From Natronococcus sp. A-GB7 (GTDB taxonomy: Archaea > Halobacteriota > Halobacteria > Halobacteriales > Natrialbaceae), in NCBI RefSeq assembly GCF_029688865.1, contig NZ_JARUKV010000035.1, positions 1-37,085 of the forward strand: a stretch of 37,085 bases of DNA, given 5' to 3'. The notes beneath the pieces were generated by a model. It was not told the DNA's origin. It ran no database searches and saw nothing but the letters and a program-made list of their open reading frames with translations. Below, piece after piece: positions 1 to 37,085 of this stretch. Each line of letters starts with the position of its first letter. Within the stretch, counting starts at the first letter, position 1. Position numbers and translations under genes: made by a program.

Positions 1-142
1 TCTTAGATGGTTCCATACTCGAGTTGATGATAGCGATAACGAGATACAGGCACTGCGCAAGGACAGCTCAAGGCTGCAGTCCTTGACTGCTTCACTGGTT
101 CGTTCACTCCTGTCCATCGGTTCATCCGCCTTTAGCTAAGCG

Positions 143-418
143 AATATCATACTTGTCGGCCGACCGATTGACAGCGAAGCGGCCGAGGAGTGGGAATTTG
201 TGAACCGCACCGCAAAGCCGGATGAAGCACTGGATCGGCGATCACTCACCCTCGCCGGGTATATTCAGAGCGATCTACGAGGAGATCGGATCACCGATCG
301 AACGCGGCCTCAAGATTGGAGTGTAGAACGATCGATGGACAGCGCACAGAAGGATGCTGGTCAATTCGCAGAGGACGACCCCAGTCACAGCGAGGGGGAT
401 CGTCAACAAGTTCGATGA
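143..418 (+). pseudogene. Remnant of an enoyl-CoA hydratase (crotonase family) gene
   Basis: Read from 143, the sequence gives LVGRPIDSEAAEEWEFVNR, the typical crotonase stretch that follows the active-site half (GRPI..EA..W.LVN). An in-frame TAA at 137-139 lies just before it, so there is no intact upstream part. Around 235-325 the family-like reading moves to another frame (FRAIYEEIGSPIERGLKIG, then TAG), and it returns to the first frame as VERSMDSAQKDAGQFAEDD, which resembles the usual C-terminal helix. I infer at least two frameshifts and a missing N-terminal two thirds, so the gene is dead. The 142 bases before it hold only a short inverted repeat. The family call rests on recognised motifs, not on an alignment. 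Confidence 0.6.
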
Positions 419-432
419 CGGACTACGAGAGA

Positions 433-1950
433 TTATTTGTGGTTCGCTTCGAAGGCGTGGGCGCTTGAGAGCACCGTCGCGTCGTCGAACCGGTCACCAA
501 TCAACATGAGTCCAACCGGGAGCCCGTCGGTCCGTCCGGCGGGGACCGATATCGCCGGATGGCCAGTCACGTCGAACGGCGACGTGTTGTGGAGCATGTT
601 GAGCGCCCGCTCGATAACCTCAACCCGCGAGAGTGTTTCGTCGACCTCGTGGGCTGTCTGGGGTGTCGTCGGCATCGCGAGGACATCAACGTCCTCGAGC
701 GCGTCGTCGTACTCCGCGGCCAGTTTCCGCCCGAGGTTCTGTGCTTTCGCGTAGTAGTGACCGCGGTACTCGTCCGACATGTACTGTCCGAGGACGAGTG
801 TGAGCTTCAGCGTCGTGAGATAGTCGTCCGCGTGAGCGCGGCGAGCCCGGCCGAAGGCGTCGGCGAGTTGCGTATCGTAGAAGCCTTTTCCGAACCGTCC
901 GACGCACTCGTCGTCGACCGTCGCGGCGGTCGCCTCGGTCGCGATGGCGTTCCAGAGGGTGTGTCCGTCCAAGTGCATCGGTACTGAGACTTCCCGCACG
1001 GTCGCACCGGCGTCTTCGAATTCGGCGAGCGCGTCACGGACGGTCTCGTCGACGGCCGGTTCGCCCACTTCATGTCCGAATCCCTCTTCGACAACCCCGA
1101 CGGTGACGCCCGTGGGATCCTCGGAAAGTGCCTCAATGTACGGTTCAGTCGGTACTTCGCCCTGCCGGGGATCGAGTCCGTCCGCGCCGGCGATGACGTC
1201 GAGCACGCGTGCGCAGTCCTCGACCGATCGAGCCATCGGCCCGGCGTGATCGAACGATCGTCCGAGTCCGGCGATTCCGGTGTATGGAACGAGCCCGTGG
1301 GTCGGTTTGTGACCGACGATCCCGCTCCACGACGCCGGAATACGGATGGATCCACCCTGATCACCGCCGATGGCGACATCGACGTCGCCGTTACCGACGG
1401 CCGCACCAGACCCAGACGAGGAGCCGCCCGCAACGTAGTCGGGATCGACCGGATTCCGTACGGGACCGGTTGCGGAGAGGCCGCCGCTCCCCGAAAAGGC
1501 CATGTCCTCCATATTCAGCTTCCCAGTGATTGTTGCCCCGGCGTCGAGCAACCGGGTGACAATCGTGGCGTCGGTCGACGGTACGTATCCCTCGAAAAGT
1601 TTCGAACCGAGCGTCAGTTCGACGCCAGCGACGTTGACGTTGTCCTTGACCCCGACCTCGTATTCCGCAAGCGGGCCGTCGTCAGCACCCTTCACCTCAC
1701 ACTTCGTGACGAAGGCATTGAGTGGATCCTCGTCGAGACCCGGTTTGTGTCCAGGGTCACGATCGGTGTACTCGACACTCGGCCGATAGTCGGGGAGTTC
1801 GTCTAGGCGTTCGTAGCCGGCGATCGTTTCCGCGATGACGGCCTCGAAGTCGTCAAGTTCGTCCTCGCTCAGTTCGAGGTGGTGGCGGCGCGCGTACGCA
1901 CGGATTTCCTCCCGGGTCGGCGGCTGAACGTTCGGCGGTACTTGTGACAT
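433..1950 (-). CDS. Amidase (amidase signature family)
   Basis: This 505-residue protein is an amidase-signature hydrolase that would cleave a carboxamide to acid and ammonia in the cytoplasm; the substrate is unknown. The Ser-cisSer-Lys triad is visible: Lys102 in GVKDNVNVAG, the cis-Ser at about 178 in AGGSSSGSGAAV, and nucleophile Ser201 in GGDQGGSIRIPAS. Residues 1-60 form the helical N-terminal extension common in nitrile-linked and acetamidase-like members. Length is normal for the family. It lacks the GatB/GatC partners expected of a tRNA amidotransferase GatA, so a catabolic amidase is the better reading. It lies 134 bases downstream of the MBL-fold gene on the same strand and may be cotranscribed with it. 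The start is the first Met, followed by SQVPPN. Confidence 0.9.
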   Translation of the reverse strand: MSQVPPNVQPPTREEIRAYARRHHLELSEDELDDFEAVIAETIAGYERLDELPDYRPSVEYTDRDPGHKPGLDEDPLNAFVTKCEVKGADDGPLAEYEVGVKDNVNVAGVELTLGSKLFEGYVPSTDATIVTRLLDAGATITGKLNMEDMAFSGSGGLSATGPVRNPVDPDYVAGGSSSGSGAAVGNGDVDVAIGGDQGGSIRIPASWSGIVGHKPTHGLVPYTGIAGLGRSFDHAGPMARSVEDCARVLDVIAGADGLDPRQGEVPTEPYIEALSEDPTGVTVGVVEEGFGHEVGEPAVDETVRDALAEFEDAGATVREVSVPMHLDGHTLWNAIATEATAATVDDECVGRFGKGFYDTQLADAFGRARRAHADDYLTTLKLTLVLGQYMSDEYRGHYYAKAQNLGRKLAAEYDDALEDVDVLAMPTTPQTAHEVDETLSRVEVIERALNMLHNTSPFDVTGHPAISVPAGRTDGLPVGLMLIGDRFDDATVLSSAHAFEANHK

Positions 1951-2084
1951 TGTACCATGATTGATGATGGCAATGCACTAAAGAATTACCGATAGTTTTG
2001 ACATCGGAGATCCGCATTGACTCGCATACCGCAGCGTATCGCCGACTCGAGCAGCCGACGAATCCGCGCTCCGATTGAAGGCAC

Positions 2085-2978
2085 TCAGATTCGACCATGG
2101 TGTCTGAGGTATCCCTCCGTGAGGAGTCGCGCGAAGAACGACTCGACGGTCAGATCGTACGGCGGCGAGAGGTCGAGCAACTCGTCGGCGACCCGTTGCT
2201 TGGTCTCCTCGAGCGAGCGGGTTGTCTCGTGGTACTCGAGGATCCGCTCGTTGTATCGGCGAAGTTCGGTCCGCGCCGTCTCGAATGCCTCGTCCGGATC
2301 GGCGGGCCACTCGCCGAAATGGGGAAAGACGATCTGGTCGGGCTCGAGGGCCTCGAGTCGATCAATGGCGACTCTGATCGCATCGACGTCGAAGTTTGGG
2401 AGCGTGGCCGGCGGTAGCCACTCGTCGGCGTCCGCGAGGAAGAGACCGAGACATTCGGCGGCGAACAACAGCTCTCGCTCGGGGTTCCAGACCGCGAAGT
2501 GGTCAGGAGAGTGGCCCGGCGCATAGATTAGTTCGAGGCTATTCGAGCCGATATCAATCGTCATCCCCTCGTCCGGGACGCCGACGACGTTCGATTCTGA
2601 GACCGGACCCTGCTCGCCCATCGACTCGAAGTGATCGCCCATCGCCCGCCTGCTGCTCTCGATGAGCCCGCTTGGATCGACGAGGTGCGGTGCGGTCGAT
2701 TCATGAATGTAGACGTTGAGGTCAGGGGCAACGTCGGTGAGATCGCTCGCGGCGCCCGTGTGATCGATGTGGATGTGTGAGAGGACGAGGTTCGAGAGAT
2801 TCGATGGGTCAACACCGCAGTCTTGGATCCCATCGACGATCGTCTCTGAGGCAGCGGCGATCCCGCCGTCGACGAGCGTCGGTTCCTCATCGTCGAACAG
2901 GTAAACCGACGCGACCGATGCGTCGAACATGTCGATATCGATTCCATAGACTCCGTCGGTGACGGTGAACGTAGTCAT
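2085..2978 (-). CDS. Metallo-beta-lactamase-fold hydrolase
   Basis: This is a 297-residue MBL-fold protein, probably a Zn-dependent thioester or ester hydrolase of the glyoxalase II-like branch. The HxHxDH motif is at 68-73 (SHIHIDHTG); further likely ligands are His155 (APGHSPDH) and His220 (FPHFGEW). The bridging-Asp position appears as Glu175 (LFAAECLG). I chose the ATG at 2978, beginning MTTFTVTDGVYGI, because the open frame upstream of it (to 3080) reads like non-coding sequence. The gene diverges from the epoxide hydrolase gene, and the space between them probably carries both promoters. The true substrate cannot be told; beta-oxidation neighbours make a CoA thioester plausible. Confidence 0.85.
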   Translation of the reverse strand: MTTFTVTDGVYGIDIDMFDASVASVYLFDDEEPTLVDGGIAAASETIVDGIQDCGVDPSNLSNLVLSHIHIDHTGAASDLTDVAPDLNVYIHESTAPHLVDPSGLIESSRRAMGDHFESMGEQGPVSESNVVGVPDEGMTIDIGSNSLELIYAPGHSPDHFAVWNPERELLFAAECLGLFLADADEWLPPATLPNFDVDAIRVAIDRLEALEPDQIVFPHFGEWPADPDEAFETARTELRRYNERILEYHETTRSLEETKQRVADELLDLSPPYDLTVESFFARLLTEGYLRHHGRI

Positions 2979-3204
2979 GGAAACACCTGCTCTGTCGAGT
3001 AACAAATCCGTTTCGAGGCCGTCGATACCTCTGAGAACTGGTACGCGCACACTGTTGCTCGGTGTCGTGGATTGGCTCACCAGTCACTCGACGTCTCCAC
3101 GAATAAACTTAGTGTTGTCTGGTCTCGTAAAACAGACCAGGAACTATGATCTGCGAGGTAACGACTGACGGAACGCCGCTTCGTATCGGAGACAGGTGCC
3201 CCTG

Positions 3205-4356
3205 ATGACAGACAAATCGATCGAACCGTTCAAAGTCGACATCGATCGGGCTGAGATTGATGACCTCCGAGAGCGGCTCGTCGACGCGCGATGGCCCGAC
3301 CAGCCGCCGAACTCGGGATGGGAATACGGAACGAATCGAGACTACCTCCGGGACCTGTGTGCGTACTGGCAAACGGGGTACGACTGGGCGGGCTTCGAGG
3401 AACGATTCAACGAATTCGATCAGTACACGACGACGATCAACGGCCAACGAATCCACTTCTACCACGTGCGCTCGCCGGAGTCATCGGCCATTCCGCTGCT
3501 CATGCCCCACGGCTGGCCCGGATCTGTCGCGGAGTTCCTCGAGGTCCTCGGCCCACTCAGCGACCCCGCCGCTCATGGCGGCGATCCGGGCGACGCGTTT
3601 CACGTAGTCGCTCCCTCGTTACCGGGCTACGGGTTCTCCGGACCGACCGGCGAGCGGGGCTACGACGTCGAGGAGATAGCATCCGTCTTCGATCGACTAC
3701 TAGACCGCCTCGGATACGACGATTACGTCGTTCAGGGCGGCGACTGGGGCGCGTTGATCGCCGCGGTCCTCGGGGCGACCTACCCGGACCGAGTCGACGC
3801 AATCCACGCGAATATGCTGTTCGCGGCCCCATCCAGACTGGATGAACCGATGGGAATGTTAGATGAGGGGGAGATGGACGCCTACCGAGAGACGAGCGAG
3901 TTCTACGAGACCGGGTTCGGCTACCACGAGATCCAGTCGACAAGACCCCAAACCCTTGCCTACGGACTCACCGACTCTCCGGTGGGGCTCGCCGGCTGGA
4001 TCGTCGAGAAGTTCCGGGCATGGAGCGACAGCGACGACGTCGACACGGCTTTCGGTCGAGATCGGCTGCTCGACAACATTAGCGTCTACTGGCTCACCGA
4101 AACGATCAACTCCTCGATGCGGCTGTACTACGAGACCGATGTCGAGCAGACGGTCCCTGACTCCGTCGACGTGCCCACGGGTCACGCTCGCTATCCTGCA
4201 GAAATCATCAAGACGCCCCGCAGCTGGGCCGAAGAGATCTACGACATCGCCCGCTGGAACGAAATGTCCGAAGGGGGCCACTTCGCGGCGATGGAGGTCC
4301 CCGACCTGTTCGTTGAGGAGGTCCGCTCGTTCTTCCGAGAGGTCGACGTCCGCTGA
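3205..4356 (+). CDS. Epoxide hydrolase (EHN plus alpha/beta-hydrolase domains)
   Basis: The 383-residue protein starts with the epoxide hydrolase N-terminal domain (FKVDIDRAEIDDLRERL, residues 9-25) and continues into an alpha/beta-hydrolase core. The HGWPGS oxyanion loop is at 102-107, the nucleophile Asp180 is in QGGDWGAL, and the catalytic His359 is in SEGGHFAAME near the C-terminus. These match the microsomal or juvenile-hormone epoxide hydrolase class, which opens an epoxide with water to a vicinal diol. The protein has no signal or anchor, so it is cytoplasmic. A GTG lies three codons upstream (3196), but the ATG at 3205 (MTDKSIEPF) is the more natural start. The substrate is unknown; a lipid or alkene epoxide feeding the neighbouring acyl-CoA genes is an inference. 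It converges on the MaoC gene. Confidence 0.9.
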   Translation: MTDKSIEPFKVDIDRAEIDDLRERLVDARWPDQPPNSGWEYGTNRDYLRDLCAYWQTGYDWAGFEERFNEFDQYTTTINGQRIHFYHVRSPESSAIPLLMPHGWPGSVAEFLEVLGPLSDPAAHGGDPGDAFHVVAPSLPGYGFSGPTGERGYDVEEIASVFDRLLDRLGYDDYVVQGGDWGALIAAVLGATYPDRVDAIHANMLFAAPSRLDEPMGMLDEGEMDAYRETSEFYETGFGYHEIQSTRPQTLAYGLTDSPVGLAGWIVEKFRAWSDSDDVDTAFGRDRLLDNISVYWLTETINSSMRLYYETDVEQTVPDSVDVPTGHARYPAEIIKTPRSWAEEIYDIARWNEMSEGGHFAAMEVPDLFVEEVRSFFREVDVR

Positions 4357-4431
4357 GGAGGAGTATCGGCTGACAGCCGCTAGGGGCGCCCGTGCTGACG
4401 ATCGCTGCGGGGCGATCCGGCACGGTGCCGT

Positions 4432-4911
4432 TCAGGAGCCGAACTCTGTCTGATCGGTTTTGAGTACGAAGAACTTCAGATCACCCTGGAAGACGACAGT
4501 CTCCTCTTGGGTGGCCATTTCCGTCTCGAAGACCACCAATCCCACGTCGTCGCGGCTCTCCAGCGCCTTCGTCTCGGCAACCTCGATATCCACGGAGACC
4601 GTATCACCGATACGGACCGGGTTCGGAAGGTCCATGTAGTTCATGCCAAGAAACGCGTAGGCGGTCCGCTCGAGGATGCCGATTCGCATGACCATCCCGA
4701 TCGCCTGGACGAAGGTCATCGGTCCGTGGACGATCCGGCCGTCAAAGTCGCGTTCCCGCGCGAACTCCTCGTTCGTGTGAAGCTCGTTCCAGTCACTGGT
4801 CGTCGCCGCGTGCATCACGACGTCTGTTTCAGTGATCGTCCGGCCGGGGCTCCGAAATGTCTCTCCTTCCTTGAACTCTTCGAAGTGATGTGGCCTGTAA
4901 CTGTATACCAT
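4432..4911 (-). CDS. MaoC-like (R)-specific enoyl-CoA hydratase
   Basis: The 159-residue protein has a single hot-dog fold of the MaoC dehydratase family. The hydratase-2 motif is visible as TSDWNELHTNEEFA, giving the expected catalytic Asp40 and His45 (consensus D-x-N-P-x-H; here the Pro is Glu). FDGRIVHGPMT follows, as is usual. Such enzymes hydrate trans-2-enoyl-CoA to (R)-3-hydroxyacyl-CoA, or act in related C4/C5 dicarboxylyl-CoA steps such as mesaconyl-CoA hydration. It diverges from an acyl-CoA dehydrogenase gene, so an enoyl-CoA substrate made by that enzyme is a reasonable inference. A TATA-like box lies about 27 bases upstream of the ATG. Confidence 0.87.
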   Translation of the reverse strand: MVYSYRPHHFEEFKEGETFRSPGRTITETDVVMHAATTSDWNELHTNEEFARERDFDGRIVHGPMTFVQAIGMVMRIGILERTAYAFLGMNYMDLPNPVRIGDTVSVDIEVAETKALESRDDVGLVVFETEMATQEETVVFQGDLKFFVLKTDQTEFGS

Positions 4912-4934
4912 ACCGGCTTGTCCCCGACCACTCT

Positions 4935-4946
4935 GATATATCTTTG
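4935..4946 (-). promoter_or_regulatory. TATA-like promoter of the MaoC gene
   Basis: On the minus strand this reads CAAAGATATATC, centred about 27 bases before the ATG at 4911. That spacing would start transcription at or next to the start codon, giving a leaderless message. Confidence 0.5.
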
Positions 4947-5002
4947 TTTGTCCCTATTCACACGCCACGAGAGGATGACGAGGTACCCTCGAGAAGAGGA
5001 AC

Positions 5003-5011
5003 ATCTATAGG
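5003..5011 (+). promoter_or_regulatory. TATA-like promoter of the first acyl-CoA dehydrogenase gene
   Basis: The box ATCTATAGG is centred about 28 bases before the ATG at 5035. It supports that start over the GTG at 5020 and suggests a leaderless transcript. Confidence 0.4.
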
Positions 5012-5034
5012 CGAAACGGGTGAATACGTCTAGC

Positions 5035-6177
5035 ATGGATTTCCGCTTCACCGACGAACAGCGACAGATAGTCGAGATGGTTACAGAGTTCGTCGACGAG
5101 GAAGTAGTTCCGATCGCCGACGAAATCGACAAAAACGACGAGTTTCCCCGAGAACTGGTCAACGAACTCGCTGAACTCGGGCTGATGGGGATGCCGTTTC
5201 CCGAGGAATACGGCGGTGCCGGCCTCGACTATCACGCCTATCCAGCGGCACTCGAGGAGATATCCCGCGGATCGGGTGGCCTTGGGACAATCGTCGCAGC
5301 CCACATCTCGCTGGCAGGTAACATGGTCTACCAGTTCGGGAATGAGTCCCAATGTGAAGAGTTCCTCACGCCGCTGGCCGAGGGGAAAGACATCGGTGCG
5401 TTCGCACTCTCAGAGGCGGGAGCGGGCAGCGACGTACCGGCCATGGAGACGATCGCAGAGAAAGACGGCGACGGTTACCGTATTAATGGCGGGAAGCTGT
5501 GGATCTCGAACGGTTCGGTCGCCGACACGGTGACGCTGTTCGCCAAGACCGATCTCGAGGCGGAGAGCAAGGGCATTTCGTCATTCATTGTCCGGCCCGA
5601 GGAGGACGACGGCTTCATCGTCGAAGGCACGGAGGAGAAACTCGGCGACAAGGGCTGTCCGACCGCCGAACTGCGGTTCGATGACCTATGGATTCCCGAG
5701 GACCGACTGCTCGGCGACGAGGGCGACGGCTTCGTCCAGGCGCTGAAGACGCTCAACGGCGGCCGGATCACTATCGCCGCCCGCTCGATCGGGATCGCGC
5801 AGGCGGCCCTCGACGAGGCGACGAGATACAGCCAGGACCGCGAGCAGTTCGATCAGCCAATCTCAGACTTCCAAGCGATCCAGCACAAACTGGCCGACAT
5901 GGACACGAAGACCCGCGCCGCGCGGTTGCTCATGCACGACGCCGCCGATAGGAAGATCCGCGGCGAGAACTTCGTCAAGGAGGCCGCACAGGCGAAGCTG
6001 TACGCTAGCGAGGTGAGCCGTGAGGTCGCCAACGAGGGAATCCAGATTCACGGCGGCTACGGTTACACCAAGGACTTCCCGGCCGAACGGTTCTACCGGG
6101 ACGCGAAACTCAACGAGATCTACGAAGGGACCAGCGAAGTTCTTCGAAATACGATCGCTCGAGAACTACTGAACTGA
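5035..6177 (+). CDS. Acyl-CoA dehydrogenase
   Basis: This 380-residue flavoprotein oxidises an acyl-CoA to the trans-2-enoyl-CoA, passing electrons to an electron-transfer flavoprotein. The N-terminal helical domain ([16 protein letters not shown]) leads to the substrate/FAD motif [13 protein letters not shown] at 121-133. The second signature, [19 protein letters not shown], is near 271-289, and the catalytic base Glu364 is in [11 protein letters not shown]. Length is normal. I start at the ATG at 5035, not the GTG at 5020, because MDFxxTxEQ is the classical ACAD beginning. It diverges from MaoC and converges on meaB, in a set devoted to acyl-CoA breakdown. Short-chain or branched substrates are likely from context but are not proved by sequence. 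Confidence 0.93.
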
Positions 6178-6201
6178 GCAAGCGGTTCGAGGCGCCGAAC
6201 C

Positions 6202-7272
6202 TCACTCTTCGTCGACACGGAGTTCTCCGACGCAGTTCTCGACCGGTTCCAGCAGGTCGCCAGCGATCGAGTAGGGATCGGTTTCCCCCCGTCGGACCGA
6301 TTCGGCGAGGTCATCGATGCCGCCGGCCGCCTCGAGTTCGGCCTCGAGCATGGCGTGAACGTCCTCGCGTAACAGGGTTCGGATCTCCTCAGCGTAGCGC
6401 TGACGGACCTGTGCGGCGCGTTCGTCGGAGTCGACGAGGTACTCACGGTGGGACTCGAACTCGGCGAGTAGTTCCTCGACACCCTCACTGCGCGTGGCGA
6501 CCGTCTCGACGATAGGTGTCGTCCATCCTGTGGCTCTGTCCTCGTTGTCTCCCGGTTCCCAATCGTCGTGGGCGTCGATGACTTCTTGGCTGTGGTGATT
6601 GCCGCCACCGCTGCTGTAGCCATCGCCAGAATCGAGCAGGATCATGTCCCGGAGCTCTTGGACGGTCCGATCGGTGCCGTCGCGGTCGGCCTTGTTAACG
6701 ACGAAGACGTCCGCGATTTCGAGGATCCCTGCCTTCAGCGTCTGGATATCATCACCAGATCCCGGCGGGACGAGGACGGCGACGGTGTCGGCGGTACGGA
6801 CGATGTCGATCTCGTTCTGTCCGGCGCCGACCGTTTCGATGATGATCTTATCCTTGCCGAAAGCGTCCATCGCCTTGACGGCGTCTGCCGTCGCAGTCGA
6901 CAGCCCGCCGAGGGTCCCGCGGGCGCTCATCGAGCGGACGAAGACGTCCATATCGCCGACGGTGGATGCCATTCGAATCCGGTCGCCCAGAACGGCTCCA
7001 CCCGTAAAGGGGGAGGAGGGGTCGATCGCAATGACCCCGACGGTCTCGCCGGGCTCGCGGTAAGTCTCGGCGAGTTTATCGACTAGCGTTGACTTCCCCG
7101 CACCCGGACTCCCCGTGATGCCGATTACATCTGCCTCACCGGTGTGGGCGTACAGCTCCGAGACGAGATCCCGGTAGCCCGGCGACCGGTTTTCGATCTT
7201 CGAGATCACTCGAGCCAGCGCGCGGTGTTCGCCCGCAAGTAGCGACTCGAACAGTTCCCTGTTGGATTTCAT
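6202..7272 (-). CDS. meaB: MeaB/ArgK-type G3E GTPase chaperone of methylmalonyl-CoA mutase
   Basis: The 356-residue P-loop GTPase carries Walker A GSPGAGKS (54-61), the Mg/switch region DPSSPFTGGAVLGDRIRM (84-101), IETVGAGQNE (145-154) and the guanine-specificity motif NKAD (193-196). These define the MeaB/ArgK family, which gates cofactor B12 loading and protects methylmalonyl-CoA mutase; the old name LAO/AO transport ATPase is misleading. Relative to bacterial MeaB it has a Gly/Asp/Glu-rich insertion after about residue 215 (GDGYSSGGGNHHS and following), probably a haloadaptive loop. Its start overlaps the stop of the B12-subunit gene by 4 bases, so the two are translationally coupled, which fits a shared role. 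Confidence 0.95.
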   Translation of the reverse strand: MKSNRELFESLLAGEHRALARVISKIENRSPGYRDLVSELYAHTGEADVIGITGSPGAGKSTLVDKLAETYREPGETVGVIAIDPSSPFTGGAVLGDRIRMASTVGDMDVFVRSMSARGTLGGLSTATADAVKAMDAFGKDKIIIETVGAGQNEIDIVRTADTVAVLVPPGSGDDIQTLKAGILEIADVFVVNKADRDGTDRTVQELRDMILLDSGDGYSSGGGNHHSQEVIDAHDDWEPGDNEDRATGWTTPIVETVATRSEGVEELLAEFESHREYLVDSDERAAQVRQRYAEEIRTLLREDVHAMLEAELEAAGGIDDLAESVRRGETDPYSIAGDLLEPVENCVGELRVDEE

Positions 7273-7685
7273 CGCTCGGGGGTGTTTTCGCGGACGAATT
7301 CGATCGTCTCTTCGATCGACGTTCCGGGACCAAAGATTGCTGACACGCCCTCATCTTTGAGCGGTTGGCGGTCCTCCTCGGGAATCACGCCGCCGACGAG
7401 GACGAGCGTGTCCTCTTTCGCCCCGTACTCCTCGAGTCCGTCCATGATTTTCGGGACGAGCGTATCGTGGGCTCCCGAGAGGATGGAGATACCAAGGACG
7501 TCGACGTCCTCCTGGACGGCCGCCTGAACGATTTCGTCCGGTCCCTTGTGCAGTCCGGAGTAGATGACTTCGAAGCCAGCGTCGCGGAAGGCACGCGCGA
7601 TTACGTGGGCCCCGCGGTCGTGACCGTCGAGTCCGACTTTCGCAACCATACACCGGACACTTTGCTGATCGCTGCCAGCACTCAT
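7269..7685 (-). CDS. mcmB: Methylmalonyl-CoA mutase, B12-binding small subunit
   Basis: This 138-residue protein is a stand-alone cobalamin-binding domain. The base-off/His-on motif DxHxxG is at 20-25 (LDGHDRG), so His22 should be the lower cobalt ligand. SILSGAH and LVGGVIPEED follow as the usual S-x-L and GG cobalamin contacts. In archaea the mutase is often split, with this domain separate from the TIM-barrel subunit, which here lies at 8400-10100. It is the first gene of an operon with meaB (4-base overlap). It catalyses, with the large subunit, (R)-methylmalonyl-CoA to succinyl-CoA, the entry of propionyl units into the TCA cycle. Confidence 0.95.
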   Translation of the reverse strand: MSAGSDQQSVRCMVAKVGLDGHDRGAHVIARAFRDAGFEVIYSGLHKGPDEIVQAAVQEDVDVLGISILSGAHDTLVPKIMDGLEEYGAKEDTLVLVGGVIPEEDRQPLKDEGVSAIFGPGTSIEETIEFVRENTPER

Positions 7686-7805
7686 GCCTCTGCGTTTTAC
7701 GTATTCCCGTATGGTTCTATCGAAACGTTGGATGATGATCGGTCTCGTTTCAGCAGTGAAAGTTGAGTTGGATCGTTCCCGAAGAGGGCCTTTCGAATCA
7801 GAGGA

Positions 7806-7817
7806 AAAGATTAATTC
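7806..7817 (+). promoter_or_regulatory. TATA-like promoter of the GNAT gene
   Basis: AAAAGATTAATTC-like sequence is centred about 26 bases before the ATG at 7839, the spacing of a leaderless archaeal promoter. Confidence 0.45.
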
Positions 7818-7838
7818 ACCGAGTGTGCTTGGTATTGT

Positions 7839-8363
7839 ATGGCAATGCGCGAAGCAACCGTCGACGATATCGAGGCAATTCAGGACGTGGCACAGCAGTC
7901 ATGGACGCAGGACTATCCGGAAATTCTGAGCCGAGAGTCGTTGCAAGAGGGACTCGACGACTGGTACTCCGAGGAGCGGGTCCGAGATTCTATCGTCTGG
8001 GCGCGCGCACTCATGCTGGTCGTCGAGCGAGACAACAAAATAGTCGGATTCGCACACGGCGTCTGGGACAATAACACCGATGTGGGGAACATCCTCCGCG
8101 TGTACGTCGCCCCGGACGCCCGCGGCGAGGGAATCGGTGGCCGACTGCTCGAAGAGACCTGCCACGCCCTCTTCGAGCAGGGCGTCGAGCAGATCAGAGC
8201 GATGGTGCTCGACGCGAACGAACTCGGTAAGAGCTTCTACGGCGCGTTCGGCTTCGAGAGAGACGATGTTGAGGACATTTCGATCGGAGAAGACACCTAT
8301 CAGGAGTGTACGTACGTCCTCGAGCGCGAATCGTACCCGGAGGAGACCGGCAGTCTGGCGTAA
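7839..8363 (+). CDS. GNAT-family N-acetyltransferase
   Basis: The 174-residue protein has the GNAT fold. The N-terminal MREATVDDIEAI is typical of RimI-like members. The acetyl-CoA pyrophosphate loop is RGEGIGGRLLEE (R/Q-x-x-G-x-G/A form, about residues 95-106), and LDANELGKSFYGAFGFE is the usual C-terminal strand-helix. It should move an acetyl group from acetyl-CoA to an amine; the acceptor is unknown and could be a small molecule or a protein such as the neighbouring mutase, though that is only a guess from position. It lies between the two mutase loci on the opposite strand. An ATG three codons in (7845) is an alternative start. Confidence 0.88.
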   Translation: MAMREATVDDIEAIQDVAQQSWTQDYPEILSRESLQEGLDDWYSEERVRDSIVWARALMLVVERDNKIVGFAHGVWDNNTDVGNILRVYVAPDARGEGIGGRLLEETCHALFEQGVEQIRAMVLDANELGKSFYGAFGFERDDVEDISIGEDTYQECTYVLERESYPEETGSLA

Positions 8364-8399
8364 TCAGTTCGAGGTCGTTCAGACACTTTCGATCCCCAA

Positions 8400-10100
8400 T
8401 CAGACTGGCGAGAGCTCCTCCTGATAGGCGCCGTGGTGGTCCTCGAACACTTGCATGATCTCGCCCATCGAGACGTACGCTTTCACCGCGTCGACGATGT
8501 ATGGCATGACGTTCTCGTCGTTCTCGATAGCGTCCGACAGCGCCGACAGCGTCGCGTCGACTTCCTCGTCGTCGCGTTCGTCTTTGACGCGCTCGAGGCG
8601 CTCGAGCTGGCGGTCGCGTGTCGTCTCGTCGATCTGGAGGATGTCCGGCGAGGTGTCCTCCTCGATGGTGAACTTGTTGACGCCGACGACGACCTCCTCG
8701 CCGCGCTCGACGCGCTGTTGGTACTCGTAGCTTGCCTCCCCGATCTCGCGGTGGAAGTACCCCTGCTGGATGCCGTCGAGCACGCCGTCCCGTACCGAAC
8801 CGTCGCCGATCTCCCTGATCTCCTCGATGTACTCCATGATCTCCGCCTCCATCTCGTTCGTGAGTTTCTCGATGGCGAAGCTCCCGCCCATCGGATCGAC
8901 GATGTCGGCCGCGCCCGACTCCTCGGCGATAATCTGCTGGGTTCGCAGGGCGACGCGAACGGCCTTCTCGCTGGGCAGCGCCAGTGCCTCGTCGAAGCTG
9001 TTCGTATGTAGTGACTGCGTGCCGCCGAGGACGCCGGCGAGCGCTTGGATGGTCACGCGGGCGATGTTGTTCAGCGGCTGCTGGGCGGTCAGGGACTGGC
9101 CCGCCGTCTGCGTGTGGAACTTCAGTCGCTTCGACTCGGGGCGTTCCGCGTCGTACCACTCGTCCATCACGTTCGCGTAGATGCGACGCGACGCGCGGAA
9201 CTTCGCAATCTCCTCGAAGATGGAATTGTGAGAGTTGAAGAAAAACGAGAGCAGTGGTGCGAACTCGTCGACCTCGAGCCCACGGTCGAGACAGTCCTCG
9301 ACGTAGGCGAAGCCATCGGCGAGCGTGAACGCAGCCTCCTGGGCAGCCGTCGAGCCGGCCTCGCGGATATGATACCCCGAGATCGAGACGGGGTGGAAGT
9401 TCGGCGTCTCGTCGACGGCGAACTCAATGGTGTCGGTGACGATCTTCAGTGAGGGACCCGGCGGGATCACCCATTCCTTCTGAGCGATGAACTCCTTGAG
9501 CATATCGTTCTGGAGGGTCCCGCGGACCTTATCGCGGGGGATACCCTGCTGGTCGGCCAGCGCGATATACATCGCGTAGATGACCGCCGCCGAGGGGTTA
9601 ATCGTGAACGACGTGGAGACCTCGTCGATGTCGATTCCGTCGAAGAGGATCTCCATATCTGCGAGCGTGTCCACGGCGACGCCTTCCTTCCCGACTTCGC
9701 CCTCGCTCATCGGATGGTCGGAGTCGATTCCCATCAGCGACGGCATGTCGAACGCCGTCGAGAGCCCAGTCTGGCCCTCGTCGATGAGATAGTGGAATCG
9801 TTCGTTGGTCTCTTCGGCGGTGCCGAAGCCAGCGAACTGGCGCATCGTCCATGTCCGACCGCGGTACATCGTCGGGTACGGCCCGCGCGTGTACGGCGGT
9901 TCGCCAGGGAAACCGAGATCTGCCTCGAAGTCGAGGTCGGCGATATCCTCCGGCGTATAGAGGCGGTCGACTTCATGGTTTGAAACCGTCGCGAATCGAT
10001 CCTTTCGCTCGCCATGAGCCTCGAGCGTCGGGTCGAGCGTTTCGTCTTCCCACTGCTCCTGTTGCTCGCGGATGTCCTCGAGCTCGGTATGGTCGAACAT
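8400..10100 (-). CDS. mcmA: Methylmalonyl-CoA mutase, large (TIM-barrel) subunit
   Basis: The 566-residue protein covers the substrate-binding TIM barrel of methylmalonyl-CoA mutase without the B12 domain, as expected for the split archaeal form. Recognisable blocks are GPYPTMYRGRTWTMRQFAGFG near the N-terminus, with the conserved Tyr and Arg that contact substrate; TAFDMPSLMGIDSDHP; GTLQNDMLKEFIAQ; ISGYHIREAGSTAAQE, with the catalytic His; and the C-terminal GGTQSLHTNSFDEALALPS. A related reading is isobutyryl-CoA mutase or a 2-hydroxyisobutyryl-CoA mutase large subunit, which share this fold. The nearby MeaB and small subunit make methylmalonyl-CoA the best choice. It probably has its own promoter (10123-10131) and diverges from a UspA gene. 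Confidence 0.95.
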   Translation of the reverse strand: MFDHTELEDIREQQEQWEDETLDPTLEAHGERKDRFATVSNHEVDRLYTPEDIADLDFEADLGFPGEPPYTRGPYPTMYRGRTWTMRQFAGFGTAEETNERFHYLIDEGQTGLSTAFDMPSLMGIDSDHPMSEGEVGKEGVAVDTLADMEILFDGIDIDEVSTSFTINPSAAVIYAMYIALADQQGIPRDKVRGTLQNDMLKEFIAQKEWVIPPGPSLKIVTDTIEFAVDETPNFHPVSISGYHIREAGSTAAQEAAFTLADGFAYVEDCLDRGLEVDEFAPLLSFFFNSHNSIFEEIAKFRASRRIYANVMDEWYDAERPESKRLKFHTQTAGQSLTAQQPLNNIARVTIQALAGVLGGTQSLHTNSFDEALALPSEKAVRVALRTQQIIAEESGAADIVDPMGGSFAIEKLTNEMEAEIMEYIEEIREIGDGSVRDGVLDGIQQGYFHREIGEASYEYQQRVERGEEVVVGVNKFTIEEDTSPDILQIDETTRDRQLERLERVKDERDDEEVDATLSALSDAIENDENVMPYIVDAVKAYVSMGEIMQVFEDHHGAYQEELSPV

Positions 10101-10122
10101 TGGTATGGATAACAGTACCAGG

Positions 10123-10131
10123 ATTCTAAAG
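10123..10131 (-). promoter_or_regulatory. TATA-like promoter of the mutase large-subunit gene
   Basis: The minus strand reads CTTTAGAAT, centred about 27 bases before the ATG at 10100, consistent with a leaderless transcript. Confidence 0.45.
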
Positions 10132-10221
10132 TCTTGTTATCGGAACGTCGTCATTCCGCCGAGGGGCCGATATCGACGCCGTCACACCTCATCCTCGACG
10201 AACTCCGCAGCTGCCCAAAAT

Positions 10222-10230
10222 CGTTAAGTA
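10222..10230 (+). promoter_or_regulatory. TATA-like promoter of the UspA gene
   Basis: CGTTAAGTA is centred 26 bases before the ATG at 10252 and supports that start over the upstream GTG at 10234. Confidence 0.45.
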
Positions 10231-10251
10231 ACGGTGAGTCGATTGTCAGAT

Positions 10252-10686
10252 ATGCACACGATCTTGCTCCCAATAGACGAGAATGAGACGCGGTCGCGGC
10301 GGGCGGCCCGAACCGTCATCGATCTTCCCGGCGACCCCGAAGAGAAGGCGGTTGTCCTCCTCAACGTCTCCGAGGAGACGAAACAGCCCTGGTTACAGGA
10401 GTTCGAGAGCCAGCGAGCGGAGGGACGAGACGATCCCGAGTTGCCGGCTAGCACGGAGGCAGCGCGAGAACTCCTCGCGGAGGCCGGCATCGACGTGGAG
10501 ACGCGACTGGAGCAGGGCGACATCACCGAGAAGATTCTGTCAGTTGCCGAGGAGATCGACGCGAACAGTATCGTCATGAGCGGACGGAAGAAGAGCGCGG
10601 CCGGAAAGGTGCTCTTCGGCAGCGTCACTCAGTCGGTGTTGCTCAGCGCCGATCGGCCCGTCACCGTGTTGATGAGCGACGACTGA
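10252..10686 (+). CDS. Universal stress protein, UspA family
   Basis: This 144-residue protein is a single UspA domain. It begins MHTILLPIDENETRSRRAA, the usual first strand with the ATP-site Asp, and ends with GRKKSAAGKVLFGSVTQSVL, the G-x-x-x...G-x(9)-G-S/T nucleotide-binding loop; VTVLM follows as the last strand. ATP-binding Usp proteins act as cytoplasmic dimers in stress response; no specific partner can be named. I start at the ATG at 10252 because the family begins at that strand. It diverges from the mutase gene with about 150 bases between them. Confidence 0.9.
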   Translation: MHTILLPIDENETRSRRAARTVIDLPGDPEEKAVVLLNVSEETKQPWLQEFESQRAEGRDDPELPASTEAARELLAEAGIDVETRLEQGDITEKILSVAEEIDANSIVMSGRKKSAAGKVLFGSVTQSVLLSADRPVTVLMSDD

Positions 10687-10812
10687 CGAGACTCGAGACG
10701 GTATAGCGGATCGGTACAGTTCGGACTTTCAACGCGCGAGAGCGAACACGCTTACGTGGAAGCGACGGCGACATCATGAGAACTGACTGCGGAAACGGCC
10801 GCGGTCGGTGCG

Positions 10813-10977
10813 TCAGTCCGCTTTTCGGTACTCGGCCCAGCTAAACACCGCGAGCGTGATCCACCCAATCGCGATGATCGCGGTCAACCGATTGTCGTTG
10901 TGCACCGCGAGCGCCGCGGTACCGATTCCGATGAGCAACCACACCACAGTCCCGGATTTGGATCCAAAGAGTTGCAT
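10813..10977 (-). CDS. 54-residue membrane protein in the symporter operon
   Basis: The minus strand encodes MQLFGSKSGTVVWLLIGIG followed by TAALAVHNDNRLTAIIAIGW and ending FSWAEYRKAD, then TGA. Two hydrophobic segments (about residues 10-24 and 32-47) are split by a polar HNDNR turn, so a two-helix hairpin is predicted. The start is 16 bases after the stop of the sodium:solute symporter and on the same strand, so it is likely the third gene of that operon. I do not recognise the family. Because bacterial ActP-type symporters travel with small membrane partners, an accessory or stabilising subunit is a fair inference but not shown. Confidence 0.65.
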   Translation of the reverse strand: MQLFGSKSGTVVWLLIGIGTAALAVHNDNRLTAIIAIGWITLAVFSWAEYRKAD

Positions 10978-10993
10978 AGTGTTGAGCGACAGA

Positions 10994-12658
10994 TTACCAG
11001 GGCTGGATGCCCCACCAGAGGATCGGGAGCATGAGCACGGCGAGGATGATCAGCGGCATCGCGCTGTTAAAGCGCTCGGTGCCGTCGTCGGGATAGCCGT
11101 GCATCTCGTTGATCAGCGACGCGTTGTCAACCGGCTTGACGTCGAGCGAATCGATTCGTTCGGCGACGAGCGAGACGACCACGAACGTGATGATCGATAG
11201 CGGGAACGCGATCATGATTGCATCGATTCCCAGATCGGCGGTCAGCCCTTCGGCTCCGGCTCCGATCCCACCGAGCGCGTGTGGCGAAAGGATAACGACG
11301 GCAAAGAAGCCGACGATGCTCGAGGCCACTGCCCCGTACCGGTTCACGCGAGCGGACCAGACGCCGAGCACGATTACCGGGGTGATCGCAGCGGCGCTGA
11401 CGGCGAACGCCCAAAGGATACTGACGACGAGGAACGCGGGCGGGTTCAGCGCAATGAGCGCGATGATCAGCCCGGCCGCGATGACGGACGCGTAGCCAGC
11501 CTGGGTCTTGCGGTCTTCCGTGATCTCGAGTTCGAAGGCCTCGATGACGTCGTTCGCAACGGCGGCACTGATCGCGAGCATGTGACCGCTAACGGTCGAC
11601 AGCCCGCCGGCGATTGCCCCCGCGACGACGTAACCGGTGATCGAGTTGCCGCTGAACGCGAAGTTGAGATAGAAGATCATCTTGTCGAAATCGGCCTCGG
11701 CGACCTCGAACCCTTCCTGACCGAGCCACATGACGCCGGCGAACGCGACGGAGTAGATCGTCGCGAACATCAGGCCCGTCACGGCGACGAACCAGAAGAC
11801 GGTCTTCCGGCCGGCTTCGACGTCACGGCTCGTGAAGATGCGCTGTGCCAGGTGGGGCATTCCGACCGGACCCAGCGCCATCGCCAGGAACATGGCGAAG
11901 TACCACCGGGTATCGAACGTCATGTCGAAGAAGCCCGGATTGGTCTCTTCCATCTGCGGGACGAGATCACCGTATCCAAGCGGCGGGAAGAACCAACCGC
12001 TCGATCCGAGCTGATTGAGAACGATCATCATCGGGAAGAACGCCGCCGTCAGCATAATCCAGAACTGTAGGGCGGAGTTGTATGAGACGCCCCACATCCC
12101 GGCGATGACGACGTACCCTGTCACGAGCGCCGCGATGACGAACAGTGAGAGGGTGTAGTCCCAGCCAAACAGGATCTCGGTGATCTGTGCGAGGCCGATG
12201 AACTGCCCCAGCGCGTACATCAACATGACGAATACGATGAGCAGCGCCATCACGACGGACATCGTATTGCCGTACCGATCCTTACAGAACGTCGCCGGCG
12301 TGTACGAGCCGAGCCGGCGCAGCGTCTGACCGTACAGGATGACGATCAGCGGGATCGAAAGCAGGAAGTTAGTCCAGACGGCCAGAAACGGGATCTGGAC
12401 CTGCACCATCAGGGCGACGACGCCCATAAACGTCGCCAGACTCTCCCAAGTCGCGGAGATTGCGGAGCCGTTGACGAACGGACCAATGGTCCGGCCGGCG
12501 ACCATGTAGTCGTCCGTCCCCTTGATCCGGTTTTTCATGTAGTAGCTGATCCCGTAATAGGCGACGAACGTGAGACCAATGATGGTCAGCGGGATGAGGA
12601 GTTCGGTGAACGTCTCCTGAAACGGGTATTCCCCCACTTGCTGAAGCGGCTTAATCAT
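10994..12658 (-). CDS. Sodium:solute symporter (SSS family, acetate/monocarboxylate type)
   Basis: This 554-residue integral membrane protein has about 13 hydrophobic segments and the SSS fold. Family features include the Na-site region VNGSAISATWESLATFMG, the loop GPVGMPHLAQRIFTSRDVEAGRK resembling the ActP motif GTPHxxxRFxT, and GGLSTVSGHMLAISAAVANDV. This places it closer to acetate, pyruvate or other monocarboxylate permeases than to proline or panthenate carriers. I start at the ATG at 12658 (MIKPLQQVGEYPF) because it overlaps the stop of the upstream small-subunit gene by 8 bases, a coupled arrangement. With two 2-haloacid dehalogenases just upstream on the same strand, a short (halo)acid is the inferred cargo. 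Confidence 0.9.
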   Translation of the reverse strand: MIKPLQQVGEYPFQETFTELLIPLTIIGLTFVAYYGISYYMKNRIKGTDDYMVAGRTIGPFVNGSAISATWESLATFMGVVALMVQVQIPFLAVWTNFLLSIPLIVILYGQTLRRLGSYTPATFCKDRYGNTMSVVMALLIVFVMLMYALGQFIGLAQITEILFGWDYTLSLFVIAALVTGYVVIAGMWGVSYNSALQFWIMLTAAFFPMMIVLNQLGSSGWFFPPLGYGDLVPQMEETNPGFFDMTFDTRWYFAMFLAMALGPVGMPHLAQRIFTSRDVEAGRKTVFWFVAVTGLMFATIYSVAFAGVMWLGQEGFEVAEADFDKMIFYLNFAFSGNSITGYVVAGAIAGGLSTVSGHMLAISAAVANDVIEAFELEITEDRKTQAGYASVIAAGLIIALIALNPPAFLVVSILWAFAVSAAAITPVIVLGVWSARVNRYGAVASSIVGFFAVVILSPHALGGIGAGAEGLTADLGIDAIMIAFPLSIITFVVVSLVAERIDSLDVKPVDNASLINEMHGYPDDGTERFNSAMPLIILAVLMLPILWWGIQPW

Positions 12659-12953
12659 CGGTATCACCCGGTTCCGCACCGACCTCGTCGGTTCCACTTG
12701 CGTCGCCTACGGATGCGTTCAGTTGCTCTTTTTCGTCCATGATCGAGGTGGTGACATACTGATAGTACCCCCAATACAGGACGAACATCGCTGCCGGCCC
12801 ACCAGCCACCATCCAGAAGTAGTGGAACGGGAATCCCAGTACTCTGAAGTCTGGTGTTCCGAACATGGTGAACCAGATCCCTGAGTGGATCACACCAATG
12901 AGTGCCAACGCAGCAATCAGTGATGCGAGTGCTTCCTTGGTATGAGTCTGCAT
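12651..12953 (-). CDS. Small membrane partner of the sodium:solute symporter
   Basis: The 100-residue protein has two predicted transmembrane segments (about residues 8-27 and 44-65: ALASLIAALALIGVIH and FWMVAGGPAAMFVLYWGYY) and an acidic tail ending TDEVGAEPGDTDD. Two-helix proteins of this size precede SSS genes in many prokaryotes (YjcH/DUF485 before ActP; DUF4212 and DUF3311 relatives), and this one overlaps the symporter by 8 bases. I did not assign a single Pfam family. The ATG at 12953 is chosen because GAGGTGA, a good ribosome site, ends about six bases before it; the longer reading from 12977 would put that site inside the gene. Confidence 0.8.
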   Translation of the reverse strand: MQTHTKEALASLIAALALIGVIHSGIWFTMFGTPDFRVLGFPFHYFWMVAGGPAAMFVLYWGYYQYVTTSIMDEKEQLNASVGDASGTDEVGAEPGDTDD

Positions 12954-12974
12954 ACACTTCACCTCGTCATAATG

Positions 12975-12994
12975 CAAGTATTAAGCTCTTATGC
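12975..12994 (-). promoter_or_regulatory. AT-rich promoter region of the symporter operon
   Basis: The minus strand reads GGCATAAGAGCTTAATACTT. Either CTTAATACT (about 27 bases before the ATG at 12953) or GCATAAGAG further out could be the TATA box. The second choice leaves a short leader that contains the GAGGTGA ribosome site. Confidence 0.4.
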
Positions 12995-13162
12995 CTAGAA
13001 GAGCCTCCCACATAGTTCCATACCTAATATCGTGTTGTTACCTCGCGTAGTGTTGGTTTAATTTTCCGGCAGTTGGGAGATATCTATCGTCAATGAAGCG
13101 GATGAATCGATTAGAGAGGGACCGGCGACGCCCGAAAGAAGTCATCTGAAACACGTGGGGAA

Positions 13163-13852
13163 CTATTCCTCGAGAGCGTCCACGAGGTCGTGAAACGTCT
13201 CAATCACCAGGTTCGGTTCACTGCCGAACGGATCCCAGACTCCGTCCCGTCGGTCGATCTACACCCCTTGCATACCGGCGTGCATCGCGCCCTGGACGTC
13301 GAAGGAGGGGCCAGCGATGTGAGCAATCGACTCGATCGGGGTTCCTGTCCGGTCCGCAGCGTGACGGTAAATCTCGACCGCGGGTTTGAACCGCTGAATC
13401 TCGTGGGCGCTGATCGTGTCGGCGACGATGTCCTCGATTTCTGCCGTGTCGATCATCGACTCGAGCATCTCAGGGTTCCCGTTTGAGAGGACGTAGACTG
13501 AGTAGCCGGCATCGGTGAGTGCCTCAAGTCCGCTCTGAACGTCGTCGAACGGATCGAGGTCATGATAAGTGGAGAGGATCCCGTCAATCGTCTCCGTGGG
13601 GAGGTCGATCCCGTGGCTCTCGAGCGCGTGTTGGAGCGCGTCGCGGTTCATCTCATAGAATGGCTGATAGGTGTCGGTGAAGTTGCCGACCATCGTGTAC
13701 ATGAGCGAGCGAGCCCGCCAGTGATTGGAGATCGAGGTTATCGATTCCTCGTCGACGTATTTGGCGAGAGTCGCTTCGACGGCGGACGGATCGACGAGTG
13801 TCTCATAGGAGTCGACGGTCACCGTCTCGACTGCGGTCGGATTGAACGACAT
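13163..13852 (-). pseudogene. 2-haloacid dehalogenase, HAD type II, interrupted by an in-frame amber codon
   Basis: The frame from 13852 encodes a HAD-superfamily 2-haloacid dehalogenase: nucleophile Asp14 in TVDSYETLVD, Arg46/Arg48 in HWRARSLMYT, Ser123-Asn124 in VLSNGNPEML, Lys156 and Tyr162 in RFKPAVEIY, and Asp185 in GPSFDVQGAMHAGM. After GMQGV (residue 197) comes TAG at 13259-13261, then the same frame continues as IDRRDGVWDPFG and through FHDLVDALEE to a second TAG at 13163-13165. Relatives carry Trp here (GVW.NR), so TGG to TAG is the simplest cause. The product would stop at 197 of 229 residues, losing the last strand and helix. It may be a pseudogene, partly active, or a base-call error. 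It lies 76 bases after the DehI gene. Confidence 0.8.
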
Positions 13853-13876
13853 ACGAAAGGAGTTCACCGTCGCCCC

Positions 13877-13886
13877 GTATATAGTG
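13877..13886 (-). promoter_or_regulatory. TATA-like promoter of the HAD dehalogenase gene
   Basis: The minus strand reads CACTATATAC, centred about 29 bases before the ATG at 13852. The gene therefore seems to have its own start in addition to any read-through from the DehI gene. Confidence 0.5.
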
Positions 13887-13928
13887 TGCTCTGACAACGT
13901 TGGTCACTAACGACCAGAACACGTCGCC

Positions 13929-14813
13929 TCAGCCGAACGAGCGCGGTCCGGCGACGTTGACCGTCGCCGCGTATGTTGGCAGTGCCGGAATCACGGTTTC
14001 GATAGGTCCACGATTGAAGTCGCGGAACAGGTCCTGTAGGTCCCTGACAACCTCGTCGTCCAACCCTCGCTGCTCGAGTGAGTCGGGGTCGATCTTCGGT
14101 ACGTAGGTGATTGAATCGACAAACGCCTCGACCGCCGACCGAGCGTTATCGACCGCAGTGGAGAACGCGTCGCTCCGGCAGACCGGCTCGACGGCGTTCC
14201 ACATTGGATTCAGGTAGCCGGGCCACTGCGCGAGCGTCCGATAAATGCTCGGGAGCCCCTCTTCGAGTCCGTGAAACGATTGAATGGACGAGACGGTGTC
14301 AGCCAGTTCGTCCGGCGGGTCGTCGAACGCAATCAGTGTCGGTGGCCGTCCGCGGTCGGCGTCGAGCCAGGTCGGGAGTGGCGCTGTCGCGTCGCGTGTA
14401 CGGTCGGGATCGGTTCCGATCGGCTCACCATGGAGTCCCCTATCGACGAGTTCGAAGAGGACCGCAAGCCGGGGTGCGACGACGTCGTACGTCGCGAGTT
14501 GTCCCTTGAGTTCGCCGAACTCGGCTGGCGAAACGTCGAGCTCATCGAACCGGAGGGATGGAACGGAGGCGTTCGCCTCGAGCGCCGAGAGGACGGTATC
14601 TCGATAGGAGACTGTGAACTGACCGAACCGTCGGGTCTCGAACACCGGCTTGACCTGTGCCCAGGCGTACCGAAGGAACGCTGGGTAGTTCGCGATCGTT
14701 GTTCGGAAGATCCAATTGACGATCGGAGCTCGGAACGTGTGCATGATGTCGTCATAGAGGCCGCGTTCCCAGCCCGTCGCCTCCTGCTCGTACACCTGTT
14801 TGCTCCGGTCCAT
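13929..14813 (-). CDS. DehI-family 2-haloacid dehalogenase
   Basis: The 294-residue protein matches the group I haloacid dehalogenase (DehI) family in length and motif. DehI enzymes are all-helical pseudo-dimers, and both halves show: YPAFLRYAWAQVKPVFETRR (about 43-62) mirrors WPGYLNPMWNAVEPVCRSDA (197-216). HGLEEGLPSIYRTLAQWPGYL fits the family stretch near the active site. DehI enzymes hydrolyse D- and L-2-haloacids, such as 2-chloropropionate, to 2-hydroxyacids with inversion and without a covalent intermediate, unlike the HAD type encoded next door. I could not place the catalytic Asp with certainty. It precedes the HAD gene and the symporter operon on the same strand, suggesting a haloacid-use locus. 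Confidence 0.85.
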   Translation of the reverse strand: MDRSKQVYEQEATGWERGLYDDIMHTFRAPIVNWIFRTTIANYPAFLRYAWAQVKPVFETRRFGQFTVSYRDTVLSALEANASVPSLRFDELDVSPAEFGELKGQLATYDVVAPRLAVLFELVDRGLHGEPIGTDPDRTRDATAPLPTWLDADRGRPPTLIAFDDPPDELADTVSSIQSFHGLEEGLPSIYRTLAQWPGYLNPMWNAVEPVCRSDAFSTAVDNARSAVEAFVDSITYVPKIDPDSLEQRGLDDEVVRDLQDLFRDFNRGPIETVIPALPTYAATVNVAGPRSFG

Positions 14814-14837
14814 ATGCTACCGACCGCGTCGATGCTG

Positions 14838-14850
14838 TTAACATTTACCA
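14838..14850 (-). promoter_or_regulatory. TATA-like promoter of the DehI gene
   Basis: The minus strand reads TGGTAAATGTTAA, centred about 31 bases before the ATG at 14813. Confidence 0.35.
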
Positions 14851-14941
14851 TAACCCGCTCGGGTTAGTTTGGGATCGCAACCCGTTACATCAGTGACTTC
14901 CTTTCACTTCTCAAAGAGGCAAAAAGGACATAAATAGCAAA

Positions 14942-14953
14942 GCATTAAATATG
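14942..14953 (+). promoter_or_regulatory. TATA-like promoter of the acyl-CoA synthetase gene
   Basis: GCATTAAATATG is centred 27 bases before the ATG at 14975, in an AT-rich patch that stands out from the G+C-rich surroundings. Confidence 0.5.
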
Positions 14954-14974
14954 ATCTAGTATCATGAACCACGT

Positions 14975-16606
14975 ATGGGTGTGGATTACTCTGCCACAGT
15001 CGAGGAGTTCGAATGGGACATTCCCAAATCGTATACCGTCACCTCCGTCATCGAGGACTACTCTAACGAGATCGGTGATCGCGTCGCTGTCAAGTATTTG
15101 AACGAGGAAGGCGACCGATCTGAGCGGACCTATGCCGACCTCTGCGACGAGATGAACCGGTTCGCAAACGGGCTCGAGGAACTCGGCGTTAGCAAGGGCG
15201 ATCGAGTGATGCACCTCTTCCCCCGCCATCCCGACGCATTTGCGATTCAGCTGGGTGCCCTTTCAGTCGGTGCACTGCTCGTCCCCTGCTCGTCGATGCT
15301 TCGGGCAAAGGATATCGAGTTCCGCGCGAACGACTGCGACGCCTCGACCGTCGTCGTTCACGAGTCGCTGACCGACATGGTCGAACCAGTTTTCGACGAC
15401 ACTCCCCTTGAGCGCGTCATCGTCCTCGACGGCGACGGTAACACCGGGGACGAGCAGTGGTCGACGTTTGAGTCGGTCGTCGACGGCCAGTCGACCGAGT
15501 ACGACGGCCCCGACCTCGGCGCTGCCGATCCGATGTCGATCAACTACACCAGCGGCACGACCGGCCAGCCGAAACCGGTCCTCCACAAGCACCGCTGGAT
15601 GTACTGCTTCAACGCGGTCAATGCGCCGTACTGGTGGGGTGTCGACGAAGATACCGACCTCGACGACGAACTCCTGTGGGCGACGACCGGTACCGGCTGG
15701 GCGAAGTGGTTCTGGAGTCCGGTCGGCGTCGGCCTCACGACCGGCGCGACGCAGCTCATCTACGACGGTGACTTCGAGCCTGAGACCTTCCTCGAACTCC
15801 TCGAGGACGAGGGCGTTACCAAGCTCTGTGCTGTCCCGACCCAGTATCGGATGTTCGCGAACGCCGACCTCGAGTCGTACAACGTACAGCTCAACGACAC
15901 GCTCTCGGCTGGCGAACCGCTCAACCGCGAGCCGATCGAACGCATCGAGGAAGCCTGGGGTGTGACGCCGCGCGACGGCTACGGCCAGACCGAGACCGTT
16001 GCCCTCGTGACGAACTATCCGGGCATCGACATCAAGCCCGGCAGCATGGGGAAACCGACGCCAGGTGTCGGCGCGACAATCATTGACACGCAGGACGAGG
16101 AAGAGGTCGAGGAGGGCGAGATCGGCGAGATCGCGGTCCCCGTCGACTCGCCGGCGATCTTCGACGGCTACTACGAGAAGCCCGAACTCGACGAGCAGAA
16201 GCTCTCGGGCGACTACTATCGGACTGGTGACCTGGCCTCGCAGGACGAGGAAGGCTACTTCTTCTTCGAGGGACGGGCGGACGACATCATCATCTCGTCG
16301 GGCTACCGAATCGGCCCCTTCGAGGTTGAGGACGCGCTCGTCAGCCACGACGCCGTTGCCGAGGCCGCCGTGGTCGACAGTCCTCATGACGAGCGAGGGA
16401 GTGTCGTCAAAGCCTACACCATTCTTGCCGACGGATATGACGGTAGTGACGATCTCAAGGACGAACTCCAAGGGTTCATGAAGGAAGAGACGGCCCCGTA
16501 CAAGTATCCCCGACGCATCGAATTCGTCGATGAACTCCCGAAGACCTCGAGCGGGAAGATTCGTCGCGTCGAGCTCCGCGAACAGGAACAGGAGAAACAC
16601 GCGTAG
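14975..16606 (+). CDS. AMP-forming acyl-CoA synthetase (medium/short-chain type)
   Basis: This 543-residue adenylate-forming enzyme activates a carboxylic acid to its acyl-CoA through an acyl-AMP. The P-loop YTSGTTGQPKPV is at 191-202; DGYGQTETVALV is the A5 motif; YYRTGDLASQDEEGYFFFEG is A7; GRADDIIISSGYRIGPFEVE is A8; and the catalytic Lys528 is in PKTSSGKIRRVELR. The sequence between A3 and A5 (WATTGTGWAKWFWSPVG) resembles the MACS/medium-chain group rather than acetyl-CoA synthetase. It diverges from the haloacid genes and converges on the thioesterase operon. A role in activating the acids handled by nearby dehydrogenases is inferred. Confidence 0.93.
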   Translation: MGVDYSATVEEFEWDIPKSYTVTSVIEDYSNEIGDRVAVKYLNEEGDRSERTYADLCDEMNRFANGLEELGVSKGDRVMHLFPRHPDAFAIQLGALSVGALLVPCSSMLRAKDIEFRANDCDASTVVVHESLTDMVEPVFDDTPLERVIVLDGDGNTGDEQWSTFESVVDGQSTEYDGPDLGAADPMSINYTSGTTGQPKPVLHKHRWMYCFNAVNAPYWWGVDEDTDLDDELLWATTGTGWAKWFWSPVGVGLTTGATQLIYDGDFEPETFLELLEDEGVTKLCAVPTQYRMFANADLESYNVQLNDTLSAGEPLNREPIERIEEAWGVTPRDGYGQTETVALVTNYPGIDIKPGSMGKPTPGVGATIIDTQDEEEVEEGEIGEIAVPVDSPAIFDGYYEKPELDEQKLSGDYYRTGDLASQDEEGYFFFEGRADDIIISSGYRIGPFEVEDALVSHDAVAEAAVVDSPHDERGSVVKAYTILADGYDGSDDLKDELQGFMKEETAPYKYPRRIEFVDELPKTSSGKIRRVELREQEQEKHA

Positions 16607-16744
16607 GTCGGACCCACCCCGCAAACCGAAAATCTCGTTCATTACCTCAGATTCGGTCTCGAGGTGGTCGCCGTACTCGAGAGTAACGCTACAAAGCCAC
16701 CTTCATCTCCGACACCGGGTCCGAAAATCGACGACCGACACGTG

Positions 16745-17161
16745 TTAGGCGTCCCCGCGTTCGCGAATGCACTCGTGGATCTCCTCAGGGAGCGGTGCCG
16801 CGTCAAACGAGCCATCAACGAAGACAAACGACACCTCGCCGTCGGCGACGGGTTCATCGGTCTCGGCTCGTATGACGGTGAAGGCGAGCGTCAGCGAGGC
16901 GGTGCCGCTATCGACGACGGTCGTCTCGATCACGACCTCATCACCCGCGCGGAGGGGAGAGTGAAATGACGCCGATGCCTCGACGGCGGGGAGGACGTAA
17001 CTGGCCTTCCGATACGTCTCCATCAAATGCTCACCGTCAGTCGCGAGCGTGAAGTAGTCGTTCAACCCGACGATGACAAAGTGAAAGAACCGTGGGTGAT
17101 AGATGAGACCGCCCGCGTCGGTATCGCCCCAGTCGATAGTGATGGGTGTTCTGTGTGGCAT
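16745..17161 (-). CDS. Hot-dog acyl-CoA thioesterase (4-hydroxybenzoyl-CoA thioesterase type)
   Basis: The 138-residue protein begins MPHRTPITIDWGDTDAGGLI and then YHPRFFHFV, matching the 4HBT/YbgC pattern WGDxDxxGxxYxPxYF; Asp15 is the expected catalytic residue. Such enzymes hydrolyse acyl- or aryl-CoA to acid and CoA. The longer open frame to 17272 runs into the upstream gene and reads like non-coding sequence, so the ATG at 17161 is preferred. It lies one base after the stop of the DUF35 gene and is the last gene of the thiolase operon. A role in recycling CoA from stalled intermediates is possible. Confidence 0.87.
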   Translation of the reverse strand: MPHRTPITIDWGDTDAGGLIYHPRFFHFVIVGLNDYFTLATDGEHLMETYRKASYVLPAVEASASFHSPLRAGDEVVIETTVVDSGTASLTLAFTVIRAETDEPVADGEVSFVFVDGSFDAAPLPEEIHECIRERGDA

Positions 17162-17162
17162 G

Positions 17163-17543
17163 TCAAGGTCGGAAGGCGATCGTTCGCTCGTCGGTTGTCT
17201 CGGTCTCGGTAACGGTCGCGGTGACCTCCAGACCTCGTTCGACGTCAGCCGGTTCGACCCCCAGCAGGACACCGGTCACCCTGACCGAGCCGAACGTTGC
17301 GATCGCCGTGACGTACGGCGCGTCGTCCTCGAATCGCGGCGTCGGAACCGTGACGGTCGTGTACGTGACGATCTTACCCCTCGTTAGGAGTGGCTCGCTC
17401 TCGAGGTCACGGTCACCACAGTGGGGGCAAACACGACGCGGCGGCAGCGTCCCGTGGCCGTTCGAACACGTATAATAATAGCCGTCATCGGTCTCGAGCG
17501 CGTCGAGGAAGTCATCGTAGCTGCCGTCGCAGGAGTCGCTCAC
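17163..17543 (-). CDS. Zn-ribbon OB-fold protein (DUF35 family), thiolase partner
   Basis: This 126-residue protein joins an N-terminal rubredoxin-like zinc ribbon, with Cys26, Cys39 and Cys42 (YTCSNGHGTLPP, VCPHCG) and His30 possibly the fourth ligand, to an OB fold from about residue 52 (GKIVTYTTVTVPTPRFEDDAP). In archaea DUF35 proteins bridge thiolase and HMG-CoA synthase and share the CoA site; others pair with SCP2-type thiolases. Its ATG overlaps the thiolase stop by 4 bases, so the pair is translationally coupled. No HMG-CoA synthase is adjacent, which argues for a degradative thiolase complex. The Cys-x3-His first half of the ribbon is unusual against the common CxxC. Confidence 0.9.
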   Translation of the reverse strand: MSDSCDGSYDDFLDALETDDGYYYTCSNGHGTLPPRRVCPHCGDRDLESEPLLTRGKIVTYTTVTVPTPRFEDDAPYVTAIATFGSVRVTGVLLGVEPADVERGLEVTATVTETETTDERTIAFRP

Positions 17544-18709
17544 GTAACCACCTCCAACACGTGAACAGTCGCACTGGCGACCGTTCCGCCGGCGTTGTGT
17601 GCGAGTCCGACGGTCGCGTCGTCGCCCAGCGCGTCCGAGCGTGGATGGGTTCCCTCAAGCAGAGTCCGAACGCCCGCGATCTGCGCTGCACCCGTAGCGC
17701 CGACGGGGTGTCCCTTTGCCTTGAGTCCACCCGAAAGGTTGATCGGGAGTTCGCCGTCGCGGCGAGTCTCTCCACGACGTGCGGCACCCACAGCTTCGCC
17801 GTATCCGTACAGCCCGAGGCCCTCGAGTGCGAGGACCTCAGCGATTGTGAAACAGTCATGAACCTCCGCGAACGCGACGTCCGACGGGGAGATCTCTGCG
17901 TCGTCGTACGCTTCTGTGGCGGCTTCCCGCGTAGCTGGTGTCTTCGCCAGCGATCGCCGGTCTTGGAGAGCCATCGTATCGCCGCCGTGGCCGGTCCCTG
18001 TGATCGCAACGCCAGTATCGAGCCCGTGTTCGGCGGCGTACAACGGGGATACCAGAACGACGGCGGCCGCACCGTCGCTGATCGGGCAGGAGTCGTACAG
18101 GCCGAACGGCGCCGCGAGCTCCGGCGCCTCGAGGACGTCGTCAACCGCAATCTCTTCTCGGAGATGGGCGTGGTCGTTGACGAGCGCGTTGTCATGGTTC
18201 TTGACGGCGACGTGAGCGAGGTCTTTGCGATCGCCACCGAACGCGTTGAAGTACGCGCGCGCCATCAGCGCGTAGGCCGCTGGGAACGTAACGCCGGACC
18301 GCACTTCGAAGAGCTCGTCGGCAGCGCGGGCCAGTCCATCGGTCGCCCCCTCGGTTCCCATGTTGCTCATCCGTTCCATTCCGCCAGCCACGACGATATC
18401 GGACTCGCCGCTCCGGACAGCCCGGACCGCGTCGCGGACCGCCAGTCCGCTTGAGGCACACGCGCTCTCGACGCGTCTCGACGGCGCGGTCGTACCCAGC
18501 GCTTCAGCGGCGAGTGGTCCCTGGTGACCCTGTCGCTCCGACAGCGATCCGAGGAAGTTGCCGTAGAACACCTCGTCGATGTCGTCGGGATCGATTCCGG
18601 CGTCCGAGAGTGCGGAGAGCCCGGCCTCTGCGAACAGTTCTCGCCCCGATCGATTGGGGAACGATCCGAACGGAGTCGTGCCTGATCCGGCGATGAATGC
18701 CTTCGACAT
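17540..18709 (-). CDS. Thiolase (acetyl-CoA acetyltransferase / 3-ketoacyl-CoA thiolase, SCP2-like)
   Basis: The 389-residue enzyme has the thiolase fold. The nucleophile Cys84 lies in ESACASSGLAV, the partner His284 in AEVHDCFTIAE, and His334 in GGLKAKGHPVGATG. The usual C-terminal CxG is replaced by GLAHNAGGTVASAT, as in archaeal and SCP2-type thiolases that work with a DUF35 protein. It would cleave 3-ketoacyl-CoA to acetyl-CoA and a shorter acyl-CoA, or run the reverse condensation. It is first in the thiolase-DUF35-thioesterase operon and diverges from the hydroxyacyl-CoA dehydrogenase gene, so the last two steps of beta-oxidation share one intergenic region. Confidence 0.92.
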   Translation of the reverse strand: MSKAFIAGSGTTPFGSFPNRSGRELFAEAGLSALSDAGIDPDDIDEVFYGNFLGSLSERQGHQGPLAAEALGTTAPSRRVESACASSGLAVRDAVRAVRSGESDIVVAGGMERMSNMGTEGATDGLARAADELFEVRSGVTFPAAYALMARAYFNAFGGDRKDLAHVAVKNHDNALVNDHAHLREEIAVDDVLEAPELAAPFGLYDSCPISDGAAAVVLVSPLYAAEHGLDTGVAITGTGHGGDTMALQDRRSLAKTPATREAATEAYDDAEISPSDVAFAEVHDCFTIAEVLALEGLGLYGYGEAVGAARRGETRRDGELPINLSGGLKAKGHPVGATGAAQIAGVRTLLEGTHPRSDALGDDATVGLAHNAGGTVASATVHVLEVVT

Positions 18710-18791
18710 TAGCTACCGTGTCACTATTAGGCGAATTGGGATATGTGTATCGTCTGGGAGCAGCAGCCCAAAGGCGGCGAACAGCCGGCAC

Positions 18792-18800
18792 ACTTATCAT
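18792..18800 (+). promoter_or_regulatory. TATA-like promoter of the hydroxyacyl-CoA dehydrogenase gene
   Basis: ACTTATCAT is centred 28 bases before the ATG at 18824, supporting that start over the upstream ATG at 18743. Confidence 0.4.
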
Positions 18801-18823
18801 CGTCGTCGAAGCAGAAACCGGTG

Positions 18824-19677
18824 ATGTCTATAGAGCGGATCGACCGCGTCGGCGTCGTCGGCGCGGGTACGATGGGCAATGGTATTGCACAGGTGGCCGC
18901 TACACACGGATACGACGTCGTGATGCGGGACATCAAGGAGGAGTTCGTCGAGAGCGGCTTCGAGAACATCGACGATAGCCTCGATCGCCTCGCGAACCGA
19001 GACGCGCTCGAGGAGGGTCCCGAGGCGATCCGCGACCGGATCGAAGGGACGACCGCACTCGAGGACCTCGAGGACTGCGACCTCGTCGTTGAGGCCGCGC
19101 TCGAGGACCTCGAGGTTAAGCGGGACATCTTCGACGACCTCGAGGACGTGTGTGAGGAAGATGCCGTGCTGGCGACGAACACGAGCACGCTCTCGATCAC
19201 CTCGATCGCCGCGGATCTTGAGCGGCCCGAGCGCGTGATCGGCCTGCACTTCATGAATCCTGTACCGATCATGGAGGGTGTCGAAGTCGTCGTCGGCGAG
19301 AAAACGACGGGCGATGTCGTCGACCTTGCACACGAGGTAGCCGAGGACCTCGAGAAGACGACGTGGCAGTCCGACGACAAACCGGGCTTCGTAACGAACC
19401 GAATCCTGATGCCATGGATCAACGAGGGAATTCGTGCCTATGAGAGGGCGTCGCGACGAAGGAGGACATCGACGCCGGCATGGAACTCGGGACGAACGTC
19501 CCGATGGGACCACTCACGCTGGCGGATCACATCGGCCTCGATATCTGTCTGCATGCCTCCGAGACGTTACATGAGGAACTCGGAGATCGGTACAAACCTG
19601 CGTATCTGCTCAAGCGGAAGGTCGAGGCCGACGACCTCGGGAAGAAGACCGGGAAGGGGTTTTACGAGCACGACTGA
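18824..19677 (+). pseudogene. 3-hydroxyacyl-CoA dehydrogenase, frameshifted
   Basis: The first frame gives an NAD-binding fold with GVVGAGTMGNGIA (10-22), NTSTLSITSIA (119-129) and the catalytic His142 and Asn145 in LHFMNPVPIMEG, up to GIRAYE (about 207). It then loses sense. Adding one base after TATGAG near 19446 restores EEGVATKEDIDAGMELGTNV and PMGPLTLADHIGLD to the natural end GKGFYEHD at 19677, for a 284-residue protein of normal length. As written, translation would lack the C-terminal dimerisation and substrate domain. The enzyme oxidises (S)-3-hydroxyacyl-CoA with NAD. The sequence otherwise shows no decay, so a recent mutation or an assembly error is likely. Confidence 0.88.
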
Positions 19678-19706
19678 GATCGTAAGAAGCGACTGTCAGC
19701 GGTGTT

Positions 19707-20840
19707 TCACCGCTTGAGATGTCGAGCGATGATCTTCTGCTGGATCTCGGAGGTCCCCTCGTAGATCGTCGTAATCTTGGCGTCGCGATAGTAGCGTTCG
19801 ACGTCGAAATCCTTCGTATAGCCGTAGCCGCCGTGAATCTGGACCGCTTCGTTCGCTACGTCGACCGCCGTCTCGCTCGCAAAGTACTTCGCCATGGCTG
19901 CTGCCTTCGGATCGACGCCGTTGTCGTTCTTTCTCGCTGCGTCTCGAGTGAGTAACCGGGCTGCCTGTACGTCCGTCTGCATATCGGCAAGCTTGTGACC
20001 GATGGCCTGATGTTCGATGATGGGCTGTCCGAACTGCTCGCGGTCGTTCGCGTAGGTGATCGAGTCGTCGAGGGCCGCCTGTGCAACGCCGACGGCCTGA
20101 CTTGCGATCGCGATCCGGCCGCCGGTCAGGATCGAGAAGGCGGACTTGAGTCCCTCGCCGACTTCAGTCAGGCGGTTCTCGGCCGGAATCCGGACATCGT
20201 CGAAGATCAGCGTCGTCGTGTCGCTAGCTCGCAACCCGAGTTTGTCCTCCTTCTTGCCGACCTCAAGGCCATCGACGTTCTTGGGGACGAGGAACTGGGT
20301 GACGCTGTCGGGGTCGTCCCGGTCGGTCTTGGCGAACAAGATAACGACGCCTGCTCGCTCGCCATTCGTGATCCACTGTTTCTTGCCGTTGATGACGAAC
20401 TCGTCGCCCTCGGGACGCGCCTCGGTTGTCATCTCAGCCGGGTTCGAGCCGGCATCGGGTTCCGACAGCGCGAACGCACCGACGGGCCGACCCGAGACCA
20501 TGTCCGGGAGCCACTCCTCCTTGCGTTCCTCGGATCCAAACTGGCTGATACACGACGTTGCGAGACAGTGAACGGATAACGCCGTCGCGACGGCGAGGTG
20601 ACCGTACGCGAGTTCCTCGTTGACGAGGCTATACGTCGGCGTATCGACGTCGAGGCCGCCATACTCCTCTGGTGTTGTCATCCCAGTGAGATCGAGGTCT
20701 GCGAGTCCGTCCCAGATGTCCTCCGGAAATTCTTGGCTCTTGTCGGCCTCGTGGACGTCCGTTCCGACCTCGTTCTCGACGAACTCTCGGACCGTGTTCC
20801 TGATGAGTTCCTGTTCACCAGTGAGCTCTATGAGTCCCAT
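19707..20840 (-). CDS. Acyl-CoA dehydrogenase (second copy)
   Basis: This 377-residue flavoprotein is related to, but clearly different from, the one at 5035. It shows VGAFALSEPDAGSNPAEM (120-137), the FAD and acyl-CoA signature, REQFGQPIIEHQAIGHKLADM, and the catalytic base Glu361 in TIYEGTSEIQQKIIARHL. I start at the ATG at 20840 (MGLIELTGEQELIR) because it sits at the normal ACAD N-terminus and a TATA-like box lies 27 bases upstream; the frame extends to 20900 with no family similarity. It converges on the hydroxyacyl-CoA dehydrogenase and diverges from an enoyl-CoA hydratase gene. Chain-length preference cannot be read from the sequence. Confidence 0.93.
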   Translation of the reverse strand: MGLIELTGEQELIRNTVREFVENEVGTDVHEADKSQEFPEDIWDGLADLDLTGMTTPEEYGGLDVDTPTYSLVNEELAYGHLAVATALSVHCLATSCISQFGSEERKEEWLPDMVSGRPVGAFALSEPDAGSNPAEMTTEARPEGDEFVINGKKQWITNGERAGVVILFAKTDRDDPDSVTQFLVPKNVDGLEVGKKEDKLGLRASDTTTLIFDDVRIPAENRLTEVGEGLKSAFSILTGGRIAIASQAVGVAQAALDDSITYANDREQFGQPIIEHQAIGHKLADMQTDVQAARLLTRDAARKNDNGVDPKAAAMAKYFASETAVDVANEAVQIHGGYGYTKDFDVERYYRDAKITTIYEGTSEIQQKIIARHLKR

Positions 20841-20862
20841 GCGAGGGTCATTCGCGAGGCCG

Positions 20863-20871
20863 TTACTAAAG
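20863..20871 (-). promoter_or_regulatory. TATA-like promoter of the second acyl-CoA dehydrogenase gene
   Basis: The minus strand reads CTTTAGTAA, centred 27 bases before the ATG at 20840. It resembles the mutase box CTTTAGAAT at 10123-10131. Confidence 0.45.
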
Positions 20872-20922
20872 TGTGGCAGCTCTCGCCTCCGAACTATCAC
20901 TCGACGAGACTGACCGGTAATA

Positions 20923-20931
20923 GTTAATTTA
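20923..20931 (+). promoter_or_regulatory. TATA-like promoter of the enoyl-CoA hydratase gene
   Basis: GTTAATTTA is centred 26 bases before the GTG at 20953. This spacing is the main support for that GTG as a leaderless start. Confidence 0.45.
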
Positions 20932-20952
20932 CATCGGCGCGAATCGGTCGCC

Positions 20953-21741
20953 GTGCACGATTACGACAACCTGTCCGTCGATCGCGACGACGGCATCGCG
21001 ACGGTCACGCTCGACAGCACTGCCGGACGGAACGCGCTCACCCTCGAAATGGCCGACGAACTGGTGTCGGTCGCGACGACACTGGGAGATGACCGGGACG
21101 TGCGATGCATCGTTCTGACGCATACGGGGGATTTCTTCGGCACCGGGGCCGACCTCTCGCAGTTCTCGGGTAACGAATCGGACGCGCCCCTGCTGCGGGA
21201 GCTGGCGGGCCGTGCCCACGAAGCGATCGTTCAGTTCCACCGGACGGAAACGCCGGTCATCGGCGGCATCATCGGCGTCGCCGCCGGAATCGGATTCAGT
21301 CTGGCCCTCATGCCTGATCTGGTCGTACTCGGTGAGGACGCGACACTGAAGTACGCTTACTCAGGAATCGGGCTGACCGGAGACGGTGGTGCGACGTTCT
21401 TCCTGCCGCGACTTGTCGGCCTCCGGACCGCAAAGGAGATCGTCCTCCGAGATAAGCCGATCCCCGCCGAGGAAGCCGTCGAACTCGGTCTCGCGGCCGA
21501 GGTTGCTCCCGCGGGCGAGTTCGGCGGCCGACTGGACGCAGTCGCCGCCGAACTCGCCGCCGGACCAACGCGCGCGCTCGGGTCGGCAACGCGGTTGCTC
21601 ACCGATAGCTACGAGCGGAGCCTCGAGTCGCAGCTGGCCGCCGAGGTAGATGCTATCGCGGCGGCGACGCGGACAGAAGACTATGAGCGCGGTCTCGAGG
21701 CGTTCTTCGGTGACGGCGATCCCGAGTTCGTGGGTCGATAG
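20953..21741 (+). CDS. Enoyl-CoA hydratase/isomerase (crotonase family)
   Basis: The 262-residue crotonase-fold protein shows the oxyanion pieces GDFFGTGADLSQF (59-71) and GIIGVAAGIGFSLALMPDLV (105-123), then IPAEEAVELGLAAEV. In classic hydratases the loop reads PE..LG..PG.GG, with a catalytic Glu; here it is YSGIGLTGDGGATFFLPRLVG, so that Glu is absent. This is common in isomerase or PaaG-like branches, and the exact reaction is therefore uncertain. Translation seems to start at GTG 20953 because no ATG fits and a TATA-like box is well placed. It is divergent from the acyl-CoA dehydrogenase gene. Confidence 0.87.
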   Translation: MHDYDNLSVDRDDGIATVTLDSTAGRNALTLEMADELVSVATTLGDDRDVRCIVLTHTGDFFGTGADLSQFSGNESDAPLLRELAGRAHEAIVQFHRTETPVIGGIIGVAAGIGFSLALMPDLVVLGEDATLKYAYSGIGLTGDGGATFFLPRLVGLRTAKEIVLRDKPIPAEEAVELGLAAEVAPAGEFGGRLDAVAAELAAGPTRALGSATRLLTDSYERSLESQLAAEVDAIAAATRTEDYERGLEAFFGDGDPEFVGR

Positions 21742-21831
21742 CGAGCGGCTACGAACGCTGCACGTCGTCGGGAGCGGTCGGATCGAATCATCGATTCGCT
21801 CGTCCCGTCGGTCGAACTGTTTCCGCAGAAT

Positions 21832-21840
21832 GATTTATCA
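21832..21840 (+). promoter_or_regulatory. TATA-like promoter of the luciferase-like oxidoreductase gene
   Basis: GATTTATCA is centred 28 bases before the ATG at 21864 and favours it over the GTG at 21855. Confidence 0.4.
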
Positions 21841-21863
21841 CAGCGAATCGCAAAGTGGGGCGT

Positions 21864-22847
21864 ATGCATCTCGGCCTAGTAATTCCGCGTACCGGCGAGC
21901 ACGATCCGACCGATCTCGCGATCGAAGCAGAAGCACAGGGGTACGACTCGGTCTGGATGGGGGAACTCTGGGGAACGAGTTCCGTGGTCAAGCTCTCAGA
22001 GATCGCCGCCCGGACCGACGAGGTCGAGATCGGGACTGCGATCGTGAACGTCTTTTCGAGGACGCCCGCCGTCTTAGCGATGACAGCGGCGACGCTCGAT
22101 CAAGTCTCCGATGGCCGCGCGTCCATGGGCGTCGGCACGAGCACGCCGACCGCCGTCGAGAACGTCCACGGGATGGCGTTCGAACGCCCTGTCCGCCGTG
22201 CTCACGAGACCATCGAGGTGATTCAGGCGATACTGGCGGGCGACGAACCCGTCGACTACGACGGTGAACTGATCTCAGTCAACGGTGTGCCACCAGTCGA
22301 CCGAGACGTTCCGATCTATCACGCGGCACTCGGACCAGCGAACCGTCGCGTCGTCGGTCGCCTCTGCGACGGGTGGATGCCTCACAACATCCCGTTCTCC
22401 GGTCTCGAGAACGCGTTCGAGACCGTCGAAGAAACGGCGCGCGAGGCGGACCGCAATCCTGACGAGATCACAATCGCCCCGTACGTCCCGGCGGCGGTGA
22501 GCGAAGACGAGACCGAGGCTTACGACGCTGTGCGCGGCCACATCGCCTACTATGCCGGTAGCGCGGACAGCTACCGGGACGCGATCGGGACGGTGTTCCC
22601 CAACCGTGCCGAGCGCGTCGCCGATGCTTGGCGAAACGGTGACCGCAGTGAAGCCACCGAACTCGTCACCGACGAGATGGTCCACGAACTCGGCGTCGCG
22701 GGAACGCCGGAGGCCGCGCGCCAGCGACTTCGTGACCTCGTCTCCGAGACCCCAGTCGACCAGCCGCTGTTGACGATTCCCGAACAGGCGGCCGATGATC
22801 TGGCCGAGAGTACAATGGGTGCGCTTGCACCGGTCGCGGACGAGTAA
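21864..22847 (+). CDS. Luciferase-like (LLM class) flavin/F420-dependent oxidoreductase
   Basis: This 327-residue protein has the bacterial-luciferase TIM barrel: MHLGLVIPRTGEHDPTDLAI, GYDSVWMGELWGTSSVVKLS, IGTAIVNVFSRTPAVLAMTA, and DGRASMGVGTSTPTAVENVHG. In haloarchaea and actinobacteria this group is mostly F420-dependent (methylene-tetrahydromethanopterin reductase-like), but FMN-dependent monooxygenases share the fold, so the cofactor is left open. The substrate is unknown. A C-terminal EQAADDLAESTMGALAPVADE tail is normal. It converges with the IclR gene 25 bases away and is the last gene of the G+C-rich beta-oxidation block. Confidence 0.88.
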   Translation: MHLGLVIPRTGEHDPTDLAIEAEAQGYDSVWMGELWGTSSVVKLSEIAARTDEVEIGTAIVNVFSRTPAVLAMTAATLDQVSDGRASMGVGTSTPTAVENVHGMAFERPVRRAHETIEVIQAILAGDEPVDYDGELISVNGVPPVDRDVPIYHAALGPANRRVVGRLCDGWMPHNIPFSGLENAFETVEETAREADRNPDEITIAPYVPAAVSEDETEAYDAVRGHIAYYAGSADSYRDAIGTVFPNRAERVADAWRNGDRSEATELVTDEMVHELGVAGTPEAARQRLRDLVSETPVDQPLLTIPEQAADDLAESTMGALAPVADE

Positions 22848-22872
22848 CGGTCAAAAAACGGTAGCTCGGATC

Positions 22873-23631
22873 TCAGACGTAGTCTAGATTCACCTGCGTC
22901 ACGTTCGCCGCTCGCTGTGTGACGTCGGCGATCTCAGCCCGTCGGTCCTCATCAAGTCGGCTCTCTGGGCCGCAGACACAGATCGCTCCTCGGACCTTGT
23001 CCTCTTTGTCCAGGATAGGCGCCGCGATGCAGACCATCCCCGCGATGCGTTCCCCGACGTCAATCGCGTACCCCTTGCTGTGGACCTCCTCGAGCTGGTT
23101 GAACAGCACGTCCGGTTCGGTGACGGTTCGAGGCGTCACTTCGACCAGTCCGTAGCGATCGATGATCTCCGTGACCTGCTCTCTTGCCATGTGCGCGAGC
23201 ATTGCTTTTCCCGGAGCCGTTGCGTGCAGCGGCATCCGAGCCCCCGGATACGCGAACAGATTGATTGCCTCCGGACCCTCCTGTACGGCAACAATCACTG
23301 CCTGGTCGTCCTCCTCTATCATCAGCGTCGCGTGCTCGCCTGTCTCCTCGGCCACGGTCTTGAGTTCCTCTCGGGCCGCCTTGAACACCTCCAGCCGATG
23401 GCGCTGTTGATGTCCGACCTCCAAAAACCGCGTTGTCGTCTTGTATTCCGAATCAGTCTTCGTGACGTAGCCCGTTGCGATAAGTGCCTGAAGGTAGTCG
23501 TGAACGGTGCTTACCGGCATGTCGAGTTGGTTCGCCAGATCCGAGACCCCCCGCGGACCGTTCTCTGCAAGCTCATCAACGAGTATGAAGGCCCGCCGGA
23601 CTGATTGATTTGACCGTTCTGTCATGGACAT
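22873..23631 (-). CDS. IclR-family transcriptional regulator
   Basis: The 252-residue protein has an N-terminal winged helix-turn-helix (VSDLANQLDMPVSTVHDYLQ, then IATGYVTKTDSEY) and a C-terminal IclR ligand-binding domain (ATAPGKAMLAHM, and KGYAIDVGERIAGMVCIAAPI). IclR proteins sense a small catabolite and repress or activate adjacent pathways. The nearest candidates are the convergent luciferase-like gene, the beta-oxidation genes to the left and its own promoter. It shares about the same architecture and length as the second IclR at 25295. Met3 (23625) is an alternative start. Six T residues on the minus strand (22854-22859) just after the stop could end the transcript. Confidence 0.93.
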   Translation of the reverse strand: MSMTERSNQSVRRAFILVDELAENGPRGVSDLANQLDMPVSTVHDYLQALIATGYVTKTDSEYKTTTRFLEVGHQQRHRLEVFKAAREELKTVAEETGEHATLMIEEDDQAVIVAVQEGPEAINLFAYPGARMPLHATAPGKAMLAHMAREQVTEIIDRYGLVEVTPRTVTEPDVLFNQLEEVHSKGYAIDVGERIAGMVCIAAPILDKEDKVRGAICVCGPESRLDEDRRAEIADVTQRAANVTQVNLDYV

Positions 23632-24208
23632 ACCAATAATCGATTACCATAGAAAGTTTTCGGCAGGCTCGGAAGGTCCTTCGGGTACCATCTTATGTGT
23701 TCTCAGTATTGGTCGACACCGGTTTCGGTTCTTTTGGTAAGCAGAAGACCGTGGTTTCACTTTCAGTTCGACCTACACTGGAATTTCGAGTTAGTTATGT
23801 AAGGGCAACGAAGATCTATATACAACAGAGAATTCGAGATGGCCGAATCGAGTGTGGAAACAATGCTACCTAACGTCGTTATATTTCAGGGCTCGTGTAG
23901 CGTTTGCTGACTCGAATCGACGGATCGAGTAATTACTTACTTCTTGGTCGGCCGAAACAATGGTTAGAAGCTCATAGAGCCTACTTTCGGCTGGCGCGGA
24001 ATCTTATCCGAATGCTCTTAGGCGAACAAAACCGCATATTGAGCCATCAGGTCCCGAAGCTACTGGTCTCGAAAAATTCTGCTTTCGTAATTGTCGGATA
24101 GAATTTATGGAATCACCAATCTTCTGTGTATTGAACGTGGTTACAATGGTACTTGTGTAAAGACAATAATGCGGACTATAGTAAGCGTTAGAGGTAATTG
24201 CTCACTGT
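23632..24208. other. 577-base gene-poor, AT-richer spacer next to the IS element
   Basis: No convincing gene is present. A TATA-like CTATATAC (23816-23823) is followed by a 23-codon frame at 23839, and a 65-codon frame runs at 23904-24101; neither resembles a known protein. Two short stretches match the left end of the IS6 element: TTCGGCTGGCGCGG at 23986-23999 (also 24232-24245), and TCATAGAGC plus TA.TTT.GGCT at 23972-23992 (also 24282-24300). These may be the worn trace of an older insertion. The upstream part should hold the IclR promoter. Confidence 0.5.
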
Positions 24209-24986
24209 GGCACTGTATAGTTCTGCGCCTCTTCGGCTGGCGCGGCACCGTCTAGTTAGCGCGGTTTGAGAAACGAGCAGGTCATAGAGCTAGTTTGGCT
24301 ATGACGCTCGCAGACCTGCTCAGCGAGTGCTACGCGGCGGAATTTGATGAAGCTTGGGAGCGCGAGCGGACGGCGACGCCCGTCAGGGTGTTCGCCGTCC
24401 GCCTCCACGCGACCGGGTGTTCTCTCCGAGAGACACAATCGATTCTTCGCTTGATCGGCGTCAAGCGATCTCATCAAGCAATCTGGAACTGGGTACATCG
24501 GCTGGCTGACAGCGTTTCAGACCCGCCGACGGCGAAGCCCTCGCGGGTCGCCATTGATGAAACCGCTGTCAGGATTAACGGTGACTGGTCTTGGGTGTAC
24601 GCTGCAATAGATGTAGACTCTAGACTCATTCTCGATGTCGCAGTGTTCGGACGACGAGGCACCGATCCAGCCGCTGCGTTTCTGCATCGATTAACCGAGA
24701 AACACGATCTCTCCGAGACTGTGTTTCTCGTCGATGGCTACGGCTATCTGACTGCCCTCTCTCGATTAGGGTTGAGCGGTCAGCTCGACTACGTTGATCG
24801 AAACCTGATCGAAAAGTGGTTTCACGCCTTCAAGATGCGAGTTGACCGCTTCCATAACTCGTGGGTGGGCAGTCGGGCGAGCGTCAGGGAACGGCTTGAA
24901 GAGTTCGTACACTATTATAACACACAACGACCGCACCAAGCACTCAACGGACAAACGCCAGCGGAGGTGCTAAACTAGACAGTGCC
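24209..24986 (+). mobile_element. IS6-family insertion sequence (haloarchaeal type)
   Basis: The element is bounded by imperfect inverted repeats: left GGCACTGTATAGTTCTGCGC from 24209, and right, read on the minus strand from 24986, GGCACTGTCTAGTTTAGCAC; 17 of 21 positions agree. GGCACTGT is the classical IS6/IS26 tip. The 8 bases outside the ends (CTCACTGT and TTATAGAT) do not match, so no target duplication is left. A second left-end-like sequence, GGCACCGTCTAGTTAGCGCG, lies at 24244 and matches the right tip at 13 of its first 14 bases. Confidence 0.85.
24301..24978 (+). CDS. IS6-family DDE transposase
   Basis: The 225-residue transposase carries an N-terminal helix-turn-helix (TGCSLRETQSILRLIGVKRSHQAI) and the DDE catalytic core: Asp86 in VAIDETAVRING, Asp145 in FLVDGYGYL, and Glu171-Lys172 in DRNLIEKWFHAFKMR. 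The end, YYNTQRPHQALNGQTPAEVL, is typical of IS6 transposases. Length is full and no stop or shift is seen, so it may be active. IS6 elements move by replicative transposition through cointegrates. The ATG at 24301 is preferred over the TTG two codons upstream. It sits at the border between the G+C-rich block and the low-G+C island. Confidence 0.93.
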   Translation: MTLADLLSECYAAEFDEAWERERTATPVRVFAVRLHATGCSLRETQSILRLIGVKRSHQAIWNWVHRLADSVSDPPTAKPSRVAIDETAVRINGDWSWVYAAIDVDSRLILDVAVFGRRGTDPAAAFLHRLTEKHDLSETVFLVDGYGYLTALSRLGLSGQLDYVDRNLIEKWFHAFKMRVDRFHNSWVGSRASVRERLEEFVHYYNTQRPHQALNGQTPAEVLN

Positions 24987-25294
24987 TTATAGATGTATGG
25001 GTCGTACTCGTGCAGTATGAATTGCAGCCATACTCATACAAATTAGAGGATGCACCGTTCGCGGCGATCACGATCGGTCGCTGAAGCAACTCGAGGTTGA
25101 TAGTCCCAGATCGAAAGTGTTGCTTCGGGTCTCAAGAGCATTTTGTAGCTTCTCGACAGAATTCTCGTCAAGAAATCCACTTTGAAGTCATTACCACTTA
25201 TGAGTGAAATTCTAACGGTTGCTATGGCTGTGCAGGGTACTGAGCAAAGTGAAAATCTGAATTACAAGTATACAGCTGTAATTCCACGCTTAGA
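24987..25294. other. 308-base spacer after the IS element
   Basis: No gene is supported here. The spacer carries an imperfect inverted repeat at 25150-25174 (TTCTCGAC, 9 bases, GTCAAGAA), with one mismatch between the arms, and a smaller one near 25017 (GTATG...CATAC). The 189-base frame from 25182 runs into the IclR gene on the other strand and looks spurious. Confidence 0.5.
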
Positions 25295-26059
25295 TTATGA
25301 CATCGAGATCTCGAGTTCGAACTCGTTAGCAACGCCAAGCAGAATTTTCGGAATGTCCTTCTCGAACTGATCCTCGGTAAGCCGATTAGCCGGGCTGGCA
25401 ACGCTGAAAGCCCCCAAGACACGGTCATCCGGTCCGGTCACTGGAGCACCAACGGCTTTGATTCCCTCCAGTTGCTCTTCGTAATTGAAGGCAATTCCGC
25501 TCTCGCGAATGGATTCCAACTGATCGAAAAGCACGTTCTGATCGGTGATCGTATTTTCTGTCGTCGATGGAAGACCCCGTTGACCAATTATTTCTTCTAT
25601 CTTATCCTTCGGAAATTCCGAGAGAATTGCTTTTCCAGAGGCTGTCTGATGGAGATAGAACTGCTTTCCAACCGTCGAATATGTCCAGACAGCATGTTTC
25701 CCCGACGAGGTGTGGACATAGACTCCTTTTCCATTTTCTTCTACGGTAAACACTGCCCGACAGTCCGTTTCTTGAGCGAGTTGATCAGTATACGACTCAG
25801 CAACTCGGTACGCCCTTTTTCTAGTGCGGACGTAGTTTCCGTGGTCAAGGAACCGGAGGCTGAGACGATACTCATCTCCGGTCTTAGTAACGTAGCCTCG
25901 CGTTAGCAGGGTTGTCAGGTGTGAGTGAACTGTACTGGGCGCTAGGTCAAGTTCTGCAGCCAACTCAGTAACTCGTCCTCCGTCCAGTTCACGAAGCATC
26001 TCTATGACGTCGAGAGAGGTTGCTGTTGTTTGTAGTACCCGGCCGTCTGTCTCTTTCAT
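25295..26059 (-). CDS. IclR-family transcriptional regulator (second)
   Basis: This 254-residue IclR protein has an N-terminal winged helix-turn-helix (RVTELAAELDLAPSTVHSHL, TTLLTRGYVTKTGDEY) and an effector domain (HQTASGKAILSEFPKDKIEE, GIKAVGAPVTGPDDRVLGA). It differs clearly from the first IclR, so it is not a recent copy. It lies before the BKACE gene in a lower-G+C block with an ABC importer and two dehydrogenases, and by the usual habit of IclR proteins it is the likely local regulator. Its own start has a strong TATA box 26 bases upstream. Confidence 0.93.
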   Translation of the reverse strand: MKETDGRVLQTTATSLDVIEMLRELDGGRVTELAAELDLAPSTVHSHLTTLLTRGYVTKTGDEYRLSLRFLDHGNYVRTRKRAYRVAESYTDQLAQETDCRAVFTVEENGKGVYVHTSSGKHAVWTYSTVGKQFYLHQTASGKAILSEFPKDKIEEIIGQRGLPSTTENTITDQNVLFDQLESIRESGIAFNYEEQLEGIKAVGAPVTGPDDRVLGAFSVASPANRLTEDQFEKDIPKILLGVANEFELEISMS

Positions 26060-26080
26060 ACTCCACCAACGTAATCGAGG

Positions 26081-26090
26081 TATATATAAT
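26081..26090 (-). promoter_or_regulatory. TATA box of the second IclR gene
   Basis: TATATATAAT on the plus strand (ATTATATATA on the minus strand) is centred 26 bases before the ATG at 26059. It is one of the clearest archaeal TATA boxes in the window and implies a leaderless transcript. Confidence 0.6.
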
Positions 26091-26400
26091 TCGGCATGGG
26101 TGAAGGGGGTTTATCGACCGTATTATCACTAATTCCACATCTAATTACCTCCCCAAAGTCTGTATTTTTGACTCGGAGATTATACCACTGGATCGGGCTT
26201 TGTTCTGAACCAAGCCATTTCCAAGTTGACTACCAGATCCTGCTGATAGAGGTCTGTACAGGCCATCAATCGTATTTTATCGTATACCGTTAGGAAGCAG
26301 CGATCAAGCCACATGCAGTAGGTGAGAGTAGCTTCACTATTGACTGCTACAGTGTCCATATATATTATTTGGCTCTCCCGAATCAGGCTTGTCGGCTCTC
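26091..26400. other. Spacer between the IclR promoter and the BKACE gene
   Basis: The stretch is AT-rich. On the minus strand a 75-codon frame (26180-26407) ends TDLYQQDLVVNLEMAWFRTK plus a few residues; I do not recognise it, and it has no clear ribosome site. A TATA-like CATATATATTATTT lies at 26357-26370. It may hold the worn end of a lost gene, but nothing firm can be claimed. Confidence 0.35.
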
Positions 26401-26419
26401 GGAACAACGGAGTTGTTCC
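26401..26419. terminator. Perfect stem-loop 16 bases past the BKACE stop
   Basis: GGAACAAC, GGA, GTTGTTCC forms a perfect 8-base stem with a 3-base loop, placed just after the BKACE gene on its strand. No T-run follows, so it may be an RNA-end or processing hairpin rather than a standard archaeal terminator. Confidence 0.4.
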
Positions 26420-26434
26420 AGCAGGAAGACGTAG

Positions 26435-27289
26435 TTACAGCCCGAGCATTTCACGCGCCTCAGCAGGCGATGCAATCGGTCGTTCTAATTCGTTCGCGAT
26501 TCGAGCCGCCCGTCGGACGAATTGTGCGTTACTCTCAGCCAACTCTCCTTTTCGGTAGTAGACGTTGTCTTCCATCCCAACTCGGACGTGGCCGCCGAGG
26601 GTGATCGCCATTGTTGTCAACGGTAGCTGATGTCGACCGACTGCAAGGGCTTGCCATTCAGCGGGTTCAGGAAGATTATCGACAAGATTGAGGAGATTTC
26701 TGGGGTGGGCCGGAGTTCCAGTCTGCATGCCAAGGATAAGCGTACACCAGTACGGTGCTTCGAGAAGTCCTTCGTCGATGAGATGGTTCACTTCAGGAAT
26801 GTGGCCCGGATTAAAAATCTCGAGTTCCGGCTTGACACCAGCTTCTCGCATTCGTTCAGCGTATTCTTCGTTCTGCTCGCGAGGATTGATGGCTGTCCGC
26901 GTCTGTCCGAAGTTCATCGGGCCGACGTCGACAGTTGCCACGTCGGGGCGCGGTTCGGTTTCGAGGATCGGTGCAATCCGTTCCTCGCGAGAGTAGATAC
27001 CGCCACCACCCGTCGTGAAGTTGATAATGATGTCGTCACAGTAGTCATCGATCGCGTCTCGCATAGCCTGGTATCGTCCGATATCTTTGGTGGTTTCTCC
27101 ATCGTCAGTTCGGGCGTGGAGATGCACCATAGATGCACCTGCCTCTTCGCAGTCACGAACGTCTCGGGCGATTTCTTCTGGCTCGAGCGGAAGGTTCGGA
27201 TTCGCCTCTTTCCCTTGGTGTCCACCAGTTGTTGCGACACTGATAATCAGCTTTCGGTCGAAGTAGTCCTCATAGCCATTGTATGGCAT
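26435..27289 (-). CDS. Beta-keto acid cleavage enzyme (BKACE, DUF849 family)
   Basis: The 284-residue TIM-barrel protein matches 3-keto-5-aminohexanoate cleavage enzyme. Metal ligands His56 and His58 (VHLHAR), Arg236, Glu240 and Asp241 (GGHVRVGMEDNVYY) all sit exactly ten residues later than the residues I recall for Kce (His46, His48, Arg226, Glu230, Asp231), so the active site looks intact. The family converts a beta-keto acid plus acetyl-CoA to acetoacetate plus a new acyl-CoA; substrates differ widely, including 3-keto-5-aminohexanoate and dehydrocarnitine. Substrate here is unknown. Two short-chain dehydrogenases and an ABC importer nearby could supply the keto acid. A TATA box is 27 bases upstream of the ATG. 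Confidence 0.92.
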   Translation of the reverse strand: MPYNGYEDYFDRKLIISVATTGGHQGKEANPNLPLEPEEIARDVRDCEEAGASMVHLHARTDDGETTKDIGRYQAMRDAIDDYCDDIIINFTTGGGGIYSREERIAPILETEPRPDVATVDVGPMNFGQTRTAINPREQNEEYAERMREAGVKPELEIFNPGHIPEVNHLIDEGLLEAPYWCTLILGMQTGTPAHPRNLLNLVDNLPEPAEWQALAVGRHQLPLTTMAITLGGHVRVGMEDNVYYRKGELAESNAQFVRRAARIANELERPIASPAEAREMLGL

Positions 27290-27312
27290 ACTGCCCAGAT
27301 CAGGGCTCTTTT

Positions 27313-27320
27313 ACTTATAT
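27313..27320 (-). promoter_or_regulatory. TATA box of the BKACE gene
   Basis: The minus strand reads ATATAAGT, centred 27 bases before the ATG at 27289, which gives a leaderless BKACE message. Confidence 0.55.
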
Positions 27321-27494
27321 GTTCCGGTGCTCCGAGTCACTATCGTCGTGAGAGGATGAAATATGAGTGGTTGCTCGTTCTCTGTGGAGTTGCTGTAGAA
27401 ACGCTGGAGATTGAACGACCCAGCTGCCACTATGAACGATCCAACCTATTCCAAGACTACTGTAGAAGAGGCGAATTGCGGGTTCGGGGATAAA

Positions 27495-27504
27495 TTTTTA
27501 TACC
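27495..27504 (+). promoter_or_regulatory. TATA box of the first short-chain dehydrogenase gene
   Basis: TTTTTATACC is centred 26 bases before the ATG at 27525 and decides that start over the one at 27411, which would place the box inside the coding region. Confidence 0.55.
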
Positions 27505-27524
27505 AAAGCCTTCGTTCTCGATGT

Positions 27525-28301
27525 ATGCGTTCGAATCGCACAGCAGTAGTTACTGGCGGCGGCCGCGGTATCGGGCAGGCAATTGCCGTTGAGCTAGCGA
27601 GACATGGCCTGGATATCGTCATTGCTGATCTGGATGAAGAGGGAATGGAAGAAACACGATCGCTCGTCGAGGCAGAAGAACAACGAGCACTTGGCCTTCA
27701 TACTGATCTCAAGCACCCCGAAAGTGTTCAATCGACTATCGAAACTGCGCTCGCAGAGTTCGAGACAATCGATGCCTTAGTCAATAATGCTGGAATCGCA
27801 GGTCCAACGTCACCGTGTGAGGAGATCTCAGCTACCGATTGGGATGAAACAATCGATGTCAATCTTCGTGGCCCATTTCTTGCCTGCAAAGAAGCGATAC
27901 CAGCGATGAAATCGCAGGGGTACGGCCGAATTGTAAATGTGGCCTCTGTTACTGGCAAGCGGCCGCTTGAACACCGAACACCGTACGCAGCGACGAAAAT
28001 GGGTCTTATTGGTTTCACTCGGACGCTTGCAGCGGAAGTTGGGGAGCACGATATCAACGTTAATGCGATCTGTCCTGGATCGGTTGATGGGCCGCGTATC
28101 AAGCGTGTTTTCGAAAAAAAAGCCGAGTCAACTGGCCAGACATTTGAGGACGTTAGGCAAGCAGCAGAATCGGAGAGCGCTCGTGGAGAGCTGGTCGAAC
28201 GAGAAGATATCGCTAAGGTAGCGGCGTTCCTGTGTTCGAGTGACGCCGACCGGATCACTGGCCAAGATTTGAATGTCTCTGCTGGAAAGGTTATGTACTG
28301 A
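27525..28301 (+). CDS. Short-chain dehydrogenase/reductase (SDR)
   Basis: This 258-residue classical SDR shows VVTGGGRGIGQAI (8-20), Asp35 after the second strand (IVIADLDEEG; it favours NAD over NADP), LVNNAGIAG, the catalytic Ser in VNVASVTGKRPL, and Tyr/Lys in RTPYAATKMGL. It would oxidise a secondary alcohol or reduce the ketone. It is divergent from BKACE, sharing a 235-base promoter region, and stands before the ABC importer on the same strand, so it probably makes the keto group BKACE needs. The gene is lower in G+C than the left part of the window. The longer reading from 27411 has no support. Confidence 0.9.
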   Translation: MRSNRTAVVTGGGRGIGQAIAVELARHGLDIVIADLDEEGMEETRSLVEAEEQRALGLHTDLKHPESVQSTIETALAEFETIDALVNNAGIAGPTSPCEEISATDWDETIDVNLRGPFLACKEAIPAMKSQGYGRIVNVASVTGKRPLEHRTPYAATKMGLIGFTRTLAAEVGEHDINVNAICPGSVDGPRIKRVFEKKAESTGQTFEDVRQAAESESARGELVEREDIAKVAAFLCSSDADRITGQDLNVSAGKVMY

Positions 28302-28395
28302 GCTGTACGCTGCAGCGCTGCTTCCGTGACGAGATCGTTCAGTCGATGAAAACTACCATCACTGGGAAAACATCATGGATAATACCCCAAGTTAC

Positions 28396-28409
28396 TTGTA
28401 CCAGTACAA
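28396..28409. promoter_or_regulatory. Perfect palindrome before the ABC importer operon (possible operator)
   Basis: TTGTAC, CA, GTACAA is a perfect 6-2-6 inverted repeat 21 bases before the binding-protein ATG, partly overlapping the place a TATA box would take. CAAGTTACTTG (28388-28398), also a palindrome, overlaps its left arm. A regulator site, perhaps for the local IclR, is an inference. Confidence 0.4.
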
Positions 28410-28430
28410 TAGACTGGCTGGTAGAGAAGC

Positions 28431-29723
28431 ATGGTGAAGCATAACATCGGGCAGACTAGGCGCCGGTTTATCAAAACTACAGCCAGCAGTAGCGCTGCAG
28501 TCGGCTTGGGGGCGCTTGCAGGCTGCGTTTCGAGTCGGGGTGAGAGCCGAGAAGCAGTCGGCTCAGTCGCCAATCTCGAGAACTCGTACTGGTTATCATG
28601 GCAGAGAGGATACGAGGAGGCGTGTGAGACGTTCGGATACGACACAAATCTTCAGACCAATGGAGGCGATGTTGACCAGCAACAATCGCAGTTCGATACT
28701 GCGGTTGCGAGTATGGTCGAAATGATTGTCGGGCAAACCTATACTAATGCAGCGGCACTCTCACTCGCCGAGACTGCGGTTGTTGGGGAGGTCCCGACGA
28801 TACTCGCAGTTACGATCGCTGACTGGTATACACCGTTAGATGCTGGATCCCAGTACGTCCAGTTCTTCACACCTCATTTCGTTAATCACGCTTACGCCTC
28901 TGCAAAGGTACTATTCGAGGAAATGGGCGGTGAAGGATCGTTCGTGCACATCGAGGGAAACCGTGGGACGGCCCCGAACACTGGCCGAAATATCGGACTC
29001 GAGGCTGCTCTCGAAGAGTATCCCGATATTGAGCGACTTGAGCCGGTCCTGCAGGGAAACTTCATCCGAACAGACGCCAGGGATGCAATGTCTGACCTGA
29101 TCTCGACGCACGGCGACGATATTGAGGGTTTTTTCGGACAAAACGACGACGTCGCGATCGGCGGTTTGCAGCGACTCGAAGAAAGCGGTTACGACGTGCC
29201 AGTTGTCGGTATCGATGCAACCGAACCCGCACTCGAACGTATTCGAGACGGGCGGATGGCTGGTAGCATCTCTGGTATGGGTCCATGGCAAGCAGGATGG
29301 TCAATTGCGAAAGCGCATGATTTCATCGAAGGCTACGAACTCAGCGATGCAGAACGGATGATGACGTTCAACGCCCCGCTCGTCGTCGCTGACCCGGACG
29401 AGTGGCGCGACCGGATAGGTGATGAGATCGAGCTTCCTATCATTGAAGTTGACCAGTACGAAGATGCGATCTTTGACGGAGAAACACCGTACGACTGGAA
29501 GCAAATGTCGAAAGCAGAAGTTGGCGAAGATGAGTGGGATCCCCAGATCGAGATGAGTCCGATGGGGCGAGATGATCTTCAAGGAGTACTCGACTGGGAC
29601 GATGATGACATTCCAGATGGGTACTCGCTTCCGGAAGTCTACGATGATACTGACGAACTGGCTACTGTGCAATCGACGTACGATGAGCACTTCAACACGG
29701 ATCCGCTTCAAGAACAACCATGA
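28431..29723 (+). CDS. ABC importer substrate-binding lipoprotein (ribose-type, Tat-exported)
   Basis: The 430-residue protein begins with a twin-arginine signal (RRRFIK at 10-15), a hydrophobic stretch and a lipobox LAGC with Cys32, so it should be exported folded by Tat and anchored to the outer face of the membrane. The rest is a type I periplasmic-binding fold (GEVPTILAVTIADWY, FVHIEGNRGTAPNTGRN, IEGFFGQNDDVAIGGLQRLE and PVVGIDATEPALERI), as in RbsB. The acidic C-terminal part (about 350-430) extends beyond the usual 300 or so residues. RbsB-like proteins bind sugars, polyols, purines or AI-2; the ligand here is unknown. Its stop overlaps the ATPase start by 4 bases. Confidence 0.92.
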   Translation: MVKHNIGQTRRRFIKTTASSSAAVGLGALAGCVSSRGESREAVGSVANLENSYWLSWQRGYEEACETFGYDTNLQTNGGDVDQQQSQFDTAVASMVEMIVGQTYTNAAALSLAETAVVGEVPTILAVTIADWYTPLDAGSQYVQFFTPHFVNHAYASAKVLFEEMGGEGSFVHIEGNRGTAPNTGRNIGLEAALEEYPDIERLEPVLQGNFIRTDARDAMSDLISTHGDDIEGFFGQNDDVAIGGLQRLEESGYDVPVVGIDATEPALERIRDGRMAGSISGMGPWQAGWSIAKAHDFIEGYELSDAERMMTFNAPLVVADPDEWRDRIGDEIELPIIEVDQYEDAIFDGETPYDWKQMSKAEVGEDEWDPQIEMSPMGRDDLQGVLDWDDDDIPDGYSLPEVYDDTDELATVQSTYDEHFNTDPLQEQP

Positions 29724-31297
29724 GTGAATACAGCGTAGATACCAAAAAGACGGACTTAACAAGAAATGATTCGAAGCCGACTGGTGAAGCAAGCTTGCGT
29801 GTCGAGGGCGTCTCGAAGTCGTTTCGACACGTGGATGCATTAACCGACGTCTCTCTTGAGCTCAATCGAGGTGAAGTAGTCGGACTCGTCGGCGAAAACG
29901 GCGCCGGAAAGAGTACACTTCTTAATATCCTCACAGGGGTGTTACAATCCGACGCCGGAAAGATCTACAGAGACGGGACGGCTGTCGAGTTCAACGGGCC
30001 CCAGGAAGCGGCATCGTACGGCGTCTCGCTGGTACATCAAGAACAGGACGTTATCACTTATTTCAGAGGATACGAGAACCTGTTCTTGGGGCGAGAACGC
30101 GAGTCGATAGGGATCTTGAAAAAGGGCGAGATGAGCAAAAGAGCCCAGGCGTTTGTCGATGATCTCGGGATTCACATCGATGTAGACAAGTTCGTAAAGA
30201 ATTACTCGTTCAACGAACGGCAGATGCTCGAGATTGCGAAAGCGTTCCACGTGTCGAGCAAGGCCGAGAACCCGATTATCCTTCTCGATGAGCCGACCGC
30301 GGGGCTCGAAGAAGACGGTCGTGAACTTTTGTTCAACTTGGTCAACGACCTTCGAGAGGAAGCAACGTTCGTGTTCGTCTCTCACGAGCTGGATGAGGTA
30401 CTCGAAATTACGGACCGTATTTACGTGCTGAAAGATGGTGAAATGGTTGATGAATACGTAACGACGGATGCAACGACGGACAAGTTACAACGAAGCATGG
30501 TCGGTCGAGAGACTTCTACGGAGTACTATCGTGTTCCCGAGCAACGCCACGAATCTACTCTCGGCGACTCGGTTCTTGAGGTGAACGACATCCAAGCTGA
30601 AGAGGAACTCGGACCAATATCGTTTTCGGTCCAGCGCGGTGAGATATTCGGAATCGTTGGTGTTGAGGGGTCCGGAAAGGAAAGACTTGGTCGAGTTCTT
30701 GCAGGAGCGACTCCAGCGACCGATGGGACCCTTACTGTCAATGGGACCAACGTGAAACCGAAGTCGCCGACTGAAATGGTCGACACTGGGGTTGGATACA
30801 TCCCAAAAGACCGCAAATCAGAGGGGTTACTACTGTACCAGTCCGTATTGAAGAACACGTCACTCGCAATGGTGCGTACTATGCATGGCCGACTCCCATT
30901 TCTCGACACGGATGCGGAATCGTCTGTGACCGAAGAGATGATCGAAGACCTCAACATCAAGACACCGGGTCCAAATGCGCTCGTACACGGCCTGAGCGGT
31001 GGGAACCAGCAGAAGGTCGTTATCGCCCGATGGTTAGCACATGAAACACCGATCCTCGTCATGGACAACGTTACTCGTGGAATCGACGTCGGCGCAAAAG
31101 AAGAAGTGTATCGTCTCTGCCGAGAGCTAACCGACAACGGGATCTCAATCGTGCTTATCGGCGACGAGCTACCCGAAGTAATCGGATTATCCAACCGAAT
31201 TGCAGTTATGGAGGATGGATCATTCGCCGGCGAGCCGATCGACGCTTCACCTGATGCAAAGCCAACCGAAGAAAAACTAATCGAGTTGATGGTCTAA
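29720..31297 (+). CDS. ABC importer ATPase with two nucleotide-binding domains (RbsA/MglA type)
   Basis: This 525-residue protein holds two ABC domains. The first has Walker A GENGAGKS (58-65) and Walker B LLDEPTAG (188-195), but a weak signature YSFNERQ (162-168) in place of LSGGQ. The second has a degenerate Walker A GVEGSGKE (314-321), a good signature LSGGNQQ (425-431) and Walker B VMDNVTRG, where Asn450 stands for the catalytic Glu. In RbsA-type proteins the second site is often impaired in Walker A, but the Asn is unusual. With domain-1 Walker motifs pairing with the domain-2 signature, one good hydrolytic site remains. It is coupled to the binding protein (4-base overlap) and to the permease (1-base gap). 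Confidence 0.94.
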   Translation: MSEYSVDTKKTDLTRNDSKPTGEASLRVEGVSKSFRHVDALTDVSLELNRGEVVGLVGENGAGKSTLLNILTGVLQSDAGKIYRDGTAVEFNGPQEAASYGVSLVHQEQDVITYFRGYENLFLGRERESIGILKKGEMSKRAQAFVDDLGIHIDVDKFVKNYSFNERQMLEIAKAFHVSSKAENPIILLDEPTAGLEEDGRELLFNLVNDLREEATFVFVSHELDEVLEITDRIYVLKDGEMVDEYVTTDATTDKLQRSMVGRETSTEYYRVPEQRHESTLGDSVLEVNDIQAEEELGPISFSVQRGEIFGIVGVEGSGKERLGRVLAGATPATDGTLTVNGTNVKPKSPTEMVDTGVGYIPKDRKSEGLLLYQSVLKNTSLAMVRTMHGRLPFLDTDAESSVTEEMIEDLNIKTPGPNALVHGLSGGNQQKVVIARWLAHETPILVMDNVTRGIDVGAKEEVYRLCRELTDNGISIVLIGDELPEVIGLSNRIAVMEDGSFAGEPIDASPDAKPTEEKLIELMV

Positions 31298-31298
31298 C

Positions 31299-32300
31299 AT
31301 GAGCACAAACAGCACAACGGAAAACGTCCAGAACTGGTGGCAAGAACAGCGAGAACAGCGAACGCGTCAGGATTGGATAATCGATCTCGGACCGTTTGTG
31401 ATGCTTTTCGGGCTGGTGGCGTTGTTCACCGCCCTGAGCGAGAACTTCCTCACGTACGGGAATCTCATCAATAACGTGGCAGTAAACAGCTCACTGTTAC
31501 TTTTGGTTGCACTAGCGGGAACGTTCCCAATCCTACAGCAAAGTATCGATCTCTCGGTGGCTGCACTGGTCAATCTGATGGGTGTCCTCACCGTGATCCT
31601 CGTCGCACAGTTCGGCTTTCTTGCGATTCCGCTAGTTCTAGCTGGAGGAATGCTTGCCGGGTTTGCGAACGGCTACGTATTCGCTAAATTCAAAGTGCCA
31701 TCGTTCCTGGTGACGCTTGGAACGATGTCCGTAATGACGGGGATCGCTTTGATCATGACCGGTGGGTCGAGCATCAACTTTAGAAATGATGCGATTCGGA
31801 GCATCGCAACTGGGGAGCTCATCCCGGGCCTACCAAACCTCGTTTTCTGGTCGGTGGTGATCTATCTGGGCACGGTGTTCATCGCGTTCCGAACGAAGTT
31901 TGGCCGGTACTGCTACGCACTCGGGGAGAATGAACGCGTCGTTGAACTTTCGGGTGCGAAAGTCGACCGGTATAAGATCTATCCGTTCGTTCTCTCCGGA
32001 CTTCTCTGTGCGATCGGCGGGTTCTTACTCGCTGCTCGACTGTCGTCGGCATCACCCGACGCAGGGACGGATCTTTTACTCCCGAGTATCGCAGCGATAG
32101 TTATGGGGGGCACGGCACTAACCGGTGGCGTCGGTGGTCCTCACCGAACGATCCTCGGCGTGCTCGTCATCGCAGTACTGCAAAATGGGATGAACCTGAC
32201 CGCAGTCGATCCTTTCGTCCAAGAAATCATCCTCGGTGTCGTAGTCGTCGTCGCCGTTGCACTATCGATCGATCGGCGGAAAATCGACGTCGTCAAATAA
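31299..32300 (+). CDS. ABC importer permease (RbsC-type, BPD_transp_2)
   Basis: The 333-residue membrane protein has about 8-10 hydrophobic segments and the family's marks: FLTYGNLINNVAVNSSLLLL, GTFPILQQSIDLSVAALVNL, FKVPSFLVTLGTMSVMTGIAL, and the cytoplasmic loop FRTKFGRYCYALGENERVVEL, which meets the ATPase. GGTALTGGVGGPHRTILGVL follows, as in RbsC. A single permease gene implies a homodimer. The N-terminal 30 residues are polar and cytoplasmic. It is the last gene of the importer operon; the convergent SDR gene starts 147 bases away with nothing but T/C-rich spacer between. Confidence 0.93.
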   Translation: MSTNSTTENVQNWWQEQREQRTRQDWIIDLGPFVMLFGLVALFTALSENFLTYGNLINNVAVNSSLLLLVALAGTFPILQQSIDLSVAALVNLMGVLTVILVAQFGFLAIPLVLAGGMLAGFANGYVFAKFKVPSFLVTLGTMSVMTGIALIMTGGSSINFRNDAIRSIATGELIPGLPNLVFWSVVIYLGTVFIAFRTKFGRYCYALGENERVVELSGAKVDRYKIYPFVLSGLLCAIGGFLLAARLSSASPDAGTDLLLPSIAAIVMGGTALTGGVGGPHRTILGVLVIAVLQNGMNLTAVDPFVQEIILGVVVVVAVALSIDRRKIDVVK

Positions 32301-32447
32301 GACGTCGGCCGGTCCACTCAACCCTATTCGACCCCGTTATAAACAACGTTTCCTCCTCAAGCAGTGAGACACAGATCCACCCGAGAAGGAAAGCATAGAC
32401 GCTGTTAGTTACTCTGCGACAGTATCGGGTAGAAAGAACTGTTTTGA

Positions 32448-33203
32448 TTAGGCGGTAAAGCCACCGTCAACGATGAGATTCTGTCCTGTGATGAAGGAGG
32501 CCTCATCACTTGCAAGAAACAGAGCAGCATCTGCGACCTCATCGGGCTGTCCCGGACGACCAAGCGGTGTATTCTCCGTAAGATCGGCTGCGGTATCACC
32601 GTCTTTTTTTGTCATCGCCGTTTCAATGATCCCCGGATTCAACGCGTTAACACGGATCCCGTGCGGTCCCTGTTCGATCGCAAGTTCGCGGGTTAAGTTC
32701 GTCACGCCTCCCTTCGAGGTACAGTACAACGATGAGTTCTCGAGTCCGCAAATACCAGCGATGGAGGACATATTAATGATGGTACCACCAGTGGCTTGCT
32801 CCTGCATCTCCTCGATTGCAGCCTGACAGCCGAAGTAGGCACCCTTGAGATTGATGTCCATCAGCCACTCGAAGTCCTCTTCGCTTGCGTCAGTGATTGG
32901 CATCTGTCGTTCGACGCCTGCGTTATTAACCATCACATCTAGCGATCCATACATTTCGACCGTCTCGGTGATTGCGTTCCGGATATCCTTGATTGATGTA
33001 ACGTCCGTCTCGATGTACTGTGCGCTACCACCGCTTGCTGTGATGAGTTCGTGGGTTGGCTCGCCACCGAGCCGAGGATCTGTTCGGACATCGGCAACGG
33101 TGACGTTCGCTCCCTCTTCAGCGAATCGTTGTGCTATCGCCCGTCCGTTCCCTGATGATGCGCCGGTTATCAGTGCCGTCGTTTGCTCTAATCTTCCAGT
33201 CAT
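32448..33203 (-). CDS. Short-chain dehydrogenase/reductase (second)
   Basis: This 251-residue SDR has LITGASSGNGRAIA (11-24; Asn replaces the usual Ile of GIG), Asp38 in VTVADVR (favouring NAD), MVNNAGVERQM, Ser in INMSSIAGICG, Tyr/Lys in SSLYCTSKGGV, and the ending FITGQNLIVDGGFTA. The closest look-alikes are glucose-1-dehydrogenase or 3-oxoacyl-reductase types, which are not specific. It converges with the importer operon and probably acts on its cargo or on the product of the first SDR. A TATA-like CTTATTATTA lies at 33251-33260, giving a leader of about 25 bases. Confidence 0.92.
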   Translation of the reverse strand: MTGRLEQTTALITGASSGNGRAIAQRFAEEGANVTVADVRTDPRLGGEPTHELITASGGSAQYIETDVTSIKDIRNAITETVEMYGSLDVMVNNAGVERQMPITDASEEDFEWLMDINLKGAYFGCQAAIEEMQEQATGGTIINMSSIAGICGLENSSLYCTSKGGVTNLTRELAIEQGPHGIRVNALNPGIIETAMTKKDGDTAADLTENTPLGRPGQPDEVADAALFLASDEASFITGQNLIVDGGFTA

Positions 33204-33331
33204 GATCGTCGAAGCTCTCGAGTGCGACGTGTGTATTGATGCTCTCCATGTAATAATAAGTTAGCATTTGAGTGGCTCCTTTCGGGGGCGCAGTAGCGTC
33301 ATAGTTCTCAGAAAGTGTCCTACTGGTCCAG

Positions 33332-34792
33332 TTACTCCGTCGGTGCGATGTTGAGGCACACATTTTTTAGTTGCGTGTAGTTCTCGATCGCTTGAATCCC
33401 ATTTTCACGGCCGATTCCGCTTCGTTTGAAGCCGCCGAAAGGAGTCTCATTGCCGCTGGCGAAGTACTCGTTGATGTAAATCTGGCCGGCATCGACCTCT
33501 CGGGCGAAACGGTGGGCGCGACCGACGTTCTCGGTGTAGACGCCCGCGACGAGACCGTAGTCTGTCGCGTTGGCCAACTCTATGGCCTCGCCCTCGTCAG
33601 CGAAGGGCGTGACCGTCAGCACCGGCCCGAAGATCTCCTCCTGAGCAATGCGTGTGTCCATGGGCACGTCGTCGAAGACTGTCGGTTCAACGAAATATCC
33701 GTCGCGGTCCAGCGCATTGCCGCCAGTCACCGGCTCGCCAACCTCTTCACGGCCGATATCGACATAGCTCAGGACTTTCTCCAAGTGAGCCTCGGAGACG
33801 AGCGGGCCCATGTCCACGTCCTTGAGACCGGAACCGACGTCAAGTGACTCCGCACGCTCAACGAGGTCGTCGACGAACTCTTCGTGGATGTCCTCGTGAA
33901 CGAGCAGGCGCGATCCCGCCGAGCAGACCTGCCCGGCGTTGGTGAAGATTGCCGTCATCGTTCCGTTGAGGGCGCCCTCCCAGTCAGCATCCGGGAAGAC
34001 GACGTTCGGGCTCTTTCCACCAAGTTCGAGGTGCGTTTCGGTAACGTTCTCAACGGCGCTCTTCGCGACCGCTGTCCCGGTCGGACCAGAGCCGGTGAAG
34101 GTGATGCTGTTCACGTCTGGATGGCCGGTGATTGCGGCTCCGGCCTCGTTGCCGTAGCCAGGAACGACATTGAGGAGTCCATCGGGGAGGCCGGCCTCGG
34201 ATGCGAGTCTGGCGAGTTCGAGCGCGCCCAGCGGCGTCTCTTCGGCGGGTTTGACGACAGCTGCGTTCCCGGCGGCGAGTGCGGGGGCAACGCTCCGTGC
34301 AAAGAGATAGATCGGGACGTTCCAGGGGACGATATGAGCGGTGACACCCAGGGGTTCGCGGACGGTGTAGTCGACGTACTCCTCGGAGAGCGGAATCGAC
34401 TCGCCCTGGATCTTGTCGGCGATGCCGGCGTAGTACTCGAAGTGACGGGCACAGCGCTCGACTTGGTCCTCGGCCTCGCCGAGTGGCTTGCCATTCTCTA
34501 GCGTCTCAATACGAGCTAGCTGGTTGTTCTTCTCGCGGATGGCGGCCGCGATGTCTGTGAGAATCTGCGTCCGTTTTTTCGGAGGTCGGCGGTGCCACGA
34601 CTCGAACGCGTCGCGGGCGTTCTCGACTGCCGCGTCAGCGTCGTCGGCCGTTCCCATCGCGACGTCGGCGAGTGGCTCTTCAGTCGCAGGGTTGACAACT
34701 GCCAGCTGGTCGTCGCTTCCGGCTGGCCGCTCGTCTCCGCCAATCCACAGATCATACTGGTCACTGACCGCAGCGAGCGCTTTCTTTGACAT
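33332..34792 (-). CDS. Aldehyde dehydrogenase (NAD(P)-dependent)
   Basis: This 486-residue enzyme of the ALDH superfamily oxidises an aldehyde to its acid. Asn158 lies in IVPWNVPIYL, the catalytic base Glu256 in THLELGGKSPNVV, the coenzyme loop in TFTGSGPTGTAVAK, and the nucleophile Cys290 in TNAGQVCSAGSRL; the end has PFGGFKRSGIGREN, as usual. No CoA-acylating feature is seen. The ATG at 34792 is chosen, but the GTG at 34798 is equally placed for translation. It diverges from the amidohydrolase operon, and its G+C-rich sequence differs from the SDR gene next to it, so it may belong to the right-hand group. Confidence 0.94.
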   Translation of the reverse strand: MSKKALAAVSDQYDLWIGGDERPAGSDDQLAVVNPATEEPLADVAMGTADDADAAVENARDAFESWHRRPPKKRTQILTDIAAAIREKNNQLARIETLENGKPLGEAEDQVERCARHFEYYAGIADKIQGESIPLSEEYVDYTVREPLGVTAHIVPWNVPIYLFARSVAPALAAGNAAVVKPAEETPLGALELARLASEAGLPDGLLNVVPGYGNEAGAAITGHPDVNSITFTGSGPTGTAVAKSAVENVTETHLELGGKSPNVVFPDADWEGALNGTMTAIFTNAGQVCSAGSRLLVHEDIHEEFVDDLVERAESLDVGSGLKDVDMGPLVSEAHLEKVLSYVDIGREEVGEPVTGGNALDRDGYFVEPTVFDDVPMDTRIAQEEIFGPVLTVTPFADEGEAIELANATDYGLVAGVYTENVGRAHRFAREVDAGQIYINEYFASGNETPFGGFKRSGIGRENGIQAIENYTQLKNVCLNIAPTE

Positions 34793-34894
34793 TGACACCT
34801 GAATTGACTCTCCACTCGTGTAAATAGCTTGTGCGTCAACGTGGATACGAAATGAAACGCGTCTCGGTAGAAAACGCCAAGCATCTTATCCGAA

Positions 34895-34905
34895 GTTTTA
34901 TTATG
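34895..34905 (+). promoter_or_regulatory. TATA-like promoter of the amidohydrolase operon
   Basis: GTTTTATTATG is centred about 30 bases before the ATG at 34930 in an AT-rich patch between two divergent genes. Confidence 0.5.
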
Positions 34906-34929
34906 ATGTTCTCATAAGTACTCTATGCT

Positions 34930-36006
34930 ATGTTAGAGAATGGCGCCCTAGTCGTTGATTCAGTCTCACACTGTTTCAACCATGCAGAGGAGAACCTGAA
35001 ACACCCACACGCACAACGTTGGAACGACGAGACTTTCGAACTTGGCGAGCAACTCCAGCCCGAGAAGTACGTCCATCCAAAAGAGGTGTTCCACCGTGAC
35101 CACTCGGTCGAGGAACTCGAACGACTGCTATTCCTGGAGAGTCAGGTTGATTACACGAACTATCACTCGCTGCCACTCGACGATTACTTCCACGACGGGC
35201 TGGTCTCCCGAGAGAAGGGGTTTGAGCTTCGCGACCGCAACCCAAACCGCGTCTCGATGTACGTCGACATCAATCCACTCGACGACGACGCTGTCGAGCA
35301 AGTCGAGTACTATGTCAAAGAAAAAAACGTCGAAGGCATCAAGCTCTACCCCGCCCGCTACCAGAACGGCCAGGACCTCTCGCTACAGCTCAACGAAGAT
35401 GCGGTCCGTCCCGTCTTGGAGAAGGCCGCTGACCTCGACGTAACTTCCGTCGGGATTCACAAGTTCATCCCGTTCGCGACGGCGCCGGTCCGGTACTTCC
35501 GGATGGGTGACGTCGAGGACGCCGCGAACGCATTCCCCGAACTCAATTTCGAGGTCATCCACGCCGGCTTCTCGTTCCTCGAAGAAACCGTCTTCGCGAT
35601 GGCGAGCCACGAAAACGTCTACGCGAACCTCGAAAACACGATCCACATGGCCTGCTCGCGGCCGCGGAAGTTCGCCCGCTCACTTGGTGAGATGCTCTAC
35701 TGGGCCGGGCCGGACCGCATCGTCTTCTCCGGCGGCGCGACGGCGCTGCACCCGCAGGCAGCCATCGAGGACTTTTGGGACTTCGAGATCCCCGAGGACA
35801 TGCGCGCCGGAAACGACTATCCCCAAGTCACCGACGAAATCAAAGAGAAGATTCTCGGGAAAAACGCTTTCCGGCTCTTAGGGAAAGACCCTGAGAAGGT
35901 CAGAAAGGACATTGAGGGCGACAAGTGGGAACAGAAGCGCCAGGAGCGTAAAGAGACCGGCGATTTCCCGGCTGAACCATGGTCGACCTACGACACCCCC
36001 GCATAA
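34930..36006 (+). CDS. Amidohydrolase-superfamily protein with altered metal site
   Basis: The 358-residue protein looks like a COG2159 (ACMSD-like) amidohydrolase: GIKLYPARYQNGQDL (137-151), VGIHKFIPFATAP with His177, FEVIHAGFSFLEETV with His211, and the late DRIVFSGGATALHPQA, followed by a C-terminal helix-rich tail. The N-terminal metal motif D-x-H-x-H reads VDSVSHCFN, so only His14 is kept, and the late Asp ligand (normally SD) is Gly268. It may bind metal differently or act on another reaction. It heads an operon with a MIP18-like gene (2-base gap) and UspA. I recall similar amidohydrolase/DUF59 pairs beside actinobacterial propane monooxygenases; no monooxygenase is here. Confidence 0.8.
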   Translation: MLENGALVVDSVSHCFNHAEENLKHPHAQRWNDETFELGEQLQPEKYVHPKEVFHRDHSVEELERLLFLESQVDYTNYHSLPLDDYFHDGLVSREKGFELRDRNPNRVSMYVDINPLDDDAVEQVEYYVKEKNVEGIKLYPARYQNGQDLSLQLNEDAVRPVLEKAADLDVTSVGIHKFIPFATAPVRYFRMGDVEDAANAFPELNFEVIHAGFSFLEETVFAMASHENVYANLENTIHMACSRPRKFARSLGEMLYWAGPDRIVFSGGATALHPQAAIEDFWDFEIPEDMRAGNDYPQVTDEIKEKILGKNAFRLLGKDPEKVRKDIEGDKWEQKRQERKETGDFPAEPWSTYDTPA

Positions 36007-36008
36007 CC

Positions 36009-36443
36009 ATGCGTATAATCGAAAACGCTGAACAAGATCACATCACGCCCGACACCGAGTTCGACAGCGACCTCAAGATGGCTGTCAAGACACAGCTTCA
36101 GGAAGTCCTTGACCCCTGCAGCTGTATCACCGACAACCCGATCGATCTCGTCGACCTCGGTATCATCGACGACATCACGATTGACGAGCAGACTGGCGAG
36201 GCGAGGATCGATATCCTGCTAACCTCCCAGCGGTGCATGTACGTCATCGATATCACCGACGAAATCAAAGAACGCGTTGAGTCTATCGAGGGGATCGAGA
36301 TAGCCGAGGTTCACCAAGTGACCAGCGGGAAAGTCTGGACAGCGGAACGTATGTCCGAACAGCAGCAGAAAGAACGTCGCGAGCGCTTCCAAGAGCGTGT
36401 CGAGGCCGCGGACATTACACCCTACGCGGAGCGCTCGGACTGA
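36009..36443 (+). CDS. MIP18/PaaD-like (DUF59) protein
   Basis: The 144-residue protein has the DUF59/MIP18 core, with LDPCSCITDNPIDLVDLGII (34-53) in place of the usual DPE..vslvdlGmI, and LLTSQRCMYVIDITDEI with Cys76 in the place of the family Cys that binds or transfers Fe-S clusters. DEVxxxxG is replaced by EIAEVHQVTSG. The C-terminal 35 residues are a charged helix (MSEQQQKERRERFQERVE). Family members help mature Fe-S or metal proteins (SufT, PaaD); here the neighbour amidohydrolase is the likely client. The start is the ATG two bases after the amidohydrolase stop; the longer reading would overlap that gene. Confidence 0.8.
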   Translation: MRIIENAEQDHITPDTEFDSDLKMAVKTQLQEVLDPCSCITDNPIDLVDLGIIDDITIDEQTGEARIDILLTSQRCMYVIDITDEIKERVESIEGIEIAEVHQVTSGKVWTAERMSEQQQKERRERFQERVEAADITPYAERSD

Positions 36444-36446
36444 GCC

Positions 36447-36887
36447 ATGACGCTCCAGATACTCGTGCCGCTTGACGACTCGCCGCAAGCAATGACCGCC
36501 GTCGAACATGCGGTCACGCACTATCCAGGCACCGACATCACGATACTGACCGTCATAGAGTATACCGAGAAGAAAACCAGTCTCGCACGCGGTGGTCGTG
36601 GTCGAGAAGAAGGGTGGTACGCCGAGGAACGAGAGGCCGCCGAGGAACTACTCGACAAGGCCGCCGACATCGCCGCCGACCATGATGGCAACATCAACAC
36701 TGTTATCGAAAACGGGACCCCCTCGAGCGAAATTCTCGACTACATGACCGACCACGACGTCGACATCGTCGTAATGGGGTACCGGAAGCGGAGTCCGACC
36801 GGAAAGGCCCTTTTTGGGTCAACCGCTCAGGACGTTCTGCTGTCAGTCGAGTGCCCGGTCGTCACTGTTCCGAATCCAGAGAGCTGA
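36447..36887 (+). CDS. Universal stress protein, UspA family (second)
   Basis: The 146-residue UspA domain begins MTLQILVPLDDSPQAMTAVE and ends with VVMGYRKRSPTGKALFGSTA, then QDVLLSVECPVVTV, giving the G-x-x-x...G-x(9)-G-S nucleotide loop. An acidic/Arg insertion (RGGRGREEGWYAEER) follows the second strand. It starts 3 bases after the MIP18-like stop, so it is part of that operon. It differs clearly from the UspA at 10252. A regulatory or chaperone-like role for the operon's enzyme is possible but unproved. Confidence 0.9.
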   Translation: MTLQILVPLDDSPQAMTAVEHAVTHYPGTDITILTVIEYTEKKTSLARGGRGREEGWYAEEREAAEELLDKAADIAADHDGNINTVIENGTPSSEILDYMTDHDVDIVVMGYRKRSPTGKALFGSTAQDVLLSVECPVVTVPNPES

Positions 36888-36974
36888 CACCGCTGGTTCG
36901 CCCACTGCCCAATGTCATAAAATATTCGTCATTTCTCGGCTCGCTACTTTTCGAAAGGAACCCCGGAACCGCAG

Positions 36975-37085
36975 TTATCTGGCGTTCTCGATGTTATCGA
37001 GCGTCTCAGGATTCTCGATGCTGCTCATATCACCGAGATCCTCGCCAGTGTAGGTCGCCTCAACGGCCCGTCGAATAATCTTCCC
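36975..37085 (-). CDS. acs: Acetyl-CoA synthetase, C-terminal end (partial, runs off window)
   Basis: Only the last 36 codons are present: GKIIRRAVEATYTGEDLGDM and SSIENPETLDNIENAR before TAA at 36975-36977. GK(I)(I/M)RR is the A10 motif with the catalytic Lys, and DLGDxSSIENPETL is the typical end of acetyl- and propionyl-CoA synthetases. The enzyme makes acetyl-CoA from acetate, ATP and CoA. The start lies beyond the window. It converges with the UspA gene across 87 bases. Confidence 0.85.
   Translation of the reverse strand, partial: GKIIRRAVEATYTGEDLGDMSSIENPETLDNIENAR

Follow-up and report, generated by a model that had tools for sequence, protein, structure and literature searches.

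The group I 2-haloacid dehalogenases include DehI of P. putida PP3, HadD AJ1 and DL-DEX Mb. In HadD, Asp205 and Asn131 are both needed: the D205N variant is inactive, and the activity of N131D is reduced by about 96% (PMC5780510). The same work described five residues as highly conserved between the D- and DL-enzymes (PMC5780510). Among the dehalogenases of HAD type II, such as L-DEX YL or DehIVa, nine residues are essential in L-DEX (PMC4899344), and the nine-residue motif of L-2-haloacid dehalogenases has been given as DTRSKYSND for group A and DTF(S/T)KYAHD for group B (PMC8490876). Regarding the uptake of small acids by haloarchaea, Haloferax volcanii has an ssf gene that shares its transcript with acs, uspA and a small gene, and acetate is taken up through it (PMC7746861). 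Isobutyryl-CoA mutase, the B12-dependent enzyme of interest below, was described in 2010 as known only from bacteria (PMC2847961). Among the papers searched, none dealt with both 2-haloacid dehalogenase and haloarchaea.

The DNA analyzed here, referred to as the window, is a whole contig of 37 kb from a haloarchaeal genome. Its minus strand carries, in this order, a DehI-family open reading frame (13929-14813, 294 aa), a HAD type II gene (13163-13852), a DUF4212-like gene (12651-12977) and an SSF-family symporter gene (10994-12697); the DehI-type, HAD-type and symporter genes thus lie in series on one strand, as an earlier note on this DNA had described. We propose, with a probability of roughly 0.55, that the locus is a haloarchaeal cluster, plasmid-borne in the relatives named below, that serves to import and degrade a short carboxylic acid, probably a branched one, with the DehI-like and HAD proteins in accessory roles. 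We infer both the pathway and the substrate from the gene families present.

The DehI-like protein is matched by PF10778 with an E value of 5.6e-35 (121 bits, cut-off 28.9), and phmmer gives HadD AJ1 and DL-DEX Mb as its nearest solved sequences. An AlphaFold2 model (mean pLDDT 93) confirmed the two-repeat alpha-helical fold (Foldseek E 3.4e-11), and VIA-align superposed 279 residues of this model on HadD (Z 27.0, rmsd 3.1), so that the family put forward in the earlier note and the DehI fold are both well supported. VIA-align found no second fold family above background, the AhpD core reaching a Z of 2.9 over 56 residues, a result that excludes nothing. DehI has also been listed among the families with a 6_1 knot (PMC11184937). 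The likeness to DehI, HadD and DL-DEX includes the PF10778 profile, the length, the two-repeat all-helical architecture and the Ser beside the catalytic position, and public annotation labels the haloarchaeal proteins as DehI family. Together with the profile match of the HAD gene, this family match favors the reading of the earlier note, namely a self-contained 2-haloacid locus where the symporter would bring in D- and L-2-haloacids for conversion by the DehI and HAD proteins.

Unlike in these enzymes, the catalytic residues are missing. The segment SDYKAMARWP of HadD aligns without gaps with SIYRTLAQWP in the window, placing Ile190 at the catalytic Asp (Asp205 in HadD, Asp189 in DehI), and GNPKY of HadD corresponds to VAPRL, with Ala113 at the Asn131 position. 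The equivalents of Trp48 and Tyr134 are lost as well, and Ser204 is the only one of the five conserved residues named in the HadD paper to be kept. Of the 392 genomes sampled from the order, 60 carry DehI-like genes, and the Asp is retained in none of the readable haloarchaeal homologues, the column being Ile or Val in 57 of 57 rows; both Asp and Asn are kept in two bacterial plasmid homologues and in the two solved enzymes (WNYSD or WN-TD). In the tree the haloarchaeal proteins group as one clade (100/99) on a long branch, apart from the two solved enzymes. This clade has invariant residues of its own, as an alignment of 30 members shows 41 positions that never vary (Arg28, Asn33, Arg37, Asp110, Arg115, His181, Arg192 and Gln196 among them), and its distribution was restricted to haloarchaea in the samples searched: a 393-genome sample of the phylum gave matches only within the order of the window, and a tblastn search of plasmids, using the window protein as query, returned haloarchaea only. 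The dN/dS of the gene against its orthologues ranges from 0.14 to 0.21. The invariant positions and the single clade show a family under constraint and not in decay, whose conservation makes it a good target for study. The DehI-like protein is thus a member of a separate conserved haloarchaeal clade that has kept the DehI fold and lost the water-activating Asp/Asn pair. Having lost this pair, the protein would be unable to use the known DehI mechanism, which speaks against its assignment as a 2-haloacid dehalogenase and, since the pair is missing in all readable haloarchaeal homologues, against a haloacid locus in general. If the proteins bearing the DehI family name cannot dehalogenate, claims of haloacid use in haloarchaea that are based on that name would be mistaken, leaving a conserved family of known fold without a known reaction.

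Two other roles can be considered for such a protein. It might be a hydrolase of small alpha-substituted acids in which the catalytic acid has moved to another invariant residue (e.g., Asp110 or His181), with the HAD and DehI-like proteins each taking one enantiomer of a shared substrate, non-halogenated or unusual, such as an epoxy or hydroxy acid. The 41 invariant positions (with Asp110, His181 and several Arg), the dN/dS of about 0.2, the recurrent pairing with the HAD gene and the fact that the HAD protein keeps both its Asp nucleophile and the DxYGT Tyr are consistent with this; to our knowledge, a moved catalytic acid has no precedent in the DehI family, and we regard this role as rather unlikely. 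The loss of both catalytic residues would also suit a pseudoenzyme, that is, a non-catalytic binder or scaffold, e.g., a regulator or chaperone of acyl-CoA/B12 metabolism, and the mutase neighbors of both isobutyryl-CoA and methylmalonyl-CoA type, as well as a cobalamin biosynthesis cluster in Haladaptatus, point in the same direction. The remaining neighbors, however, depend on the lineage, and a scaffolding role alone would hardly explain why charged residues are invariant; we regard a pseudoenzyme as unlikely.

The HAD gene, whose start was set by comparison with intact orthologues, scores 137.9 bits with TIGR01428 (cut-off 125.4), but it is not one open frame: an in-frame TAG at 13259-13261 precedes by 31 codons the stop at 13163, which the earlier note took as the end of the gene. 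Trp occupies the TAG position in 16 of 16 other HAD proteins encoded near haloarchaeal DehI-like genes, and the 31 codons past the TAG still align with the HAD family; the earlier note had therefore read through a stop, and while its family assignment stands, the intact frame does not. Recoding of the TAG as pyrrolysine was considered and set aside, as no PylS scored above cut-off in the genome and a stop is the simpler reading. Long-term decay of the gene finds no support in its dN/dS against orthologues (about 0.2), and the low value suggests that the TAG is either recent or an assembly error. Compared with L-DEX YL and DehIVa, which share the profile, the positions Asp10, Thr14, Arg41, Ser118, Lys151, Tyr157 and Asp180 are kept, whereas Ser175 is replaced by Ala and Asn177 by Pro, besides the premature stop of the window copy. 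The nine-residue motif reads DTRSKYAPD in the window protein and its cluster orthologues, which is neither group A nor group B; at the two variable places, other haloarchaeal copies mostly show T/S/A/G followed by G/L/I/A/P. Since group B carries Ala in place of the Ser, this exchange can go along with activity; a Pro or Gly replacing the Asn fits neither group. Motif I is DSYETL in the window and DSYGTL in the others, the Glu for Gly being found in the window copy only. The second position of this motif is Tyr, as in dehalogenases; HAD phosphatases carry Asp there. The Tyr makes it still plausible that the intact relatives are carbon-attacking hydrolases. The HAD protein is a DxYGT-type hydrolase, truncated in the window genome. 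Its family departs throughout from both published dehalogenase signatures, and the haloacid function claimed for the HAD gene is doubtful for the family.

A second lesion lies in the 3-hydroxyacyl-CoA dehydrogenase gene (HCDH; 18824-19718, plus strand), which is frameshifted near 19444, the conserved C-terminal part (EGVATKEDIDAGMELGTNVPMGPL) being in another frame than the N-terminal part (PF02737, E 6.5e-60). In view of this frameshift besides the HAD stop, the cluster may be decaying in the window genome. The window copy may be a decaying remnant, or the stop and the frameshift may be assembly errors; both lesions lie on one contig of a 77-contig assembly, and the other eight congeneric genomes gave no DehI match. 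The other cluster genes look intact, on the other hand, and the dN/dS of the HAD gene is as low as that of the DehI-like gene, so that any decay would have to be recent. Decay or assembly error might account for the two lesions, with the balance tilting slightly against it; in either case this concerns the window strain only and has no bearing on what the cluster does in its relatives.

The symporter (PF00474, E 2.3e-43; NCBIfam profiles) is nearest to carboxylate-type SSF models, all of them below cut-off; with the equivalog model of the acetate symporter ActP (TIGR02711) it scores 104 bits, the cut-off being 1099. The DUF4212-like gene, coding for a small membrane protein, precedes it and was recognized by a weak Pfam match below the gathering score; in relatives this gene is kept next to the SSF gene. 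A universal stress protein gene (10234-10686, plus strand, PF00582) and an AMP-forming acyl-CoA synthetase gene (14975-16606, plus strand, divergent from the DehI-like gene) complete a set resembling acs7-HVO_A0155-ssf-uspA28 of Haloferax volcanii, where an SSF symporter, a small protein gene, a Usp and an AMP-forming synthetase also occur together (PMC7746861). The window differs from the Haloferax operon in having the Usp and synthetase genes on the other strand, in adding the DehI-like and HAD genes, and in its MbcS-like synthetase. The association of synthetase and symporter noticed earlier therefore holds as neighborhood, but the synthetase, being on the opposite strand, lies outside the minus-strand operon.

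The cluster further contains a B12-dependent acyl-CoA mutase (large subunit, 8400-10100, minus strand, TIGR00641), accompanied by its B12-binding small subunit (7272-7685, minus strand, PF02310) and a MeaB-type GTPase chaperone (6205-7272, minus strand, PF03308). Among solved proteins, the mutase is closest to 2-hydroxyisobutyryl-CoA mutase (HCM; 4r3u), with 617 bits; human methylmalonyl-CoA mutase (MCM) reaches 475. At three positions which we take to set the substrate, the window mutase has Phe/Ala/Gln, compared with Tyr/Ala/Arg in MCM and Ile/Asp/Gln in HCM; presumably, Tyr89 and Arg207 of MCM lie at the substrate carboxylate, Ile90 and Asp117 are the substrate-setting residues of HCM, and Phe and Gln are those found in isobutyryl-CoA mutase. 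The window enzyme thus has Phe and Gln in place of the MCM pair Tyr89/Arg207, and Phe and Ala in place of the HCM pair Ile90/Asp117. Separate large and small subunits and the Gln replacing Arg207 of MCM are shared with HCM and presumably with isobutyryl-CoA mutase; the Phe and Ala set it apart from HCM. Judging from these residues by comparison with MCM and HCM, the mutase appears to be isobutyryl-CoA-mutase-like, and the Phe/Ala/Gln signature is common to all window-type clusters.

Around the mutase are found the synthetase, whose best model is MbcS, for branched short-chain acids (NF047394, 590 bits, below its cut-off of 850), acyl-CoA dehydrogenases (profile match at 19707-20900, minus strand), an enoyl-CoA hydratase/isomerase (20953-21741, plus strand, profile match), an SCP2-like thiolase (17540-18709, minus strand, Pfam and NCBIfam profiles) with its OB-fold/zinc-ribbon partner of ChsH2_C type (17163-17543, minus strand, Pfam), a 4HBT-type acyl-CoA thioesterase (16745-17272, minus strand, Pfam) and the frameshifted HCDH gene. 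In the pathway we propose, the SSF symporter and its small partner would import the acid and the synthetase would form the CoA ester; the isobutyryl-CoA-mutase-type enzyme, with its large subunit, B12 subunit and MeaB chaperone, would then straighten the carbon skeleton, and the acyl-CoA dehydrogenase, hydratase, 3-hydroxyacyl-CoA dehydrogenase and thiolase would complete beta-oxidation. The DehI-like protein would most likely bind one of the small carboxylates or acyl groups that occur in the pathway, either performing a different chemistry with its own invariant residues or acting as a binding partner. The cluster predicts the growth of Natronorubrum and its relatives on branched short-chain acids, through a kind of B12 mutase which, up to 2010, had been described from bacteria alone. 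Tentatively, and against the odds, the haloarchaeal DehI-fold proteins may even constitute a new enzyme family, in which the fold has been reused for another reaction on short branched acids, often together with a HAD hydrolase of a third, undescribed signature, within an archaeal isobutyryl-CoA-mutase pathway. A self-contained haloacid locus, on the contrary, is at odds with the gene content of the cluster, as the neighboring genes belong to branched short-chain acyl-CoA breakdown and the link to haloacids runs only through family names.

Within the order sample, five further Natrialbaceae genomes have the gene order of the window, and a sixth has it without the HAD gene; it is also present on plasmids of Natronorubrum and Haloterrigena. 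Plasmid unnamed2 of N. bangense carries a matching annotated set with the HAD and 3-hydroxybutyryl-CoA dehydrogenase genes unbroken; the DehI-like and HAD proteins of this species are WP_006067324.1 and WP_006067325.1. The conservation of the order that the earlier note had anticipated is thus real. Close HAD homologues, usually a single copy, are present in 272 of the 392 genomes, and more often where there is a DehI-like gene (58/60 vs. 214/332 of the others; Fisher p 3e-8, uncorrected for phylogeny). Of 61 loci with a DehI-like gene, 16 have a HAD gene next to it, and these fall into three separate parts of the DehI tree. One is the window-type cluster; in the second, other Natrialbaceae have the two genes as a divergent pair, and in the third, family f4 has them paired on the same strand. 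Chance adjacency was rejected on these numbers, given about one HAD gene per genome. The conserved order and the recurrent adjacency would agree with a joint action on haloacids, but one genome (G232) keeps the cluster and the DehI-like gene with no close HAD match anywhere, and with the active-site and neighborhood evidence above we consider the 2-haloacid locus very improbable. Another genome (G256) has HAD, DUF4212, SSF and mutase genes together with no DehI gene nearby. From these two genomes, the HAD-DehI pair appears linked but separable, the DehI-like protein also living outside the pathway. Many haloarchaea carry a DehI-like gene without a window-type cluster, and its other neighbors differ by lineage; a role confined to branched acids is therefore not a necessary assumption.

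Some further observations concern these neighborhoods. In four genomes of one family (L081, L083, L085, L086; f17), the DehI-like gene lies within about 50 bases of a methylmalonyl-CoA mutase gene on the opposite strand, and this mutase has normal MCM residues. On plasmid unnamed5 of Haladaptatus caseinilyticus (L137), it comes directly after a cobalamin biosynthesis cluster, a hint of a B12 link. The window genome has a second mutase of the Phe type (G000:C1:38684-40372; L162, L164), 82% identical and with no symporter, HAD or DehI gene nearby, and a third one (L163) with 60% identity. The contig also contains an IS240-type DDE transposase gene (24301-24975, plus strand), in keeping with a mobile region. 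Finally, in three related genomes (L059, L069, L073), a 233-aa protein is encoded closely before the DehI-like gene on the same strand, and by eye it looks like a metallo-beta-lactamase fold.

Follow-up and report, generated by a model that had tools for sequence, protein, structure and literature searches.

Sequence comparisons indicate that a PF04909 amidohydrolase-fold protein (AMH) and a DUF59/MIP18 protein, encoded side by side in Natronococcus sp. A-GB7, form a conserved unit across archaea and many bacteria. Gene pairs of this general type are known, though unexplained, and the present one is a variant of them. The reading towards which we incline, with modest confidence, is that it makes up one unit, in which a catabolic PF04909 enzyme, whose site is remodelled and probably depends on a metal, would be served by a dedicated DUF59 protein that loads or completes this site.

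The locus and its products

The window analysed here (37,085 nucleotides) is an entire haloarchaeal contig, and the sequence 3' of the last gene of the locus falls outside its view. Three genes follow one another on the + strand, with spacings of 2 and then 3 nt according to the ORF check: AMH (34930..36006, 358 aa), DUF59 (36009..36443, 144 aa) and usp, encoding a universal stress protein (36447..36887, 146 aa). Their products match Amidohydro_2 PF04909 (E 3.9e-25, 89.6 bits against a gathering score of 26.4), FeS_assembly_P PF01883 (E 1.6e-9, above cut-off) and PF00582 (E 1.2e-26, above cut-off), respectively. A divergent aldehyde dehydrogenase gene (33332..34798, − strand; Aldedh, E 2.7e-178, above cut-off) also stands beside several close orthologues. 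The ORFs and Pfam matches thus bear out what the initial annotation had read from the sequence, that is, genes for a hydrolase-fold, a MIP18-like and a stress protein, separated by 2 and 3 bases and divergent from an aldehyde dehydrogenase. The DUF59 frame contains a second ATG further 5', at 35979, which would overlap AMH by 28 nt; orthologue alignments begin at 36009. A simple promoter and terminator scan, made with a bacterial model, gave no signal exceeding shuffles.

Conservation of the AMH-DUF59 pair

In all 80 named-genome loci, DUF59 and AMH are direct neighbours; these loci are the best 80 of 134 relatives from a scan of genome contigs, so that class proportions among them carry no meaning. 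These loci belong to Haloarchaea, Actinomycetota, Myxococcota, alpha-, beta- and gammaproteobacteria, one Bacillus and one SAR202 Chloroflexi. Among 178 AMH genes (de-duplicated on 60 residues, with ORFs below 150 bits or 250 aa excluded), 170 have a DUF59 gene within 1.5 kb. The eight genes with no partner within that distance are those at the ends of a stretch or contig (L146, and L182 twice), a fragment (L186), an aberrant copy counted as class B (L092) and extra class C copies whose nearest DUF59 is 2.6-6.9 kb distant (L091, L055 and L070). As a control, five pair-carrying genomes yielded 20 further PF04909 genes, and in the roughly 1.5 kb read on each side of these no DUF59 was found; the profiles used were built from AMH partners and could miss distant DUF59 types. 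Since it is kept in orthologues, the layout is far beyond chance. The proposal that AMH and the MIP18-like gene form a unit is upheld by this survey of neighbourhoods, which clearly did not show the MIP18-like gene to be missing beside most orthologues, the outcome named beforehand as speaking against it.

Homologues of AMH occur in 97 of 293 haloarchaeal genomes (E 1e-20). DUF59 lies directly 3' of AMH in 9/9 close copies (the window and L003-L010) and in most copies of ~35% identity; the nearest named record among the matches listed is Natrinema hispanicum DSM 18328, with an AMH 98% identical. In plasmid records, an annotated DUF59-type gene adjoins AMH in 11 of 12, and in the twelfth, an unannotated Nonomuraea record, an ORF search places DUF59 just 5' of AMH. 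Across the 170 pairs, DUF59 is downstream of AMH in 105 class B cases and upstream in 1, downstream in 38 and upstream in 1 for class A, and upstream in 24 and downstream in 1 for class C. Adjacency of the two genes therefore outlasts an inversion of their order. Within class B, AMH and DUF59 distances are correlated (r 0.64; shuffles ≤0.16). On the AMH-DUF59 unit as such, our literature search, outside whose reach most subscription journals lie, returned only gene lists of propane operons. One record, L077, titled Comamonas sp. KCTC 72670, has flanking gene clusters that match Myxococcus sp. CA023 (L090), and the name given to this record or bin may be wrong.

Active-site classes of the amidohydrolase

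Residues at positions 12, 14, 177, 211, 235, 269 and 274 of the window protein fall into few patterns among the first 130 AMH ORFs. Class B, [VITS]-H-H-H-E-[GA]-H, accounts for 119 of them, including the window AMH. Class A, H-H-H-H-A-D-x, was found in 5 and retains the canonical HxH...H...H...D. Class C, a small group with E at position 269, is an intermediate type with reversed gene order. Further searches enlarged A and C, and de-duplication left 107 class B, 41 class A and 29 class C genes, plus 1 fragment. In a tree of 60 rows, from which rows >72% identical to a retained one or shorter than 300 residues were left out, each class occupies one side of a single branch with support of 98-100.

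The canonical mononuclear-metal PF04909 motif consists of HxH on beta1 and an Asp at the end of beta8. It is visible in class A sequences. In the window AMH, as in class B generally, neither the first His of beta1 nor the beta8 Asp is retained, and there are instead Glu235 and His274. On the + strand, V12-S13-H14 (codons at 34963..34971) take the place of the beta1 HxH; E235 (35632..35634) lies at the end of beta7, where class B has E and classes A and C have A or S; and the segment from G269, which replaces the beta8 Asp, to H274, near-constant in class B, is encoded at 35734..35751. The structural model (pLDDT 91.5) has PF04909 structures as its closest neighbours (Z up to 25.9), so that the sequence family and the TIM-barrel fold agree. 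By our own strand numbering, V12/H14, K138, H177, H211, E235 and G269 are at or just after beta1, beta4, beta5, beta6, beta7 and beta8, which in this model would place them on the catalytic face. Among NCBIfam models, no named family matched AMH, and a single-sequence search found no solved close relative; a profile search found the uncharacterised 3irs (E 8.7e-7).

Comparison with characterised PF04909 enzymes

ACMSD, 2,3-dihydroxybenzoate and 5-carboxyvanillate decarboxylases and LigJ, all non-redox PF04909 proteins, share the fold of AMH (VIA Z ~19-22 over 250-280 residues), but their identity to it is only 12-18%, and class B lacks the first His of beta1 as well as the beta8 Asp. The AMH fold list also includes DitZ (VIA Z 20.0, 8uyr), which we take to be an oxygenase of the amidohydrolase-related dinuclear group, and AibH1H2 (18.9, 8fun). 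Like class B, the dinuclear oxygenases AibH2, PtmU3 and SfbO have the PF04909 fold and deviate from the canonical site. However, the metal ligands of AibH2 are D25, H27, H211, E265, D337 and H340 (PMC7782822), whereas the positions corresponding to the first five of these are occupied in class B by V, H, H, H and G, in a spacing-based mapping with the beta6 Glu inferred. A dinuclear oxygenase (ARO) identity, considered on the strength of the DitZ and AibH1H2 fold matches, was set aside, as on this mapping the six-ligand set D-x-H, H, E, D, H is unmatched. A small Rieske ferredoxin is described next to dinuclear oxygenases with 90% co-occurrence (PMC10401708). Rieske proteins gave 0 matches in the scanned subset of window ORFs, and Rieske oxygenases occur near some Streptomyces AMH copies.

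At locus L185, the gene immediately after a class C AMH is a second AMH, which has a long DUF59; such two-amidohydrolase arrays, to be compared with AibH1H2, might form heteromers. The SAR202 genome that carries L113 (G298, 2.8 Mb) has at least 99 PF04909 matches, whereas the five further genomes that were searched have 4-12.

The DUF59 partner

The window DUF59 is of a two-cysteine type, with D35-P36-C37-S38, T72, C76 and W110. C37 (36117..36119, + strand) belongs to a DPC motif that is DPE in class A partners, and C76 (36234..36236, + strand) is the cysteine held in common with them. Class B partners carry D/E-P-C together with the T, C and W in 106/106 de-duplicated cases. Those of class C carry DPC in 23 of 25, the exceptions being L011, whose sequence has no DPC, and L179, which is cut at its end. 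Class A partners are long and DPE-type, with a P-T-x-x-C motif. On these alignments, the AMH active-site type and the DUF59 motif type change together. Each class is one clade, so few ancestral events are involved and the match may reflect co-inheritance.

PF01883 is matched by all 25 of 25 DUF59 members, and the model (pLDDT 89.9) has DUF59 structures as best neighbours (Z 13.8 to 3lno, 9.8 to CIAO2B), which puts the protein within the MIP18/DUF59 family by sequence and fold, together with SufT, PaaD and CIAO2B. SufT or PaaD identity at the equivalog level was discarded, all three NCBIfam scores being far below the curated cut-offs (TIGR02945, 46.7 versus 143.4; NF041868, 45.4 versus 180; TIGR03406, 37.9 versus 202.6). 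Moreover, the window type has two invariant cysteines (DPC and T..C), unlike SufT homologues, for which a single strictly conserved one is reported (PMC4982691).

Relation to propane monooxygenase operons

Class A is the type present in propane monooxygenase operons, as on Paracoccus pAMI4 and a Rhodococcus aetherivorans plasmid. Papers on propane operons list the amidohydrolase and one more gene but assign no function, and the role of the two in these operons is still unexplained there (PMC6849523, PMC4428276). Annotations of the second gene read "protein of unknown function" or "metal-sulfur cluster biosynthetic enzyme". The operons of Actinobacteria and Paracoccus resemble the window in having a homologous AMH followed by DUF59, near dehydrogenases (PMC6849523, PMC4428276). 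They differ in that both HxH and the beta8 Asp are intact in class A, whose DUF59 is of the DPE type and ~250 aa long, whereas the window has a class B enzyme and a two-cysteine DUF59 of 144 aa, in a genome without a monooxygenase of the Phenol_Hydrox family. Indeed, the diiron hydroxylase family Phenol_Hydrox PF02332 had 0 matches in that genome, in a search in which the Paracoccus and Rhodococcus positive controls matched, and a role of the window pair as a propane monooxygenase accessory was rejected on this ground. Of the suggested kinship with actinobacterial propane monooxygenase genes, the relatedness of the pairs stands; the window AMH belongs to another clade and has another active site.

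Class A also occurs in haloarchaea, with a long DUF59 at 29 of 30 loci, the remaining locus being cut by the contig end, and with a similar alcohol dehydrogenase within the sequence stretch at 26 of 30. The genome of the window itself has such a set (L211, G000:C23:122000-140000), in which AMH and a long DUF59 are accompanied by an FMN oxidoreductase and, in divergent orientation, a zinc alcohol dehydrogenase. In haloarchaea, class A pairs occur with an alcohol dehydrogenase and class B pairs with sugar-type importers. Since this genome holds both a class A and a class B pair and no Phenol_Hydrox match, the pair need not serve a monooxygenase and can be studied alone.

Proposed function and alternatives

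From the conservation of the pair, we infer that the two proteins act together. AMH would take part in breaking down small molecules that are imported or oxidised, at a class B site that may be a remodelled or relocated metal site, with H14, H177, H211, E235 and H274 kept. With its two invariant cysteines, DUF59 would bind a metal, iron or another one, and would load, or complete, the AMH site; it is plausible that it matures the metal site of AMH in this way. A more specific version, which we put forward tentatively and hold to be possible at best, is that class B (and C) AMH represents a further PF04909 active-site type, with a site at H14, H177 and H211 plus E235 and/or H274 that the two-cysteine DUF59 would load with iron or a cluster, giving an Fe-dependent lyase, hydrolase or oxidase across archaea and bacteria. 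If DUF59 does load one defined enzyme, these two proteins would provide a simple model of the mode of action of this widespread domain.

DUF59 might instead be a permanent subunit that gives cysteines to a composite AMH active site, a prospect we find rather unlikely. It would fit the overlap or abutment of second-gene starts with the AMH stop, which is typical of stoichiometric complexes (in class B, 100 of 105 DUF59 starts are no more than 10 nt away from the AMH stop, the nearest start always being chosen, which favours short gaps), and it would also fit the shift of the DUF59 cysteine type with the AMH active-site class. However, no natural AMH-DUF59 fusion was found among the ORFs examined, and known DUF59 proteins are described as Fe-S maturation factors (PMC4982691).

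The loss of two usual ligands in class B also raises the question of whether this AMH works without a metal or is a scaffold with no catalytic role, DUF59 then serving neighbouring oxygenases or dehydrogenases, and some characterised PF04909 enzymes are indeed without a cofactor (PMC10811679). We regard this as improbable, because H14, H177, H211 and E235 are jointly present in 119/130 AMH ORFs and K138 in 129/130, unlike what a decayed site would show, and because DUF59 tracks AMH and no single other neighbour. Least probable is a three-gene unit with Usp as its control factor, as the initial annotation had proposed. All three genes are contiguous in the window and in a few orthologues, but Usp follows only 6 of the 170 pairs, all 6 in close haloarchaeal orthologues, and in Natronorubrum a usp gene is situated past the AMP-binding gene. 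Usp was rejected as part of the core on these counts and is an optional local neighbour in some haloarchaea. The reading that we retain is a dedicated DUF59 loading or completing a remodelled AMH site.

Genomic neighbourhood

Upstream of the pair, the window has an SDR dehydrogenase gene (32448..33203, − strand), also found beside close orthologues, and a ribose-type (CUT2-like) ABC importer made up of binding protein, ATPase and permease (28431..32300, + strand), identified by family searches and also near orthologues. Neighbours of the window orthologues further include an aldehyde:ferredoxin oxidoreductase and an AMP-binding enzyme. Overall, AMH genes are accompanied by SDR, AMP-binding enzymes/CoA ligases, sugar-type ABC importers, thiolases, alpha/beta hydrolases, GMC and Rieske oxidoreductases and P450, which point to catabolism of varied small molecules. 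The neighbourhoods surveyed are too variable for a common substrate to have emerged, and their single-linkage clusters lump families such as ABC ATPases.

Close haloarchaeal orthologues with an aldehyde:ferredoxin oxidoreductase (AFOR) gene nearby are L045, L046, L047, L048, L049 and L068. Elsewhere in the window, positions 433-23631 appear to be a catabolic island, with genes for an amidase, an epoxide hydrolase, acyl-CoA dehydrogenases, methylmalonyl-CoA mutase and MeaB, a DehI haloacid dehalogenase, a thiolase, a luciferase-like monooxygenase and an IclR regulator. An IS240-type transposase with a DDE domain is encoded at 24295-24978, within the catabolic region of the window.
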